Shown here piece by piece: positions 1 to 64,000 of a stretch of DNA of 64,000 bases. Source of the stretch: Acidobacteriota bacterium (GTDB lineage: Bacteria; Acidobacteriota; Vicinamibacteria; Vicinamibacterales; JAKQTR01). Every line of letters begins with the position of its first letter. Within the stretch, counting starts at the first letter, position 1. The position numbers and the translations under genes were made by a program. The DNA is taken from positions 124,001-188,000 of the forward strand of contig JAPKZQ010000003.1 of the NCBI GenBank assembly GCA_026393675.1, read 5' to 3'. The notes under the pieces were generated by a model. That model had not been told where the DNA came from. It worked only from the letters and a program-made list of their open reading frames with translations, and did not search any database.

Positions 1-55
1 ATGACGATCTCGATGTGACATCCGTTCTTTCGCCGGGGTGACGAAGAATTGCTGT

Positions 56-100
56 ATTCGGCAGGATACCCCTGTGGAAAATGCCCACATTCGGCAGGAT
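56..100. repeat. Two 12-bp direct repeats, possible insertion-sequence end
   Basis: The 12-mer attcggcaggat occurs at 56-67 and again at 89-100, a period of 33 bp, both times followed by a version of CCCTG. It lies just downstream of cydB at the window edge. Repeated short motifs near the terminus are typical of IS21-family ends, but no transposase is visible here because the sequence stops at base 1. This assignment is a guess from the layout. Confidence 0.35.
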
Positions 101-114
101 GTCCCTGACGATAT

Positions 115-1134
115 CTAGTACGACGTCGAATCCAGCTTCACCTTCCCACGGAAGACCCAGTAGATGCTGACGGTGTAGGTCAGCACGAGCGGAATCCCGA
201 TGAGCGCCATGATCAGCATGATCCACAGCGTCTTCGGGGAGGACGCCGCGTTGTAGATCGTCAACTGTCTGGCCGGCTCCCACGCATTGACGAGCGTCGG
301 GTACATGCCAACTCCAACCAGCCCGAACAGTCCCAGCACGGCGCACGAAGACGACAGGAACGCTTCCCCAAAGCGAAGGTGGTGGATGGCGCGCGGCACG
401 TTCGCGATGGCCAGCATCGTCAGCACCGGCAGCGCGAACAGCACGGGGCTGGCCTTGATCGCCGCCGTCATCTCCGGCCGGTAGATCAATGTGGCCATCG
501 TCGTCGTCGCATAGCAGATCAGGAAGAAGATGATCGTATTGGGGATCCACCCCTTCACCATCTCCTGGGTGTCGCCATCGGTCTTCAACATGAGGTAGAT
601 CGCCCCGTGCATCATGAACAGCGCGACCGTCGTGACGCCCGTGAGCAGCGCGTAGGGAGTCAGGAGTGACAGGAACGACCCTGCGAACTCTCCGGCCCCA
701 TCGAGCGGAACGCCCCAGATGATGTTGCCGAACGCCACTCCCATCAGCAGGCTGGATGCGACCGAGGCGATGGCGAAACTGCGATCCCATCCGCGCCGCC
801 ACCACGCGCCGGGCTGTTTGCTGCGAAACTCGATGGCCACGCCACGAAAGATGAGCCCGACGAGCAGCAGGATCATCGCCACGTAGAATCCCGAGAACAC
901 CGTCGCGTAGACGATGGGGAACGCAGCAAACAGCGCTCCGCCACCCGTCACCAGCCAGACTTCGTTACCGTCCCACACGGGGCCAATCGCATTGAAGAAG
1001 ATCCGGCGCTGCTCGTCCGTCCTGGCGAACAGGTGCAGCGCACCCACGCCGAGGTCGAATCCGTCGAGCACGGCGTACCCGGCCAGCAGGGCGCCAACCA
1101 GCAGAAACCACACGGTGTTCAGATCGAGGCTCAT
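115..1134 (-). CDS. cydB: Cytochrome bd ubiquinol oxidase subunit II
   Basis: This 339-residue polytopic membrane protein is the second subunit of the bd-type quinol oxidase, which reduces O2 to water with high oxygen affinity and does not pump protons. The N-terminus carries the family segment AVLDGFDLGVGAL in the first helix, and about eight to nine hydrophobic segments follow. An in-frame extension to 1233 adds 33 low-complexity residues inside cydA; the ATG at 1134, preceded by GAGGG, is the better start. It begins 10 nt after the cydA stop, so the two are co-transcribed. Length is normal for CydB. Confidence 0.95.
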   Translation of the reverse strand: MSLDLNTVWFLLVGALLAGYAVLDGFDLGVGALHLFARTDEQRRIFFNAIGPVWDGNEVWLVTGGGALFAAFPIVYATVFSGFYVAMILLLVGLIFRGVAIEFRSKQPGAWWRRGWDRSFAIASVASSLLMGVAFGNIIWGVPLDGAGEFAGSFLSLLTPYALLTGVTTVALFMMHGAIYLMLKTDGDTQEMVKGWIPNTIIFFLICYATTTMATLIYRPEMTAAIKASPVLFALPVLTMLAIANVPRAIHHLRFGEAFLSSSCAVLGLFGLVGVGMYPTLVNAWEPARQLTIYNAASSPKTLWIMLIMALIGIPLVLTYTVSIYWVFRGKVKLDSTSY

Positions 1135-1144
1135 GCCGATACCC

Positions 1145-2497
1145 TCACGCCCGATGACCCTCTCCGCCCGGGTGATCCTCGGCAAGCGGGCCGTGCTGGA
1201 TCTTCTCGTTGAGGAGGAACAGGAACAGCACAAACAGCAGCGCGTACACCAGCGTGAACAGCACGAGCGAGAAGATAACGTGCGACGAGTGGACGACAGG
1301 CGACAGCCCGTCGATGGTGCGCATCACCCTGTAGACGATCCAGGGCTGGCGGCCGATTTCAGCGGTGGCCCACCCGAGTTGGTTGGCGATCTGCGGCCCA
1401 ACCACCGCGCCGACAAAGATCCAGAGCAGCCACCGGGTTCTGAACAGCCTGCCCTTCGGCAGAAATGCCACGCCGCACACCACCACCGCCGCTAGCATCG
1501 TCCCAATCGCGACCATGACGTGAAACGTCTGGAACGTAGCGTTGAGCGGCGGGAGATCGTCCTTTGGAAACGCCTTCACGCCGGGGATGGGCGCGGTGGC
1601 ATCTCCCGCAATCATCCTGCTCAACAGACCAGGAATCTCCACGCCCGTCACGCGCTGGTTCGCGCCATCAACCCAGCCGAGGATGTGCAGGCCGGCTGGC
1701 GCCGACGCCTCCATCACGCCTTCCATCGCGGCGAACTTCTCCGGCTGATGTCGCGCGACCAAGCGGGCGGACCAATCCCCGGTGACGATCGACGCGAGTG
1801 CCGCCACCGCCGCCAGCGCGAGGCCGAGCCGCATCGACGCTCGAGCAAAGGCCTCGTGCCGCCGCTTCAGGAGGTAGTACGCGGCAATGGAAAGCACGAA
1901 GAACGCGCCAGTTGCCCACGCGCCGACGATGGTGTGCAGCAGGCGATCAACGCTCGACGGATTGAACACGACCGCCCAGAAATCGGTGATTTCCGCCCGC
2001 GGCCGGCCAGCCGCGTCGGCGACCACATGGTAACCGGCTGGCGTCTGCATCCACGAGTTGGCCACGATGATCCAGATCGCGCTGAAATGCGCGCCGAGAC
2101 ACACGGCCACCGTCGACAGGAAGTGCAGACGCGGCCCAATCCGGTCCCAGCCGAACAGGAGCAGCGCGAGGAACCCGGATTCGAGGAAGAACGCGAAGAG
2201 GCCTTCGGCGGCCAGCGCGCTCCCGAACACGTCACCGACGAAGCGTGAGTAGGCCGCCCAGTTCGTGCCGAACTCGAACTCCATGACGATGCCGGTCGCG
2301 ACGCCGACGGCGAAGACCAGGCCGAAGATTCGGGTGAAGAACCGCGCCATCTGGTGGTAGATCGGGTTCTTCGTGGCGAGCGACATCGCCTCGATGACCA
2401 CCAGCATCATCCCGAGGCCGATCGAGAGCGGCGGATAGATGTAGTGGAACCCGATGGTCAGCGCAAACTGCAGGCGAGCCAGCACACCGACGTCCAC
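1145..2497 (-). CDS. cydA: Cytochrome bd ubiquinol oxidase subunit I
   Basis: This is the haem-bearing, quinol-oxidising subunit of cytochrome bd (450 residues, inner membrane). His18 in the motif [14 protein letters not shown] corresponds to the axial haem ligand near the N-terminus, His188 in RLLHT to the second conserved histidine, and Glu98 and Glu106 to the conserved acidic pair in helix III. The GRQPW signature is present near the C-terminus. The protein is short for the family, in line with the short-Q-loop class. It lies 36 nt downstream of a small membrane-protein gene and directly upstream of cydB. No cydDC or cydX is visible. Confidence 0.96.
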
Positions 2498-2533
2498 AGT
2501 GGAACCCCAGGGAGCAGGAAAAAACTTACTGGA

Positions 2534-2881
2534 CTACCTGATGCGAGCGCCCGACACGTACCAGCTCTGAACCTTGACCGCGAACGCCCAATTGTAGCGG
2601 TACCAGGGCAGCACCTGCACGAGCCGCGTGTAGGCGACGTCGATGTAGATGTGGTCCGCCGTCTTGCGGATGCTCACGCGGGCAGGATCAATCCGGATGC
2701 CCAGCTTGGTGGCTTCTGCGACCACCGCGGTGCGCACGGCGTCATCTCCCTGGTCGGCGCCGAACTCAGCGAGCTGCCGAACGGCGTCTTCGAGCTTGAA
2801 ATGGTCCAATTGGGCGGAGGCGGCCTGCCAACAGCCGTACACCACAAGCGCGACGACGGCGAGCCTGATCAGCCTGCCCAT
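2534..2881 (-). CDS. Small membrane-anchored protein, DUF4845-like
   Basis: This 115-residue protein has one N-terminal hydrophobic segment (residues 4-24) followed by a soluble alpha/beta domain ending in a tryptophan-rich stretch (WYRYNWAFAVKVQSW). Its position immediately after lepB, with one nucleotide between its ATG and the lepB stop, matches the small DUF4845 protein that follows lepB in many Proteobacteria. The fold pattern (TM anchor, helix, strand pair) is compatible with that family. Function is unknown. The assignment rests mainly on gene order. Confidence 0.6.
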   Translation of the reverse strand: MGRLIRLAVVALVVYGCWQAASAQLDHFKLEDAVRQLAEFGADQGDDAVRTAVVAEATKLGIRIDPARVSIRKTADHIYIDVAYTRLVQVLPWYRYNWAFAVKVQSWYVSGARIR

Positions 2882-2882
2882 A

Positions 2883-3533
2883 TCAGTGAATCTGGTGCAG
2901 CAGACGACCCCAGCGTGTGCTCGTCAGGACGCTGAAGAGTCCACCGGCGTCGGGGTCATAGGACCAGTAGATCACCAACGCCTGGCCCTTGATGTTGTCG
3001 CGAGGCAGGAACCCCCAGTAGCGCGAGTCCTGCGAATTGTCGCGGTTGTCACCCATCACGAAGAGCGATCCGGCCGGCACCGTCTCCGGGCCGTAATGAT
3101 CGCGGACGTCTTCGGAGGTCACCTCCGCCAGCGTGCCGCCTTCGGGGCGTGGAAGGTAGTGCGCATACGGTTCGTCGAGCGGTCTCCCGTCGATGTGGAT
3201 CCGGTGGTTCTTCAGCTCGACCGTCTCCCCGGGCAGGCCGATGACGCGCTTGATGAAGTCGCGCTCGGGGTCTGTCGGAAACTTGAACACCACAATATCG
3301 CCCCGCCGGACCTCCCGGGTGGGCAGAACCGCGCGTTCGACTGCCGAACTTGTCGGTGAAAACACGAACTTGTTGACGAGCAGATGATCGCCGATCAGCA
3401 GGTTGGGCTCCATCGATCCCGTCGGAATCTTGAACGCCTGAACGACAAACGTCCGAATAAACAGCGCCAGGATGACGGCGATGACAATCGACTCGAAGTA
3501 CTCACGGGCCACAGACTTTCTGAACTCGGGCAC
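2883..3533 (-). CDS. lepB: Signal peptidase I
   Basis: This membrane-bound serine protease removes Sec and Tat signal peptides on the periplasmic side. Residues 14-32 form the single N-terminal TM helix. The catalytic dyad is Ser40 in IPTGSMEPNL and Lys95 in DFIKRVIGLPGE. The later box GDNRDNSQDSRYWG is also intact. The start is GTG at 3533, directly abutting the lepA stop (3534-3536), so translation is probably coupled to lepA. At 216 residues it resembles the short Gram-positive and delta-type enzymes rather than the longer E. coli form. Confidence 0.95.
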   Translation of the reverse strand: MPEFRKSVAREYFESIVIAVILALFIRTFVVQAFKIPTGSMEPNLLIGDHLLVNKFVFSPTSSAVERAVLPTREVRRGDIVVFKFPTDPERDFIKRVIGLPGETVELKNHRIHIDGRPLDEPYAHYLPRPEGGTLAEVTSEDVRDHYGPETVPAGSLFVMGDNRDNSQDSRYWGFLPRDNIKGQALVIYWSYDPDAGGLFSVLTSTRWGRLLHQIH

Positions 3534-5342
<1,809 letters not shown>

Positions 5343-5387
5343 CTCGGTATGCGGATTCTTTCGATGACGACTGACGCGCCGGCCCGG

Positions 5388-5810
5388 TCAGCGTGGGCGC
5401 CGCCCGGCGACGGGCCTGTAAATCAAACCGACGATGGCGCCGTACGCGGCCATCTCGATGATGCAGTCGACCACAATCGCCGCGGCGAACGCCGCTGAGA
5501 TCGGCATCATCACGTAGCTCCACACGCCGGCGAACGCCGCCAGCAGCAGCCCGATGAGCACGCCGTACCGCAGTCCTTCGACCAGTCCGGCGCCGCCCTC
5601 ATAGCCCTTGGCGTAGGCATACGCGAAGACGAAGAACCCGACGAGCGACGCGCCGTACCCCAGCACGAGGTTCATGTCGGACGGCGCCCTCAGGAGCGCG
5701 GCGTGCTGGCGGAAGAGGTCTGGCAGGACCGTACCCCAGACGATGCCGGTCAGGGCGAGGTGCGCGAGCCAGCTCACCAGCGCCGCGGCAGCCAGTCGTC
5801 CGAAATTCAT
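5388..5810 (-). CDS. Four-helix integral membrane protein of unknown function
   Basis: This 140-residue protein has four predicted membrane segments, at roughly residues 5-28, 47-66, 84-105 and 108-130. The loop between the second and third carries YAKGYEGGAGLVEGLRYG, a Gly-rich amphipathic stretch also seen in DUF1761-type membrane proteins. I do not recognise a specific family. It sits 30 nt after the glycan-synthase-like GT2 gene and 45 nt before lepA on the same strand, so it is probably part of that transcript. The ATG at 5810 follows the hydrophobic start pattern well. Confidence 0.6.
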   Translation of the reverse strand: MNFGRLAAAALVSWLAHLALTGIVWGTVLPDLFRQHAALLRAPSDMNLVLGYGASLVGFFVFAYAYAKGYEGGAGLVEGLRYGVLIGLLLAAFAGVWSYVMMPISAAFAAAIVVDCIIEMAAYGAIVGLIYRPVAGRRPR

Positions 5811-5840
5811 CGGGGTATCCCCCTAGGACCCAGAAGGTCC

Positions 5841-7340
5841 TTACTTGCCGCGGGCGACCTGCGTGTTCAGCACGACCCCGCCGCCGCCGAACTGCTGGAT
5901 CACCGACATGAGCCCCGTGTAGAGGAACCCGACCTGGAACAGCACCAGGAACGGCAGCGTGCCGTAGATGCCGTTGGCCGCCGCGTAGAACACCGTCATC
6001 GTGAAGTAGAGCCCGAGCGCCACTTCGATGAGCGGCTGGATGGCCACCACCTGGCGGTACTTCTTCGCGCCCCAGTCGTCCGAGCCGCACTCGATGCCGT
6101 ACTTGGGCGTGCGCGCAAAGGCCGACTCGTGTCCGATGAGCGCTTCGATGACTGCGCGGGTGTTGTTGACGGCGAGGCCGATGCCAATCGACATCAGGAA
6201 CGGAATGTACCGCAGCCGCGCCTTCCAATCGGGATACAGTTCGCGCTGGGAGACGACATAGAAGTTGGCCACCGACGCGGTTGCCGCGAAAAACAGCGGC
6301 ACGTCGATGAGCAGCATCTCGTTCCAGCCCATGTTGTAGCGAATCACCATCGACGGGAACATCAGGATCGACAGCAGCGACATGAGCAGGTAGTTGAAGT
6401 TCGCCGTGAGATGGAAGAACGCCTCCGCCTTCACGCCAAATGGCTGATCCGACTGCAGGATGCGCGGCAGCAGTTTGAGGCACACCTGAATTGAGCCCTT
6501 GGCCCAGCGGTGCTGCTGCGACTTGAAGGCGTTCATCTCGACTGGCACTTCGGCCGGCGCGACCAGGTTGGGCAGGAACAGGAACTTCCAGCCGAGCAGC
6601 TGCGCCCGGTAGCTCAGGTCGAGATCCTCGGTGAGCGTGTCGTGCTGCCATCCGCCCGCCGCGGGAATGACCTCGCGGCGCCACACGCCGGCCGTGCCAT
6701 TGAAGTTGAAGAAGTGTCCGGCGCGATTGCGCCCGCCGTGCTCCAGCACGAAGTGGCCGTCGAGCAGGATGGCCTGCGCCTTGGTCAGCAGCGAGTAGTC
6801 CGCGTTGACATGGCCCCAGCGCGCCTGGACCAGGCCAATCTTCTCGTCCTGAAAGTACGGGATCGTCTTCTGCAGGAAGTCGACGCTCGGGATAAAGTCC
6901 GCGTCGAAGATGGCGACGAACGTGCCGCGCGCGACCTTCAGGCCGGCATCGAGCGCGCCCGCTTTGTACCCGGTCCGGTTGGTGCGATGGATGAGCCTGA
7001 TGTCGAACCCTTCGGCGGAAAGCCGATCAACCGCATGCCGCGCAACCTCGGTCGTCTCGTCGGTCGAATCGTCCAGCACCTGGATCTCCATCAACTCGCG
7101 CGGGTAGTCGATTCGCGCGGTCGCCTGGAGCAGGCGATCCACCACGTACATCTCGTTGAAGATCGGCAACTGAATCGTCACCGGGGGCAGAGGACCGTCC
7201 CACGCCGGCGGGGGCCCGGGGACCTTGTCCTTGTTCTTCATGTAGGCGTAGACCAGGTAGTAGCGGTGCCACCCATACACGCCGAGGATGACCAGGACGA
7301 AGAAGTACAACCCGAGGATGAGGGATTCAAATGCGCTCAT
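5841..7340 (-). CDS. Processive family 2 glycosyltransferase, beta-glycan synthase-like
   Basis: This 499-residue inner-membrane enzyme has the architecture of cellulose and glucomannan synthases: one N-terminal TM helix (2-25), a cytosolic GT-A domain, then a cluster of C-terminal TM helices. All processive GT2 motifs are visible: Asp90-Asp91, DAD at 146-148, TED at 237-239 and QQHRW at 275-279. It should polymerise a beta-linked hexose from a nucleotide sugar; glucan versus mannan cannot be decided here, although the layout resembles CslA-type mannan synthases. No PilZ domain or bcsB partner is present. The ATG at 7340 is chosen over an upstream in-frame ATG at 7379 because the latter falls inside a 5'-UTR hairpin. 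Confidence 0.88.
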   Translation of the reverse strand: MSAFESLILGLYFFVLVILGVYGWHRYYLVYAYMKNKDKVPGPPPAWDGPLPPVTIQLPIFNEMYVVDRLLQATARIDYPRELMEIQVLDDSTDETTEVARHAVDRLSAEGFDIRLIHRTNRTGYKAGALDAGLKVARGTFVAIFDADFIPSVDFLQKTIPYFQDEKIGLVQARWGHVNADYSLLTKAQAILLDGHFVLEHGGRNRAGHFFNFNGTAGVWRREVIPAAGGWQHDTLTEDLDLSYRAQLLGWKFLFLPNLVAPAEVPVEMNAFKSQQHRWAKGSIQVCLKLLPRILQSDQPFGVKAEAFFHLTANFNYLLMSLLSILMFPSMVIRYNMGWNEMLLIDVPLFFAATASVANFYVVSQRELYPDWKARLRYIPFLMSIGIGLAVNNTRAVIEALIGHESAFARTPKYGIECGSDDWGAKKYRQVVAIQPLIEVALGLYFTMTVFYAAANGIYGTLPFLVLFQVGFLYTGLMSVIQQFGGGGVVLNTQVARGK

Positions 7341-7361
7341 GAGTGTTTCGCCAGTCCTGTG

Positions 7362-7391
7362 TTGTGCCGAAGGGCACAATCGGCCATTTTA
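7362..7391 (-). promoter_or_regulatory. Candidate promoter -10 and 5' mRNA hairpin for the GT2-lepAB-cyd transcript
   Basis: On the minus strand TAAAAT (7386-7391) fits a sigma70 -10 element, and the sequence 17 bp upstream (TAGGCT) is only a weak -35. Immediately after it lies a perfect 7-bp stem, TTGTGCC/GGCACAA, with loop CTTC (7362-7379). It would form the very 5' end of the mRNA and could stabilise it. The remaining bases up to the ATG at 7340 show no strong Shine-Dalgarno sequence. Confidence 0.4.
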
Positions 7392-7484
7392 CAGCCGTCT
7401 GGTGGAAAAGCCTAGCCTGGCGGACTCTCACGCGGTTTTGCTGGCGATTTCGCGTCTCGCAGGGGCGGCTGGAAAAGGAGACGT

Positions 7485-7522
7485 CTTCGGGGTCCTTCCC
7501 TGTCAGAATCGGGACCCCGAAG
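7485..7522 (-). terminator. Perfect 11-bp hairpin downstream of the PD40 gene
   Basis: CTTCGGGGTCC (7485-7495) and its exact reverse complement (7512-7522) flank a 16-nt loop. It lies about 135 nt after the stop codon of the PD40 propeller gene and before the promoter region of the next gene, so it most likely ends that transcript. No clear U-tract follows, so termination would be Rho-assisted or atypical. The rest of 7341-7656 holds further short stems (for example GGAGAC...GTCTCC near 7565-7605) but no coding region. Confidence 0.5.
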
Positions 7523-7656
7523 GCGCCACCTTACTCTGGCTTCGACCTGTCGTCGTCTTCGGAGGAGACACCACTCAAACGCACTCTCCGTGGGAGCGTC
7601 TCCGGTCATCCTCCTCACAACTCGTCCGGGTTTCGTGGAGATGCCCTTCCGGGCTG

Positions 7657-9780
7657 CTACTTGCCTCCCCGGCGTGCCGGCAGGAAGTTTTCCATGGCCC
7701 AGATTTCGCTGGAATTCCTTCCCGATGTGAACACAATCCGTCGCCCGTCCGGATGGAGCTGCAAGTCACGGAACTCCAGCTCCATGCCCAAGTTGATCTT
7801 CTGGGGTTCTCCGCCTGCGAACGGTATCTGCCACAATTCGCGTTTCTGTCCCTTTGCGCCGGCTGCTCTTTTGTAGAACAGGATTGTCTTGCCATCCGGA
7901 GTCCAGGCAGGATAGGTCCACCAGTCGAGCACGCCCAGGAGAAGATCTCGTGCCTCACCGCCCGCCGTCGGCAGGACCCGTATGACGTTCCCCTTGTTCC
8001 CGCCGTTCTCCAGCGAGAGGGTGTCCGCCGTACTGAGGGACAGATACCTTCCGTCAGGTGAGATCGTCATGGCGCCGATATCCGGGGGAGACGCCTTCCG
8101 ATAGAATTCCTTTTCCTGTCCCGTTTCCAGGTCATGCCTCATGATCGTCGTGAGTTTCTTCGTCCATTGGAAATTCGCGTAGTACACCGACTTCCCATCC
8201 GGCGACACCGCGAAATTCTTGATCAGCGAATCGGACCACCCGCTTCGGGCCAGAAGAGTTTGCTTGCCGGTCTGGATGTCGATCTTGAACAGCCCCTGGT
8301 TCGTCTTGTCGTACATCGTGGCAAACACGGCGCGACCGTCAGCCGACCAGTGCATCCTCCAGAAGGATTCGATACCAAGCGGAACTTCTCGCTCTTCTCC
8401 GGTTTGATCGGTACGAATGCACAGGATGTACGAACTTTGCGTTGCCGATCCCGCTTGGCGTTCCGACACATAGGCCAGATACTTGCCGTCGGGAGACCAT
8501 TCAGCGGAGTGGTTGTTGCCCACCACGCGCGGGATGATCTTCTTGGGCGGCGCTACGGCCGTCCCCTTGGCGAGATCCAGCGAGCCTTCGTAGACATCCA
8601 CGAGGCTCACTCCGACGTTGTAGAAGAAAGACCCCCGCGCGGAAAACCCCATGGGAGTGACTTGTCCGATGTCCTTCCTGACAAGTACCGGATCACCTTG
8701 AGGCTTGCCGTCAACAACATGAAGCGCCCAGGCATCCTGCGTTCCTGTCCGGTCGCTGGCGAAGAGGACGGTGTCGGAGCCTGGCACCCAGCCGAGGAGT
8801 TGATCATCGGCGGGGTGCGTGATAAGCGGGATCTCCTGTTTTCCATCAATGGACGTGATGAAGATATCGCGTTTCGGGGACCCTTCCTGCTGCCGGTTGT
8901 CATAGACGATGTATTTCCCATCCGCCGAATAGCTGGCGTGCCATGACCATGAGTCGATCGGTTTTTCAGCCGTACCGAGTACCGTCACAGAACCATCGGC
9001 CACAGATACCACGGCCAGCTTCTCAGGACTGGTCTTGGTCTTGGGAACAATGGCCACAACAGACCTGCCATCCGGGGACCAGCCCAGAGCCCACACCGGC
9101 GCCAGAGTCCGGGGCTCGGATCCGTCAGTCCCGATGATCCTGAGTTCACCAGTCATGTCCTTCTTCAGCCAGACGAACGCGATCTTCTTGCCGTCAGGAG
9201 ACCATGTCGAAGCGAGAACCATTTCTGTGGTGGTCTTGTCTTTGTTCGTCAGTCGGCGCTTCTGGCCGCTCGCGATGTCCCAGATGGCCAGGTCGCCCCC
9301 CGAATCCTGGTCCACGATCGAAAGGTATCTTCCATCCGGAGAAGGTGACCCGGTCGTATCCACCCCCGCACCTGACCAGACTCTCCGAATTGTCATCTCT
9401 GTGCCGGCCGCCGGGTTTGGAGTCCCGGTCAATGCGGCCAGCCTGGCCCGCGCGATCTGGACCTGTTCGGCCTGATCCCCGTATTGCCGCAGGAGCTGCT
9501 CGTACGCGGTGCGCGCCTCAGCCTGGCCCAGCTTCTCGTAGCACTGGCCCATCTCGAGCAAGGCCTTCGCCGCTACGGTCCTGCCAACGCCGGGCCGCGC
9601 AAGAATCTTCTTGTACTGATCGATGGCCGCCGTCAGATCCCCCTTCACCAACTCCGTGTTCTTGGCGGCCTGAAGCAGAGCTTCGCCCTGCTTGTCGCTC
9701 TGACCGACTCCGTGAACTCCTGTCCACAGACCAGCGACCAGAACCGCGATCGCGATCCACAACGCTGATGGCTTTCTCAT
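7657..9780 (-). CDS. Exported TPR-PD40 (TolB-type) beta-propeller protein
   Basis: This 707-residue protein has a signal-peptide-like N-terminus (MRKPSALWIAIAVLVAGLW, residues 1-24) and an alpha-helical, TPR-like stretch (about 30-130, including AAIDQYKKILARPG and ALLEMGQCYEKLG). The rest is a propeller with repeated W/F-SPDGKxIxF-type PD40 motifs (SPDGRYLS, SPDGKKIAF, SADGKYIVY, SPDGKSVYY and others). Such proteins are abundant in Acidobacteria and act outside the cytoplasm; ligand and function are unknown. An open frame extends upstream to 10425 through the regulator gene, but the ATG at 9780, with GGGGGTGAAG upstream and the signal peptide, is the real start. It follows the kinase-regulator pair by 80 nt and may be their output or sensor partner. 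Confidence 0.85.
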   Translation of the reverse strand: MRKPSALWIAIAVLVAGLWTGVHGVGQSDKQGEALLQAAKNTELVKGDLTAAIDQYKKILARPGVGRTVAAKALLEMGQCYEKLGQAEARTAYEQLLRQYGDQAEQVQIARARLAALTGTPNPAAGTEMTIRRVWSGAGVDTTGSPSPDGRYLSIVDQDSGGDLAIWDIASGQKRRLTNKDKTTTEMVLASTWSPDGKKIAFVWLKKDMTGELRIIGTDGSEPRTLAPVWALGWSPDGRSVVAIVPKTKTSPEKLAVVSVADGSVTVLGTAEKPIDSWSWHASYSADGKYIVYDNRQQEGSPKRDIFITSIDGKQEIPLITHPADDQLLGWVPGSDTVLFASDRTGTQDAWALHVVDGKPQGDPVLVRKDIGQVTPMGFSARGSFFYNVGVSLVDVYEGSLDLAKGTAVAPPKKIIPRVVGNNHSAEWSPDGKYLAYVSERQAGSATQSSYILCIRTDQTGEEREVPLGIESFWRMHWSADGRAVFATMYDKTNQGLFKIDIQTGKQTLLARSGWSDSLIKNFAVSPDGKSVYYANFQWTKKLTTIMRHDLETGQEKEFYRKASPPDIGAMTISPDGRYLSLSTADTLSLENGGNKGNVIRVLPTAGGEARDLLLGVLDWWTYPAWTPDGKTILFYKRAAGAKGQKRELWQIPFAGGEPQKINLGMELEFRDLQLHPDGRRIVFTSGRNSSEIWAMENFLPARRGGK

Positions 9781-9860
9781 GGTCTTCACCCCCGACAGAA
9801 GCTTGATCCCATCGTTTCTGGCTCTGATCGGGAAACGGTCTGAATTGTGCACGATTTCGG

Positions 9861-10535
9861 CTAGTCTTCGAACCGGTAGCCGAGACCGCGGGAGCAGATC
9901 AGGTGCCGGGGCGCGTCCGGGTTGGCTTCGATCTTCCGGCGCAGGTTCATCATGTGGTTGTCGACAACGCGATCGGTGGGGTAGTTGCCCACTCCCCAGA
10001 CCGCATCGAGCAGTTGCTCGCGCGTGAACAGATGACCTTTGCGCCGAATCAGCGTCGCCAGCAGCCTGAATTCGGTCGGCGTCAGATCCACGTGCGTCCT
10101 GGAACGCCGGACTTCGCAGCGGTCGAAGTCCACCTCGAATCCGTCGAACACACACACGTCCAGTTGATCGGGCGCGCCGCGGCGCAGTAGCGCCTTGATG
10201 CGGGCGCGCAGTTCCAGGGGGCTGAAAGGCTTGGTGACGTAGTCGTCGGCTCCCATCTCCAGGCCCAGCACTTTTTCCGCCTCTGCCGTTTTCGCGGTCA
10301 GCATGAGGATGGGAGTTTTCAGCCCGGCCCGCCGCAGTTCGCGGCAGACGGCAAAGCCATCCTTCCTGGGCAGCATGATGTCGAGCACGATGAGGTCGAA
10401 CGACGTCTCGCGTGCCCGCCGGCACGCTGCGTCCCCATCGGCAGCCACCTCAACGGAATAGCCCTCCAGTTTCAGGTCGTACTGAAGGCCCAGCGCGATA
10501 TTGGTGTCATCTTCGACGATAAGGATCCTGGTCAT
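9861..10535 (-). CDS. OmpR/PhoB-family response regulator
   Basis: This 224-residue regulator has a receiver domain (1-120) with the acidic pocket ED(D)9-10, phospho-acceptor Asp52 (LIVLDIMLP), Thr80 and Lys102 (YVTKPF). A winged-helix DNA-binding domain follows at about 130-224 (DLTPTEFRLLATLIRRKGHLFTRE is the typical recognition region start). Its ATG overlaps the kinase stop by 4 nt (ATGA), so the pair is translationally coupled. It should bind DNA as a dimer after phosphorylation by the adjacent kinase. Targets are unknown; the downstream PD40 gene is the obvious candidate. Confidence 0.93.
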   Translation of the reverse strand: MTRILIVEDDTNIALGLQYDLKLEGYSVEVAADGDAACRRARETSFDLIVLDIMLPRKDGFAVCRELRRAGLKTPILMLTAKTAEAEKVLGLEMGADDYVTKPFSPLELRARIKALLRRGAPDQLDVCVFDGFEVDFDRCEVRRSRTHVDLTPTEFRLLATLIRRKGHLFTREQLLDAVWGVGNYPTDRVVDNHMMNLRRKIEANPDAPRHLICSRGLGYRFED

Positions 10536-12541
10536 GATGGTTCCACAACGGGCAGGACAACGGTGAATGTGCTGCCTTTGCCCGGTTCGCTGTCCACCGT
10601 GATCTCTCCTCCATGATCATGAATGATCTGGTGTGCCATGGCGAGGCCGATCCCGGTCCCGCGAACATGCAGAGCCCTGGCTGCTGCTCCGCGGGTGAAT
10701 TTCTTGAAGATCGCAGTCTGTTCCGCGCGGGCGACGCCAACTCCCTCATCGTGCACACTGATGCTCACGCGGCCGCCCGCCCGCCCGATGCGGACGCACA
10801 CTGCGGGCTGGTCCGGGGAGTACTTGACGGCGTTATCAACCAGATTCCAGATCACGCAGCCGAGCGCCTCACGATCTACGCGCACCTGCGGGAGAGGAGT
10901 ATCCTCGTTGCACTCGATGTGGTGGTCACGGGAATTTCCCTCCTCCTCAAACTCTGCGACCACCTGTCGAGTCAGAACTGCCGGATCGAGCGTCTCGAAG
11001 CGATAATCGAGCGCGCCGGCGTCCAGGCGGCCGAAGTTCAGCAACCCCTCGACCAGGCGGCGCAAGCGCTGGCTTTCGCGGGCGAGCACCCCATAAAAAC
11101 GCCGACGATCCTCCTCGCCCTCGACTCGGTCCTTGGCCAGTAATTCGGTAAACTGGCAAAGTGATGTCAGAGGCGTCCGGAACTCGTGGGAAACGGCGGC
11201 GACAAAGTCGGACTGCTGCTGGGCGACCTGGCACTCCTTCGTGACCGCACGGCCAATGAAATAGACTCCCGATATGACCAGGAGGAAGATGAGAAGAAAT
11301 CCCGCCGTCAGGAGCCTGCGGCGGACGATTTGGCTATCGCTCTCAGTCGGATTCGCAGAGGCTGATACCTGAATCATCCAGGGCAGCCGGGTGGCAGAGC
11401 CCAGTCGTACAGAAGCTCGATTCTCGGCAGCCGGCGCATCTCCCCAGACTGCTTGGCCATCCGCACCAATCAGACTCAGCACCGCGCCGTGATTCGCCAG
11501 CATCGGCTTGACCGCGTGCAGCCAGGCCGATTCCAGGAAATCAGCGCCGGCGGCCAGCGCCGCCATGCGATCCGCCGACGAGCACCATGCGATCAGAACC
11601 GGCCGTTCGGCAAGCCGCTGTACCCGACGGCCCCCGCCGGCAGGCTCTCCCTGTCTGACCCTTTGCCATTCGCCCCAGAGCACCTGGGCTGCTTCAGATA
11701 GGGCCATAGCCTCCAATCGGGTGTCGTCAGCAGAAGCAGCTCCCGTGCGCTGCCGCGTCTGGCCGGCGTAATAGACGTAGGCCGCCTCGGAGATTCTCCA
11801 GCGGCCTCGGCCAAGATCTGCGTACAAGGCGGAGGCTTCCTCTTTCAAACGCGCCATTTCGCCACGTTCCTCGAGCAGAGAACACAGGGCGTCGCGTGCC
11901 AGAAGTTCAGCCGGCAGTCCACCAACTGTTACCGGCCCGAGTGCGCGCAGTTCTCCATAGGCACGCGTCGCTTCCTCCCAGCGTCCGCTTTTTCGCCAGT
12001 TCCGCGCGATGCGAGTCAAAGCTGCGGCACGAATCTGCGGATCTGCCGCAAGCGACGCTTCCGTTAGAGCTGATATTGCGCCATTGTGGTCGCCTCGCTG
12101 GAACTCGAGTGCTTCCGCGGCCGAAAAGAGTGCGGGCGGAGGCTCCTTCGCAGGTGTCAGGAAGGGGTGGAAGAGGAGTCGATCGTTCGGCAGGGGTTCT
12201 ACGCCGTCAGTGTTGAAAAGAAGCAGCACGGAGTCGCCGGGCAGATTGCGCGAGAATTCCAACGAATCCCGAGCCAAGCCCTCCTCGCTCATATTTGCAA
12301 GGTGGGCCAGGTCTTGTTCGAGCTCCGACAGATCCCGTTGGAGCGCAGCCGTGATGAGGTCGGCGGCAACTTCCACACGTTCCTGCGCCCTTTGCCTCGA
12401 CAACGCGCGATCCTGCTGCAGCAACTGCCAACCCAGCCAGCCTAGTGTCGCAGCCAGGACCAAGGTGATCGACAAAAATATCCAAAGCAGATGATAGGGC
12501 GAACGGATCCATTGTCTCGGCAACATGATAGGCACGCTCAT
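10532..12541 (-). CDS. Membrane sensor histidine kinase with large extracytoplasmic domain
   Basis: Numbered from ATG 12541, this 669-residue protein has TM1 (about 18-40), a roughly 370-residue extracytoplasmic region with helical repeats rich in Ala and Leu (TPR-like around 130-300), and TM2 (about 410-431). The kinase core follows: HisKA with His452 in SHEFRTPL, N-box DNAVKYS (569-575), G1 DEGVGV and G2 GTGIGL (628-633). There is no HAMP domain. A GTG at 12607 has a good Shine-Dalgarno match (GGAAG), but the 22 residues it would add match an hsdS remnant (see pseudogene 12556-12716). I therefore prefer the ATG at 12541; ATG 12526 is also possible. It pairs with the overlapping regulator. 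Confidence 0.88.
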   Translation of the reverse strand: MSVPIMLPRQWIRSPYHLLWIFLSITLVLAATLGWLGWQLLQQDRALSRQRAQERVEVAADLITAALQRDLSELEQDLAHLANMSEEGLARDSLEFSRNLPGDSVLLLFNTDGVEPLPNDRLLFHPFLTPAKEPPPALFSAAEALEFQRGDHNGAISALTEASLAADPQIRAAALTRIARNWRKSGRWEEATRAYGELRALGPVTVGGLPAELLARDALCSLLEERGEMARLKEEASALYADLGRGRWRISEAAYVYYAGQTRQRTGAASADDTRLEAMALSEAAQVLWGEWQRVRQGEPAGGGRRVQRLAERPVLIAWCSSADRMAALAAGADFLESAWLHAVKPMLANHGAVLSLIGADGQAVWGDAPAAENRASVRLGSATRLPWMIQVSASANPTESDSQIVRRRLLTAGFLLIFLLVISGVYFIGRAVTKECQVAQQQSDFVAAVSHEFRTPLTSLCQFTELLAKDRVEGEEDRRRFYGVLARESQRLRRLVEGLLNFGRLDAGALDYRFETLDPAVLTRQVVAEFEEEGNSRDHHIECNEDTPLPQVRVDREALGCVIWNLVDNAVKYSPDQPAVCVRIGRAGGRVSISVHDEGVGVARAEQTAIFKKFTRGAAARALHVRGTGIGLAMAHQIIHDHGGEITVDSEPGKGSTFTVVLPVVEPS

Positions 12542-12555
12542 CGCAAGTATGATGC

Positions 12556-12716
12556 GACGAATTCCTCGGTAACCAATCTCCTTCAAGGACTCGGTAAAGC
12601 CACGCACGCCGGTTCTTCCGGAGCGTCACGGTGCCGTCACGGAAACACGTCACGACATCGTCTGACTCCCGGACAGGTCGATCCATCTTCCGAAAGAGCC
12701 ACTTCGCCCGCTCCAT
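12556..12716 (-). pseudogene. Frameshifted remnant of a type I restriction specificity subunit (HsdS)
   Basis: On the minus strand one frame reads DDVVTCFRDGTVTLRKNRR and, after a net one-base shift near 12605, a second frame reads RGFTESLKEIGYRGIRR. Both pieces match consecutive parts of a segment I know from type I restriction S subunits, of the form VTCFRDGxVTLRxNRRxxGFTNxxKEIGYQGIRKGDLV. The downstream continuation (GDLVIHxMDAFAG) is absent. The remnant may extend upstream to about 12824, where the frame stays open but similarity is unclear. No hsdR or hsdM is nearby. The match is from memory of the family and needs a database search. Confidence 0.65.
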
Positions 12717-12998
12717 GCTCGGAAGCTCCACCGGGAGCGCGGGGCACCCGGGGGAGGAACCGCAACGCGGAGACACGACCGTCAGCGGCACCCGACGCGG
12801 CTCATCGTACGCAGGAAGTTGCACAGAAACAAGCGCTGTCGAGACCTCGACCCTAATCAGTGTGCGATGTTGACTTGGGGATCATGCGATGGGTCACATC
12901 GCTCGTAATGCTGGACCAGCCACGGGCACAAACCAGGCACATTGGCCTGGGCGCATGGATCCTGCCGGCCAGTGGCGTTCCTGCAAGTGCTTGATAGC
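12717..12998. other. Non-coding stretch between the hsdS remnant and the tRNA-Leu fragment
   Basis: No credible gene is seen here. The minus strand is open to 12824 in the frame of the hsdS remnant but without recognisable motifs. The segment GATGTTGACTTGGGGATCATGCGATGG near 12870 has no clear promoter spacing. It is most likely eroded island DNA. Confidence 0.4.
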
Positions 12999-13062
12999 TG
13001 GTGCCGGAGGAGGAAATCGAACCCTCACGAGGGTGTAACCCACGGGATTTTGAGTTCCCGTG
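12999..13062 (-). pseudogene. 3' part of a tRNA-Leu(CAA) gene without its 5' half
   Basis: Read on the minus strand, this 64-nt piece holds an anticodon arm with CTCAAAA loop sequence, a long variable arm, a T arm (GAGGG, loop TTCGATT, TCCTC), the acceptor strand CTCCGGC, discriminator A and encoded CCA. The matching 5' acceptor GCCGGAG and the D arm are not found upstream. The anticodon stem-loop has one extra A (CGGGA-ACTCAAAA-TCCCG, 8-nt loop). It is therefore a fragment, the kind left as an attachment-site copy when an element integrates into a tRNA gene. Confidence 0.7.
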
Positions 13063-13220
13063 AACAGACAGAACCTTCCTACCACCGAGTATTAGGCAAT
13101 TCTTAGACAACCTCGCGGAAACTGCTTTTTTGCTCAGGAAACGCAGCCGTTATCGACATGGGGTTTGCAATCAGCCATCATAGCCCCCATGTGCCGTGCG
13201 TCCAAACGACGGGCCGCTCG

Positions 13221-13979
13221 ATGAACCCACCCCTCATCCACCAGGTGCTCGCGCAACTGCAGGACGGGTCGCTGTCGCTGGAGGCCGCCGAGTCGCGCCT
13301 GGCCGAGTACGTGCGCGCCCTGCCCTTCGAAGATCTGGGATTTGCCCGCGTCGACCATCACCGGGCCATCAGGCTTGGCATGCCTGAGGTGATCTTCGGG
13401 CTGGGCAAGACCCCCGAGCAGATTACGGCGATAGCCGAACGAATCGCGAGCCGCGGTCAGACGCTGTTGGTGACCCGAGCCAGCGAAGCCGCGTACGAGG
13501 CGGTCGCGGCCAAGGTGCCCGACGCCACGTATCATGCAGTGGCACGGATCATCGCGTGGCGCCGGGACGACATCCCCCGGGGCACAGGCACCATTCTGAT
13601 CGCGTCGGCGGGCACGTCGGACCAGCCCGTTGCCGAGGAAGCCGCTCTCTCCGCCGAAGTGATGAACAACGCCGTGGATCGGCTCTACGACGTGGGCGTC
13701 GCCGGCCTGCACCGGTTGCTCAGCTCCCGCGACCGGCTGGATGCCGCCCGGGCGGTGATCGTCGTCGCGGGCATGGAAGGGGCGCTGCCTAGCGTGATCG
13801 GCGGGCTGGTGCGGGTGCCGGTCATTGCCGTGCCCACCAGCGTCGGCTACGGCGCCAGTTTCGGCGGGGTCGCTGCCCTGCTCGGGATGCTGAACTCCTG
13901 CGCGCCGGGCGTGGCGGTGGTCAACATCGACAACGGCTTCGGTGCGGCCTGCATCGCCAGTCAAATCAATCACTTATAG
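13221..13979 (+). CDS. larB: Pyridinium-3,5-biscarboxylic acid mononucleotide synthase LarB
   Basis: LarB carboxylates and hydrolyses nicotinic acid adenine dinucleotide in the first step of nickel-pincer nucleotide synthesis, the cofactor of lactate racemase and related enzymes. The 252-residue protein has the short helical N-terminus ending in [31 protein letters not shown], then the PurE-like core with [30 protein letters not shown] and the Gly-rich [12 protein letters not shown]. The ATG at 13221 is preferred over an upstream ATG at 13158 because conservation starts near [10 protein letters not shown]. LarA, LarC and LarE are not in this window. A 7-bp inverted repeat (CATGGGG...CCCCATG, 13157-13191) lies upstream and could be an operator. 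Confidence 0.92.
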
Positions 13980-13990
13980 CCAGAAAGCCC

Positions 13991-14019
13991 TTGACACCAA
14001 CCGCCCGGCGACCGATATT
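13991..14019 (+). promoter_or_regulatory. Candidate sigma70 promoter upstream of mutS2
   Basis: TTGACA (13991-13996) is a perfect -35 element, followed after 17 bp by GATATT (14014-14019), a four-of-six -10 match. Between it and the mutS2 start lie two hairpins: CGGCCGA/TCGGCCG (14070-14089) and AGGGG/CCCCT (14095-14109). They would sit in the leader of the mutS2-dnaG-rpoD mRNA. Confidence 0.5.
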
Positions 14020-14140
14020 TGAAGGTTGCGGGTGTTTCGGCCACTGTGCTAATGTAAAGGGCTTTCCTCCGGCCGAAGGCGGTCGGCCGTGTACAGGGGG
14101 TCAACCCCTTCGGTTTAACCCCAGGTGTTCCTGACGGATC

Positions 14141-16639
14141 ATGCATCCAGCCGTCCTGCAGGCGCTCGAATTCACACGCATCATCGATGTCGTGTGCGGG
14201 TTCGCCGCCACCCCGCTGGGGGCGGCGCGGCTCGCCAACCTGCGCCCCTCGTCTGATCCACGCCGGGTGGCGCAGTGGCTGGCTGCCACATCCGAGGGGG
14301 TTCGGTTCAACGAGCAGGTCGGAGGTTTCGCGCTGACGGCGCCCAAGGACCTGCCGTCAATCCTGGCAAGCCTCGCCATTGAAGGGCGCGCCCTCGAACC
14401 GCTCCGGCTGATCGCGCTCTCGGACTACCTCGAATCGGCGGAGGCGACACGCGCGGCGATCAAGCGGGCAGAAGGGCTGTTCCCGATGCTCAAGTCGCTG
14501 GCCGAATCCGGCGCGTCGTTCCGGGCCGAGACCGCCGAGGCACGGCACAAGATCGATCCGTCTGGCGAGGTGATCGATGAGGCGACGCCGGAATTGCGTA
14601 CGCTGCGCGATCGGCTCCGCCGCCAGCGGACGCGGCTGCGGGGCACGTTCGAGTCGTTCCTGCGCAATAAGGACACGGCCAAGTACCTGCAGGATCAGAT
14701 CGTCACGGATCGCAACGGCCGCTTCGTGCTGGTGGTGCGGGCCGAGCATCGGTCCGCGATTCCGGGCATCATCCATGGCAGCTCGGCCAGCGGCGCCAGC
14801 CTGTTTCTCGAACCGCTCAGCACGGTCGAGATCAACAACGACATCGTGGCGCTGGAGCAGCAGGAGGCCGAGGAAGTCCGGCGAATCCTGCTGCAGTTGA
14901 CCGATCAGTTTCGCCGACGGGCACTCGACCTGCAGCGGACCATTGAGTCGGCGACCGAGTTGGACTGCATTCAGGCGAAGGCGCGGTTCTCGGCGGTCAT
15001 CAATGGCGTCGAGCCGGCGATGTCGGGCGACGGGACGTTCGAACTGCTTGCGGCGCGCCACCCGCTGCTGATGCCGGCGGTGACGAGTCGGCTGACGGAC
15101 AAGCGGTCTGGGACCTCAGGAACGGCGGCCGAGGGGGACACGAACGAGAACGGCCCAACGCGCACAGCCGATCCTGTGCCCGTCGACATTCGGATGGTGC
15201 CGCCCACGAGCGCCTTGGTGATCACAGGGCCGAACACCGGCGGAAAGACCGTCGCGCTCAAGACCGCGGGGCTGCTCGTGCTGATGGCGCAGGCCGGCCT
15301 GCACGTACCCGCCGCAGGTGGGTCGCGGCTGCCGGTCTTCAGGTCGGTGTTCGCCGACATTGGCGACGAACAGTCGATTGCCAACAGCTTGAGCACCTTC
15401 TCGTGGCACATGACCAACATCGTGCAGATGGATCGGTCGCTGACGCTGCCGGCCCTGGTGCTGCTCGACGAGGTGGGCGTGGGCACCGATCCCATCGAAG
15501 GCGGCGCGCTCGGCCTCGCCATCGTCGACCATCTGCGGCAGCGCGGCGCGCACCTGGTGGCGACGACGCACTACGAGCAGTTGAAGACGTATGCGGCCAC
15601 CACCGAAGGCGTGGCGGGCGCCGCGTTTGGTTTCGACGCCGACACGTTTGCGCCAACGTATCGACTGATTTACGGCACGCCCGGCCGGAGTCTGGCGCTC
15701 GAGATCGCGGGGCGGCTTGGACTCAACCCGACGATTCTCGACGAGGCGCGGCGCAACATCAGCGCGCGCGAAGCGCAACTGGCGGAGCACCTCGCGAAGA
15801 TCGACGCGGATATCCGGAATCTGGAGCACGAGCAGCGCCTTGTCGGGCGCGAGCGGGAAGCGCTGGCCGAATCGGAATCGCGCCTGCGGACGCGCGAGCA
15901 GGCGTTGAAGGAGAAGGAAGACCGCGTACGGCAGCGCGTCGACGAGGAACTCGAGACCCGGGTGCGCGCCGCCCGGCAGGAAATCGATCGGGTGGTGGAC
16001 GATCTGCGCAAGCAGGTTGAGCGGTTGAACGCGGAGGCGGTTCGGCGCGCGCAGCACGGGGCACAGTTGCCGACCAGTGAGGCAGGAACCGCGAAGGCTG
16101 AGGCGCGCGCGGCACTGGACAAACTGGCCGAGCGGATCCGCGAGAGCGCCGACAATCACGCGGGGCCACAGGCAGTCGAGACCGGGGCGGCAGCCGTCGT
16201 CGGCGATCGGGTCACGCTCAAGGGTCTCGGACTTGAGGGCCGCGTGGTGGCCATTCATGGGAGCGAAGCCGAGATCGATGTGCGGGGCAAGCGGCTTCGG
16301 GCGCGTGCCAACGAACTGCACGTGGTTGCCGGAGCGGCGGTCGCGACAGCTCCCCGTGTCAATGTGAGCGTGCAGGTGCAGGCCCGTGAAGCAATCGGGA
16401 CCGACATCAACGTGATTGGCTGCACGGTCGACGAAGCGCTGGGCCGTGTGGAGCGATTCCTGGACGACATGCTCATGAGCGACGAGCGGTCCGTGCGCAT
16501 CATCCACGGGCACGGCACCGGGCAGTTGCGTCGCGCAATTGGCGAGTTTCTCCAGCGCCACCCACTGGTGGCACACCATCAACCTGCCCCGTCCGAACAG
16601 GGCGGCGGAGGGGTCACGGTGGCGGAGTTGAAAGACTAG
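14141..16639 (+). CDS. mutS2: Endonuclease MutS2
   Basis: This 832-residue MutS homologue has no N-terminal mismatch-recognition domain. The start with MHPAVLQALEFTRIIDVV and the clamp region fit MutS2. Walker A GPNTGGKT lies near 364-371 and Walker B LVLLDEVGVGTDP near 439-451. A long charged coiled coil spans about 530-640, and a C-terminal Smr endonuclease domain (about 745-832) carries the HGHGTGQLRRAI motif. The family acts on branched DNA to suppress recombination and can split collided ribosomes in Firmicutes. The stop overlaps the dnaG GTG start by one base. The Smr DLxG motif reads NVIG here, a mild deviation. Confidence 0.95.
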   Translation: MHPAVLQALEFTRIIDVVCGFAATPLGAARLANLRPSSDPRRVAQWLAATSEGVRFNEQVGGFALTAPKDLPSILASLAIEGRALEPLRLIALSDYLESAEATRAAIKRAEGLFPMLKSLAESGASFRAETAEARHKIDPSGEVIDEATPELRTLRDRLRRQRTRLRGTFESFLRNKDTAKYLQDQIVTDRNGRFVLVVRAEHRSAIPGIIHGSSASGASLFLEPLSTVEINNDIVALEQQEAEEVRRILLQLTDQFRRRALDLQRTIESATELDCIQAKARFSAVINGVEPAMSGDGTFELLAARHPLLMPAVTSRLTDKRSGTSGTAAEGDTNENGPTRTADPVPVDIRMVPPTSALVITGPNTGGKTVALKTAGLLVLMAQAGLHVPAAGGSRLPVFRSVFADIGDEQSIANSLSTFSWHMTNIVQMDRSLTLPALVLLDEVGVGTDPIEGGALGLAIVDHLRQRGAHLVATTHYEQLKTYAATTEGVAGAAFGFDADTFAPTYRLIYGTPGRSLALEIAGRLGLNPTILDEARRNISAREAQLAEHLAKIDADIRNLEHEQRLVGREREALAESESRLRTREQALKEKEDRVRQRVDEELETRVRAARQEIDRVVDDLRKQVERLNAEAVRRAQHGAQLPTSEAGTAKAEARAALDKLAERIRESADNHAGPQAVETGAAAVVGDRVTLKGLGLEGRVVAIHGSEAEIDVRGKRLRARANELHVVAGAAVATAPRVNVSVQVQAREAIGTDINVIGCTVDEALGRVERFLDDMLMSDERSVRIIHGHGTGQLRRAIGEFLQRHPLVAHHQPAPSEQGGGGVTVAELKD

Positions 16640-18402
16640 TGGCACTGTTTCCGTCCACCTTCATCGACGACCTGCGGACACGCGCGGACATCGTGCAGGT
16701 GATCCAGGAATACGTGTCGCTCAAGAAGGCCGGGACCAGTTACAAGGGCCTGTGCCCTTTCCACGGCGAGAAGACCCCGTCGTTTCACGTCAACGCCGAC
16801 AAGGGGTTCTTCCACTGTTTCGGCTGCGGCGTGGGCGGCGACGTGATCAAGTTCGTGGAGATGCACGAGAAGATCGGGTTTGCCGAGGCCGTTCGCCACC
16901 TGGCACGCAAGGTGGGGCTGACGATCCCCGAGACCGGGCCCGATGCCAATGAGGCCGATACGCGCGAGCGCGAGACGCTGCTCAAGATCCACGAGGTGGC
17001 GGCGGCGTACTTCCGCGAACAGCTCGAGGGGCCTGGTGGCGCGCGGGCGCGCCAGCAGTTGACGGCGCGGGGCCTGACACCCGAGACGATTGCGACGCTC
17101 GGACATGGCTATGCGACCTCGGCCAGGGACGCGCTGAAGAGCCGGCTGCTTGAACAGGGTTTCTCAATGCCCCTGCTGATCCGATCAGGCCTCGTCGTCG
17201 AACGCGACAACGGCCAGATCGTGGATCGGTTCCGCAACCGCCTGATGATCCCGATTGCGCGCGACGCGGGCTCGGTGGTGGCGTTTGGCGGACGGGCGAT
17301 GGACCCCGACCAGGTACCGAAGTACCTGAATTCGCCCGAGACGCCGATCTACACGAAAGGCCGGACGTTGTACGGCCTGAACCACACCAAACCGTTCCTC
17401 AGGACCACCGGGTTCGTGGTGCTCGTCGAGGGCTACTTCGATTTCGCGCAGGTGCTGCAGGAATGCCGGCTGCCCGTGGTGGCCTCGTGCGGCACGGCGC
17501 TGACGACGCAGCAGGCGCAGTTGCTGAGGCGGTTCGTGTCGAAAGTCGTGTTGAGCTTCGACCCGGATGCCGCCGGGCAGACTGCTGCGGCGCGGTCGTG
17601 CGAGATGCTCGTGGCGGAGGGCTTCCAGGTGAACGTCGCCGTCCTGCCGGGTGGGGACGATCCAGACGCGTTCATCCAGAAGCGAGGCGGGCGCCAGTAC
17701 GCCGCGCAGCTTCAGCAGTCGACGCCGTATCTCGAGTACCTGCTCGACCGCACGGTCGCATCGCACGACCTGCGCAAGGACGACAGCCGCCGGGAGTTCC
17801 TGCAGGAGATGCTGGGCGTGGCGGCGCGGATTCCTGACGCGGCCGCCCGGGACCAGTTCGCGGACCGGATTGCCCACCGCGCGCGGATTACAGAATCGGT
17901 GGTCCGCGACGAAATCCGCAAAGCGGCGGTCGAGCGCCGCACGACGGTCGGCACCCGCGAGATGCCCTCGCTCGGCCACCTGAAACCGGCCGAACGGGGC
18001 CTGATCTGGGCGCTGCTGAATCAACCCGACGAGGCTGTCCGTGCGCTGGTCACCCTGGATCGCGAGGATGTGGACGCGCTGGCGGCCGCCCCGATCTTGC
18101 AGCAGGCATTGGACTTGGCGCAATCCGAGGCGGATTTCTTACCGGCGGCACTCCTGGAGCGTCTAAGTACTGAAGAGGCCCAATTGGCGACGGGCATCGC
18201 GGCAGAACCCCATGCGACCGCCCCGGCGCTGGCGTGCGCGCAGGCGCTCCGGCGCCTCCGGTTCGAGCGTCAAAACGCCGCCGTGCAGCGCGAAATCGAC
18301 CGTCTCCAGGAATCGGGCGGCGGATCGGATATTGATAGATTGTGGCAGCAGAAACGTGAACTGCTCCAGCGCATCGCGGCGCTGGAGATTACTGGAACAT
18401 AA
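16639..18402 (+). CDS. dnaG: DNA primase
   Basis: This primase synthesises RNA primers at the replication fork together with DnaB. The CHC2 zinc site is Cys39, His42, Cys60, Cys63. The TOPRIM core carries LVEGYFDF near residue 262 and DPDAAG near 308-313. The C-terminal helicase-binding region is short and divergent, giving 587 residues in total. It starts with GTG at 16639, overlapping the mutS2 stop by one base (TAGTG), so translation is coupled. It is followed after 12 nt by rpoD, keeping the common dnaG-rpoD order. Confidence 0.96.
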   Translation: MALFPSTFIDDLRTRADIVQVIQEYVSLKKAGTSYKGLCPFHGEKTPSFHVNADKGFFHCFGCGVGGDVIKFVEMHEKIGFAEAVRHLARKVGLTIPETGPDANEADTRERETLLKIHEVAAAYFREQLEGPGGARARQQLTARGLTPETIATLGHGYATSARDALKSRLLEQGFSMPLLIRSGLVVERDNGQIVDRFRNRLMIPIARDAGSVVAFGGRAMDPDQVPKYLNSPETPIYTKGRTLYGLNHTKPFLRTTGFVVLVEGYFDFAQVLQECRLPVVASCGTALTTQQAQLLRRFVSKVVLSFDPDAAGQTAAARSCEMLVAEGFQVNVAVLPGGDDPDAFIQKRGGRQYAAQLQQSTPYLEYLLDRTVASHDLRKDDSRREFLQEMLGVAARIPDAAARDQFADRIAHRARITESVVRDEIRKAAVERRTTVGTREMPSLGHLKPAERGLIWALLNQPDEAVRALVTLDREDVDALAAAPILQQALDLAQSEADFLPAALLERLSTEEAQLATGIAAEPHATAPALACAQALRRLRFERQNAAVQREIDRLQESGGGSDIDRLWQQKRELLQRIAALEITGT

Positions 18403-18414
18403 CGGGAGGACGCC

Positions 18415-20097
<1,683 letters not shown>

Positions 20098-20100
20098 GGA

Positions 20101-20159
20101 CGGTTTCATAACCTGCGTACGGCGGCCTGTTCGGGCCGCTCGAACGGGTTATGAAACCG
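20101..20159 (+). terminator. Nested hairpin terminator after rpoD
   Basis: A perfect 13-bp outer stem, CGGTTTCATAACC (20101-20113) with GGTTATGAAACCG (20147-20159), encloses an inner stem GCGGCC/GGCCGC. It begins 3 nt after the rpoD stop codon and ends 18 nt before the tRNA. No long U-tract follows. It probably separates the rpoD and tRNA transcripts or protects the rpoD mRNA 3' end. Confidence 0.7.
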
Positions 20160-20177
20160 GTTCTAGTAAACTGTTAC

Positions 20178-20253
20178 GGGCCCATAGCTCAGTGGTTAGA
20201 GCCGCCGGCTCATAACCGGCCTGTCCCAGGTTCGAATCCTGGTGGGCCCACCA
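20178..20253 (+). tRNA. tRNA with CAU anticodon, probably tRNA-Ile2 (lysidine type)
   Basis: This 76-nt cloverleaf has acceptor GGGCCCA/TGGGCCC, D arm GCTC/GAGC, anticodon stem GCCGG/CCGGC with loop CTCATAA, T arm CCAGG/CCTGG with TTCGAAT, and encoded CCA. The anticodon is CAU. The D-arm AGCTCAGTGGTTAGAGC is the same as in E. coli ileX, favouring Ile2 read by TilS-modified lysidine over elongator Met; the initiator is excluded because its features are missing. Sequence alone does not settle Ile2 versus Met. Confidence 0.9.
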
Positions 20254-20261
20254 GAACCGAT

Positions 20262-21005
20262 ATGCATCCTGACCTTGAACGCGTCATCCGTCTTCAGCAA
20301 CTGGAGGACGCGGCCGAACAGGCGCGTCGTACAGTCACCGACGAACCTGTTCGCCAGCAGGAACTCGACGCCAGGCTGGCTGCAGCCCAGAAAACGCTTG
20401 ATGATGAGCGGCAGCACCTCGCCGTCAACCAGGCCAGCCGGCGCGAGCTCGAGAAGGATCTGGCGGAGCAACAGGGCCGGTTGTCGAGGTTCAAGAACCA
20501 GTTGATGGAGGTCAAGACCAACCGCGAATACCAGGCGATGCAGAAGGAGATCGAGGTCGCCCAGCACGAGATCCAGAAGTTTGAGGATCGCCTGCTGGAG
20601 CGCATGATCGAATTCGACGAGGTGACGCGACAGGTCAAGAGTGCCGAAAAGGCGTTCGCCGAGCAGACGGTCGCCATCGAAGCCGAGCGGAAGGAACTGG
20701 GGGCCCACCTCACCGAGGCGCAGGCCGCGACGGTGCGCCTGGCCGCCGACCGTGAAGCGCTGATGGCCCAGATGAATCGGTCAGTGGTCACGATTTTCGA
20801 GAAGGTGATGAAGTATCGTGGGATCACGGCCATCGCGACGGTGCAGGAGGGGCGGTGCAGCGTGTGCGGGGTGCGCATGCGCCCGCAGGCCTACAACGAT
20901 CTGCGCCGCAACGAGATGATCTTCCAGTGCGAGAGCTGCCAGCGAATCCTCTACTTCACCGGTCCACCGCCCGCCCCCAACACCAACCCCCCGCCCGACG
21001 CATAG
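20262..21005 (+). CDS. Coiled-coil C4 zinc-ribbon protein (DUF164/CdsZ-like)
   Basis: This 247-residue protein consists of a long antiparallel coiled coil (about 5-185, rich in Glu, Gln, Arg and Ala heptads) followed by a zinc ribbon with Cys199, Cys202, Cys223 and Cys226. That is the layout of the zf-RING_7/DUF164 family, proposed to bind nucleic acids or act as a hub or chaperone. The ATG at 20262 is only 8 nt after the tRNA CCA. An in-frame ATG at 20151 would read through the tRNA and is rejected. No Shine-Dalgarno sequence is visible, so translation may start on a nearly leaderless mRNA released by tRNA 3' processing. Confidence 0.82.
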   Translation: MHPDLERVIRLQQLEDAAEQARRTVTDEPVRQQELDARLAAAQKTLDDERQHLAVNQASRRELEKDLAEQQGRLSRFKNQLMEVKTNREYQAMQKEIEVAQHEIQKFEDRLLERMIEFDEVTRQVKSAEKAFAEQTVAIEAERKELGAHLTEAQAATVRLAADREALMAQMNRSVVTIFEKVMKYRGITAIATVQEGRCSVCGVRMRPQAYNDLRRNEMIFQCESCQRILYFTGPPPAPNTNPPPDA

Positions 21006-21166
21006 CAGCCCATGGTGCAAGTCCGTCTGCATTCGACCGGCGCTGCATTCCGGCTAACGGCGTTGCTCAACGCTCAAATATTCCCGATATTCTCGCGTCT
21101 CGCGCCTTGTCATCCGGGCGCATCACCGGTCTCGGTGCGACGACGCACTTACACCATGGACTGCTA

Positions 21167-21625
21167 ATGGTCTTCTGGATTGACGGCGGCTCCAGAGGCA
21201 ATCCCGGTCCCGCCGGTTACGGCGTGCGGATAGTCGACAGCGCGGGCCAGCTGGTCGACGAACTCCACGAGTCGATTGGTGTTGCCACTAACAACGTGGC
21301 CGAGTACAGCGGCCTGCTGGGGGCGCTGCGTTACGCCATTGAACACGGCTACCAGGACATCACGATCAGGTCGGATTCCCTGCTGCTGGTCTGCCAGATG
21401 AAAGGCGAGTACCGCGTCAAGAACGCCGGCCTGAAGACGCTCCATGCCGAGGCCCGGCAGCTCACAAGCCGGCTGGGGCGCGTGCGGTTCGTGCACGTCA
21501 GGCGCGAGGAGAACGCGGAGGCCGACGCGCTGGCGAACCTGGCGATGGATGAGGGGAAGACGCAAGAAGCCGGAAGCCAGAAACAAGCCGGCGGAACCTG
21601 GCCGCCGATCGGGCGATTGTTCTGA
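21167..21625 (+). CDS. rnhA: Ribonuclease HI-like protein
   Basis: This 152-residue type 1 RNase H fold enzyme degrades RNA in RNA-DNA hybrids. The four carboxylates are all present: Asp6 in IDGGSRGNPGPAG, Glu46 in NNVAEYSGL, Asp70 in RSDSLL and Asp120 in NAEADALAN. The basic handle of E. coli RNase HI is absent, so it belongs to the shorter class found in archaea and many bacteria. The frame stays open upstream to 20855, but homology begins at MVFWIDGG. The start ATG overlaps a TAA (CTAATG) ending a 51-codon upstream frame, which is probably fortuitous. The last 20 residues (after MDEGKT) are low complexity. Confidence 0.9.
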   Translation: MVFWIDGGSRGNPGPAGYGVRIVDSAGQLVDELHESIGVATNNVAEYSGLLGALRYAIEHGYQDITIRSDSLLLVCQMKGEYRVKNAGLKTLHAEARQLTSRLGRVRFVHVRREENAEADALANLAMDEGKTQEAGSQKQAGGTWPPIGRLF

Positions 21626-21633
21626 ACCGTGCC

Positions 21634-21658
21634 GGGCCGACACGGGGGTCGGCCCTAC
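21634..21658. repeat. REP-like palindrome GGGCCGAC-N6-GTCGGCCC-TAC
   Basis: A perfect 8-bp stem (21634-21641 with 21648-21655) with a 6-nt loop is followed by TAC. It lies 9 nt after the rnhA stop codon. A second element of the same design, with the same 6-nt loop, is at 44443-44469. This points to a dispersed intergenic repeat family rather than a dedicated terminator. Confidence 0.6.
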
Positions 21659-21670
21659 GGGGTCCTCGCG

Positions 21671-21704
21671 ACTCCCAAATCCCGACTCCCGAATCCCTAG
21701 TCCC
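21671..21704. repeat. Tandem 14-bp repeat overlapping the end of pgeF
   Basis: ACTCCCAAATCCCG (21671-21684) is followed directly by ACTCCCGAATCCCT (21685-21698), matching at 12 of 14 positions, and a partial third unit (AGTCCC). The pgeF stop codon (21697-21699) lies inside the second unit. Such ACTCCC/AATCCC arrays occur as simple intergenic repeats in several GC-rich genomes. Confidence 0.55.
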
Positions 21705-22542
21705 TCATCCGTATCACCCCCACCATCCGTCCGGCGCCTGGCCCATCGACCCGGTACGAATGGAACACGTCGCGGCCGCAGGACGTACAGAGCCGCGCGA
21801 CGTGCACGTTGTCTGCCGCCAGACCCGCCAGCACCAGTTGATCCGAGACGACACTCCACATGTTGAGCCACAGAGGCGCACGACCGTCAGGCGAAACCGG
21901 TTCCGAGCCGGGCACCCCCCGCCGCGCGACGACGGGCGCCGAAGGTGTAAACCAGCGCTCGAGGCCGCTCATCGGGTGGCCGGCCTCAAGAAACTGGTCC
22001 CGCAGTTCGGGGCCCACCCGGTAGCAGCACGGTCCGATGCTGGGTCCAACGGCCGCGACAAGATCGGCCGGGTTGGCCGAAAACGCCCGTCCGAGTTCGC
22101 GCACGGCGGCGATGACCACTCCCGACACCGCACCGCGCCATCCGGCGTGAATGGCCGCGGCCGCGCCCGTTCTCCGATCACCAATCAACAAGGGAACGCA
22201 GTCGGCCGTCCTGACGCTGAGGGCCACCGCGGCGTTGTCGGTCACCGCGGCATCGGCGGCGCCCCACTCGTCGATCGACGCGCGTATGGCATCAGTCGTT
22301 CTGATGGTCATGACCCCAGCGCCGTGGACCTGACGAAGCCGGACGATGGCGTGGCGCGGCAGACCAAAGGCCAGCGCGATGCTGTGCCAGGCGTCGCCCA
22401 TGACGCCGTCGCCCAATGGAATCACGGGCCGGCGGGTCGTGAAACAATGGTGGGCGACGTCAGCCAGCGGCCGGCAGCGCAGCGCCTGGCCCCACGGGTA
22501 TCGCACCCACTCGAACGCATCGGAGGTCTGGAGTTCGGGCAT
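21697..22542 (-). CDS. pgeF: Peptidoglycan editing factor PgeF (YfiH/laccase-domain)
   Basis: This 281-residue multicopper-polyphenol-oxidase-like protein belongs to a family whose E. coli member hydrolyses wrongly incorporated L-Ser from UDP-MurNAc-L-Ser and whose other members act on purine nucleosides. The metal ligands are His73 (RQVHGAGV), Cys115 (TADCVPLLIGD) and His132 (AIHAGWRGAVSG); the GPSIGPCCYRVG box is also intact. The ATG at 22542 gives the homologous start MPELQTSD; longer upstream extensions would overlap acpS. It is divergent from acpS with only 9 nt between start codons. Confidence 0.92.
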   Translation of the reverse strand: MPELQTSDAFEWVRYPWGQALRCRPLADVAHHCFTTRRPVIPLGDGVMGDAWHSIALAFGLPRHAIVRLRQVHGAGVMTIRTTDAIRASIDEWGAADAAVTDNAAVALSVRTADCVPLLIGDRRTGAAAAIHAGWRGAVSGVVIAAVRELGRAFSANPADLVAAVGPSIGPCCYRVGPELRDQFLEAGHPMSGLERWFTPSAPVVARRGVPGSEPVSPDGRAPLWLNMWSVVSDQLVLAGLAADNVHVARLCTSCGRDVFHSYRVDGPGAGRMVGVIRMRD

Positions 22543-22551
22543 ACTGAGTCT

Positions 22552-22932
22552 ATGAATATCATCGGCATCGGGATTGACGCCACCGATATTCCCCGCATCG
22601 ACCAGGCCCTCAAGCGGTTTGGTGATCGGTTTGCGCAACGGGTGTTTACCGAGGCCGAGATCGCCTACTGTGCGGACAAGCATCATCCCGCGCCACATTT
22701 CGCCGCCCGGTTCGCCGCCAAGGAGGCGACCATGAAAGCCCTCGGCACCGGGTTGTCGCAGGGCGTGACATGGCGGGATATCGAGGTTGTGCGCGGCGGC
22801 GGCCCACCCAGGCTGGTGCTGCGTGGTGGCGCGCTTCGGCGATTCGAACAACTCGGCGGGACGTCTTCCCTGTTGACCATCACGCACGCCGACACCCTCG
22901 CGCTGGCGCAGGTCCTGCTCATGAAGGCTTAG
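22552..22932 (+). CDS. acpS: Holo-[acyl-carrier-protein] synthase
   Basis: This 126-residue enzyme transfers 4'-phosphopantetheine from CoA to Ser of acyl carrier protein. Family signatures are IGIDATDIPRI with the Mg ligand Asp9 and RFAAKEATMKALGTG with Glu58. Length is standard. The ATG at 22552 lies 9 bp from the pgeF ATG on the other strand, so its promoter must sit within pgeF. The stop codon falls in an arm of a complex inverted-repeat region extending to 23052. Confidence 0.95.
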   Translation: MNIIGIGIDATDIPRIDQALKRFGDRFAQRVFTEAEIAYCADKHHPAPHFAARFAAKEATMKALGTGLSQGVTWRDIEVVRGGGPPRLVLRGGALRRFEQLGGTSSLLTITHADTLALAQVLLMKA

Positions 22933-22997
22933 TGCTTCGACTCGCAATTACGGTTGCGTATTCTCGCCAGGCGATCCGGTCAAAATGCTCGCTCAGC

Positions 22998-23052
22998 ACT
23001 AAGTCCTGAGGGAATAAGTTCGTCGCCGAACTTATGAATCGAAGGACTTAGT
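22998..23052. repeat. Double inverted repeat (cruciform-like) after acpS
   Basis: Outer arms ACTAAGTCCT (22998-23007) and AGGACTTAGT (23043-23052) enclose inner arms ATAAGTTCG (23014-23022) and CGAACTTAT (23027-23035) with loop TCGC; both stems are perfect. The outer arm sequence also recurs as CTTAGTGCT at the acpS stop (22928-22936), pairing with AGCACTAAG (22995-23003). AT content is higher than in the surroundings. It could be a terminator for acpS or a small mobile palindrome. The rest of 22933-23347 shows no gene. Confidence 0.6.
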
Positions 23053-23347
23053 AGACAAAGTCGATCGACAACCGGCGTTTGCAGGCCCGCGGCCACGCTC
23101 TTTCCGCCCGATCGACTTCCCCGCCCGACGGCGCACACAACTCCTTTCTCTTCCCCGTGTTACACGGCCCAGGTCCCGTGCGCGAGACGCCGGCATCGGG
23201 CTTGCCTGTTGTGATGGCGTGACGCGGGCCGGCTTCAGCAGTGCCGCTCTTGTGCGCCTGGGGTCAACCACCCTTCCCGGCCCGCGCACTTTCAATCCAG
23301 CAACCACCTGGCGCCAGGGCACACGACGGCCGAACGCGGAGTTCACG

Positions 23348-23650
23348 ATGATCGTCAAGTTTTCGCCCAACGACAAAGGCAATCCTCCCGGCAAGCTTGC
23401 GGAAGCCGAGCTGCATTTCAGCGAGGGCAGTCTGAACGGGATGAAGCTGATTGGATTTGGCGTCTGGGAGCGGCGCAACGGCTCCGGCCGGAACGTCACG
23501 TTTCCGGCGCGCCAGTACTCCGTGAATGGCGAGCGGCGCAGCTTTGCCCTGCTCAGACCGGTCGCCGACGCCGCCAGCCAGGAACGGCTGCGCGACGTCA
23601 TTCTGCAGGCATACACCGAGTACGAGTCGCAGTTGGCGATGGCGGAGTAA
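23348..23650 (+). CDS. SpoVG-like small protein
   Basis: This 100-residue soluble protein has a plausible Shine-Dalgarno (GCGGAG) before the ATG at 23348. The pattern GMKLIGFGVWERR, then NVTFPARQYSVNGERRSFALLRPV and a final helix RLRDVILQAYTEYESQ resembles SpoVG, where a strand pair with xVxMPS is followed by a short loop and a helix ending in AVLxEY. SpoVG proteins bind RNA or DNA and act as post-transcriptional regulators. The likeness is in layout and a few residues only, so this is an inference. An upstream ATG at 23219 adds 43 residues with no family features. Confidence 0.55.
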   Translation: MIVKFSPNDKGNPPGKLAEAELHFSEGSLNGMKLIGFGVWERRNGSGRNVTFPARQYSVNGERRSFALLRPVADAASQERLRDVILQAYTEYESQLAMAE

Positions 23651-23679
23651 CGGCAGCGGGCGACGGCGAGCGGACCGAA

Positions 23680-25551
23680 CTACTGGATCGAGTTCCCGGT
23701 CGACCGCGAACGAACGATGATGCCGCCGTTTGGGCGGACGATGGTCGAGTCGATGGGCTCGCCCTTCCGGAATCTGGCTCGAGCCAGCGGGTCGTAAAAG
23801 CGCACGACCACCTTCTGGCGCAGGTCCGCGAGTGCGGGCCAATCCAGGCGGCCCAGTGGGCTCGCGGCCGAGAACCGCTCTCGGAAGGCGTCCTCCTCCG
23901 GTATCTCGAGGGCGAAATACGGGTGGTACCCAGCCCGTCGGAGATGATCCACCGTGCGATCCAGCCAGGTTGGATCGAGCCAATCCCAGCGGAGTGTGAG
24001 ACCGCCGCCGTAGAAACGCAGACTTCCGGAGTGCTGCACGCAGATGAACACGGATCGAGGCGGCAGATGCTCGGCGGCATAGCGCCCGGCCTTCACGTAG
24101 CGTTGTGCGACTTCCTGAAGGGCGAACGCCTGGCCCTCGCGCGCGGTCTGCACGTAGATCGAGGCCAGCGCGAGAATCACCACCACCGTGAGCGGCGCTC
24201 GCCATTCCATCGCCAGGGTGCCGATGGCGCGGAGTGCGACCCAGGCCGCCAGTGCCAACAGAATGGGCAAGGCGGGCAGCAGAAAGCGGAGATACCACCA
24301 CTCTTCAAAGGGAAAGTACACGAGGTAGCAGCCGACGACGACGGCGGCGAACCCTGTCGACCACAGCACGCGGCCGACAGCAGGAAGGTTGTTGGGCGCG
24401 TCCGAGCGGCGGCCGCGATGTGCCAGCCAGGCGAGAATCGGTGCCCCGAGTGCCAGGTACACAAACGGTGTCTGCGTCTGCCACAGCCAGACCGGATAGC
24501 GGGCCAGGTTAGCTGGAATGTTCTTGAGGCCGAAGAGATCTCGTGCCGCCCCATAGCCGGACATAAACGGGTCGCCGTAAATCGTATAGCTGAGTGTCAG
24601 TACAAACGCGAGCGCCAGCGCGAACGGCACTCCGAACTCCAACACGGCTCTGGCTGCGGCCCCGCGGGTTCGCGCCCGCACGTACGCCTCGTAGGCGACC
24701 CATGGCACGACGTACAGGCCCAGCGGCGTCAGGTTGGGACGGGTCAGCAGCGCAAGCCCCGCGCACAGGCCAGCTCCCAGGAACCGTCCCCGAGTCATCA
24801 GCGCGAGCGACGTCACCCACCAGGCGGTCACCGGTACGTCGCTCATCGGCTGGAACAACTGGAACAGGAACACCGGGCTGGCGGCCAGCAGGATCGCCGT
24901 CATCGCGCCTGGCACTGGTCCAACCGCCGCTCGAGCCCAGTGGTAGGCCGACCACACGGCGAGCGCGCCCAGAAGCGGCACCACCCAGAAGACGGCGTTG
25001 GGGCCGAAACACCTGACAACGACCGCCATGACCAGCGGCAGCCCCGGGGGGTACGTCGGTACGCTGACGCCAGGGACAAGCGCGGGGCGGTAGCCGAGCG
25101 GCGAGAACGTCCAGTCGGCAGCCGGCCACGGCGACTCGAGGGCGATCGGATTGGCCGTCGTGATATCGCCTCTGGCCCACAACAGCGCCTGGCTCACGTA
25201 CCCATAGGAATCCGCGCTTCCGGCGACAGAATCTCCCCACACGAAGCCGACGATCAGAACGGTGCAGGCGGCGGTAGCGGCCAGCCAGGTCGCCACTCGG
25301 TCACGCCGATCCCACGCGGCCCTGAGCGCTGGCCGCAAGTACGAGGGGGCATCCAACCATCCGGCGAGCACCGCGGACACCAGCGCCACCGACGCCGCGA
25401 CCCAGGGCCGATGCGCCCGGACCAGCACCGAACCCACAGTGAACGAGAAGCCTCCGGAGACCACGACCGCGATGGCCACGAACGCCGACAATGCGGACAC
25501 AGTCAGCAGGAAGAACCGGGCCACGCGGGATCCAGGATGTCTACGGCCCAT
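23680..25551 (-). CDS. Polytopic membrane glycosyltransferase, GT39/ArnT (PMT) type
   Basis: This 623-residue protein has about 11-13 hydrophobic helices in residues 1-460 and a soluble C-terminal domain. The first extracytoplasmic loop contains the acidic motif DSVAGSADSYGYVSQ, at the position where PMT-type enzymes hold their catalytic Asp or Glu. Members use polyprenyl-phosphate sugars to modify proteins or lipids on the periplasmic side. It follows the radical SAM gene by 18 nt on the minus strand and ends 29 nt from the convergent SpoVG-like gene. Donor and acceptor are unknown. The dolichol-phosphate-mannose synthase homologue at 47768 could supply a donor. Confidence 0.72.
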   Translation of the reverse strand: MGRRHPGSRVARFFLLTVSALSAFVAIAVVVSGGFSFTVGSVLVRAHRPWVAASVALVSAVLAGWLDAPSYLRPALRAAWDRRDRVATWLAATAACTVLIVGFVWGDSVAGSADSYGYVSQALLWARGDITTANPIALESPWPAADWTFSPLGYRPALVPGVSVPTYPPGLPLVMAVVVRCFGPNAVFWVVPLLGALAVWSAYHWARAAVGPVPGAMTAILLAASPVFLFQLFQPMSDVPVTAWWVTSLALMTRGRFLGAGLCAGLALLTRPNLTPLGLYVVPWVAYEAYVRARTRGAAARAVLEFGVPFALALAFVLTLSYTIYGDPFMSGYGAARDLFGLKNIPANLARYPVWLWQTQTPFVYLALGAPILAWLAHRGRRSDAPNNLPAVGRVLWSTGFAAVVVGCYLVYFPFEEWWYLRFLLPALPILLALAAWVALRAIGTLAMEWRAPLTVVVILALASIYVQTAREGQAFALQEVAQRYVKAGRYAAEHLPPRSVFICVQHSGSLRFYGGGLTLRWDWLDPTWLDRTVDHLRRAGYHPYFALEIPEEDAFRERFSAASPLGRLDWPALADLRQKVVVRFYDPLARARFRKGEPIDSTIVRPNGGIIVRSRSTGNSIQ

Positions 25552-25569
25552 GGGAAGGTTCAGAAGGTC

Positions 25570-27315
25570 TCAGGACACAATTGGCAGCAGGCGAGTGTTC
25601 CCGGCTGCGCGCTTCGGAGGCAACGTCACCTCGGCGCGCTGACCTTTTTCGAACTCCGCCTTGTAGAACGACGCCTTCAAACCGCCGTCGATGATATCCC
25701 ACGGGAGCACCTTGTCGCGGCTCCGATCGCGGAACACGTAAAAGTCGGCGTCGACGCCCGTCTCTGCCAGAGCGGCACGCCACTGTCCGCCGTTGCGTTC
25801 GGCAGCGGCAATCACAGGGGCCACGCGCCGGTCGCCCAGCGACAGCAGCGCCTGGTAGAAGGAGTGGCGCTCCGATTTGAGGGAGAAGTACACATTGTCG
25901 AGATCGGCCACGAGCGTTCGCAACCGCTTGAGCTTCCGCTCGACAAGCTTCGGGTCGTCCATCGGGAGCCACTGATACGCGGTCCCCGGCTTCGGAACGA
26001 GCGGGTTTACGCTCGCGCTGATTCGGCCGACTCGGCCGCGCCGGCGCGCGTGCGTCATCATGCTCTCGCGAATCCTCGCCGTCAGCTCGCGAATGGCCAC
26101 GAGGTCGTCGTCTTCTTCAGTCGGCAGGCCGATCATGTAGTACAGCTTCAGGTTCTCGATCCCACTCTCGAAGATCTGGTCCGCCCTCTCCAGAATCTCC
26201 TCGTTGGTCATCGTCTTGTTGATCACGCGCCGGAGACGATCGGACCCGGTTTCCGGCGCGATCGTGAGCGAGCGTTCGCCGCTTTGCTGCAACAGACGGA
26301 TGATGGGTTCGGTCAGATCGTCGAGCCGGAGCGAGGCAGGACTGATCGCGTATCCCATCTCGACCAGGCGTGCGAGCAGGCGCTCTATGTCCGGGTGATC
26401 GCAGAGCGCGATGGACACGAGGCCGATGCGGCGGGCGTGGGGACGAGCCGCCTCGGCAATCTCGATGATCCGATCCGCCGGAAAGGCGCGCACGGGCAGG
26501 TAGTTGTAGCCGGCCCAGCAGAACCGGCAGAGATTGGCGCAGCCTCTTACGACCTCCACCAGCAGACGCGACCCGAACTCGGTGTCCGGCGTAAAGATGC
26601 TTGTCGCTGGCGGGTCCACTGCGGCCGTCGTCGCCAGGGCGGCTTTCCGGACAGGGACAGGCGCGTGGCTGTCTGCCAGAGGCACGAACGCCTCGATCGT
26701 GCCGTCTGGCTCGTAGCGGACCTCGTAGAGCGACGGCACATAGAACCCGCGCTGCTGCGCGAGCGTGCGGAGATGCGCGGCCCGATCACCCCCCGACCGC
26801 AGGTGCTCGACGAGGGCTGGCACCAGCACCTCGCCTTCGCCCACCGCGATCACATCGGCGAACGGCGCCAGCGGTTCCGGATTAACGAACGTGACGGCGC
26901 CGCCGATCACAACCAGTGGATGGCGCGCGTGGCGATCGGCGGCATAGATGGGCAACCCGGCCAGCCGCAACATCGACACGACGTTCGTGTAGTCCCATTC
27001 GAACGAGACAGAGAATGCCAGCACGTCCATGCCGCCGACCGGCGTTTGCGACTCGAGCGTGATGAGCGAGCCCGGCGACTCCAGCGCGCGGGCCAGTTCC
27101 TGCTTCGGGGGCAGAAACACACGTTCACACACGACATCGTCGTGGGCATTGAACAGCCGGTAGACCGACTGGAAGCCCAGATTCGACATGCCGACGAAAT
27201 ACGAGTTCGGAAACGCGAGCGCCACGCGCAGCCTGTCGTGATGGGGCTTGCGTACGAATCCGACCTCGCGCGCGAGGGTCTCCCGTGCCTGTTCCCGATG
27301 TGATCTCTGACGCAT
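25570..27315 (-). CDS. B12-binding domain radical SAM protein (TIGR03960-like)
   Basis: This 581-residue protein has an N-terminal cobalamin-binding-like Rossmann region (about 25-190, with SNLGFQSVYRLFN and IGGAVTFVNPEPLAPFAD) and a radical SAM core whose cluster motif is CANLCRFC (Cys-x3-Cys-x2-Cys). It closely resembles the TIGR03960 family, whose substrate is unknown and which is often encoded beside TIGR03936/DUF2344 or ribosome and RNA genes. Neither partner is adjacent here; ftsZ lies upstream and a GT39-type gene downstream. No Shine-Dalgarno precedes the ATG at 27315. Confidence 0.85.
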   Translation of the reverse strand: MRQRSHREQARETLAREVGFVRKPHHDRLRVALAFPNSYFVGMSNLGFQSVYRLFNAHDDVVCERVFLPPKQELARALESPGSLITLESQTPVGGMDVLAFSVSFEWDYTNVVSMLRLAGLPIYAADRHARHPLVVIGGAVTFVNPEPLAPFADVIAVGEGEVLVPALVEHLRSGGDRAAHLRTLAQQRGFYVPSLYEVRYEPDGTIEAFVPLADSHAPVPVRKAALATTAAVDPPATSIFTPDTEFGSRLLVEVVRGCANLCRFCWAGYNYLPVRAFPADRIIEIAEAARPHARRIGLVSIALCDHPDIERLLARLVEMGYAISPASLRLDDLTEPIIRLLQQSGERSLTIAPETGSDRLRRVINKTMTNEEILERADQIFESGIENLKLYYMIGLPTEEDDDLVAIRELTARIRESMMTHARRRGRVGRISASVNPLVPKPGTAYQWLPMDDPKLVERKLKRLRTLVADLDNVYFSLKSERHSFYQALLSLGDRRVAPVIAAAERNGGQWRAALAETGVDADFYVFRDRSRDKVLPWDIIDGGLKASFYKAEFEKGQRAEVTLPPKRAAGNTRLLPIVS

Positions 27316-27348
27316 GCGTGTCCGGCGGGTTGACGGGTCCGTACAATC

Positions 27349-27365
27349 GACGAGCCCCGCTCGTC
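27349..27365 (-). terminator. Short perfect hairpin between ftsZ and the radical SAM gene
   Basis: GACGAGC (27349-27355) and GCTCGTC (27359-27365) form a perfect 7-bp stem with a 3-nt loop. It lies 125 nt after the ftsZ stop in the direction of transcription and 34 nt before the next start codon. No U-tract follows. It may attenuate read-through from the dcw operon. Confidence 0.35.
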
Positions 27366-27489
27366 CTGAACCTTGCGCTCAGGCGGCGGCGCTCGAAGAT
27401 GCCGTGGTTGTACTCAGTGTACCACGCGCCCGCGGACACGGCGGCCGCAGGCAGCCCGTTTTACGGCTCGATTGAGAACCGGAATCGTC

Positions 27490-28779
27490 CTATGCCTGCT
27501 TCAATCGTCGCAGAAACGCCGGCACGTCGATGGCCTCGGCCGCGGCATCTGCGTCGGCGTCTGCGCCGCCCGGCGTTGCGAGCGTCGACGGATCGGTCGC
27601 CGGGGTGGCCGACACGAACACGCCCACTCCGTGCCGGCGAGTCAGCGACAGGCTCGGCGCCGCCAATCCCGAACCGGACTGCTGATGCTGCAACCAGTTG
27701 GTGTAATGCGTCAGGTCGACGGGTGTCTGCCCCAGATTACCAGGCACAACCCGGCGAGATCCTTCCCGATCGAATCCAGTGGCGATCACCGTGATCTTCA
27801 CCCGTCCGTTAAGCGTCGGGTCGATCACGGCGCCGAAGATGATGTTGGCGTCCTCGTGTGCGGCCTCCTGCACGATCAGGTTTGCATCGTTCACCTCGGC
27901 GAGCGACAGGTCGGCACCGCCCGTGACATTGATGATCACGCCCCTGGCACCCTCGATCGAGGCGTCTTCGAGCAGCGGACTCGAGATCGCCGTCCTTGCC
28001 GCGTCAACCGCGCGCGTGTCGCCCTCGCCGATGCCGGTTCCCATCACCGCCACGCCCATGCCGGTCAGGATGGTCTTGACGTCCGCGAAGTCGAGGTTGA
28101 TCAGCCCTGGCACGAGAATCAGATCCGAGATCCCCTGGATGGCCTGCCTGAGCACGTCGTCGGCCGTGGCAAACGCATCCACGAGCGGTTGGTGGCGCGC
28201 GATGGTCGCCAGCAGTCGTTCGTTGGGAATGGTGATGATGCTGTCGACCCGATCGCGCAGTTCGGCCAGGCCGATTTCGGCCTGCATCGACCGCTTGCGT
28301 CCTTCGAACTTGAATGGACGCGTGACGACCGCGATGGTCAGCGCGCCCAGTTCGGCGGCCAGGGCGGCAATCACCGGGGCGCCGCCCGTGCCAGTGCCGC
28401 CGCCAAGCCCAGTCGTCACAAACACGAGGTCGGCGCCGTCGAGGGCCTGGATGATCCGCTCGGTATCCTCGAGTGCGGCCTGCCTCCCGACGTTCGGATC
28501 GGCGCCGGCGCCCAACCCCTTGGTCAGCCGCTCGCCCAGCTGGATCCTGGTCGGGGCAGGGCTCTGCCGCAGCGCCTGCATGTCGGTGTTGGCTACGATG
28601 AACTCGACACCCGGAAAGCCTTCGCGCACCATGCGGTTGACGGCATTGCTGCCTCCGCCCCCGACGCCGATGACCTTGATGCGGGCGCACTTGTGCTGCG
28701 TGTCATCGATGGTCAGCCGCAACGGCGATTCCGGGCGGCGTGCGTCGGTGGTTGGTGTGGTTTCGTTCGGGTTCGACAT
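27490..28779 (-). CDS. ftsZ: Cell division GTPase FtsZ
   Basis: This tubulin-like GTPase forms the cytokinetic ring. The 429-residue product has the tubulin signature GGGTGTG at 126-132, the T7-loop segment [14 protein letters not shown] and a C-terminal linker of about 60 residues rich in Ala, Asp and Pro. It ends in the conserved tail [12 protein letters not shown], which binds FtsA. The ATG at 28779 has GGAGG 8 nt upstream and is preferred over the in-frame ATG at 28845. It is the last dcw gene and follows ftsA by 49 nt. Confidence 0.97.
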
Positions 28780-28828
28780 CAACGGCCTCCACTCCTCGTG
28801 TGCTTCGTGATCGCGGGTGCCGGGCAGG

Positions 28829-30085
28829 CTACCCACGTGTGTCATCCATGAAGAAGAACTGCTTGAACACCCCGATCAGGCTGTCGGTCAGCCGGCCGAA
28901 CGAGGATGCCCCGGTGTGCTCTAATGCCTGCACACGCTGCTGGCGCGCGCGCAGCAACAGCCCGACGGCGGTGGCAAACGACGGGTTCCCGATGTGGTCC
29001 GCCAGTCCGCCAACAACGCCGCTCGGCACTCCGCGCCGCACGGGCAGATCGAAGATCTGTTCGGCGATCTCCGGCATGCCGTCGAGGTTGGCCGCGCCGC
29101 CGGTCAGGACAATGCCCGAATTCAGCAACCGCTCGTAGCCGGCGCGGTGGATCTCGTCCCACACCTGGTGGAACATCTCTTCCGCCCTCGGCTGCACGAC
29201 TTCCGAGAGAATGCGCCGTGCGAGTGTTCGCGCGGGCCGCCCGCCGACACTGGCGACCTCCATCACTTCGTCATCGCCGACCATGGACGAGAGCGCGCAT
29301 CCGCATTTCCGCTTCAGCTTTTCCGCCTCTGGGATCGGCATGCGCAGCCCGACGGCGATGTCGTTGGTGAAGTGGTCGCCGCCGATCGGCACGACCGCGG
29401 TATGCCACAGGCAGCCACGTTCGAAGATGGCGAGGTCCGTCGTGCCACCGCCGATATCCACGACCGCCACGCCCAGTTCCTTCTCATCCTGGGTCAGCAC
29501 AGCGTCGCTGGCCGCGAGCTGTTCGAGGACGGATTCCTTGACGTTGACACCGGCGCGATTGACGCACGCCACGAGGTTCTGGGTCGTGGTGATGCCGCCG
29601 GTCACGATGTGGACATTGACCTCGAGTCGCGACCCCGTCATCCCCACCGGATCGTTGATGCCGTCCTCTTCGTCGACCACGAAATCCTGGGGCAGGACGT
29701 GGAGAATCTCGCGTCCGCTCGGCAGGCTGACCGCGCGAGCCGCCTCGATCGCCCGCCGCACGTCGTCGCGCGTGATTTCCCGGTTCTTGCCCGCCACCGC
29801 CACGACGCCCCGGCTGTTGAAGCCCTTGATGTGGGTGCCCGACAGGCCGAGGTAGATGTTGTCGATCTCGATCCCGGCCGTCAGTTCGGCTTCGTCGATG
29901 GCCTTTCGAATCGACTCCACGGCCGCCTCGACATTGACCACCGCGCCGCGCCGGATGCCCTGCGAGTCGGCGACACCGAGGCCAATGATGCCGATGTCGC
30001 GACCGTCGAGGAACTCGCCGACGATGGCCGCCACCTTCGAGGTGCCGATGTCGAGCCCGACCAGATGCCGCTCTTTTCGTCCCAC
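28829..30085 (-). CDS. ftsA: Cell division protein FtsA
   Basis: This 418-residue actin-like ATPase tethers FtsZ to the membrane. The phosphate-1 motif [15 protein letters not shown] lies at the N-terminus, and [17 protein letters not shown] and [14 protein letters not shown] are the later ATPase motifs. The C-terminal amphipathic helix ends in [18 protein letters not shown]. No ATG fits; the GTG at 30085 has GGAGGA just upstream. It sits 13 nt after the ftsQ stop. Confidence 0.95.
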
Positions 30086-30098
30086 TCGTCCTCCGCCG

Positions 30099-30980
30099 CT
30101 ATGGCTGGTGCCGCTCGCTTGGATCGCGCGAGGGTGGTGTCGTAGCCGGCCTGGCGGCCGCGCCGGTCGTCCCGCGTGCGGGACCGACATAGACGCGCTC
30201 GCCAAAGCGAAGATCCACGTAGTCAATCTCCGGCACACGCTGGCGCAGCGTGGCCTGGAGATCCGCGAATGTCTGCAGGCGTTCGGCGAACTGCGTGTCG
30301 CCGAGACGGAGGACGGCCGAATCGCCGTCGAGAATCACGTGCACATCGTGCGCGTCGCTGACATCGATCTGCGACACCCGGCGCGCCAGCGCCGGCCTGG
30401 TCCGTAGATCCGCCATGAGGCGGCCGACTGTCTGGGCGCGCGCGTGGTCGACCCGCGGCCTGGGCGAAACCGCGTCGCGGACGAGCCCGTCGATGATCGG
30501 CAGGTCGAGGTCCGAGTAGCGGGGACCGAATTCATCGATCGTGCCGGTCCCGTCCACCAGGTGGAGTTCGTGGCCAATCCGCGCAAGGCCCAGCGGCTTG
30601 CGCTCACGAATCTCGACCTCGATGGTCGCGGGCAGCCGCCGCCGCAGCGTCGCGTCGGCGACCCACGGCGAGGCCAGCAGGCGCGAACGCCAGCGGTCGA
30701 GGTCGATTGCGAGCAGACTGTCGCCCTTGAGACCGTCAAGGAGCGCGAGGATCTCGCTCTTCGGCACGCGCTGATTGCCCGTCACGCTGATGTGCTGGAC
30801 CCGCAGCCATCGCAGGTCGGCTGCGGCGCGGGCGAACCAGTAGCCGCCGTAGATGAGCACACCGGCGACGACCAGGATCCGCGCGATGCGCACGATGGGC
30901 CGAACGCGGAGACGTCGCCGCCGCGGCGTGTGAACCTGGCTGCGAAGGAAGCGCTTGTCGGATGGTACGGTGACGGCCAT
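30099..30980 (-). CDS. ftsQ: Cell division protein FtsQ
   Basis: This 293-residue bitopic protein has a basic cytoplasmic tail (VHTPRRRRLRVRPIVRIAR), one TM helix (about 35-53) and a periplasmic POTRA domain (about 60-130; VQHISVTGNQRVPKSEILALL). A beta domain typical of FtsQ follows. It links the early ring to FtsL, FtsB, FtsW and FtsI. The ATG at 30980 has a strong GGAGGGGG and lies directly after the murC stop. The position between murC and ftsA supports the call; a ddl or murB gene, often found here, is absent. Confidence 0.92.
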   Translation of the reverse strand: MAVTVPSDKRFLRSQVHTPRRRRLRVRPIVRIARILVVAGVLIYGGYWFARAAADLRWLRVQHISVTGNQRVPKSEILALLDGLKGDSLLAIDLDRWRSRLLASPWVADATLRRRLPATIEVEIRERKPLGLARIGHELHLVDGTGTIDEFGPRYSDLDLPIIDGLVRDAVSPRPRVDHARAQTVGRLMADLRTRPALARRVSQIDVSDAHDVHVILDGDSAVLRLGDTQFAERLQTFADLQATLRQRVPEIDYVDLRFGERVYVGPARGTTGAAARPATTPPSRDPSERHQP

Positions 30981-30981
30981 C

Positions 30982-32418
30982 TCAGCCACCCCCTCCTTCC
31001 GTGCGCCGAAGCTCCGCGAGCAGGCGATCGCCAATACTGCTGATGGAACCGGCCCCGAGCGTGAAGACGGCGTCGCCCGGACGAACCAGCGACAGCACCA
31101 TGGGCACCACGGCGTCGAGCCCCTTCACCAGGTGCACGGGCCGAGGCAGCCCGGCGTTCATCGCCGCCGCGAGCGCCTCGATTGTCACGCCGGGGATCGG
31201 GTCCTCGCCGGCGGCGTAGATGTCGGTGAGGACCACCTCGTCTGCCTCTCGCAGGGCGGCGCCGAACCGATCGAGCAAGTGCGCCGTTCGGGTGTACCGG
31301 TGGGGCTGAAACACCGCGATGATTCTCCGCCGGAGCGTGGCGCGGGCCGCCTCCATCACGGCCGCGATCTCGGTCGGATGATGGCCGTAGTCGTCGAACA
31401 CGAGCACGCCGCCCGCCTCTCCGCGCCGCTGGAACCGTCGATCGGCGTTCTTGAACGACGCGAGTGCCTCAGCGATGACGGCCAGGGGTATACCAAGCTC
31501 CAGCCCGACGGCGACCGCCGCCAGCGCATTCTGCAGATTGTGGCGTCCGGGCGTCTGCAGCCGCAGCTCACAGGTCTCGGTGCCGGAACCGGCGTCGTGC
31601 CCCAGCGCGGCCAGTACGCCCGCGCCCGCCTCGACCCGGCAGACCCACAGTTCCTGTTCCTGCCGCACATCGCATCCGCGCACGTCGGCTGGGCCGGTCC
31701 CGAGGCCGTAGGTGATCACGCGACGCGTCATGCGCGGCAGCAAGGCCTGCACGTGGGCATCGTCTGCGCACGCGATGATCGCACCGTAGAACGGGACCTT
31801 GTTGGCAAAATCGAGAAAGGCGCCGCACAGATCATCGAAGTCGCGGTAGGCCTCGAGGTGTTCGTGATCGATGTTGGTCACCACCGCCACGGTCGGCGAC
31901 AGCCGGAGAAACGACCGGTCACTCTCGTCGGCTTCGACCACCATGTACTGTCCGCGCCCGAGACGGGCGTTGCTGCCAAACGCACTGAGCTTGCCGCCGA
32001 TGACGGCGGTTGGATCGAGGCCCGCGCGCTCGAGCACGACGGCAATCATCGACGTGGTCGTGGTCTTGCCATGCGCGCCGCCCACCGCGATGCCTGTTCT
32101 GAGCCGCATCAGTTCGGCCAGCATCTCCGCTCGGGGAATGACCGGAATCCGCCGCCGGTGGGCTTCGATCACCTCGGGATTGTCCGGACGCACCGCCGAC
32201 GAAAACACGACCACGTCGGCCTCGCCCACATGTCCCGCCGCATGACCGATCGCCACCTGCACGCCGAGCGTCTGCAGACGCTCGGTGATATCGCTGGATC
32301 TCTGATCGGATCCGGACACGGCATAGCCGAGATTGGCCAGCAACTCGGCAATGCCACTCATGCCAATGCCGCCAATCCCGACGAAGTGCACGCGCCTGGT
32401 CCGTCCCAACATCGTCAC
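30982..32418 (-). CDS. murC: UDP-N-acetylmuramate--L-alanine ligase
   Basis: This cytosolic Mur ligase adds L-Ala to UDP-MurNAc with ATP. The N-terminal Rossmann motif HFVGIGGIGMSGIAE, the P-loop GGAHGKTTT and the later HPTEIAAVM are typical. At 478 residues it has normal length. A GTG at 32418 and an ATG two codons later are both possible starts; AAGGA spacing favours the GTG. It is separated by 3 nt from ftsW upstream and 1 nt from ftsQ downstream, so it is tightly embedded in the cluster. Confidence 0.96.
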   Translation of the reverse strand: MTMLGRTRRVHFVGIGGIGMSGIAELLANLGYAVSGSDQRSSDITERLQTLGVQVAIGHAAGHVGEADVVVFSSAVRPDNPEVIEAHRRRIPVIPRAEMLAELMRLRTGIAVGGAHGKTTTTSMIAVVLERAGLDPTAVIGGKLSAFGSNARLGRGQYMVVEADESDRSFLRLSPTVAVVTNIDHEHLEAYRDFDDLCGAFLDFANKVPFYGAIIACADDAHVQALLPRMTRRVITYGLGTGPADVRGCDVRQEQELWVCRVEAGAGVLAALGHDAGSGTETCELRLQTPGRHNLQNALAAVAVGLELGIPLAVIAEALASFKNADRRFQRRGEAGGVLVFDDYGHHPTEIAAVMEAARATLRRRIIAVFQPHRYTRTAHLLDRFGAALREADEVVLTDIYAAGEDPIPGVTIEALAAAMNAGLPRPVHLVKGLDAVVPMVLSLVRPGDAVFTLGAGSISSIGDRLLAELRRTEGGGG

Positions 32419-32421
32419 GTC

Positions 32422-33525
32422 CTATCCTTCGGCCGACGCCTGTTGAGAGATGTTCAGGAGCACGCCCATGCCAGCCAGGCTCACGATGAGCGACGAGCCG
32501 CCGGCACTGACAAAGGGCAGCGGAATCCCCTTGGTCGGCATCATGCCCAGCACCATGCTGATGTTCACGAACGCCTGCACCGCAATCATCACGGTGAGGC
32601 CGAGCGCCAGCAACGAGCCAAACGCGTCAGGCGCCCGCGAGGCCACGCGCAGACCGCGCCACGCGAGGATGCCGAAGCACGCCAGCATGAGCGTGGCCCC
32701 GACCAGCCCGAGTTCCTCCGCCGTCACGGCGTAGATGAAATCGGTCTGGGGATACGGCAGGTAGAGCATCTTCTGGATGCTCTCGCCGAGTCCCCGGCCT
32801 GTCACGCCGCCGGTGCCGACGGCAATGAGCGACTGCAGCACCTGGAAGCCCTTGCCCAGCGGATCCTGTTCGGGATGCAAGAAAATCAGGAACCGCCGGA
32901 CCCGATATTGCTCCGAGAGCCCGACAGCCACCAGCAGCGGGAGCGTCACCGCCGCGATGAGCAGGAGGTGGCGAAATGGAATGCCGGCTGCGAACACCAT
33001 CACGGCCACCACCGCCAGCACCGCCACCGCGCTGCCGTAATCCGGTTCGAACACGATGAGCGCCAGCACGACGGCCAGCACGACGGCAATCGGTCCGAGG
33101 GCGTAGCGCAACTCCTTGATCCGATCCATCCGCCGCTCGAGCACCGCCGCTGCGAAGATGATCATCGCGATCTTGGCGAGTTCAGACGGCTGAATGCCGA
33201 CATTTGCGAGCCGGAACCATCGGCGCGTGCCGTTGATTCTCGGGCCGAAGACCAGCACCGCCACGAGCGCCACGATCGTGAAGGCCAGCAGGGCCCAAAT
33301 GAACTTCGGCATCTGGTAGGCGTGGTAGTTGACCTTCATGGTGACGGCCATGGCCGCGACGCCGAACACCGTGAGCAGGATCTGTTTGATCAGAAGCTGG
33401 CTCGACTGGCTGCCGTTCTGCGGCGTCAGCATGTTCGACGCGCTGTACACCATGACCAGGCCCGAGAAGGCCAGGACAATCGTGGTATAGAACAGCATGC
33501 GATCGGACTTCAGCTTTCGCGCCAT
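32422..33525 (-). CDS. ftsW: Peptidoglycan glycosyltransferase FtsW
   Basis: This SEDS-family polymerase of septal peptidoglycan has 367 residues and ten TM helices. Characteristic stretches are GPRINGTRRWFRL, GIQPSELAKIA, VFEPDYGSAV, GRGLGESIQKMLYLPYPQTDFIYAVTAEELG and PFVSAGGSSLI. The ATG at 33525 follows GAGGA closely. Normally ftsW is followed by murG, but here murC starts 3 nt later. Confidence 0.96.
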   Translation of the reverse strand: MARKLKSDRMLFYTTIVLAFSGLVMVYSASNMLTPQNGSQSSQLLIKQILLTVFGVAAMAVTMKVNYHAYQMPKFIWALLAFTIVALVAVLVFGPRINGTRRWFRLANVGIQPSELAKIAMIIFAAAVLERRMDRIKELRYALGPIAVVLAVVLALIVFEPDYGSAVAVLAVVAVMVFAAGIPFRHLLLIAAVTLPLLVAVGLSEQYRVRRFLIFLHPEQDPLGKGFQVLQSLIAVGTGGVTGRGLGESIQKMLYLPYPQTDFIYAVTAEELGLVGATLMLACFGILAWRGLRVASRAPDAFGSLLALGLTVMIAVQAFVNISMVLGMMPTKGIPLPFVSAGGSSLIVSLAGMGVLLNISQQASAEG

Positions 33526-33585
33526 GATCCTCGCTTCGCCCTAAAGTTCGCCAACGCTCCCACCGACATCACCAGAGGCACCAAT

Positions 33586-33680
33586 CACCCGGGACCCTGG
33601 TCCCCGGGTGTCGGGCCGCCAGCAGTCATCAGCCAGCCAACGGGCAGGAACACCAGCTACCCGCGCCGGGGCGGCGCGGG
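33586..33680 (-). other. Hairpin-rich spacer between murD and ftsW
   Basis: The 234-nt spacer 33526-33759 has no gene. It contains a strong hairpin CACCCGGGACC/GGTCCCCGGGTG with one bulge (33586-33610) and a perfect GC stem CCCGCGCC/GGCGCGGG (33660-33680). It is the longest gap inside the otherwise tight dcw operon and could be an attenuation or processing site, or a scar from loss of a gene. Confidence 0.5.
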
Positions 33681-33759
33681 GTCCCAGCAGCCAGGTCCCT
33701 ACTTCGTTCGGCCGACTGACGACTGCTCACGGCCCGACATGGAGCAACCCCGCCTTCTG

Positions 33760-35121
33760 TCACGCCCTACGCAGACGCGCGACCTCGGCCTTGAAGGCCC
33801 GGCCCCGTGCTGCGTAGTCGACGAACATGTCAAAACTGGCGCACGCCGGCGCCAGCAGTACCGTCCCACCGCTTTTCCCCGCCATCCTGGCCGCAGCTAC
33901 CGCCTCGGCCATTGACGTCGTCTCGATGATGGTGACCGCGGCGCCGAGCGCTTCGCGGATCAGCGGCCTGGCCTCACCAATCGCCACGATGGTCGCGCGG
34001 CGCGCGACGAGCGCATCGCGAAGGCTCCCGAAGTCGCCGCCCTTGAAGCGGCCGCCCATCACCACGACCAGGTCGGCGCCGAATGTGTCGATGGCCTGCC
34101 GGGCCGCGTCGATGTTGGTGGCCTTGGAGTCATTGACGTAGCGCACGCCATCGATCTCGTCGACCCATTCCATGGCGTGCTCGAGACCGCGGAACGCCGA
34201 AACCGCCGCCGCGATATGTCCGGGCCGAGCGCCCGCCAGCCGCGTGATCGCCGCCGCCGCGAGCACGTCGGCCATCAGGTGTGGTCCCATCAGCCGCACG
34301 TCGGATGTTCGAACCAGCGGCGTGTCGCCTTCGTCTCCCCGTTCAACCACGCAGCCGTCAGCGACCGTGACGTCGGCGTTCGCGTCCCCTCGCAGGGCGA
34401 ACCGCCGCTGACGCGCACGGCCGCGCCGCGCCAGTTCCAGCGTCTGCGGATCGTCCGCGTTGACAACCGCCCAGTCCGCTTCGGTCTGCCGCGCGAAGAT
34501 CCGCGCCTTGGCGTCGGTGTACTCCTGGTAGCTCGCGTGCCGGTCGAGGTGATCAACTGTCAGATTGAGCAGCGCGGCAATCCACGGATGAAACGTGTCG
34601 ACCGTCTCCAGTTGGAAGCTGCTGACCTCCACGACATGGATGGAGTCCGGCGTCGACTCACCCACCTGTCCCGACAGCGGCGCCCCGATGTTCCCGCCGA
34701 CCAACACGTGACATCCGGCGCGCTCGAGGATCTTCCCGGTCAACGCCGTCGTCGTCGACTTGCCTTTGGTGCCGGTGATCGCGATGACGCGTCCCCGGAG
34801 CCAACGGAACGCCAATTCGACCTCACCCATGATCGGCACGCCCCGCTCGCGAGCCGCCACGATCGCCTCTTGCGAGTGCGGCACGCCGGGACTGACGACG
34901 ATGAGGTCGGCCGACGTGAACAGCTCGACCGGATGCGATCCCAGCACGAGCCGCACGCCCGCGGCGACCAGGGCGGAGGCTTCCTCGATCGAGCCGTGCA
35001 GATCAGTCAGCGTGACGCGCGCGCCGCGTTCGACAAGCAGACGCGCAGCGGACGCGCCGCTGCGGGCGCCTCCCACCACGACCGCCTGTTGTCCACGCAC
35101 GCTGAACTCGCTCATATCCAT
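33760..35121 (-). CDS. murD: UDP-N-acetylmuramoylalanine--D-glutamate ligase
   Basis: This cytosolic Mur ligase adds D-Glu to UDP-MurNAc-L-Ala. The Rossmann start VVVGGARSGASAARLL, P-loop ITGTKGKSTTTALTGK, HLDRHASYQEY and NDSKATNIDAARQAI are diagnostic. The protein has 453 residues. The start is the ATG at 35121; the ATG two codons later is an alternative. It follows murF by 48 nt, a gap too small for mraY, which usually sits between them. Confidence 0.96.
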   Translation of the reverse strand: MDMSEFSVRGQQAVVVGGARSGASAARLLVERGARVTLTDLHGSIEEASALVAAGVRLVLGSHPVELFTSADLIVVSPGVPHSQEAIVAARERGVPIMGEVELAFRWLRGRVIAITGTKGKSTTTALTGKILERAGCHVLVGGNIGAPLSGQVGESTPDSIHVVEVSSFQLETVDTFHPWIAALLNLTVDHLDRHASYQEYTDAKARIFARQTEADWAVVNADDPQTLELARRGRARQRRFALRGDANADVTVADGCVVERGDEGDTPLVRTSDVRLMGPHLMADVLAAAAITRLAGARPGHIAAAVSAFRGLEHAMEWVDEIDGVRYVNDSKATNIDAARQAIDTFGADLVVVMGGRFKGGDFGSLRDALVARRATIVAIGEARPLIREALGAAVTIIETTSMAEAVAAARMAGKSGGTVLLAPACASFDMFVDYAARGRAFKAEVARLRRA

Positions 35122-35169
35122 CCGTTCTCAACGCGTGTCATGGCCCTCCCAACACGCGTCACTCCAGGT

Positions 35170-36633
35170 TTAGTGCCCCGATTCCTGGCGTTCCGCTTTC
35201 ACCAGATCCGCAACCACATCCATCCGGACGCCCCGCGACCCCTTGACCAGTACGAGGTCGCCCGGTCGCAGCACGCCGGACACCGCGTCGGCGGCCTCGC
35301 GGCTGGTCGCCACGTGTGTCACTGCCGCGGCTTCAAGCCCCGCCTCTACGGCCGCATCCGCCATCGCGCGCGCGGCTGGCCCGCCCACGGTGATCAGCCG
35401 GGTGACACCGGCGTGCGCGGCAGCCCGTCCGCAGTCCTGATGCCATGTCATCCCCTGCTCGCCGAGTTCGAGCATCTCACCCAGTACGGCCACCCGTCGG
35501 GCGAAGCCGTGCTCACTGGCCACCACCTCGAGCATCCGCTGCACGGCGCGCGGATTCGAGTTGTACGAATCGTCGATCAGCGCGATTCCGTCACGCAGCC
35601 GCCACACTTCGCCCCGGCGCGGCGTCGGTTTCAGCCCAGATGCGCGATCCGCCATCACGTCGAGCGGCACGCCGAACTGCAGCGCCACAGCAATGCCGGC
35701 CAGCACGTTGGAGAGATGGCCTCGCCCGAGCAGGGGAATCGTGAAGATGGCCTTACCCGCCGGCGTCGCGACGTGGGCGGTCGTCCCCGAAATGCCGGCA
35801 TCGACCACCTCGGTGGCCACCACGTCCGCCTGCACATCCACGCCAAACGTGACGACCCGCGCCGCCGACGCCTGCACGCGCGCCATCACCCGCTCGTCCG
35901 CGGCATTGGCAACGACGACGGTGTCCGTGCCGGCACCTTCGAGAATCTCGGCCTTCGCGTCGGCGATGGCGTCGATCGACGTGAAGAATTCCGCATGGAC
36001 TTCGGCCACGTTGGTCCAGACGCGGACGTCGGGTTCGGCCAGCCCTGTGAGCAGTCTGATTTCACCCGCATGGTTCATGCCCATCTCGAGGACGGCGACG
36101 TCAGGGCCGTGCCGAAGTTCAAGCAAGGACAACGGAAGACCGATGTGATTGTTGAGATTCCCGTGCGTGCAGAACACCCGATAGCTGGTTTCGAGAAACG
36201 CCGCCGCGATGTCTTTGGTGGTCGTCTTGCCCGCACTGCCCGTCACGGCAACAACCCGGGAGCCCGATTCGCGGCGGATGGCGCGGGCCAGCGACTGCAG
36301 CGCCCGCGTCGTATCGGTCACCTGGATCACCACGGCCCCGGCCGCCGCCTCTCGCGACACCGACGACGAGTCGGAAACCACGAATCCCCTCGCCCCGGCC
36401 GATCCGGCCGCGTCGACGAATCGATGGCCGTCGAACCGTTCCCCCACGATCGCGAAGAAGAGATCGCCAGGCCGGAGCGTGCGGGAATCGATCGAAAATC
36501 CGCCGACCATCGAGCCGGGAGGGCCCGACACGAGCGCTCCAGACATGGCGCGCGCGATCGATGCGGCGGTCAGATCAACGCGGCTGGCGCCGACGTGCAC
36601 GATGCCGGATGGTCCGAATCCGGTCGCGGTCAT
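35170..36633 (-). CDS. murF: UDP-N-acetylmuramoyl-tripeptide--D-alanyl-D-alanine ligase
   Basis: This ligase adds the D-Ala-D-Ala dipeptide to complete the UDP-MurNAc-pentapeptide. The N-terminal substrate domain (GFSIDSRTLRPGDLFFAIVGERFDGH), the P-loop VTGSAGKTTTKD and DDSYNSNPRAVQRML identify it. At 487 residues it is slightly longer than the E. coli enzyme. Its ATG overlaps the murE stop (ATGA). Confidence 0.95.
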   Translation of the reverse strand: MTATGFGPSGIVHVGASRVDLTAASIARAMSGALVSGPPGSMVGGFSIDSRTLRPGDLFFAIVGERFDGHRFVDAAGSAGARGFVVSDSSSVSREAAAGAVVIQVTDTTRALQSLARAIRRESGSRVVAVTGSAGKTTTKDIAAAFLETSYRVFCTHGNLNNHIGLPLSLLELRHGPDVAVLEMGMNHAGEIRLLTGLAEPDVRVWTNVAEVHAEFFTSIDAIADAKAEILEGAGTDTVVVANAADERVMARVQASAARVVTFGVDVQADVVATEVVDAGISGTTAHVATPAGKAIFTIPLLGRGHLSNVLAGIAVALQFGVPLDVMADRASGLKPTPRRGEVWRLRDGIALIDDSYNSNPRAVQRMLEVVASEHGFARRVAVLGEMLELGEQGMTWHQDCGRAAAHAGVTRLITVGGPAARAMADAAVEAGLEAAAVTHVATSREAADAVSGVLRPGDLVLVKGSRGVRMDVVADLVKAERQESGH

Positions 36634-38186
36634 GACGCCCGCTCCAGGCGCCGGTCCCGCAGCGCTTCCTGCGCGACCGCGACATCGTCGAACGGAAACT
36701 CCCGATCGCGAAGGACCTGCGTTTTCTCATGGCCCTTCCCGGCGATGACGACCACGTCACCGGGGCTGGCATCGCGCACGGCGCGCGCGATCGCCGCGCG
36801 GCGGTCGGCGAGACGGATCCACGCCGTCGCCGTTCGTTGCCCGACGGTGGCGGCCACTCCAGATGCTTGGCGCGCCCGTTCGGTCGCGGGCGCGATACCG
36901 CGCTCGATCTCGTCGATGATGGCCTCGGGATCTTCCGATCGCGGGTTGTCGGAGGTGATCACGACGAGGTCGCTCAGCCGGGCGGCCACCACTCCCATCA
37001 GCGGACGCTTGGTGCGATCGCGGTCGCCTCCACACCCGAACACGGTGATCATCCTGGCCTTCGCAAGCGGGCGGACGGCTTCGAGCAGGTTCTTGAGCGC
37101 GTCGTCGGTGTGGGCGTAGTCGACGATGGCGACCACGTCGTCGTCGGGCGAACTCACGACCTGGAACCGGCCCGGCACCGCCGTCACAGCGGCCAGACCC
37201 GCTTCGATCGCGGAGAGCGGCAACCCCAGACCCACCCCGGTGGCCGCGGCCGCGAGCAGGTTGTAGAGGTTGAACCGGCCGGCGAGCCGCGAGTTGACGC
37301 GCAGGGTACCGGCCGGCGTGCGCGCGTCGAAGGACAACCCCATCAGTGACGAGGGCAGCGACGCAGGCATGACATCGGCATCGCGATCCACGGCGAAGGT
37401 GATGGCCGACGGCCGGCGATCGGCCAACGATGCCACGCGCGGATCATCGACATTCAGGACGGCGGGCGCCCCGGCCGGCAGCATCTCAAAGAGCCGGCGC
37501 TTCGCCGCGAAGTACGCGTCCATGTCGTGGTGGTAGTCGAGGTGGTCGCGCGTGAGGTTGGTAAACACGCCGGCGGCGAACTGTGTGTCGTCGACCCGCC
37601 GCAGGGCGAGCGCGTGGGACGATACTTCCATCGCGCACGCGCGGCAGCCCGCGTCAACCATCTCGCGGAGCATGCGCTGGAGGTCGACCGCCTCCGGCGT
37701 TGTGCGCGACGCCTCGCGCAGGTGCTGGCCTACCCGGTACTGCACGGTGCCCATCAACCCGCACGGGAGACCGGCCGCTTCCAGCACTTCACGCACGAGG
37801 TACCCCGTCGTCGTCTTGCCGTTGGTACCGGTGATGCCCACGACCAACATGGCGCGGCTCGGATGGCCGAACAACGTCGAGGCCAGCACGGCCATGGCGA
37901 GCCGCCCATCCCGCACCTGCACCCAGGGCACCGACACCTGCGGTGGTTTCTCCTGCTCCGACACGACGGCGAGAGCACCCTTCGCGACAGCTTGCGGGGC
38001 GAAGGCCGCGCCATCGGCGTGTTCCCCCTGCACACCCATGAACACGGCGCCCGGCATCACTTTCCGTGAGTCGTACTCGAGCGATGTCACCTCGCGTCCG
38101 GCGAATGGGTCCATGCCCGGCGGAATTCCGGGATTGACCGTGAGTCCGCGCGCATCGAGCGCGCCGATGAGTTCGCAAAGCGTCAT
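36630..38186 (-). CDS. murE: UDP-N-acetylmuramoyl-tripeptide synthetase, meso-DAP type
   Basis: This 518-residue Mur ligase adds the third peptide residue. The P-loop is GTNGKTTTGYLV, and the specificity motif DNPRSEDP near residue 412 is the DNPR signature of enzymes that add meso-diaminopimelate, so the wall should be A1-gamma type. The ATG at 38186 overlaps the ftsI stop as ATGA; an in-frame upstream ATG at 38231 would run deeper into ftsI and is less likely. Confidence 0.95.
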   Translation of the reverse strand: MTLCELIGALDARGLTVNPGIPPGMDPFAGREVTSLEYDSRKVMPGAVFMGVQGEHADGAAFAPQAVAKGALAVVSEQEKPPQVSVPWVQVRDGRLAMAVLASTLFGHPSRAMLVVGITGTNGKTTTGYLVREVLEAAGLPCGLMGTVQYRVGQHLREASRTTPEAVDLQRMLREMVDAGCRACAMEVSSHALALRRVDDTQFAAGVFTNLTRDHLDYHHDMDAYFAAKRRLFEMLPAGAPAVLNVDDPRVASLADRRPSAITFAVDRDADVMPASLPSSLMGLSFDARTPAGTLRVNSRLAGRFNLYNLLAAAATGVGLGLPLSAIEAGLAAVTAVPGRFQVVSSPDDDVVAIVDYAHTDDALKNLLEAVRPLAKARMITVFGCGGDRDRTKRPLMGVVAARLSDLVVITSDNPRSEDPEAIIDEIERGIAPATERARQASGVAATVGQRTATAWIRLADRRAAIARAVRDASPGDVVVIAGKGHEKTQVLRDREFPFDDVAVAQEALRDRRLERAS

Positions 38187-40198
38187 TGCGGTGACGACAA
38201 TGGTGGTGGAACGATGACGCGGTCGAGCCACAGCCGGCAGACGGTGCCGGGCTCGAGTGGTGTGCCGGGGGCGGGGTCCTGATCGATGACCACGCCATCG
38301 CCGGTCAGTCGCGAAACCAGTCCGAGACGCGCAAGCCGCAGGATGGCTTCGCGAGCACCCAGTCCTCGCACGTCGGGCACGGCCGGCGATCCCGTGACCA
38401 CATCGAGGCGCGACCCGGGCACGCGGCTCGAGGTCGGCATCATCGTCGGCACCGGCTCGGCGGCCGACGCGGTGACCACGATGGGCGGCACGGGATTGAC
38501 CGTCTGCGGTACACCGAGATGCCGCAGCGCGGCCTCGGCGATCCGCTTGAACACCGGTGCGGCGACCACGCCTCCGTAGATCCCGCCCTGGTGCGGTGAA
38601 TCGATGACGACGACCACGGTGAAGGCGGGCTGCCGCGACGGCACGAATCCGACAAACGACGCGTGGTAGTCGGTCTTGGAATACCGTCCCCCCACGACCT
38701 TAGCGGCCGTGCCGGTCTTGCCGGCAACCGTGTACCCCGGAACGGCGGCCGCGGTCCCGGTGCCGCGCTGCACCACCTGTTCCATGATCGCGAGCAGTTC
38801 GGCAGAGGTTTCTGTCGCGATCGCGCGGCGCGATTCGAGCGGCGTCACCTCGACACGAGACACGCCCCACCGCAGGGCGCGGACCATCCGTGGCTGCACG
38901 AGGAGGCCCCCGTTGGCGACCGACGACACGGCTGCGGCCATCTGCAGCGGCGTCACGCCAATCTCGTACCCCATCGACACAGAAGCGAGAGTGCTGTCAT
39001 TCCAATGCCCGGGGTTCGACACCATGCCGGGCGTTTCTCCCTCCACGTCCGGGCAGATGCGTGTGCCGAAGCCAAATCGCCGGATGTACCGACCGAGCCG
39101 CTCGGGCCCGAGACGCAACCCGATCTTGATCGCCCCCACATTGCTCGACTTGACGATGACGTCGGTGAAGCTGAGCACGCCGGACGCGTGCACGTCCTTG
39201 ATTTCCCGCGATCCGATGTGAATGCTGCCGGCGCTGACATCGATCAACTCGTCGGTGCGGAAGGCCTGCTCTTCGATGGCCGCCGAGGCCGTCACGACCT
39301 TGAAGGTGGAGCCGGGCTCGTACAGTTCCTGGACACCGCGGTTGCGGAGGTCCTCCACCTTCGAGTCGTTGTAGGCGTTCGGGTTGTACGTCGGCTCGTT
39401 GGCCAGCGCGAGGACCTCGCCGGTCCGTGGGTCCATGACGATGGCGGTGCCGCCAGCCGCGTGATGGCGGACCACCGCGTCGTGTAGTTCGCGCTCCACG
39501 ATGTGCTGCAACACCCGGTCGATGGTCAGCTCGACGGTGGCCCCGGACGTGGGCGGACGCTTGACGCGCGTGGTAAAGACGTGATGACTGCCATCGACTT
39601 CAACCAGCACTGTGCCTTTCTGCCCGCTAATCTTCGAGTCGTAGGCCGCCTCGATGCCGCCGAGGCCGTTGCCATCGACGCCGACATAGCCCACGACGTG
39701 CGCGGCCAGTTCACGGTTCGGGTAGTAGCGCCGCTGCTCGGTCATCAGACTGATGCCGGGCAGTTTGAGTGCGGCAACACGCGCCGCCTCATCTGGCGGA
39801 ATCCGGCGACGGAGGTAGACGAACGCGCGCTTCTGACTGAGCCGTTTCGCGTACAGGCCCTGCTCGTCTGGCTGGCACCCGCCGATGGCCTGGCAGATGA
39901 GCGCGAGCGCGACGTCCGGATCCTGAACCTCTTTCGGAACCGCGCAAATCGACGCGGCGTCAACACTCAGCGCCAGGGTCTGGCCATTGCGATCGACAAT
40001 GTCGCCCCGGCGGGCGGGTACGTCGACGAGGTGCTTCTGCTGCTGGGCGGCGCGCGCGACGAAGTCGTCGTACCGGTAGACCTGCAGCCACACGAGGCGG
40101 GCCTCAATGGCGACCACCCACAGCGCGAAGAACGCCGCCGCCACCAGCACGCGGGTGCGAATCGTCGACTGCCAGGCTCGATCTGTCGGGTCGCTCAT
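38183..40198 (-). CDS. ftsI: Septal D,D-transpeptidase FtsI (PBP3) with a C-terminal PASTA domain
   Basis: This class B penicillin-binding protein crosslinks septal peptidoglycan. Of 671 residues, TM helix 16-38 is followed by the PBP dimerisation domain. The transpeptidase has Ser297-x-x-Lys300 (GSTFK), SSN at 351-353 and KTGT at 494-497. A single PASTA domain (about 615-671) ends the protein, a trait shared with SpoVD and PBP2x of Gram-positives and seen in some Acidobacteria. The ATG at 40198 has GGAG 8 nt upstream; the upstream frame to 40273 is discounted. Confidence 0.95.
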   Translation of the reverse strand: MSDPTDRAWQSTIRTRVLVAAAFFALWVVAIEARLVWLQVYRYDDFVARAAQQQKHLVDVPARRGDIVDRNGQTLALSVDAASICAVPKEVQDPDVALALICQAIGGCQPDEQGLYAKRLSQKRAFVYLRRRIPPDEAARVAALKLPGISLMTEQRRYYPNRELAAHVVGYVGVDGNGLGGIEAAYDSKISGQKGTVLVEVDGSHHVFTTRVKRPPTSGATVELTIDRVLQHIVERELHDAVVRHHAAGGTAIVMDPRTGEVLALANEPTYNPNAYNDSKVEDLRNRGVQELYEPGSTFKVVTASAAIEEQAFRTDELIDVSAGSIHIGSREIKDVHASGVLSFTDVIVKSSNVGAIKIGLRLGPERLGRYIRRFGFGTRICPDVEGETPGMVSNPGHWNDSTLASVSMGYEIGVTPLQMAAAVSSVANGGLLVQPRMVRALRWGVSRVEVTPLESRRAIATETSAELLAIMEQVVQRGTGTAAAVPGYTVAGKTGTAAKVVGGRYSKTDYHASFVGFVPSRQPAFTVVVVIDSPHQGGIYGGVVAAPVFKRIAEAALRHLGVPQTVNPVPPIVVTASAAEPVPTMMPTSSRVPGSRLDVVTGSPAVPDVRGLGAREAILRLARLGLVSRLTGDGVVIDQDPAPGTPLEPGTVCRLWLDRVIVPPPLSSPQ

Positions 40199-40284
40199 AT
40201 ACGCTCCACGCGAAGCCAGGCTTGCCTTGTCCCGAGCCGAAGTCGACACTCTCGCCGCCAGACCACACCACACGTCGTCGATGG

Positions 40285-40686
40285 CTACCGGCGCGCCACC
40301 AGTCCCTTTGCGGGTGCCGGCGACGGCATGACGCGCTCAATGACGATGGCGTCCCCGTTGGCCGGGGCCACCAGGTTCAACTGCGACGCCAGCTGCTCAA
40401 TCCGCTTCAACGATCGCAGCGCCTCGAGCTCGACGCGCAGGTGGTAGTTCGCCGCCGCCTCCGCCGCCTGGGCCTTCTGCAGTCTCTCGACGTCGTAGCC
40501 GAGCTGCCGGACCTCGGCCTGCTGCCACAGGGTCACCAGGACGGCCACCACCAGGATGGCCACCGCCAGCACGGTCAGCCACATCTCGCGATACCGCGCC
40601 CGGTCGACTTCGCGCACCGGGTGGTTGAGGATGTCCTTCTGGACGACGAACCCCACCGAGTTTGCGGTCTTCGTGATCTCGGCCAT
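40285..40686 (-). CDS. ftsL: Cell division protein FtsL (putative)
   Basis: This 133-residue bitopic protein has a cytoplasmic N-terminus, one TM helix (about 36-56, WLTVLAVAILVVAVLVTLW) and a periplasmic leucine-zipper-like coiled coil (about 57-105). Together with its position 6 nt after rsmH and upstream of ftsI, this fits FtsL of the FtsQLB complex. FtsL is poorly conserved in sequence, so the name depends on topology and gene order. Confidence 0.82.
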   Translation of the reverse strand: MAEITKTANSVGFVVQKDILNHPVREVDRARYREMWLTVLAVAILVVAVLVTLWQQAEVRQLGYDVERLQKAQAAEAAANYHLRVELEALRSLKRIEQLASQLNLVAPANGDAIVIERVMPSPAPAKGLVARR

Positions 40687-40692
40687 GACCCC

Positions 40693-41571
40693 TCACCCAA
40701 TCCGTTCGATGGCACGAAGCCTCGCGCTGCGCGCGCGGGGGTTCTGCCTGGTTTCCTCACTCCCGGGCACCACGGATCTCTTCGTGATCACCCGATACGT
40801 CGGTTGCTCGAAGGCGATCGCCCGGAACGTGTGCTTGACGGGTCGATCCTCCAGGGAATGAAACGTCACCACGGCAAAGCGCCCTCCGACGCGTAACTTC
40901 CCGCACACGGCCCGCAGGAAGGCCTCGAACCCTTCGAGCTCGGCGTTCACCCAGATCCGCACGGCCTGAAACGTCCGGGTGGCCGGGTCGATTCGTCCAC
41001 TGCGCCTGACGACGCGACGCACGAGCGCGGCCAGTTGCGCGGTGGTCCGCAGGGGCACCGCACGGCGCGCGGCCACAATCGCGCGGGCGACGGCCCGGGC
41101 CCGCCGTTCTTCGCCGTATTTAAAGATCACGTCAGCCAGCTCGGCCTCACTCGCCCGCATCAGCAGGTCGGCCGCGGTCGCCCCGCGGCTGCGATCCATG
41201 CGCATGTCGAGCGGCTCGTCGCGCTGAAAACTGAATCCCCGCCCGGGTTCGTCCAACTGCATGGACGACACGCCGAGATCCGCGACCGCGCCATCGATCG
41301 CCTCGATCCCCCGCTCATCGAGCAGCCGCGGCAGCTCCCGGTAGTCCGCGTGCACGAGCTCGACCCGGTCGTGCCACTCGGCCAGCGCCGCTGTGGCGAT
41401 CTCCAGCGCGTGTGCATCACGGTCGATGCCCAGCACGCGCCCGGCCCCGGCCTCAACCAGGGCCCGCGAGTGCCCGCCGAGGCCAACCGTGCAATCCACG
41501 AACAGCCCGCCGCGCGATGGTTCAAGCGCGGCCAGAACCTCCGCGGTCATCACGGGCACATGTACGGCCAT
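40693..41571 (-). CDS. rsmH: 16S rRNA (cytosine-1402-N4)-methyltransferase
   Basis: RsmH (MraW) methylates N4 of C1402 in 16S rRNA using S-adenosylmethionine. The family start HVPVMTAEVLAAL, the SAM site VDCTVGLGGHS, DLGVSSMQLDEPGRGFSF and the C-terminal AVVTFHSLEDRPVKHTF are intact in 292 residues. It follows mraZ by 20 nt as in most dcw clusters. Confidence 0.96.
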   Translation of the reverse strand: MAVHVPVMTAEVLAALEPSRGGLFVDCTVGLGGHSRALVEAGAGRVLGIDRDAHALEIATAALAEWHDRVELVHADYRELPRLLDERGIEAIDGAVADLGVSSMQLDEPGRGFSFQRDEPLDMRMDRSRGATAADLLMRASEAELADVIFKYGEERRARAVARAIVAARRAVPLRTTAQLAALVRRVVRRSGRIDPATRTFQAVRIWVNAELEGFEAFLRAVCGKLRVGGRFAVVTFHSLEDRPVKHTFRAIAFEQPTYRVITKRSVVPGSEETRQNPRARSARLRAIERIG

Positions 41572-41591
41572 CGAACGACACCTGATGACGG

Positions 41592-42047
41592 CTAAATGCC
41601 AAACTGCGCCAGCGCGCGCGCGTCGTCATCAGTGAACGGATCGCTCGCGAGCTTGGTGACGAAGCGCTCGTGGTTCCAGACATCGAGATGGTCGTACTGC
41701 CCGAACACATCCACTTCACCCGCCATGCCGGCCGCGTCGCGCAGCCGCGTGTGGATCAACACGCGCCCCTGGTTGTCGAGTTCCGCCGTCTGGCCGTAGT
41801 AATTGACGCGGCTGAAGAACCGGAGGCGCGACGGATGCGTGGAAGGAATCTGCGCGAGCTTGCGTTCGATCTCGACCCAGACCGGCATCGGGTAGATGCG
41901 GACAGACTCGCCCGTCAGGCTCGTGACAAAAAGGTCACGGCCGTACTGGGTTTCGAAAACGCCACGAAACCCAGTGGGAATCTTCAGCCGGGCCTTATCG
42001 TCTATCTTGGCCGGCGCGTTCCCTCTGAAGACGGCAACCTGGTCCAC
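41592..42047 (-). CDS. mraZ: Transcriptional regulator MraZ
   Basis: This 151-residue protein with two AbrB/SpoVT-like half-domains forms rings and represses the dcw promoter. The first DxKxRxxxP repeat is DDKARLKIPTGFRGVF and the second DNQGRVLIHTRLRDAAG. The start is GTG at 42047, preceded by GGAG at a 4-nt spacing. The start codon lies inside the third of three GTGG boxes that MraZ should bind, so autoregulation is built into the initiation region. Confidence 0.95.
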   Translation of the reverse strand: MDQVAVFRGNAPAKIDDKARLKIPTGFRGVFETQYGRDLFVTSLTGESVRIYPMPVWVEIERKLAQIPSTHPSRLRFFSRVNYYGQTAELDNQGRVLIHTRLRDAAGMAGEVDVFGQYDHLDVWNHERFVTKLASDPFTDDDARALAQFGI

Positions 42048-42067
42048 TTTACTCCACCAAAGACCAC
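42044..42067 (-). promoter_or_regulatory. Triple GTGG MraZ-binding boxes
   Basis: On the minus strand GTGG occurs at 42064-42067, 42054-42057 and 42044-42047, an exact 10-bp period. In E. coli MraZ binds direct TGGGN repeats separated by 5 nt, the same period. The last box contains the GTG start codon of mraZ, and the boxes begin near the expected transcription start. Confidence 0.75.
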
Positions 42068-42071
42068 TCGG

Positions 42072-42100
42072 ATGTTAGAGGAGGGCTTCCGGCTTGTCAA
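42072..42100 (-). promoter_or_regulatory. dcw cluster promoter (Pmra)
   Basis: On the minus strand TTGACA (42095-42100) is a perfect -35, and after 17 bp TAACAT (42072-42077) is a good -10. Transcription would start near 42065, giving a leader of roughly 18 nt before the mraZ GTG. This is the best sigma70 match I see in the window and fits the known position of the mra promoter. Confidence 0.8.
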
Positions 42101-42256
42101 CGCCAAAATCCTGTCCCAGCAGGAGTTAGCGCGATTTACCTACGTATTTTCTTCGCTTTTCGGCGGCTGCTCAGTTATCGGCAGACAGGCATGGTAGGAT
42201 TTCAGATTCGGGTTTCCTGGGCATTTCCGTCCGGATTGGCTCGATCAGAACTCATC

Positions 42257-43366
42257 ATGCTCCGTACCGCACTTATCGGCTATCCGCAGGTTGGCAAGAC
42301 GGCCCTCTTCCAGTTGATGACCAGCGCGCACGACGGGGCACGCCCGTCGCACGGCAAGCTCGAGGTCACCATTGGCATGGCGCGAGTGCCGGACACGCGT
42401 CTTGATGTGCTGACTGCCATGTTCAACCCGCGCAAACGGGTGCCGGCCACGGTGGAGTTCGCGGATATCCCGGGCCGCCCCTCCGGCAGCGGCGCCGAGG
42501 CGCTGCTCGACGTGGCGGCGTATCGCAATGCCGATACGCTCGTGCACGTGCTGCGCGCATTCTCCGATCCGGCGATCGCACACGCCGCGGGTTCGATCGA
42601 TCCGCGACGGGATGCGCGGACGATGGAGGACGAACTGATCCTGGCGGATCTGGCCGTGGTCGAGAAGCGCATCGAGCGGCTCGCCAAGGATCTCAAGAAG
42701 GCCCGCACGCCCGAATTGGAGCGCGAGCAGGACATCCTCGTGCGCTGCAAGGCGCAACTCGAATCAGGCGCTCCGCTCCGCGCTATCGGACTCGGCGATG
42801 ACGACAAGCGGCGGCTTCGCGGCTTCCAGTTCCTGTCGGCCAAACCGCTTCTGCTCGTCGTCAACGTCGACGAGGCCGATCTGACCGGGGACGGCGGTGC
42901 GGCCGCCGCGCTGGATGGCGTGGTGGCGCGCTACGATCTCGGCTCGGTCGCGTCGGGCGCCTCTACCGGGGTGGTGGCGGTCTGCGCAAAGATCGAGCTC
43001 GAAATCGCGCAACTGGAGACCGCCGACGCAGCCGCGTTCCTGGCCGACATGGGACTCAAGGAATCCGGGCTGGATCGTGTGATCCGCGCGAGCTACGACC
43101 TGCTCGGTTACATCTCGTTTTTCACCGTCGGCGAGGATGAATGCCGCGCGTGGTCGATTCCGCGGGGCCTGGCTGCGCAGGCGGCGGCGGGCGAAATCCA
43201 CACGGACTTGTCGCGAGGGTTCATTCGTGCGGAAGTGGTCGCCTACGAGCGACTCACGTCCCGGGGCACGATGCCGGCGTGCCGCGAACACGGTGAAGTC
43301 CGTCTCGAGGGCAAAGAGTACGTGGTCCTTGATGGCGACATCATGAATGTGCGATTCGCCACGTGA
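42257..43366 (+). CDS. ychF: Redox-regulated ATPase YchF (OLA1 family)
   Basis: This 369-residue Obg-superfamily P-loop protein prefers ATP over GTP and associates with ribosomes. G1 is GYPQVGKTALFQ, G3 is FADIPGRPSG and the G4 equivalent is VVNVDEADL. A helical insert with EKRIERLAKDLKKA follows, and the C-terminal TGS-like domain carries ISFFTVGEDECRAWSIPRG and the final GEVRLEGKEYVVLDGDIMNVRF. The ATG at 42257 fits the family start; an upstream ATG at 42191 adds 22 unrelated residues. It is divergent from mraZ. Confidence 0.93.
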   Translation: MLRTALIGYPQVGKTALFQLMTSAHDGARPSHGKLEVTIGMARVPDTRLDVLTAMFNPRKRVPATVEFADIPGRPSGSGAEALLDVAAYRNADTLVHVLRAFSDPAIAHAAGSIDPRRDARTMEDELILADLAVVEKRIERLAKDLKKARTPELEREQDILVRCKAQLESGAPLRAIGLGDDDKRRLRGFQFLSAKPLLLVVNVDEADLTGDGGAAAALDGVVARYDLGSVASGASTGVVAVCAKIELEIAQLETADAAAFLADMGLKESGLDRVIRASYDLLGYISFFTVGEDECRAWSIPRGLAAQAAAGEIHTDLSRGFIRAEVVAYERLTSRGTMPACREHGEVRLEGKEYVVLDGDIMNVRFAT

Positions 43367-43383
43367 GGGGTTGATCAGAATCG

Positions 43384-44427
43384 ATGGCCATCCGCACTAT
43401 CCTCGTCTGCGAAGCGCAGGTGCCGCTTGTCCACGGCGGTGCCGAGAGCCACGTACGCCAGCTCGTGGCGCAGCTCGAGGCGCATGGCTACCAGGTCGGC
43501 CTGGTATCGGTGCCGTTCAAGTGGTATCCCAAGGATGAGATCCTGGCGCACGCCGCGGCCTGGCGACTGCTCGACCTGAGCGAGAGCAACGGCGTGCCGA
43601 TCGATCTGGTCGTCGCGACCAAGTTTCCGTCGTACTTCGTGAGGCACCCGAACAAGGTCGCCTGGCTCATCCACCAGTACCGGGCGGCCTACGAATTGTG
43701 CGGCACCCAGTACAGCGATTTTACGCACGTCGACCTCGACGTGGGTCTCCGGCAGAAGCTCATTGGCCTCGACACCGAGATGCTCGGGGAATGCCGCCGT
43801 CTCTACACGAACGCCCGAAATACCGCGAACCGGGTCGCAAAGTACAACGGTCTCCACGCCGAACCGCTGTATCATCCACCGAGACTGGCACGTCGGATTG
43901 AGCCCGGGCCATTCGGCGATTACATCCTGTCGGTCGGTCGCCTGGAAACGGTCAAGCGGATCGACCTGGGCATCCGGGCCATCGCCGCCACACGCGTGAC
44001 CATGCGCCTGATCGTGGCCGGAACCGGCACGCAGGACGAACCTCTCCGGCGGCTGGCGGCTGACTTGGGAGTGGCCGATCGCGTCGAGTTTGCCGGGGTG
44101 GTCGATGACGACACGTTGATCCGGCTGTATGCCGGTGCGCTCGGCGTGCTGTATGCGCCGTTCGACGAGGATTTCGGGTACGTCACGCTCGAATCGTTTC
44201 TCGCGCACAAACCCGTCATCACCGCGCGAGACTCCGGCGGCACGCTCGAGTTTGTCGAGGACGGCGTCAACGGGTGTGTCTGCGAACCCGAGCCCTCCGC
44301 GATCGCCGAGGCGTTTTCCCGGCTCGCCGATGATGTGCGGTGGGCGCAATCCATGGGTGACGCGGGTTACGAACGCGCAAGACTGGTGACGTGGGACGGA
44401 GTGGTGGAGAAGCTGGTGGGAGAGTGA
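43384..44427 (+). CDS. Family 4 glycosyltransferase
   Basis: This 347-residue GT-B retaining glycosyltransferase has an N-terminal acceptor domain (LVHGGAESHVRQLVAQLEAHG) and a C-terminal donor domain with SVGRLETVKRIDLGIRA. The E-x7-E catalytic motif lies in DEDFGYVTLESFLAHKPVI. It is probably cytosolic and membrane-associated, adding one sugar to a lipid-linked glycan. It opens the plus-strand glycan locus, 17 nt after ychF. Donor and acceptor are unknown. Confidence 0.85.
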   Translation: MAIRTILVCEAQVPLVHGGAESHVRQLVAQLEAHGYQVGLVSVPFKWYPKDEILAHAAAWRLLDLSESNGVPIDLVVATKFPSYFVRHPNKVAWLIHQYRAAYELCGTQYSDFTHVDLDVGLRQKLIGLDTEMLGECRRLYTNARNTANRVAKYNGLHAEPLYHPPRLARRIEPGPFGDYILSVGRLETVKRIDLGIRAIAATRVTMRLIVAGTGTQDEPLRRLAADLGVADRVEFAGVVDDDTLIRLYAGALGVLYAPFDEDFGYVTLESFLAHKPVITARDSGGTLEFVEDGVNGCVCEPEPSAIAEAFSRLADDVRWAQSMGDAGYERARLVTWDGVVEKLVGE

Positions 44428-44442
44428 ACGCCCTGGACAATC

Positions 44443-44469
44443 GTAGGGCGACGTATGCGTCGCCCTTAC
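44443..44469. repeat. REP-like palindrome GTAGGGCGAC-N6-GTCGCCCTTAC
   Basis: A GGGCGAC/GTCGCCC stem (44446-44452 with 44459-44465) with a 6-nt loop is flanked by GTA and TTAC. It has the same architecture as the element at 21634-21658. It lies in the 154-nt gap between two glycosyltransferase genes. Confidence 0.65.
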
Positions 44470-44508
44470 CGGACGATACCGAGGTGTCGGCCGCAGGGGC
44501 GCGATTGA

Positions 44509-44556
44509 TCCGCCTTCGCGTCAAGCTTCGGCGGACCGCCGTAGCCTTGGCGGAGG
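44509..44556. repeat. Second inverted-repeat element, CGGCGGACCGCCG type
   Basis: TCCGCC (44509-44514) pairs with GGCGGA (44530-44535), and GGCGG/CCGCC form an overlapping alternative stem. The core GCTTCGGCGGACCGCCGTAGC and the following CTTGGCGGAGG resemble a widespread TTCGGCGGA/TCCGCC intergenic repeat class. Together with the element at 44443 it fills most of the gap 44428-44581, which has no gene. Confidence 0.5.
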
Positions 44557-44581
44557 TGGTCACGCCTGGGTCAGAAGCCAG

Positions 44582-45601
44582 ATGAAGCTGATCATCCAGA
44601 TTCCGTGCCTGAACGAGGCTGAGACGCTGCCGGACACGCTCCGCGACATTCCGCGGTCGATTCCAGGCGTCGACGTGGTCGAGATCCTGGTCATCGACGA
44701 CGGGTCGCGCGACGGCACGTCGGAGGTGGCCCGGCAGCACGGGGTCGAACACGTGGTCCGCTTCCCGCGTCGGCGCGGGCTGGCCTCGGCCTTCAACGCG
44801 GGATTGGACGCGGCCCTGAAACTCGGCGCCGACATCATCGTCAACACCGACGGCGACAACCAGTACGCCGGCCACGACATTCCGCGGCTGATCGCCCCGC
44901 TGCTCGATGGCGACGCCGACGTCGTCATCGGCGATCGGAACGTGCAGGATCTCGACTCCATGTCGCCGATGAAGAAGCGTCTGCAGCGGCTCGGCAGCTG
45001 GGTGGTGCGCCAGGTCTCCGAGACGGAGGTGCCGGACACGACGAGCGGATTCCGCGCGTACACCCGCGAGGCCGCGTTGCGGCTGACGATCGTATCGGAC
45101 TTCAGCTACACCCTCGAATCGATCATCCAGGCCGGTAAGAAGCGCATCGCGATTGCCCACGTGCCGATCCGCACGAATCCGCGCACGCGCAAGTCGCGGT
45201 TGTTCTCGAGCGTCTGGGCGTACGTAAAGGCGTCGGCGGCCACGATCGTGCGCATCTACGCGATGTACGAGCCGTTGAAGGTGTTTGGTCTGATCGGCTT
45301 GATGGTGTTTCTGGCGGGCGTCGCGATCACGGCGCGCTTCATCTATTACTTCCTGGGCGGCGCCGGTCAGGGACATGTGCAGTCGCTGATCGTGTCGGCC
45401 GTGCTGATGATCGTCGGCTTCCAGATCGCGCTGATTGGCCTGGTGGCCGACGTGATCTCGGGCAATCGCAAGCTGCTTGAAGACCTGCTCTATCGCGTGC
45501 GCCGGATGGAACTCGCCGCCCCGGCCGACGGGACTCGCGGCGATGAACGCCCCGCTGACCGCAGTCTGTCCCAGGACAAGCGGGGTGAGCCTCGTGGCTG
45601 A
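44582..45601 (+). CDS. Family 2 glycosyltransferase with C-terminal membrane helices (DPM/GtrB-like)
   Basis: This 339-residue enzyme has a GT-A domain (1-230; IPCLNEAETLP, LVIDDGSRDGTSE, VNTDGDNQYAG as DxD) followed by two TM helices (about 238-262 and 272-300). The layout is that of bactoprenol- or dolichol-phosphate hexosyltransferases such as GtrB and ArnC, which load a sugar onto polyprenyl phosphate for use outside the membrane. The C-terminus is hydrophilic (to GDERPADRSLSQDKRGEPRG) and overlaps the next gene. It would supply a donor to the PMT-like enzymes in this window. Confidence 0.85.
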   Translation: MKLIIQIPCLNEAETLPDTLRDIPRSIPGVDVVEILVIDDGSRDGTSEVARQHGVEHVVRFPRRRGLASAFNAGLDAALKLGADIIVNTDGDNQYAGHDIPRLIAPLLDGDADVVIGDRNVQDLDSMSPMKKRLQRLGSWVVRQVSETEVPDTTSGFRAYTREAALRLTIVSDFSYTLESIIQAGKKRIAIAHVPIRTNPRTRKSRLFSSVWAYVKASAATIVRIYAMYEPLKVFGLIGLMVFLAGVAITARFIYYFLGGAGQGHVQSLIVSAVLMIVGFQIALIGLVADVISGNRKLLEDLLYRVRRMELAAPADGTRGDERPADRSLSQDKRGEPRG

Positions 45602-46454
45602 TCCGTCATCGACCTCGATTGTGGTCCCGGCCTTCAACGAGGAAGAGGCCATCGGCCCGCTCGTCGAGCGGTTGCGCGAAGCAGGGGCCTGGCACGAGAT
45701 CCTGGTGGTCGACGACGGATCGACCGACGCCACGGCGGCGCGCGCGCAGGCGGCGGGCGCGACGCTGGTCCGTCATCCCTACAATAAGGGGAACGGCGCG
45801 GCCGTGAAGTCGGGCATCCGCAAGGCGACCGGCGAGTTCATCCTCATCATCGACGGCGACGGCCAGCACCGGACCGGCGATGCCGGGAGAATCGTCGCGC
45901 AGCTCGGCGAGTACGACCTCGTGATCGGCGCCCGCTCAACGGGCACGCAGGCGACACGGGCGCGCCTGCTCGGCAACAGCGCGCTGAACTGGCTGGCGAG
46001 CTACATGACGGGCCGCCACGTGCCGGATCTGACGTCGGGATTCCGTGGCGCGCGAGCCTCGTGCCTGCGCGAGTTCCTGCACCTGCTGCCCAACGGGTTC
46101 TCGACGCCCACGACCACGACGCTGGCGTTTATCAAGGCGGGGTACAACGTCACCTTCGAGCCGATCGACGCCGAGGCGCGCGCGGGCAAGTCCAAGATCA
46201 GGCTGGCGCGTGATGGCGTGACGTTCCTGCTGATCGTCCTGAAAATCGTCACCCTGTTCAATCCGCTCCGGGTCTTCCTGCCCATCAGCCTCGGATCGTT
46301 TGCCGTCGGCGCGGCATACGCGGCGTGGACCATCGTGACGCAATCCCACATCGCGAACACGTCGGTCCTGCTGATCATGCTCGCGGTCATTGTGTTCCTC
46401 GTGGGCCTGGTCTCGGAACAGATAGCGGCGCTCAGATTCGAGCGGCGCGAGTAA
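45585..46454 (+). CDS. Family 2 glycosyltransferase, polyprenyl-phosphate type
   Basis: About 289 residues: a GT-A domain with IVVPAFNEEEAIG, VVDDGSTDAT and IIDGDGQHRTGDAG (DxD), then two TM helices near the C-terminus (GVTFLLIVLKIVTLFNP and VLLIMLAVIVFLVGLVSEQ). This is again the GtrB/DPM pattern. The start is uncertain: GTG 45585 (AGGA upstream) or GTG 45594; ATG 45543 is possible but lies far inside the previous gene. The gene overlaps the upstream reading frame by about 8-17 nt. Confidence 0.82.
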   Translation: MSLVADPSSTSIVVPAFNEEEAIGPLVERLREAGAWHEILVVDDGSTDATAARAQAAGATLVRHPYNKGNGAAVKSGIRKATGEFILIIDGDGQHRTGDAGRIVAQLGEYDLVIGARSTGTQATRARLLGNSALNWLASYMTGRHVPDLTSGFRGARASCLREFLHLLPNGFSTPTTTTLAFIKAGYNVTFEPIDAEARAGKSKIRLARDGVTFLLIVLKIVTLFNPLRVFLPISLGSFAVGAAYAAWTIVTQSHIANTSVLLIMLAVIVFLVGLVSEQIAALRFERRE

Positions 46455-46466
46455 GGTTTTCGGCCG

Positions 46467-47771
46467 ATGACCACAGACCGGGACAACCCTCGAACCCCGG
46501 CCCTGCGCTGGGCCGTCAGGCCGCTCATCGCCGCGGCGCTCATGACAGGACTGGTGCTCCGGCTCGCATTCGGCCTGGGCTACTGGATTGATAAACCCCT
46601 CACCCTCGACGAGCAGGAATACCTGCTGCTGGCCCAGAGTCTGGTCGAAGGCCGAGGCCTCACCTACCCGTCGCCGTCTGTGCAACCGGGCGGCGCGAGG
46701 CATTTCGAGCGGCCGCCGGGATACCCCGTCTTTCTGGCGGGCGTGATGACGCTCAGCGGTGGATTCGCCGGCGTCCGCGGCGACCTCGGCGTGCCCACTC
46801 CGGTCAAGGTGGTCCAGTCGATCGTCGGTATGGGGACCATCCTGTTGATCGGACTCATTGCCCGCCGCGCGGCGGGACAGAAGGCTGGTGCGATCGCGGT
46901 GTGGATCGCCGCGATCTATCCGCCGCTCGTCTGGTCGTGCGCGTACGTCTTGGCGGAGACGCTCTACATGGCACTCGCCTTCGCAGTCGTCCTGCTGCTC
47001 GGTGACGCGTTCGACGAAGGCCGGTCGAATGGCTGGAAGGTGTGCGCCGCCGGCGTCGTCGTGGGCGCCGCGTTGCTAACCCGGGAAGCCATGCTCTTCT
47101 TTCTTGTCGTGGGCGCGCTGTGGTTGGTGGCATGCCGCCGGTGGAGCCTGGTGGCCGTATTTCTAGCGGGCGTGCTCGTGATCATGCTTCCATGGACCCT
47201 GCGCAACGCGTTCGTGCATGGCGGGTTCGTGGTGGGCTCGCCGCATGGCGGCGTGACGTTCTGGACGGGCAACAATGAGTTGGCGCGGGGCGAGGGAGAT
47301 ATGGCCGCCAACCCCGTGCTCCGGCGGATATCACGGGAGATCGAGGCGCAGAATACGGGATTGAGCGCGAGGGAACTGGACGGGTTGTACTATCGGAAGG
47401 CCCTCGAGTTTATCACCAGCCACCCGCTCTCCTGGGTGTGGATCGAGGTGCGCAAGGTGTTCTACACGGTCGTCCCGATCGGACCGTCCTACCGGCTGCA
47501 CTCGCCGCTGTATTTCGGCGCGTCGGTCGTGTCGTACCTCGGCGTGCTGCCGTTTGCCGTGGCCGGATTCCTCAGGCTCGTGCGGCGCGAGCGGCCTCCG
47601 TTGGCACTCCTGCTGATGGCGCTGTCCGCCGTATTACTGTCACTCGCGCTCTTCCCGCAGGAGCGCTTCCGCATTCCCGTCATCGATCCAGCGCTCATTA
47701 TCTGCGCGGCCAGTTGGTGGGCCTTGCGATCGGCCCCGGCGGCCGTCCCGGCTGCGAAGCTGCGCGCATGA
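46467..47771 (+). CDS. PMT/ArnT-like membrane glycosyltransferase
   Basis: This 434-residue polytopic protein has about ten TM segments. The first periplasmic loop carries DKPLTLDEQEYLLLAQSLVEG, where the DE pair corresponds to the catalytic acidic residues of GT39/GT83 enzymes. It should transfer a sugar from a polyprenyl-phosphate donor to a periplasmic acceptor. It lies between two polyprenyl-phosphate glycosyltransferases, which fits donor supply and use. The stop overlaps the next ATG by 4 nt. Confidence 0.75.
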   Translation: MTTDRDNPRTPALRWAVRPLIAAALMTGLVLRLAFGLGYWIDKPLTLDEQEYLLLAQSLVEGRGLTYPSPSVQPGGARHFERPPGYPVFLAGVMTLSGGFAGVRGDLGVPTPVKVVQSIVGMGTILLIGLIARRAAGQKAGAIAVWIAAIYPPLVWSCAYVLAETLYMALAFAVVLLLGDAFDEGRSNGWKVCAAGVVVGAALLTREAMLFFLVVGALWLVACRRWSLVAVFLAGVLVIMLPWTLRNAFVHGGFVVGSPHGGVTFWTGNNELARGEGDMAANPVLRRISREIEAQNTGLSARELDGLYYRKALEFITSHPLSWVWIEVRKVFYTVVPIGPSYRLHSPLYFGASVVSYLGVLPFAVAGFLRLVRRERPPLALLLMALSAVLLSLALFPQERFRIPVIDPALIICAASWWALRSAPAAVPAAKLRA

Positions 47772-48499
47772 ACATCCTGATCATCGTCCCGACCTACAAC
47801 GAACGCGAGAATCTGCCGGTCCTGCTTGACGACATCCTGGCGCACTACGACTACCGCCTGCTGGTCGTCGACGATCAGTCACCGGATGGGACCGGCGCTA
47901 TGGCAGACGAGTACGCGCAACGATATCCGGATCGCATCGAGGTGATGCACCGGACGGGACCACGCGGACTCGGACGCTCGTATATCGATGGGATGAAGCG
48001 GGGCCTGGCCGGCGGCGCCGACGTGATTTGTCAGATGGACGCCGACTTCTCGCACGACCCCAAGTACCTGCCCGACCTGGTCGCGGCAACCAGCCAGTAC
48101 GATCTCGTGATTGGATCGCGCTATCTGCATGGTGTTTCGGTCGTCAACTGGCCGCTTCGGCGCGTGATTCTGAGTGCCTTTGCGAACAGGTACGTCCGAT
48201 CGATCACGCGGCTGACGGTTCGCGATTGCACGTCGGGATTCAGGGCCTGGCGCCGCGACGCTCTCGCCAGCATTCCGATTGACGGCATGTTGTCGGAAGG
48301 GTACGCCTTCGTGGTGGAGATGACGTTCGAAGCGGCACGCAGGGGCTATCGTATCGGCGAAGTCCCGATCATCTTCGTGGAGCGGCGTGAAGGCGTCTCC
48401 AAGATGTCGACGCGCGTGCTGACTGAGTCGATGCTGATGCCGTGGCGTCTGGTCTGGCGCGGGCTCTGGCGGGCGCGCTCCGGAGGCTCCGGCTCGTGA
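47768..48499 (+). CDS. Polyprenol monophosphomannose synthase (DPM1-like)
   Basis: This 243-residue soluble GT2 enzyme is very close to DPM1/Ppm1: IIVPTYNERENLPVLL, VVDDQSPDGTGAMAD, CQMDADFSHDPKYL (DxD), SRYLHGVSVVNWP and VRDCTSGFRAWRRDAL. It should transfer mannose from GDP-mannose to polyprenyl phosphate on the cytosolic face. There is no C-terminal TM domain, as in DPM1 of yeast-independent type or the catalytic half of Ppm1. The ATG overlaps the previous stop (ATGA). Its product could feed the PMT-like proteins at 23680, 46467 and 52634. Confidence 0.88.
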   Translation: MNILIIVPTYNERENLPVLLDDILAHYDYRLLVVDDQSPDGTGAMADEYAQRYPDRIEVMHRTGPRGLGRSYIDGMKRGLAGGADVICQMDADFSHDPKYLPDLVAATSQYDLVIGSRYLHGVSVVNWPLRRVILSAFANRYVRSITRLTVRDCTSGFRAWRRDALASIPIDGMLSEGYAFVVEMTFEAARRGYRIGEVPIIFVERREGVSKMSTRVLTESMLMPWRLVWRGLWRARSGGSGS

Positions 48500-49761
48500 C
48501 CAAGCCTCACGTGGTCGTGATGGTGACGACGTCCTACCCCAGGTTTCCGGGTGACACCATCGGGACGTTCATGGAACCGATCGCCAGGGGCATCGCCGCG
48601 CGCGGGCACCAGGTCCACGTGGTGCTGCCGTGGCATCCGCGCCTCACACGTCTCGGCGTCGAGGATGGCATCCACTTCCACCCGGTTCGCTACGCGCCAC
48701 ACCCGAGCCTGAACGTCTTCGGGTACGCCGAATCGCTGCGTGCCGACGTGCACCTGCGCCTCGCCGCCTTTCTGGCGGCGCCGCTGGCGCTGCGGGCGCT
48801 TGTCCGCGCCACCAGACGCGTGTCGCGGGAGGTGGGCGCCACGCTTCTGCACGGCCACTGGCTGATCCCCGGGGGCGCCGTCGTGACGGCAGCCGGCACC
48901 GGGCTGCCGGTGGTGACGAGCCTGCACGGATCCGATGTGTACCTGGCCGAACGCCACGCGTTCGCGCGCCTCGGCGCCCGGTTCGCGCTCCGGCGCGTCG
49001 ACTGGTTCACCGCGCCCAGCGACGACCTGCGCGACCGCACGATTGCGCTCGGCGCGGCCGCCGACCGCATCGAGACGATTCCGTACGGCGTGGATGTCGA
49101 GCGTTTTCGGCCCGACCCGGAGACCCGGGCCGCTTGCCGACGCGCGCTTGGGGTCACATCAGACGATGTGGTGCTGTTTACGGCCGGGCGGTTCGTTCGA
49201 AAGAAGGGATTCGAGTACTTGATCGATGCCGTAGGCCGGCTCGCCCCGCGGTGGCCTGGCGTACGTCTTGTCATTGCGGGAGGCGGCGATCTGGACGACG
49301 AGTTGCAATCCCGGGTGCGCGATCGGGGCATCGGTGGCCACGTGCAATTCGTCGGTGTGCTGGCACAACCGGATGTGGCCCGGCACCTGGCAGCCGCGGA
49401 TATCGCCGTGATGCCATCGATCAGAGACGAAGCGGGCAACGTCGATGGCCTGCCCAATACGGTCATGGAAGCGCTGGCCTCCGGAACGCCGCTGGTGGCA
49501 ACCACGGCGGGCGGCATCCCATCGGTCGTGACCAATGACCGCAACGGGCTGCTGGTACCGGAGAAGGATGTGCCGGCACTCGAGGCAGCGATCGAGCGGC
49601 TGATCGCCAACCCGGCGGCGCGTGCCGCGCTCGGCACGGCGGCCAGAGCCGACGCATTGGCATCGCGAACCTGGGACCGGGTCGCCGAACGCATTGAACA
49701 GGTGTACGATCGGGCTGCTTGTCGGCGTGAAATGCACCGTGGTACCGTACGGGACTCTTGA
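48496..49761 (+). CDS. Family 4 glycosyltransferase
   Basis: This 421-residue GT-B enzyme has an N-terminal domain (TTSYPRFPGDTIGTFMEPIARGIAARGHQ, HGHWLIPGGAV, LHGSDVYL) typical of glycan-chain GT4 proteins and a donor domain (TAGRFVRKKGFEYLIDAV, SIRDEAGNVDGLPNTVMEALASGTPLVAT). Start GTG 48496 overlaps the previous stop as GTGA. Sugar specificity cannot be read from sequence. Confidence 0.87.
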   Translation: MTKPHVVVMVTTSYPRFPGDTIGTFMEPIARGIAARGHQVHVVLPWHPRLTRLGVEDGIHFHPVRYAPHPSLNVFGYAESLRADVHLRLAAFLAAPLALRALVRATRRVSREVGATLLHGHWLIPGGAVVTAAGTGLPVVTSLHGSDVYLAERHAFARLGARFALRRVDWFTAPSDDLRDRTIALGAAADRIETIPYGVDVERFRPDPETRAACRRALGVTSDDVVLFTAGRFVRKKGFEYLIDAVGRLAPRWPGVRLVIAGGGDLDDELQSRVRDRGIGGHVQFVGVLAQPDVARHLAAADIAVMPSIRDEAGNVDGLPNTVMEALASGTPLVATTAGGIPSVVTNDRNGLLVPEKDVPALEAAIERLIANPAARAALGTAARADALASRTWDRVAERIEQVYDRAACRREMHRGTVRDS

Positions 49762-50516
49762 TGGCAGCACCTCCACACGCGCCGGGGTTGAGCATCTTCT
49801 TCCCCGCCTACAACGACAGCGGCACGATCGCCAGTATGGTCATCGGCGCGGTCATGGCGGCACGCAGACTGACGCCCGACTTCGAGGTGCTCGTCATCAA
49901 TGACGGCAGCCGCGACCTGACGCCGCAAATCGCCGACGAACTGGCGCGCGTGTATCCCCAGGTACGGGTCGTGCACCACCAGGGCAATCGCGGGTATGGC
50001 GGCGCGCTGCGGAGCGGATTCGCCAACGCCTCCAAGGAGTACATTTTCTACACCGATGGCGATGCGCAGTACGACCCGTCGGAAATGAGTGTCCTCTGGG
50101 CCAGGCTCGGGCCTGGCGTCGATCTGGTCAATGGGTACAAGATCAGCCGGTCGGACCCGCTGCATCGCATCATCATCGGCCGCGTCTATCACCACACCGT
50201 CAAGATGCTTTTCGGTCTGAACGTGCGAGACGTCGACTGCGATTTCAGGCTGATGCGCCGGTCCATCTTCGACAAGGTGCACCTCAAGAAAACGAGCGGC
50301 GTCATCTGTCTGGAAATGATCAAGAAGATCCAGGATGCCGGGTTCGCCATCGTTGAAGCGCCGGTGCACCACTACCACCGCGCGTACGGCAAGTCGCAGT
50401 TCTTCAACTTCGGCCGCATCCTGAGAACCGGCGTCGATGTGCTCCAGTTGTGGTGGGCGCTGGTCATCGAGCGCCAGCACTTGAGGCCGGGCCAGGACAC
50501 CTCGTCGGGAACATGA
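49761..50516 (+). CDS. Family 2 glycosyltransferase
   Basis: This 251-residue GT-A enzyme lacks TM helices: LSIFFPAYNDSGTIASMV, INDGSRDLTPQIAD, YTDGDAQYDPSEM (DxD) and DVDCDFRLMRRSIFD. It resembles polyprenyl-phosphate or lipid-linked glycan GT2 proteins. ATG 49761 overlaps the previous stop by one base (TGATG); a TTG one codon earlier is possible. It overlaps the next gene by 4 nt. Confidence 0.84.
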   Translation: MAAPPHAPGLSIFFPAYNDSGTIASMVIGAVMAARRLTPDFEVLVINDGSRDLTPQIADELARVYPQVRVVHHQGNRGYGGALRSGFANASKEYIFYTDGDAQYDPSEMSVLWARLGPGVDLVNGYKISRSDPLHRIIIGRVYHHTVKMLFGLNVRDVDCDFRLMRRSIFDKVHLKKTSGVICLEMIKKIQDAGFAIVEAPVHHYHRAYGKSQFFNFGRILRTGVDVLQLWWALVIERQHLRPGQDTSSGT

Positions 50517-51538
50517 CCATGGATGGGACGTTCTACCGCAACCGGCCCGTGATGATCACGGGGGGACTTGGGTTCATCGGCAGCAACCTCGCCCACCGGT
50601 TGGCCGATCTCGGGGCCGACGTCCTGCTCGTGGATTCGCTGATCCCGGATTACGGCGGCAACCTGTACAACATCGAGGACATCAAGGATCGCGTGCGGGT
50701 CAACATCGCCGACCAACGGCAGCAGAGCACGATGAACTACCTCGTGCGGCACGTCGACGTGATCTTCAACCTCGCCGGACAGGTCAGCCACATCGACAGC
50801 ATGCGGGATCCGTACACCGACCTGGAGATCAACTGCCGCAGCCAGTTGTCCCTGCTCGAAGCCTGCCGCCGGAACAACCCGAGAGCCAAGGTGGTCTTCG
50901 CCGGCACCCGCCAGGTCTACGGCAAGCCGGATTCGCTGCCGGTCACCGAGCAACATCTGGTGCGGCCGACCGACGTCAATGGCATTAACAAGGTCGCTGG
51001 CGAGTACTACCACCTCGTCTACAACAACGTCTTCGGCGTGCGCGCGTGCTCGCTGCGGCTGACCAACGTCTACGGGCCGCGCCAACTGGTGAAGCACAAC
51101 CGCCAGGGGTTCATCGGCTGGTTCATCCGGCTCGCCGTCGAGGATCGCGAGATCGAGATCTACGGCGACGGATCACAGTTGCGGGATTTCGTCTTCGTCG
51201 ACGATGCCGCTGAGGCGTTTCTGGCGGCGGGCGCGTCGGACGGATGCAATGGCGAGGTCTTCAACGTCGGCGGCCTCGAACCGATCAGCCATCGCGATCT
51301 CGTGCACCTGTTGATCGAGGTCGCGGGCACCGGGCGTGTGCGCTATGTGGACTGGCCCGCCGAGAAGAAGGCCATCGACATTGGCAGCTTCTACGCGGAT
51401 TCCAGCCGGTTCACTGCGGCGACCGGGTGGCGGCCCCGCGTGGGCCTGCGCGAGGGCCTGGGCCGGACGGTGGCGTTCTACCGCGAGCACCTCGCGAAGT
51501 ACCTGGAGCCGGCACAGCCCGCACCGGAGCACGTATGA
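50513..51538 (+). CDS. NAD-dependent sugar epimerase/dehydratase (extended SDR) with Asn at the Tyr position
   Basis: This 341-residue extended SDR has the NAD motif GGLGFIGS (17-24), Asp41 after the second strand and FAGTRQVYG at the SSxxVYG position. The active-site helix reads DVNGINKVAGEYYH: Lys160 is present but the residue four before it is Asn156, not the usual Tyr of YxxxK. I recall the same NGINK string in a group of SDRs annotated as sugar epimerases, so it may define a subfamily. The enzyme should act on an NDP-sugar for the locus; the exact product is unknown. Confidence 0.8.
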   Translation: MTMDGTFYRNRPVMITGGLGFIGSNLAHRLADLGADVLLVDSLIPDYGGNLYNIEDIKDRVRVNIADQRQQSTMNYLVRHVDVIFNLAGQVSHIDSMRDPYTDLEINCRSQLSLLEACRRNNPRAKVVFAGTRQVYGKPDSLPVTEQHLVRPTDVNGINKVAGEYYHLVYNNVFGVRACSLRLTNVYGPRQLVKHNRQGFIGWFIRLAVEDREIEIYGDGSQLRDFVFVDDAAEAFLAAGASDGCNGEVFNVGGLEPISHRDLVHLLIEVAGTGRVRYVDWPAEKKAIDIGSFYADSSRFTAATGWRPRVGLREGLGRTVAFYREHLAKYLEPAQPAPEHV

Positions 51539-52629
51539 CGACGCCGCGCGTGCGGTTCATGCACCTCAAGCCGGGCGAGGAAGCGCCGGCGGTCGACGCG
51601 GCCATCCGCCGCGTCATCGATCGCGGGTGGTACGTGCTCGGCCCGGAGGTCGAGGCTTTTGAGCAGGCGTTTGCGGTGGCGTGCCACGCCTCGCATGCGA
51701 TCGGCGTCGGGACCGGCACCGACGCCATCGCGATCATTCTGCGCGGACTGGGTATCGGCGCCGGCGACGAGGTCATCACGACGCCGCTGTCGGCGGTGTA
51801 CACCGCGCTGGCGTGCATGATGGTGGGCGCCCGGCCCGTGTTCGCGGATCTCGATCCCGCGCGGCTGACGCTGGATCCGGCCGCGGTCGAATCGCAGATC
51901 ACGCCGCGCACGAAGGTCATCCTGCCCGTTCATCTGTATGGGCAGCCCGCCGACATGCGCGCGATCATGGCCATCGCCTCACGGCATCAACTCGCCGTTG
52001 TCGAGGATTGCTGTCAAGCGCACCTCGCCACCTGCCAGGGGCAGCCCGTCGGCAACTTCGGCGTCGCAGCCGCCTACAGCTTCTACCCCACCAAGAACCT
52101 CGGCGCGCTGGGTGACGGTGGCGCGATCACGACCAACGACGCCGCCCTCGCGGCGAAGGTGAAGCGTGTGAGAAATGGCGGCCAGACCGATCGCTACCAT
52201 CATGTGGAGATGGGCGTGAACAGCCGGCTCGATGAAATGCAGGCGGCGATCCTCTCCGCCCGGCTGCCGTATCTGGCCAAATGGACCAGCGCCAGACGCG
52301 ACGTGGCTGGCCAGTACCGGCGCCTGCTCGCGGGTGCGCCCGTTGACGTGCCGCCCGAATGCGACAGCGGCCACGTCTATCATCTGCTGCCCATCCTGTC
52401 AGCATCCAGGGACCGGCTGCAGACATGGCTGCGTGACCTGGGCGTCGAGACGCTGATTCACTATCCCGTGCCCATTCCGCGCCAGCCCGCGCTCGCGTCG
52501 GAGAGCCCTGGCGTCTGCCCGGTCGCCGACCGAGTCTGCGCCCAGATCCTGTCGGTGCCACTCTACCCAGGCATTCCGGAGCCGGATGTCGAACTGGTGG
52601 CGAACGCCATTTCCCGGTTCACGCCCTGA
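51535..52629 (+). CDS. DegT/DnrJ/EryC1 family sugar aminotransferase
   Basis: This 364-residue PLP-dependent fold type I enzyme installs an amino group on a nucleotide-linked keto-sugar. The PLP lysine is Lys187 in YSFYPTKNLGALGDGGA. GVGTGTDAI binds the cofactor phosphate, EDCCQAHLA holds the Asp contacting the pyridine nitrogen, and NSRLDEMQAAIL is the family helix. It overlaps the preceding epimerase by 4 nt, so a ketose intermediate made by that enzyme is a likely substrate. Amino donor is expected to be glutamate. Confidence 0.92.
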   Translation: MTTPRVRFMHLKPGEEAPAVDAAIRRVIDRGWYVLGPEVEAFEQAFAVACHASHAIGVGTGTDAIAIILRGLGIGAGDEVITTPLSAVYTALACMMVGARPVFADLDPARLTLDPAAVESQITPRTKVILPVHLYGQPADMRAIMAIASRHQLAVVEDCCQAHLATCQGQPVGNFGVAAAYSFYPTKNLGALGDGGAITTNDAALAAKVKRVRNGGQTDRYHHVEMGVNSRLDEMQAAILSARLPYLAKWTSARRDVAGQYRRLLAGAPVDVPPECDSGHVYHLLPILSASRDRLQTWLRDLGVETLIHYPVPIPRQPALASESPGVCPVADRVCAQILSVPLYPGIPEPDVELVANAISRFTP

Positions 52630-52633
52630 CATC

Positions 52634-55207
52634 ATGCTCAGGGCCATCGCTGGTGTGTTCGTCATCGCGTACCTGCCGGGTGCGCTGATCTTCCGTCTGC
52701 CAGCTGGCGACAGGACACGGCGGTTCTCGCTTCCCGCCGAGGAACGTGCGTTCTGGGCCGTCATCATCAGCGTCGGCGTCACGACCATGGTGGCGTTGGC
52801 GCTGACGTCGACCGGTGTCTACACGCTTGGCCGGCTCGTCGTTGGCGATCTCGTGCTGGCTGGCGTGGCGGCCGCGATGATCGCGATGAGACGGCGCGGC
52901 GCGCCCGCCGGTACGCGTGCGCCGAAACCGACCCGATTGGCGCTGATGCCGGTGGCCCTCGTGGTGCTGGGGCTGTTTCTCTTCTTCCCGCCCGCCGAGT
53001 ACCTCATGGGCGGCAAGGACCCGGGCACCTACATCAACGAAGGCATCCAGATCGCGCAGCATGGCTCCTGGACGATTCCAGACACGACGCTGGCGTTGCT
53101 CCCGGCCGACAGCCGCGGGTTGTTCGTCTCCCCGGATGCGGAGAGCATCAACCAGGGCACGAACTTCATGGGGTTTTTTGTTCTCGATTTCGATCGAGGC
53201 ACAGTTGTCGGTCAGTTTCCGCACGCGTATCCCGTGTGGATTGCGATCGGCTACGGCCTCGGCGGCGTCACTGGCGCGCGCTCTGCCATCGGTTTCTGGG
53301 GCCTGCTTGGCGTGCTCGCGGTGTACTTCGCATCGGCGCGGCTGGTGGGTCGATTGCCGGCGTTTGCAGGCACGATCCTTCTCGCGATCAACGTGGCCGA
53401 CGTCTGGTTTGCACGGTACCCGAACTCGGAGTTGATGCAACAGGCGCTGCTGTTTGCGGGCATGCTCGCCCTGGTGCGTGCCGTCGGCGACGAAGACGCG
53501 CTCTTCGGAGCGGTGGCCGGCGTGCTCCTGGGGGTGCAGCTCTTCGCCCGCATCGACACGCTTCTGTTGCTGATGGCGATCGGCGGCGGCATCCTGCTGC
53601 TGGTGGCGGACGGCAAACGTCCACGGTGGTCGTTCTGGCTACCGCTCGCGATACTGACGGGGCTGGCGGGCCTGTACTACGTGGGGCCGATGAAGTACTA
53701 CGCATCCACACCGTTAGCCTTCCTTCACGGACCCGCCGGCGTACTTGCCGCGACGGCGGGATTGACGGCCATGGGGTTCGGCATCCACTTCGCCGCGCGC
53801 CGCTGGCCGGTCGGCGTCCTCTGGTGCCGGCGCTGGCTCCCGCGTGTGCTCGCCGTCGCTGTCGTCATGGCCTTCGCCTACGGCTACTTCTGGCGCGTCC
53901 CGCACGAGACGATTCGCGACTACGCCGCCGGCGTCACGCTGCGTCAGGGATTGGCCGCCAACGACGCGTACTCGCTGAAACACTATGCCTGGTACGTCGG
54001 CGCGGCCGGCCTCTTTGCAGCGGTGCTCGGGCTGGCAGTCGTCACGTGGCGATCGTTCTGGCGGGACCCGGTGATGCTGACCGTCGTGATGTCGCTCTCC
54101 TGGTTCTTCTTCTACAAGACCCGAATCGTGCCCGAACACTTCTGGCTCGCGAGGCGCTATCTTCCGGTCATTCTGCCCATGACGTGCGTCCTGGCCGCCA
54201 CGGGCGCCCTGCTCGGTGTGCAGATGTGGTGGGAACGCCGCGCCGCGGCGCGGCCCGGAGCGCACCGCCGCCTCTGGCCGGCCATCTGTTACGCGATCGC
54301 CGGCACAACGTTTATTGGATGGCTCGGATGGCAGTACGCGACCGCGACGATCGCCATCGCCGGCCACGTCGAGTACGCGGGTCTGGCCGCACAACTCGAC
54401 ACCCTGAGCCGTCGATTCGGCGATCGCGATCTCGTGCTGGTCGAATCGCGCAACTCTTCGGACGCACACGTGCTGGCCGCGCCGCTCGCGTACATCTACG
54501 GCCGCCACGTGCTGCAGGTGTTGTCCCCGCGACCGGATCGCGCCGCCTTCGATCGCTTCTGTCAGTGGGCGATCGGGACGTTCGATCGCGTCTACTTCGT
54601 CGCCGACGGCGGCACCGACATCACGCCGAGCGGAATCACCATCACACCGGTGGCCAGCCAGAGCTTCGAGATCCCGGAATACGAGTCCGCGTTGAACGCG
54701 TATCCTCGAGGCATCCGGCAGAAGAAGTTCTCCCTCAGCGTGTTCCAGTTGTCCCGATCCGACGAGCCCGCCGTCAAAACGGACATCGATGTGGGGACCC
54801 TGGACGACGTGTGGGTGTTGCGGTTCTATGCGAAGGAGCATGAGGGTGACGTCAACTTCCGCTGGGTTCGCAACATGTCGTTCGTGTCGCTGATGGGCAT
54901 CGCCCCCGACAGCCGCGCCGTCACACTGAGGATGAGCAGCGGCGGACGTCCTCCGCGCGCCGGTGCCGCGCGTGTCCAGGTGTATCTGAACGATCATCTG
55001 CTCGGCGACGTGGAGGTCGCGGATGGCTTCCACGACTACACGGTGCCCATCACACCCGCCATCGCCGACGAGGCTGCGCGCAAGCCGGGAGCGTCCGTCT
55101 TGCGCCTGATGTCTACGACGTGGTCGCCGAAGCAGATCCTTGGGGGCCCGGACGACCGTCAACTCGGTGTCATGCTCGATCGGGTTCGAGTGGAACGAAA
55201 CCGCTGA
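52634..55207 (+). CDS. Large polytopic membrane glycosyltransferase-like protein
   Basis: This 857-residue protein has some 13-15 TM helices in residues 1-600 and a soluble extracytoplasmic C-terminal domain (about 610-857) of beta-rich character. The N-terminal pair of helices (LPAEERAFWAVIISVGVTTMVALAL) recalls DUF1616-type domains. The next loop, MGGKDPGTYINEGIQIAQHGSW, places Asp in the position of the PMT catalytic acid. I infer a polyprenyl-phosphate-sugar transferase; the C-terminal part could bind the acceptor. ATG 52634 lies 4 nt after the aminotransferase stop. Confidence 0.65.
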   Translation: MLRAIAGVFVIAYLPGALIFRLPAGDRTRRFSLPAEERAFWAVIISVGVTTMVALALTSTGVYTLGRLVVGDLVLAGVAAAMIAMRRRGAPAGTRAPKPTRLALMPVALVVLGLFLFFPPAEYLMGGKDPGTYINEGIQIAQHGSWTIPDTTLALLPADSRGLFVSPDAESINQGTNFMGFFVLDFDRGTVVGQFPHAYPVWIAIGYGLGGVTGARSAIGFWGLLGVLAVYFASARLVGRLPAFAGTILLAINVADVWFARYPNSELMQQALLFAGMLALVRAVGDEDALFGAVAGVLLGVQLFARIDTLLLLMAIGGGILLLVADGKRPRWSFWLPLAILTGLAGLYYVGPMKYYASTPLAFLHGPAGVLAATAGLTAMGFGIHFAARRWPVGVLWCRRWLPRVLAVAVVMAFAYGYFWRVPHETIRDYAAGVTLRQGLAANDAYSLKHYAWYVGAAGLFAAVLGLAVVTWRSFWRDPVMLTVVMSLSWFFFYKTRIVPEHFWLARRYLPVILPMTCVLAATGALLGVQMWWERRAAARPGAHRRLWPAICYAIAGTTFIGWLGWQYATATIAIAGHVEYAGLAAQLDTLSRRFGDRDLVLVESRNSSDAHVLAAPLAYIYGRHVLQVLSPRPDRAAFDRFCQWAIGTFDRVYFVADGGTDITPSGITITPVASQSFEIPEYESALNAYPRGIRQKKFSLSVFQLSRSDEPAVKTDIDVGTLDDVWVLRFYAKEHEGDVNFRWVRNMSFVSLMGIAPDSRAVTLRMSSGGRPPRAGAARVQVYLNDHLLGDVEVADGFHDYTVPITPAIADEAARKPGASVLRLMSTTWSPKQILGGPDDRQLGVMLDRVRVERNR

Positions 55208-55213
55208 GGCGCC

Positions 55214-56443
55214 GTGCTGCACATTGCTGACGCCCGGGAACGGCGGATGGTCGCCACGGCCGACGCGCTGCTGCGAGTGGCAAGCGCGATCCGTCGGAAG
55301 CACACCCGGCCATCGCGCGCCGGGATCCGGCGCGTCCTGGTGCTGCGACTCGAGCGCATCGGCGACTTGATGATGTCGTTACCAGCCCTGCATGCGCTTC
55401 GGCAGCTCGCCCTGCAGGCGCAGATCGATCTGGTGACCGGATCCTGGAACGAACCTCTGGCGCGCCTCATTGCCGGGATCGACCGGATCGAGACGATTGA
55501 CGCGCGATGGTTGAGTCGCGGAGCGGACGGCCTGGGGCTCGCCGCGCTGGCACGCCGCGCCTGGGCCTGGCGCAGCCGCCGCTACGATGTCGCCATCAAT
55601 CTCGAGGGCGACATCCGCAGCAATTTTCTGATCGGTCTTTCCGGCGCCCGATGGAAGGCGGGCTTCGACGTGGCCGGCGGCGGGCCGCTGCTCGACGACG
55701 CGGTGGAGTTCAAACCCGCGGAACATACCGCGACAAACGGCGTCACCCTTGTCGCCACAGCGCTTGGCGAAGAGCTGACCACGAGAGGGGCGCGCGTCGG
55801 CACGGCGCTGGAGACGGCATCGGCGCTTCCCCGCACGGGACTCCTCCTGCCGGAAGACGCCCGGGAGCGCGCTGAACGGCTTCTCCACGCAGAGGCGCAC
55901 CGGACATCACCAATGGTCGGCATCCAGGTCGGCGCCGGTCGGCTGGTCAAGCAGTGGCCCGCCGAACGGCTGGCTGCGGTGGCCGGGCGGCTCGTATCGG
56001 CGTTCAATGCGACCATCGTCCTGACAGGAGCGCAGGAAGACCGCGCGGCTGCCGATGTCCTGCGCGCAAATCTTCCCCAGTCGGCCGGCGTGATCGATCT
56101 GGTCGGCGCGCTCGACCTGGTCACGCTGGCCGCCGTGCTGGCGCGGCTGTCGCTGCTCATCACGCCAGATACGGGGCCGATGCACCTCGCTGCGGTTGTA
56201 GAGACGCCGGTCGTCGCGATCTTCGGTCCGGCCTCGCCTGAACGCTGGGGTCCCCTGTCGCAGCACTGCCGAATCGTCAGGGTCGATCTGCCCTGCAGTC
56301 CCTGCAATCGAATCCGGCGTCCTCCGGCGCGATGCGTGGGCCACACGCCGGATTGCCTCGCGTCCATCCGGGTGGACGATGTCTATCGAGCCGCCACCTC
56401 GCTTCTCGAAAGCGCGGCGGCGCCGGGACTAAAACCGTCGTGA
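55214..56443 (+). CDS. Family 9 glycosyltransferase (ADP-heptose:LPS heptosyltransferase-like)
   Basis: This 409-residue GT-B enzyme has the GT9 N-terminal motif VLVLRLERIGDLMMSLPALHAL and the donor-site segments GIQVGAGRLVKQWPAERLAAVA and ITPDTGPMHLAAVVETPVVAIFGPASPERWGP. It ends with a Cys-rich tail (CSPCNRIRRPPARCVGHTPDC) often seen in heptosyltransferase-like proteins. It could add heptose to an LPS-type core. No heptose synthesis genes are in the window, so another donor is possible. Start GTG 55214 has GAGG four nt upstream. Confidence 0.86.
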   Translation: MLHIADARERRMVATADALLRVASAIRRKHTRPSRAGIRRVLVLRLERIGDLMMSLPALHALRQLALQAQIDLVTGSWNEPLARLIAGIDRIETIDARWLSRGADGLGLAALARRAWAWRSRRYDVAINLEGDIRSNFLIGLSGARWKAGFDVAGGGPLLDDAVEFKPAEHTATNGVTLVATALGEELTTRGARVGTALETASALPRTGLLLPEDARERAERLLHAEAHRTSPMVGIQVGAGRLVKQWPAERLAAVAGRLVSAFNATIVLTGAQEDRAAADVLRANLPQSAGVIDLVGALDLVTLAAVLARLSLLITPDTGPMHLAAVVETPVVAIFGPASPERWGPLSQHCRIVRVDLPCSPCNRIRRPPARCVGHTPDCLASIRVDDVYRAATSLLESAAAPGLKPS

Positions 56444-58281
56444 CAGACGACGCCCTGATCCTCATCGAAACCGCGGGCGGCAGCCGACAGGTCAGGCTCG
56501 GCGACTATCTGTCTCTGGACGAAATCGAGCAGGCCGACCGCGATGCGATCGGCTGGATTAAACGTGTCCGCACCGCCGACATCGCAGGCCGCCCGCTGCG
56601 CGAGCAGCTCACGTACCGCGGGGAGTCGCTGTGGTGGTTTGTCGAGATCTACCTCCACCGCATGCGCGTCATCGAAATCCTGCATCGCGCGGTGACGGCC
56701 ACCGAGAACCTGTTCCGGACTGAGCAGCCACGTTCGGTGACGCTCGTCGACGGCGACGCAATCGCCCAATCGGTCGTCAAGCAGGGCGCGCGGCGCCACG
56801 GATCGGCGTTTCACGGCGCGTCGAGCGGCGCCTGGTTCCATGCTCGCCGTCTGGCCGCCACGATCATCAAAGGTGTCGCCTTTCTGGGGCAGGCATTCGT
56901 CTCGCATCTGCGAGTCCATCACAGACACCACGCACCGGCAGGTGGCCGGATTGCCATCGCCGCGTTCGTGCATGCCGCGTTCTGGCGCTCGACGGCGGGC
57001 CGCGAGGCGTACGTCGGCCCCGTGCTCAAGGAACTGGTGGCGCGGGTCCCGCCCTCCGATCTGGTCTTTGTCGGACTCGGGCCGCGCACGGTGTTTCGCG
57101 CGCGCACGCTCGCCAGCCAGGTTCGCAACTGGAAGGGCGTCCCGCCAGACGTATGCTCCATCGAGGGCTATGCGGGGCTGCGCGCCATGCGCGGCTCGTT
57201 CCGCTATGCCATGACGAGCGGTCGTGTGCGCCGGTGGTTGTGGCAAAGCGTGGACCTTCGTCGCGCCGCCGTGATCGGCGGGTACGACACGTGGCACTTC
57301 GTTCGTCACGAACTGGCCGGCGTCGCGTACCTGCAGTTGCCCTGGTCTGTCCGGATCATGGATGAAACCGCCGCGGCGCTGGACCACCTGCAACCGCGGC
57401 TGGCGCTGACCTACGCCGAGGCCGGCGGATGGGGCCGCGCCCTGGTCATCGAGGCCCGCCGGCGTGGCATCGCGGTGTGCGGGCTGCAGCACGGTTTCAT
57501 CCATCGCCATTGGATGAACTACCTCCACGATCCGGATGAGATGGCGCCGGCGGCTGGCTCGCCGGGATTCCCGCGGCCCGACCTGACGTTGCTGTTTGAT
57601 CGATTTGCCATCGAGCACCTGGTGACGCGCGGGTCGTTTCCCGCCTCGTCGCTTGGCATCATGGGCAACCCGCGGCTGGATGAACTGGCCGAAGCCGCCA
57701 GTCGGCAGACCGACGAGACGCGGCTCGCGACACGCCGCCGCCTGGGCGTCGATCCGGAGGCACGGGTCGTTCTGCTGGCCACGAAGTATCGCGAGCGGGC
57801 GCACGCCGCGCTGCAGGCGTTGTGTGACGCCGTGCGGTCGATGCCGGGCGTCCACCTGGTCGTCCGCTGCCACCCGGCCGAAACGGCGGGGCCGTACCTG
57901 ACGCTCGCCCGCGGGGCATCCACGATCTCGGTGGCGCCGGCCGATGTCGATCTGGTTTCGTCGCTGGCCGTGTCGGATCTTGTCGTCACCGTGAATTCAA
58001 CCGTGGCGCTCGAAGCCATGGCGCTTGGGGTGCCTGCGCTCGCATTGAATCTGCCGAACTACCTGACGCCCTTTGTCGACGCCGGCGTGATGTACGGCGC
58101 CGCCTCGCCCGACCACGTGGCGCCTCTGCTTCGACAAGCGCTGTCAGACGACCCATCGCGGAAGGACTTTCGCGCACGGCAGCAGGCGTTCATGGCAAAA
58201 TACGACATGCTGCCTTCCGGATTGGCTGCTGATCGAGCCGTCCGCGCAATCTTGACGCTCACCCATTCAACAGGCGGGTAG
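56440..58281 (+). CDS. Putative capsule-type GT-B glycosyltransferase
   Basis: This 613-residue soluble protein has a C-terminal half matching the donor domain of polysialyl/CDP-glycerol-type transferases: GLQHGFIHRHWMNYLHDPDEM, LGIMGNPRLDEL, VVLLATKYRE, VVRCHPAETAGPYL and SDLVVTVNSTVALEAMALGVPALALN. The N-terminal half is a poorly known helical domain. Such proteins often use CMP- or CDP-linked donors, which fits the CMP-sugar genes just downstream. Start GTG 56440 overlaps the previous stop (GTGA). Specific function is unknown. Confidence 0.7.
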   Translation: MTDDALILIETAGGSRQVRLGDYLSLDEIEQADRDAIGWIKRVRTADIAGRPLREQLTYRGESLWWFVEIYLHRMRVIEILHRAVTATENLFRTEQPRSVTLVDGDAIAQSVVKQGARRHGSAFHGASSGAWFHARRLAATIIKGVAFLGQAFVSHLRVHHRHHAPAGGRIAIAAFVHAAFWRSTAGREAYVGPVLKELVARVPPSDLVFVGLGPRTVFRARTLASQVRNWKGVPPDVCSIEGYAGLRAMRGSFRYAMTSGRVRRWLWQSVDLRRAAVIGGYDTWHFVRHELAGVAYLQLPWSVRIMDETAAALDHLQPRLALTYAEAGGWGRALVIEARRRGIAVCGLQHGFIHRHWMNYLHDPDEMAPAAGSPGFPRPDLTLLFDRFAIEHLVTRGSFPASSLGIMGNPRLDELAEAASRQTDETRLATRRRLGVDPEARVVLLATKYRERAHAALQALCDAVRSMPGVHLVVRCHPAETAGPYLTLARGASTISVAPADVDLVSSLAVSDLVVTVNSTVALEAMALGVPALALNLPNYLTPFVDAGVMYGAASPDHVAPLLRQALSDDPSRKDFRARQQAFMAKYDMLPSGLAADRAVRAILTLTHSTGG

Positions 58282-58303
58282 AGCCACGGCACTACAGAGG
58301 GAT

Positions 58304-60493
58304 ATGGACGACGTCAGATTCGGACTCGTGGGGTGCGGTCGCGTGTCGACACGACACGTGGATGCGCTGGTGCGGCACGTGCCGGGGGCACGCCTGGTCG
58401 CGGTGTGCGACATCGTCCCGGAACGCGCGCAGCGGTACGGCGCGCAACTGGGCATCCCGGCGTTTGCCTCGGCCGCCGAGATGTACCGGGCGGTTGACAT
58501 CGACGTGGTCGACATCGCCACGCCGAGCGGCGACCACTATGCGCGCGCCATGGAGGCGCTCGCGCACGACAAACACGTGGTCGTCGAAAAGCCGGTCGCG
58601 CTCAGGCCAGAGCACGCGCAGACGATGATTCGGGAGGCCGCCGGCCGCGGCTGCCAGTTGTGGGTGGCCCACCAGAACCGCTACAACCGGGCGCTGTCGC
58701 GGGCCAGGGCGGAGGTCGCCTCCGGGCGTCTGGGCAAACCGGTGCTGGGGACGGTGCGCGTCCGGTGGTCCCGCGATCAGTCGTACTACGACGGTGACAA
58801 CTGGCACGGCACGTGGTTGATGGATGGCGGCGTGACCTCCCAGCAGGCCATTCACCACCTCGACGCGCTGCTGTGGTGCATGGGGCCCATCGAGTACGTC
58901 GACGCCTCGTGCGCGACGCGGCTGGTGCGGATGGAATGCGAAGACCTCGCGGTGGCGACGCTGCGGTTCAAGAGCGGCGCGCTCGGGATCATTGAGGCCA
59001 CCACCGCCACGCGGCCACGCGACATCGAAGCGTCGCTCTCGGTGTTGGGCGAAGGCGGCGTGGTCGTGCTCGGCGGCCTGGCGATGAACCGGATCGAGCA
59101 CTGGGAATTCGCCGACACGCGCGACTACGACGCGACGGTCAAGACCGATTACTTCGAATACGTGCCCAACGCGTACGGGTTCGGCCACGACACGCTGTAC
59201 AACCGGGTGGTCCGATCCGTCCGGGATGGCGGCCCGATCGAGATCCCGGCCGACGAAGGCCTCCGATCGATCGAGTTGCTGCACGCGATCTACGCCAGCC
59301 ACGAGCGCGGCGCGCGCGTGGTGATGGACCAGAGCCCCGCATCGCGGAAACTGGGTCTGCGGGCCATCACGATCGATGCGTCGACCTCGGCCACCGGCGG
59401 CGCTCAGGCGATTGCCGCGTGCCTCTCGAATCGCATCGACGAACTGGCTCGCGCCGATCGCTACGTCGCCGGCATCATCGGCGAGCAGCCATCGCGCACC
59501 GCCAAGAGCCCGAGCATCTGGAACCACGCCATCCGTCAACTCGGCGTCGACGCCTCGTACGTCTCGTTTGATGTGGACGCCGGGAAGCTCGCGCCGCTGG
59601 TGCGGGCGTTGCGCGCCTGGCCGCTGTACGTCGGCGGCAGCGTGACCATGCCCTACAAGGTCGAGATCGCGAAGCATCTCGACGACCTGACGCCGGCGGC
59701 CAGGCTGATTGGCGCCGTCAATACGATCTTCCGGAACCCAGAGGGCCGACTCATTGGCGACAACACGGATGGGGCGGGAGCCGTCGCGGCACTGGTCCGC
59801 GGCGTCGGCGGGGACGCACCATTCATCCCGTCGCTCGCCGGCATGCGCGTCCTGCTGGTGGGCGCCGGCGGGGCCGGGCGCGCGGTTGCGGTCGCCCTCG
59901 CGGACGCGATCGGTGAGGGGTCGCTCCTCATCATGAGCCGCACGCCGGCTCATGCCGATGAGGTGGCCGCGCTGGCACGCGCGCGACATCCGCGCGTGAC
60001 ATCCGCGACCGTCGAGACGATGCCGACCCGGATGGCCGGCATCGATCTGCTGGTGAACTGCACGGCGTGCGGCCAGGTGGGCCTGCGGACCGCGGGCGGA
60101 CATCTTGCTGTGACGCTCGAACCGTACTCACCGCTGGCCGACGTGTCCCCGACGAGCGTGGCCAGGGCGGCAACCGACGCGGACACGCTTCGGGCCTGGC
60201 TGGCCAGCAACCTCGACGGCATTGAGCGCAACACGCGCGCGTCACTCAGCCTGCTGATGGAGCTTCCTTCCTCGGCCCGGGTGTTTGATATCGTCTACGC
60301 CCCCGCCGAGACCGTCCTGCTGCGCCAGTCGCGGATGACGGGACATCCGGCCCTCAACGGCAAGCTGATGAACCTCCAGCAGGCCGTGACCGCGATGTTT
60401 GACGTCGTATTCAAGGCCTACTTCAACGAACGAGGCCTGGCCACCGACCAGACGCGGCAGGCGATCCTCCGAAGCATGACCGAGGTATGGTAG
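58304..60493 (+). CDS. Gfo/Idh/MocA oxidoreductase fused to a shikimate dehydrogenase (AroE) domain
   Basis: This 729-residue two-domain protein joins domains I have not seen together. Residues 1-345 form a WlbA-like NAD oxidoreductase: GLVGCGRVSTRHV, EKP at 95-97 and His184-His185 after GGVTSQQAI. WlbA enzymes oxidise UDP-GlcNAc-uronate at C3. Residues about 385-729 are AroE: Ser402 (TAKSPSIWN, first Ser of SxSP lost to Ala), VTMPYK with catalytic Lys452, GAVNT with Asn473, GDNTDG with catalytic Asp489, GAGGAGR at 520-526 and NLQQA with Gln693. Both active sites look usable. No frameshift or internal start is apparent. It precedes a CMP-sugar synthetase by 0 nt. Confidence 0.9.
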   Translation: MDDVRFGLVGCGRVSTRHVDALVRHVPGARLVAVCDIVPERAQRYGAQLGIPAFASAAEMYRAVDIDVVDIATPSGDHYARAMEALAHDKHVVVEKPVALRPEHAQTMIREAAGRGCQLWVAHQNRYNRALSRARAEVASGRLGKPVLGTVRVRWSRDQSYYDGDNWHGTWLMDGGVTSQQAIHHLDALLWCMGPIEYVDASCATRLVRMECEDLAVATLRFKSGALGIIEATTATRPRDIEASLSVLGEGGVVVLGGLAMNRIEHWEFADTRDYDATVKTDYFEYVPNAYGFGHDTLYNRVVRSVRDGGPIEIPADEGLRSIELLHAIYASHERGARVVMDQSPASRKLGLRAITIDASTSATGGAQAIAACLSNRIDELARADRYVAGIIGEQPSRTAKSPSIWNHAIRQLGVDASYVSFDVDAGKLAPLVRALRAWPLYVGGSVTMPYKVEIAKHLDDLTPAARLIGAVNTIFRNPEGRLIGDNTDGAGAVAALVRGVGGDAPFIPSLAGMRVLLVGAGGAGRAVAVALADAIGEGSLLIMSRTPAHADEVAALARARHPRVTSATVETMPTRMAGIDLLVNCTACGQVGLRTAGGHLAVTLEPYSPLADVSPTSVARAATDADTLRAWLASNLDGIERNTRASLSLLMELPSSARVFDIVYAPAETVLLRQSRMTGHPALNGKLMNLQQAVTAMFDVVFKAYFNERGLATDQTRQAILRSMTEVW

Positions 60494-61231
60494 GTGTCTG
60501 GTGACGAGGTGATTGTGCCTGTGTCCGACCGACGCGTGGTGGCCATCATTCCGGCTCGTGGCGGTTCGAAGAGCCTGCCCGGCAAGCACCTGAAGCCGCT
60601 GGCCGGGAAACCCCTGCTGGCCTACGCGATTGAGCCCGCCCTCGCCTCCACGCTCATCGACCGGGTGATCATCACGACCGACTCGGCGGAGGTCGCGGAC
60701 GCGGCGCGCGCGCTTGGTGCGGAAGCCCCGTTTCTGCGTCCAACCGATCTGGCTGACGATGCGGCGACCACGGAAGCCGCCCTGCAACACGCGGTACTGT
60801 GGCTGGACGAACACGACGGGTACCACGCCGACATCGTCGTGTTTCTCACCTGCACGGCGGTGTTTCGCGAACGGGCCTGGCTCGACGAAGCCGTGCGCCG
60901 TCTGCTGGCTCGCCCGGAACTGGATACGGTGTTCGTGGGCCTGCGCACCCACAAGAACTTCTGGCGCCGCGTCGGATCCGATTGGGTCCGCCTGGCGGCC
61001 GACATCCCGTACGGCTCGCGCCAGCATCGGGAGCCGCTCCTGCGCGAAGAGACGCCGACGGCGTGCGCCACCAGGGCCGATCTGATCCGTGCGGGACGGC
61101 GCGTGGGTCCGAAGGTGGATATCATCGAAACCGACGATGACCGGGTGATGCTGGATCTGCATTCCGACTTCGACTTGTGGCTGGCTGAACAGGTGCTGGT
61201 CGAATGGCCGAAACTCGGCCACAAACTATAA
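60494..61231 (+). CDS. CMP-acid-sugar synthetase (acylneuraminate cytidylyltransferase family)
   Basis: This 245-residue enzyme transfers CMP from CTP to a 2-keto-3-deoxy acid sugar. The signature [16 protein letters not shown] lies near residues 18-33, followed by [26 protein letters not shown] and the C-terminal [26 protein letters not shown] with the metal-binding Asp. Starts are ambiguous: GTG 60494 directly follows the fusion gene stop, but GTG 60509, 60515 or 60521 also fit. It is related to NeuA, PseF and LegF; the exact sugar is not readable. Confidence 0.9.
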
Positions 61232-61245
61232 TCGGGGATCGAACG

Positions 61246-62109
61246 ATGAAAGACATTTCGCCGAACGATTTGCGCGACAACATCCCGCTGGTCGCCAAAC
61301 AGCACGACGGCCACAAGACGACAGTGCGCGTCGGCAACGTCGTCATCGGCGGCGACGCGTTGGTGATCATCGCCGGCCCCTGCGCGGTCGAAACGGAGGA
61401 GTTGACGCTGGATATCGCCAGGGCCGTCAAGGCCGCCGGGGCGACCATGTTGCGGGGCGGGGCGTTCAAGCCGCTCACCTTCCCCTATCGCCGCGGATTG
61501 ATGATGGAGATTGGCGAACCCGGTCTGGCGTTCCTCAGACGCGCGTCTGATGAAACGGGTCTGCCGGTCGTCACCGAGGTCATCGATGTCCGACTCGTCG
61601 AGAAGATCGCGCAGTATGCCGACATGCTCCAGATCGGCGCACGAAACATGGCCAACTTCCCGCTGCTCCAGGAGGTGGCGCAAGCGAAGAAGCCCGTGCT
61701 ATTGAAACGGCACTTTGGCGCGAGCCTGCGCGACTGGCTCGGGGCGGCTGAGTACCTGTATTACTACGGCAACACGCAGGTCGTCCTCTGCGAGCGCGGC
61801 GTGGTCGCGCCCCACACGCACGAAGTGACCTCCCGTTTCATCGTCGATCTGCAGGTGGTGCCCGCGGTGCGCGAGTACTCCCATTTACCGGTCATCGTCG
61901 ATCCGAGCCATTCGACGTTCAAGCGGCGCTACGTGGCCCCGATTGCCTGCGGCGCGATTGCCGTGGGCGCCGATGGCATTATCCTCGATGTACATCGCGA
62001 ACCGGAGAAGGCCGCCGTCGATCCGCTGCAGGCATTGAGCTATCAGGCGTTTGGCGATCTAATGAAGACGATCCGGGGCCTGGCGCCGGTGTTGGGGCGC
62101 ACCGCATGA
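61246..62109 (+). CDS. DAHP synthase-like (type I-beta) aldolase with altered acceptor site
   Basis: This 287-residue TIM-barrel enzyme condenses phosphoenolpyruvate with an aldose. Recognised parts are [10 protein letters not shown] with metal ligand Cys46, LRGGAFKP with Arg70 and Lys75, [23 protein letters not shown] with Lys154, LCERG with Glu183, VDPSHSTF with His222 and [11 protein letters not shown]. Two departures stand out: the erythrose-4-phosphate motif KPRTS reads KPLTF, losing the Arg, and the metal Glu of the (I/V)EVH motif is Asp248. The acceptor may therefore not be erythrose 4-phosphate. It has GGGGA 8 nt before ATG 61246 and overlaps the NeuB-like gene. Confidence 0.87.
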
Positions 62110-63101
62110 GTACCGCGTCCACGGCGATGAGCGGCGTGCCGTTCGAAGTGCTCGTCTCGGTCGACGAGTGGCGCGACGATGGCATCGTCACGGCACGGGG
62201 CCTGCTGTCGCACCTGGCCGACGTCGGCGCGACGGCGGTGAAGATCATCGCGTGCCATCCCGATCACTATTCGACCCGCCCGGTGCGGGTCACCCACGCA
62301 CTCTCGAAGATCGATCCGCGGTTGGCCGCCGTCACGAATGGGGCACCGGGCGCGTCGGCCGATTTGCTGGCTGAGATCCGGTCGCACCTCGGTCGTGTGC
62401 CGCTGGTGGTGGCGCCCTACGACATCGCGTCGTGCCTGGAAGCGGCTACGGCTGGCATCGACACCTGGCAGGTCGACGAGGCGATGAACGGCAACGTGCC
62501 GTTGCTCGAGGTGCTGGCAGGCGCCGCCAGGCGGGTGTATTTCTGCACCTGGGGCTGCACGCAGCGGGAGATTGATGCGGCTCGCACGATCCTGCACGCC
62601 ACCGAACTGGTGTTTCTCCATCGCGTGCGCGGCAGCCCGGCCTCGGCCCTGATGCGTGACTGCGCGACAATCGCCCACCTCTCGGGCCTGGGTCACCGCG
62701 TTGGCTGGAAGGAACCCCGTCCGACGCGCAGCCATGCGATTATCGCCTTGGCCGTTGGCGGATCGGTGGTCGAGATCCCCGCCATTACCGGTGATCTCGA
62801 TGCCAGCGAGGCGGCGGCTCGCGTCGCCATTCGCATCGCCAGACTTCGCGGCCTCGCCGCGTCGAGCCGGCGGGTGCTGCTGGGCTATTCCCCGGACGAA
62901 CTGGACCAGGTCGACGACCTGCGGCCGGGGCTGGTCGCGGCGTGTGCCATCCCCGCGGGCACGGTGCTGACGCGCGACATGATTGCGTTCAAGGCACCGG
63001 CCGTCGGGCTCTCGGTCGAGCACCTGGGCCTCGCGATTGGACGCAGGGCGCTGTACGACCTGCGCCCGAACGAGCCGCTCACCTTCGGGGTGGTGTTATG
63101 A
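62106..63101 (+). CDS. Divergent NeuB-like protein with C-terminal SAF domain
   Basis: This 331-residue protein has an SAF (antifreeze-like) domain at about 274-331 ([41 protein letters not shown]) as in sialic acid synthases. It also has a shortened TIM-barrel-like region with NeuB-like order: [18 protein letters not shown] resembles STGMAxxxEI, and [16 protein letters not shown] takes the place of VIEKHFTLDR. The family Glu near the N-terminus (ExGxNHxG) and the metal histidines are missing, so synthase activity is doubtful. It may be a partner or lid for the upstream aldolase, whose stop it overlaps (ATGA). Confidence 0.72.
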
Positions 63102-63784
63102 AGGCCGGTATTGTCATCCGCACGAAGAACGAGGAGGCATGGCTCGCGCAGGTGCTCGGCGCGATCGGCCGGCAGGTGGATGTCGAGACCGACGTCGTGG
63201 TGGTGGACAACGACTCGACCGACAGAACCCTGGAGATTGCCAGCCGCTACCCGTGCCGCGTGGTATCGATCTCGGACCGCGACTTCTCCCACGGGCGCGC
63301 GCTTAACCTGGGCATTCGGGAAACCCCCGCCGACCTGGTGGCCATCCTGTCGGGCCACTGCATTCCCGCCAACGAGCGGTGGCTGCTGCGCTTCTCCGCG
63401 AACTTCAGCCAGGCGTCGATCGCGGGCGTCTATGGGCGTCAGGAGCCCCTGCCCGACAGCACCGCGTTCGACAAGCGCGATTTGTGGACGACGTTTGGCC
63501 GCGACCGACGCACGCAGCGGCACGATCACTTCTTCCACAATGCGAACTCGATGCTCCGGCGCGCCGTCTGGGCGGAGGTGCCGTTCAACGAGGATCTGCC
63601 CGGCGTCGAGGATCGCGACTGGGCCCGGAGCGTGCAGGATCTGGGCTGGCAGATCGCGTACGAACCGCACGCCAGCGTCTACCACCACCATGGCATTCAT
63701 CAGGGACGCGACGAGGGCCGCGCCGCGCGCGTGGCGCGCGTGATCGAGCTCATCCAGAACCGGACCACTGGAGAATCCTTGTGA
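63098..63784 (+). CDS. Family 2 glycosyltransferase
   Basis: This 228-residue GT-A enzyme carries GIVIRTKNEEAWLAQVLGAI, VVDNDSTDRTLEIA and HFFHNANSMLRRAVW, then NEDLPGVEDRDWARSV (the catalytic-base ED region). The usual DxD position reads LSGHCIP, replacing the Asp pair with GHC, a pattern common in rhamnosyl- and abequosyl-type GT2 proteins. No TM segments are present. It overlaps neighbours on both sides (ATGA upstream, GTGA downstream). Confidence 0.83.
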   Translation: MKAGIVIRTKNEEAWLAQVLGAIGRQVDVETDVVVVDNDSTDRTLEIASRYPCRVVSISDRDFSHGRALNLGIRETPADLVAILSGHCIPANERWLLRFSANFSQASIAGVYGRQEPLPDSTAFDKRDLWTTFGRDRRTQRHDHFFHNANSMLRRAVWAEVPFNEDLPGVEDRDWARSVQDLGWQIAYEPHASVYHHHGIHQGRDEGRAARVARVIELIQNRTTGESL

Positions 63785-64000
63785 GCAGCGAACCGGGCAC
63801 GCGAACGCTTGGCATCATTCCTGTCCGCGAGGCTGACGTGCTCGCCGCTGGCGAGCCCATCCTGCTGGCCGGACGCCCGTTGCTGGCGTACACGATCGAT
63901 GCCGCGCGCGAGGCGTCCCGCCTGGCCCGCGTCGTCGTCAGCACGGATGGCCACGCCGCAGCCGAACTGGCGCGGGCGCTGGGCGCCGACGTGCCCTTCA
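63781..64000 (+). CDS. Partial second cytidylyltransferase-like protein
   Basis: The reading frame starts at GTG 63781 and is open to the window end (73 codons). TLGIIPVREADVLAAGEPI, LLAGRPLLAYTIDAARE, RVVVSTDGHAAAELARALGADVPF follows the fold of CMP-acid-sugar synthetases. However, the nucleotide-binding loop ARGGSKxxPGK is replaced by VREADVLAAGE, keeping only Arg. It could be a degenerate, regulatory or differently specific nucleotidyltransferase. The C-terminal half is outside the window. Confidence 0.75.
   Translation, partial: MSSEPGTRTLGIIPVREADVLAAGEPILLAGRPLLAYTIDAAREASRLARVVVSTDGHAAAELARALGADVPF

Follow-up and report, generated by a model that had tools for sequence, protein, structure and literature searches.

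An acidobacterial operon joining DAHP synthase-like and AroE-like proteins to cytidylyltransferases: a candidate route to a CMP-activated acid sugar

The last part of the window (the whole 64,000-nucleotide stretch of acidobacterial DNA analyzed here) carries six translationally coupled genes, from 58304 to ~64545, the last of which exceeds the window. With a seventh gene upstream, the features are as follows.

56332..58281, + strand: GT-B-like surface-carbohydrate protein, a candidate glycosyltransferase of the same locus (weak TIGR04396 and BFO_1060 matches)
58304..60493, + strand: Gfo/Idh/MocA-AroE fusion, a 729-aa frame with Gfo at about residues 1-350 and an AroE homolog at about 383-729 (PF01408, PF02894, PF08501, PF01488)
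60494..61231, + strand: CT1, a NeuA/PseF/KdsB-type cytidylyltransferase with an intact nucleotide loop (PF02348, 80 bits)
61246..62109, + strand: DAHP synthase (DAHPS)-like protein, type I-beta catalytic barrel (PF00793, DAHP_synth_1, 201 bits; TIGR01361, 303 bits)
62106..63101, + strand: degenerate NeuB-like barrel with a SAF domain, a probable pseudo-enzyme (PF03102, 22.4 bits; PF08666, 39 bits)
63098..63784, + strand: GT2 glycosyltransferase (weak NCBIfam glycosyltransferase matches of the longer frame; homology to the other loci)
63781..64000, + strand: CT2, cytidylyltransferase-like, lacking the CTP loop and running on beyond the window to ~64545

The fusion and CT1 genes are directly adjacent (60493/60494), CT1 is separated from the DAHPS gene by a 14-base gap, and 4-base overlaps join the DAHPS gene to the NeuB-like gene and the latter to the GT2 gene. 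All of the domains named in the first-pass annotation of this DNA were found on the + strand of the operon by Pfam and NCBIfam profile matches. The gene content that it described stands, with two amendments: CT2 is probably inactive, its N-terminal nucleotide loop being missing, and the start of the DAHPS gene moves from 61204 to 61246, where a conserved MKDIS probably marks the true beginning.

The AroE, DAHPS and GT2-CT2 set occurs in four other genomes, three from Vicinamibacterales and one from Sulfurovum (loci L009, L010, L023 and L024). The grouping is therefore not due to chance, a possibility raised for the DAHPS and AroE parts at the outset, as both travel together in five loci from two phyla. 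The set is patchy, being present in 4 of 162 Vicinamibacterales genomes searched and 1 of 397 from Campylobacterota, and four of the five loci known in total come from one order. All five loci have a CT1-type enzyme in their region, at a distance of ~19 kb in G028. We considered whether two unrelated modules have come to lie side by side, with DAHPS and AroE performing one task and CT1, GT2 and CT2 serving a nonulosonate of a known kind, or Kdo, that is made elsewhere. The genome does have its own NeuB locus (contig C4) and its own KdsA and KdsB-type enzyme (contig C45), and gene order differs between loci. However, DAHPS, AroE and GT2-CT2 have been kept together across both phyla, and coupling with 4-base overlaps alternates between the supposed modules (fusion, CT1, DAHPS, NeuB-like, GT2, CT2), making this explanation very unlikely.

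A search of plasmid records with AroE, DAHPS and GT2-CT2 yielded ordinary relatives only and no orthologous cluster, and viral contigs searched with the DAHPS and AroE alignments yielded only ordinary DAHPS of the KPR type and no AroE relative. A sample of 398 Bacillota genomes, with no positive control inside the set, gave no match at E <1e-100. Gfo homologs in L011 and L012 were dropped because neither AroE nor DAHPS was seen beside them, L011 ending with the Gfo gene. Literature linking DAHPS, shikimate dehydrogenase or cytidylyltransferase to polysaccharide loci included no description of this cluster.

The DAHPS-like protein exceeds the NCBIfam DAHPS cut-off (TIGR01361, 303 vs. 268 bits) and scores 348 bits to DAHPS and 94 bits to KDO8P synthase, placing it in the DAHPS subfamily rather than with KdsA. 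It resembles the type I-beta enzymes of A. pernix (1vs1) and T. maritima (1rzm) in its barrel fold, its 44-52% identity and its metal and PEP residues. The metal site (Cys, His, Glu/Asp, Asp) and PEP site are retained in the catalytic barrel of all five cluster copies, according to an alignment with published residue roles, save that L024 has Asn for the metal Cys (AGPN in place of AGPC). However, the protein differs from these enzymes in lacking the regulatory domain, in having KRH for KRG and, after CERG, a three-residue insertion with a conserved HTH...SR, and in the KPRT motif, which reads KPLTFPY in all five cluster copies, so that Arg becomes Leu; KPR is present in 15 of 15 other DAHPS examined. 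The five KPL-type proteins are monophyletic (support 100/99). Both R and T of KPRT serve as sites for erythrose 4-phosphate (E4P) in T. maritima DAHPS (PMC6362186). Since this substitution in an E4P-binding motif is common to the cluster copies, it appears that the condensing enzyme has been repurposed, and loss of the Arg argues against plain DAHP as its product. In the structural model, loops 78-82 and 187-192, at the acceptor site, have pLDDT <50.

The window genome holds separate, ordinary DAHPS, KdsA, AroDE and NeuB elsewhere, so the operon copies are extra ones. The idea that the window protein is the only DAHPS of its genome, which would have counted against the pathway first proposed, was accordingly rejected. 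These could still be ordinary extra shikimate enzymes, with a short DAHPS insensitive to feedback working alongside AroE to raise the supply of aromatics, for instance to furnish the glycan with an aryl group, as might be expected of a short I-beta DAHPS that has no regulatory domain and passes the family cut-off. We consider this quite unlikely given the clade-wide change of KPRT to KPLT and of an AroE Ser to Ala (below), the full coupling of DAHPS and AroE to CT1, GT2 and CT2, and the count of chorismate-using genes in the operon (0 of 6).

The best solved relatives of the Gfo half of the fusion are 3q2k and 3q2i (274 and 259 bits; the next scores 90), which we take to be WlbA, a UDP-GlcNAcA 3-dehydrogenase. 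The match to WlbA is full length, and the Gfo half is a WlbA-like sugar dehydrogenase, although, unlike WlbA, it is fused to AroE and is not immediately flanked by an aminotransferase and an acetyltransferase such as the WlbA pathway has. Gfo is also less constant than AroE and DAHPS, and L023 carries an unrelated Gfo. The AroE half shares with AroE and with 5-ketofructose reductase (7cok) the substrate and NADP domains, the catalytic Lys and Asp and the site Asn and Gln; these K, N, D and Q positions are kept in all five loci, within the conserved segments TMPYK, GAVN, DNTD and QQAV. Its best model score, 166 bits, is below the NCBIfam shikimate dehydrogenase equivalog cut-off of 252. The site residues of shikimate dehydrogenase include Ser that binds the shikimate carboxylate (PMC6270726). 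In the cluster copies, the first Ser of this pair is Ala (Ser13/14 to Ala) and HN is WN, each in five of five loci, whereas the housekeeping AroE copies compared keep the Ser. Other departures from AroE are an insertion of ~50 residues in the C-terminal part, not found in L024, and the fusion to Gfo, seen in two loci. Among PDB relatives, 5-ketofructose reductase ranks second for the AroE half, and the AroE family therefore includes a sugar reductase. A change of N59 to Ser was not retained as a marker, since the same Ser is present in the genome’s own AroDE.

DAHPS, AroE and an inositol-dehydrogenase-like Gfo also make up an enzyme set suited to carbocycle chemistry. In a carbocyclic route, DAHPS would raise DAHP, the housekeeping AroB would convert it to 3-dehydroquinate, and Gfo and AroE would yield an atypical cyclitol acid, similar to quinate or shikimate, for attachment to the glycan. 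The retained AroE catalytic residues fit this scheme, as does the single AroB found outside the locus in four of the five genomes (G000, G028, G396 and G840, with none found in G367). However, neither AroB nor dehydroquinase was seen at the five loci, the genomes with AroB have just one copy, loss of the E4P-binding Arg is unexpected in a DAHP-making enzyme, and the carboxylate Ser of AroE is lost. To our knowledge, moreover, the characterized members of this cytidylyltransferase family use an anomeric hydroxyl, which also counts against the carbocyclic route. Overall, we regard it as unlikely.

CT1 keeps the N-terminal nucleotide loop (IPARGGSK..K) and scores 122 bits to PseF (TIGR03584), under the cut-off; related proteins are found at L009 and, in G028, at L070 (47% identity), and the nearest types occur at L024 and L010. 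CT2 is without this loop, its PF02348 match beginning only at profile position 19-21 in G000, G840, G396 and G367, and it is probably a pseudo-enzyme rather than an active cytidylyltransferase. The GT2 shares 47-78% identity with the GT2 of the four other loci and is fused to CT2 in L010 and L024; the L010 (Sulfurovum) domain, to which the window GT2 is homologous, matches PF00535. We know of no GT2 that uses a CMP-sugar. The NeuB-like protein has the expected architecture, a barrel followed by a SAF domain, with a marginal barrel score (22.4 vs. a cut-off of 22.1 bits), and the best fold matches of its model, at a pLDDT of only 62, are NeuB, PseI and SpsE. Alignment with the genome’s own NeuB reveals loss of the catalytic motifs: the AEIG, DHS and EKH-type segments are replaced in the window and L009 and partly kept in L023, and L010 and L024 lack the protein. 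It is probably catalytically dead.

Sialic, pseudaminic and legionaminic acids and Kdo, all of them ulosonic acids activated with CMP, are key surface sugars, and, as far as we know, condensing enzymes of the NeuB or KdsA type make the known members of this group. The operon resembles the nonulosonate pathways (NeuB/PseI/LegI, then NeuA/PseF) in an implied PEP-type condensation, its NeuA/PseF-like CT1 and adjoining glycosyltransferases, but its NeuB-type protein is degenerate and the likely condensing enzyme is DAHPS-derived. With the Kdo pathway (KdsA, KdsC, KdsB) it shares the aldolase superfamily and a similar kind of cytidylyltransferase, but the aldolase is of the DAHPS subfamily, no KdsA-type synthase, KdsC-like gene or phosphatase lies in the operon, and KdsA and a KdsB-type enzyme are found elsewhere in the genome.

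We judge the chances to be about even that the operon is a mobile surface-glycan cassette whose product, made by way of a repurposed DAHPS, is a 3-deoxy-2-ulosonic acid or closely analogous cyclic acid in CMP-activated form. Reading the steps from the sequences, the DAHPS-like enzyme would join PEP to some aldose that is not erythrose 4-phosphate. An unphosphorylated acceptor, as for NeuB, is suggested by the missing Arg of the E4P motif and by the operon encoding no phosphatase (one may lie elsewhere). The WlbA-like and AroE-like dehydrogenases would adjust a hydroxyl of the acid sugar, plausibly as an oxidation-reduction pair inverting one center; CT1 would load the acid onto CMP; and GT2 would transfer it, acting in concert with the probably dead CT2, its fusion partner in other lineages. 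The NeuB-like protein may be a non-catalytic helper or a relic. Of the pathway first proposed for these genes, the DAHPS-derived condensing enzyme is supported by the E4P-motif change and the co-travel with AroE, whereas two other members, CT2 and NeuB-SAF, seem to have no catalytic activity and the Gfo is WlbA-like and inconstant (L023).

More tentatively, and at somewhat less than even likelihood, surface glycans of some Acidobacteriota and Campylobacterota may carry an unseen class of acid, ulosonic or carbocyclic, that would be made by a synthase of DAHPS descent and a reductase of AroE descent, activated with CMP and passed on by a GT2 that has a pseudo-cytidylyltransferase module. If so, a third condensing lineage, from the aromatic pathway, would widen the known chemistry of bacterial glycans, and annotation of such genes as aroF or aroE would be misleading. 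The motifs KPLTFPY and A[KR]SPxxWN would allow such loci to be found by sequence.

Genes beside two of the other loci also appear to act on acid sugars, which we count for the acid-sugar reading: L010 is neighbored by galactonate-dehydratase-like and DHDPS-like genes, and L024 by a LarA-like racemase. The protein upstream of the operon (56332..58281) is below the cut-offs of both its matches (46 vs. 125 bits for TIGR04396; 33 vs. 200 bits for the BFO_1060 glycosyltransferase). L010 also holds a TIGR04396 protein, there above the cut-off.

The six genes that the first-pass annotation assembled into a candidate undescribed pathway for a CMP-activated 3-deoxy-ulosonic or shikimate-like acid form a real unit, with support exceeding what could be known from the sequence alone. 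The window corresponds to C3:124001-188000 in a genome of 3.25 Mb and 46 contigs, and from position 58304 onward the genes are arranged head to tail, with 4-base overlaps at three junctions.

Genes of the operon (window positions, strand, product and basis)
58304-60493, +, Gfo/Idh/MocA-AroE fusion, 729 aa (Pfam and NCBIfam)
60494-61231, +, first cytidylyltransferase, CT1 (Pfam and NCBIfam)
61246-62109, +, DAHP synthase (DAHPS) homologue (Pfam and NCBIfam)
62106-63101, +, NeuB-SAF protein (Pfam and NCBIfam)
63098-63784, +, GT2 (weak NCBIfam matches and homology to the Sulfurovum GT2 domain, itself a PF00535 match)
about 63781-64545, +, second cytidylyltransferase-like protein, CT2 (partly beyond the window)

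Since glycosyltransferases, an NAD-dependent epimerase and a DegT aminotransferase (Pfam) lie 5' of it, the operon is part of a surface-glycan locus. This locus also encodes an 873-aa hydrophobic protein without a Pfam match (52586-55207), possibly a membrane glycosyltransferase or polymerase.

The DAHPS and AroE parts are not chance neighbours, as both recur in four further loci. The closest relative at this locus, L009 from a Vicinamibacterales MAG, has the gene set with the same Gfo-AroE fusion (73% identity across the fusion). In L010 (Sulfurovum, Campylobacterota), Gfo, AroE and DAHPS are separate genes, GT2 and CT2 are fused, and a CT1-type enzyme lies two genes further on. L023 (Vicinamibacterales) combines DAHPS, AroE, NeuB-SAF, GT2 and CT2, with a CT1 relative (47% identity) about 19 kb off on the same contig, and L024 (Vicinamibacterales) has a GT2-CT2 fusion, Gfo, a CT1-type enzyme, a LarA-like racemase, DAHPS and AroE. 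Compared with the window copy, the DAHPS proteins are 81% (L009), 71% (L023), 57% (L024) and 47% (L010) identical. The set is rare and patchy, occurring in 4 of 162 Vicinamibacterales genomes, 3 of 396 in a sample of the phylum, 1 of 397 Campylobacterota and 0 of 398 Bacillota (a sample without a positive control), and it is missing from the one same-genus genome compared. Such a distribution suggests a horizontally moved glycan module. The LarA-like (nickel-pincer) 2-hydroxyacid racemase, between CT1 and DAHPS (L024:10856-12184), is unusual for a glycan locus. The Sulfurovum cluster (L010:15134-18026) also encodes a DHDPS/KdgD-like aldolase, the CT1-type enzyme and a galactonate-dehydratase-like enolase-superfamily protein, possibly further routes to 3-deoxy-2-keto acids within one cluster.

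The operon aldolase is not the only DAHP synthase of its genome. Three DAHP_synth_1 proteins are present: the window copy, KdsA on contig C45, and a copy on C42 with an N-terminal extension and TyrA-like and TrpB-like neighbours. The second of two AroE domains lies within an AroDE fusion (C39), and an intact NeuB is encoded on C4; the operon copies are therefore extra. That NeuB adjoins two flagellin-like genes: a NeuB/aminotransferase/SpsF-like glycosylation locus (L007:4571-14283) directly abuts two nearly identical flagellin genes, which suggests that the flagella are modified with a nonulosonate.

Within the I-beta motif that contains KPRT, the T. maritima enzyme uses the first Arg and the Lys to hold PEP and the second Arg and the Thr to hold erythrose 4-phosphate (E4P) (PMC6362186). 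All five cluster enzymes read KPLTFPY here, and 15 other distinct DAHPS, cellular and viral, read KPR. The five form a single clade (support 100/99) and keep the PEP and metal residues, except for AGPN instead of AGPC in L024. Near the site they also share a KRG to KRH change and, following CERG, three inserted residues with a conserved HTH...SR. The AlphaFold model of the window copy is an I-beta DAHPS (top matches 1vs1 and 1rzm), with pLDDT below 50 in the two acceptor-side loops. Several IMG/VR viral contigs (L033-L045) encode DAHP synthase homologues, with KPRT wherever the motif was read; these may be auxiliary metabolic genes.

In the AroE half, the catalytic Lys and Asp are conserved, as are Asn and Gln in the shikimate site (residues as listed in PMC6270726). 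In all five loci, Ala replaces the first Ser of the site and WN replaces the HN motif, whereas the housekeeping AroE copies compared retain both Ser and HN. The fold can act on sugars, as 5-ketofructose reductase is among its best solved relatives. The Gfo half matches 3q2k (274 bits) and 3q2i (259 bits), which we take to be WlbA, the UDP-GlcNAcA 3-dehydrogenase; the next entry scores 90 bits. The Sulfurovum Gfo matches the same structures, and that of L023 matches neither. The simplest use of the fusion would be as an oxidation-reduction pair that targets a single centre in an acid sugar.

Two proteins are degenerate. CT1 keeps the IIPARGGSK nucleotide loop; the expected second cytidylyltransferase, CT2, is present as a homologue that has lost this loop at each of the five loci; its Pfam match in four genomes starts only at about position 20 of the profile. 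Because L010 and L024 carry CT2 as a fusion with GT2, it probably serves the transferase. The NeuB-SAF protein, called degenerate in the first-pass annotation, lacks most catalytic segments in alignment (the L023 copy is least degraded) and retains a NeuB-like barrel whose fold matches NeuB, PseI and SpsE (model pLDDT 62). Neither L010 nor L024 encodes it. Elsewhere in the L023 genome, a NeuB-SAF protein and an SpsF-like cytidylyltransferase are fused in one 598-aa frame (L066:1357-3153, contig C47 near 48 kb).

What we infer most strongly is that the DAHPS-like protein condenses PEP with an altered acceptor and works in a CMP-sugar context. Given the loss of the E4P-binding Arg and an operon containing no phosphatase, this acceptor may be unphosphorylated. 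Condensation would yield a 3-deoxy-2-ulosonic acid, which the Gfo and AroE dehydrogenases would adjust, CT1 activate and GT2-CT2 transfer. Of the suggested DAHPS-fold condensing step, the extra enzyme with its PEP and metal residues and shared KPLTFPY stands; the product, the step order and the pathway as a whole are hypothetical. A literature search, largely without subscription journals, found no description of such a cluster. The product could possibly be carbocyclic instead, but DHQ synthase was found in none of the five clusters. A 3-deoxy-2-ulosonic acid fits the acid-sugar enzymes encoded in the related loci: L010 has a galactonate-dehydratase-like and a DHDPS-like protein, and L024 a LarA-like one.
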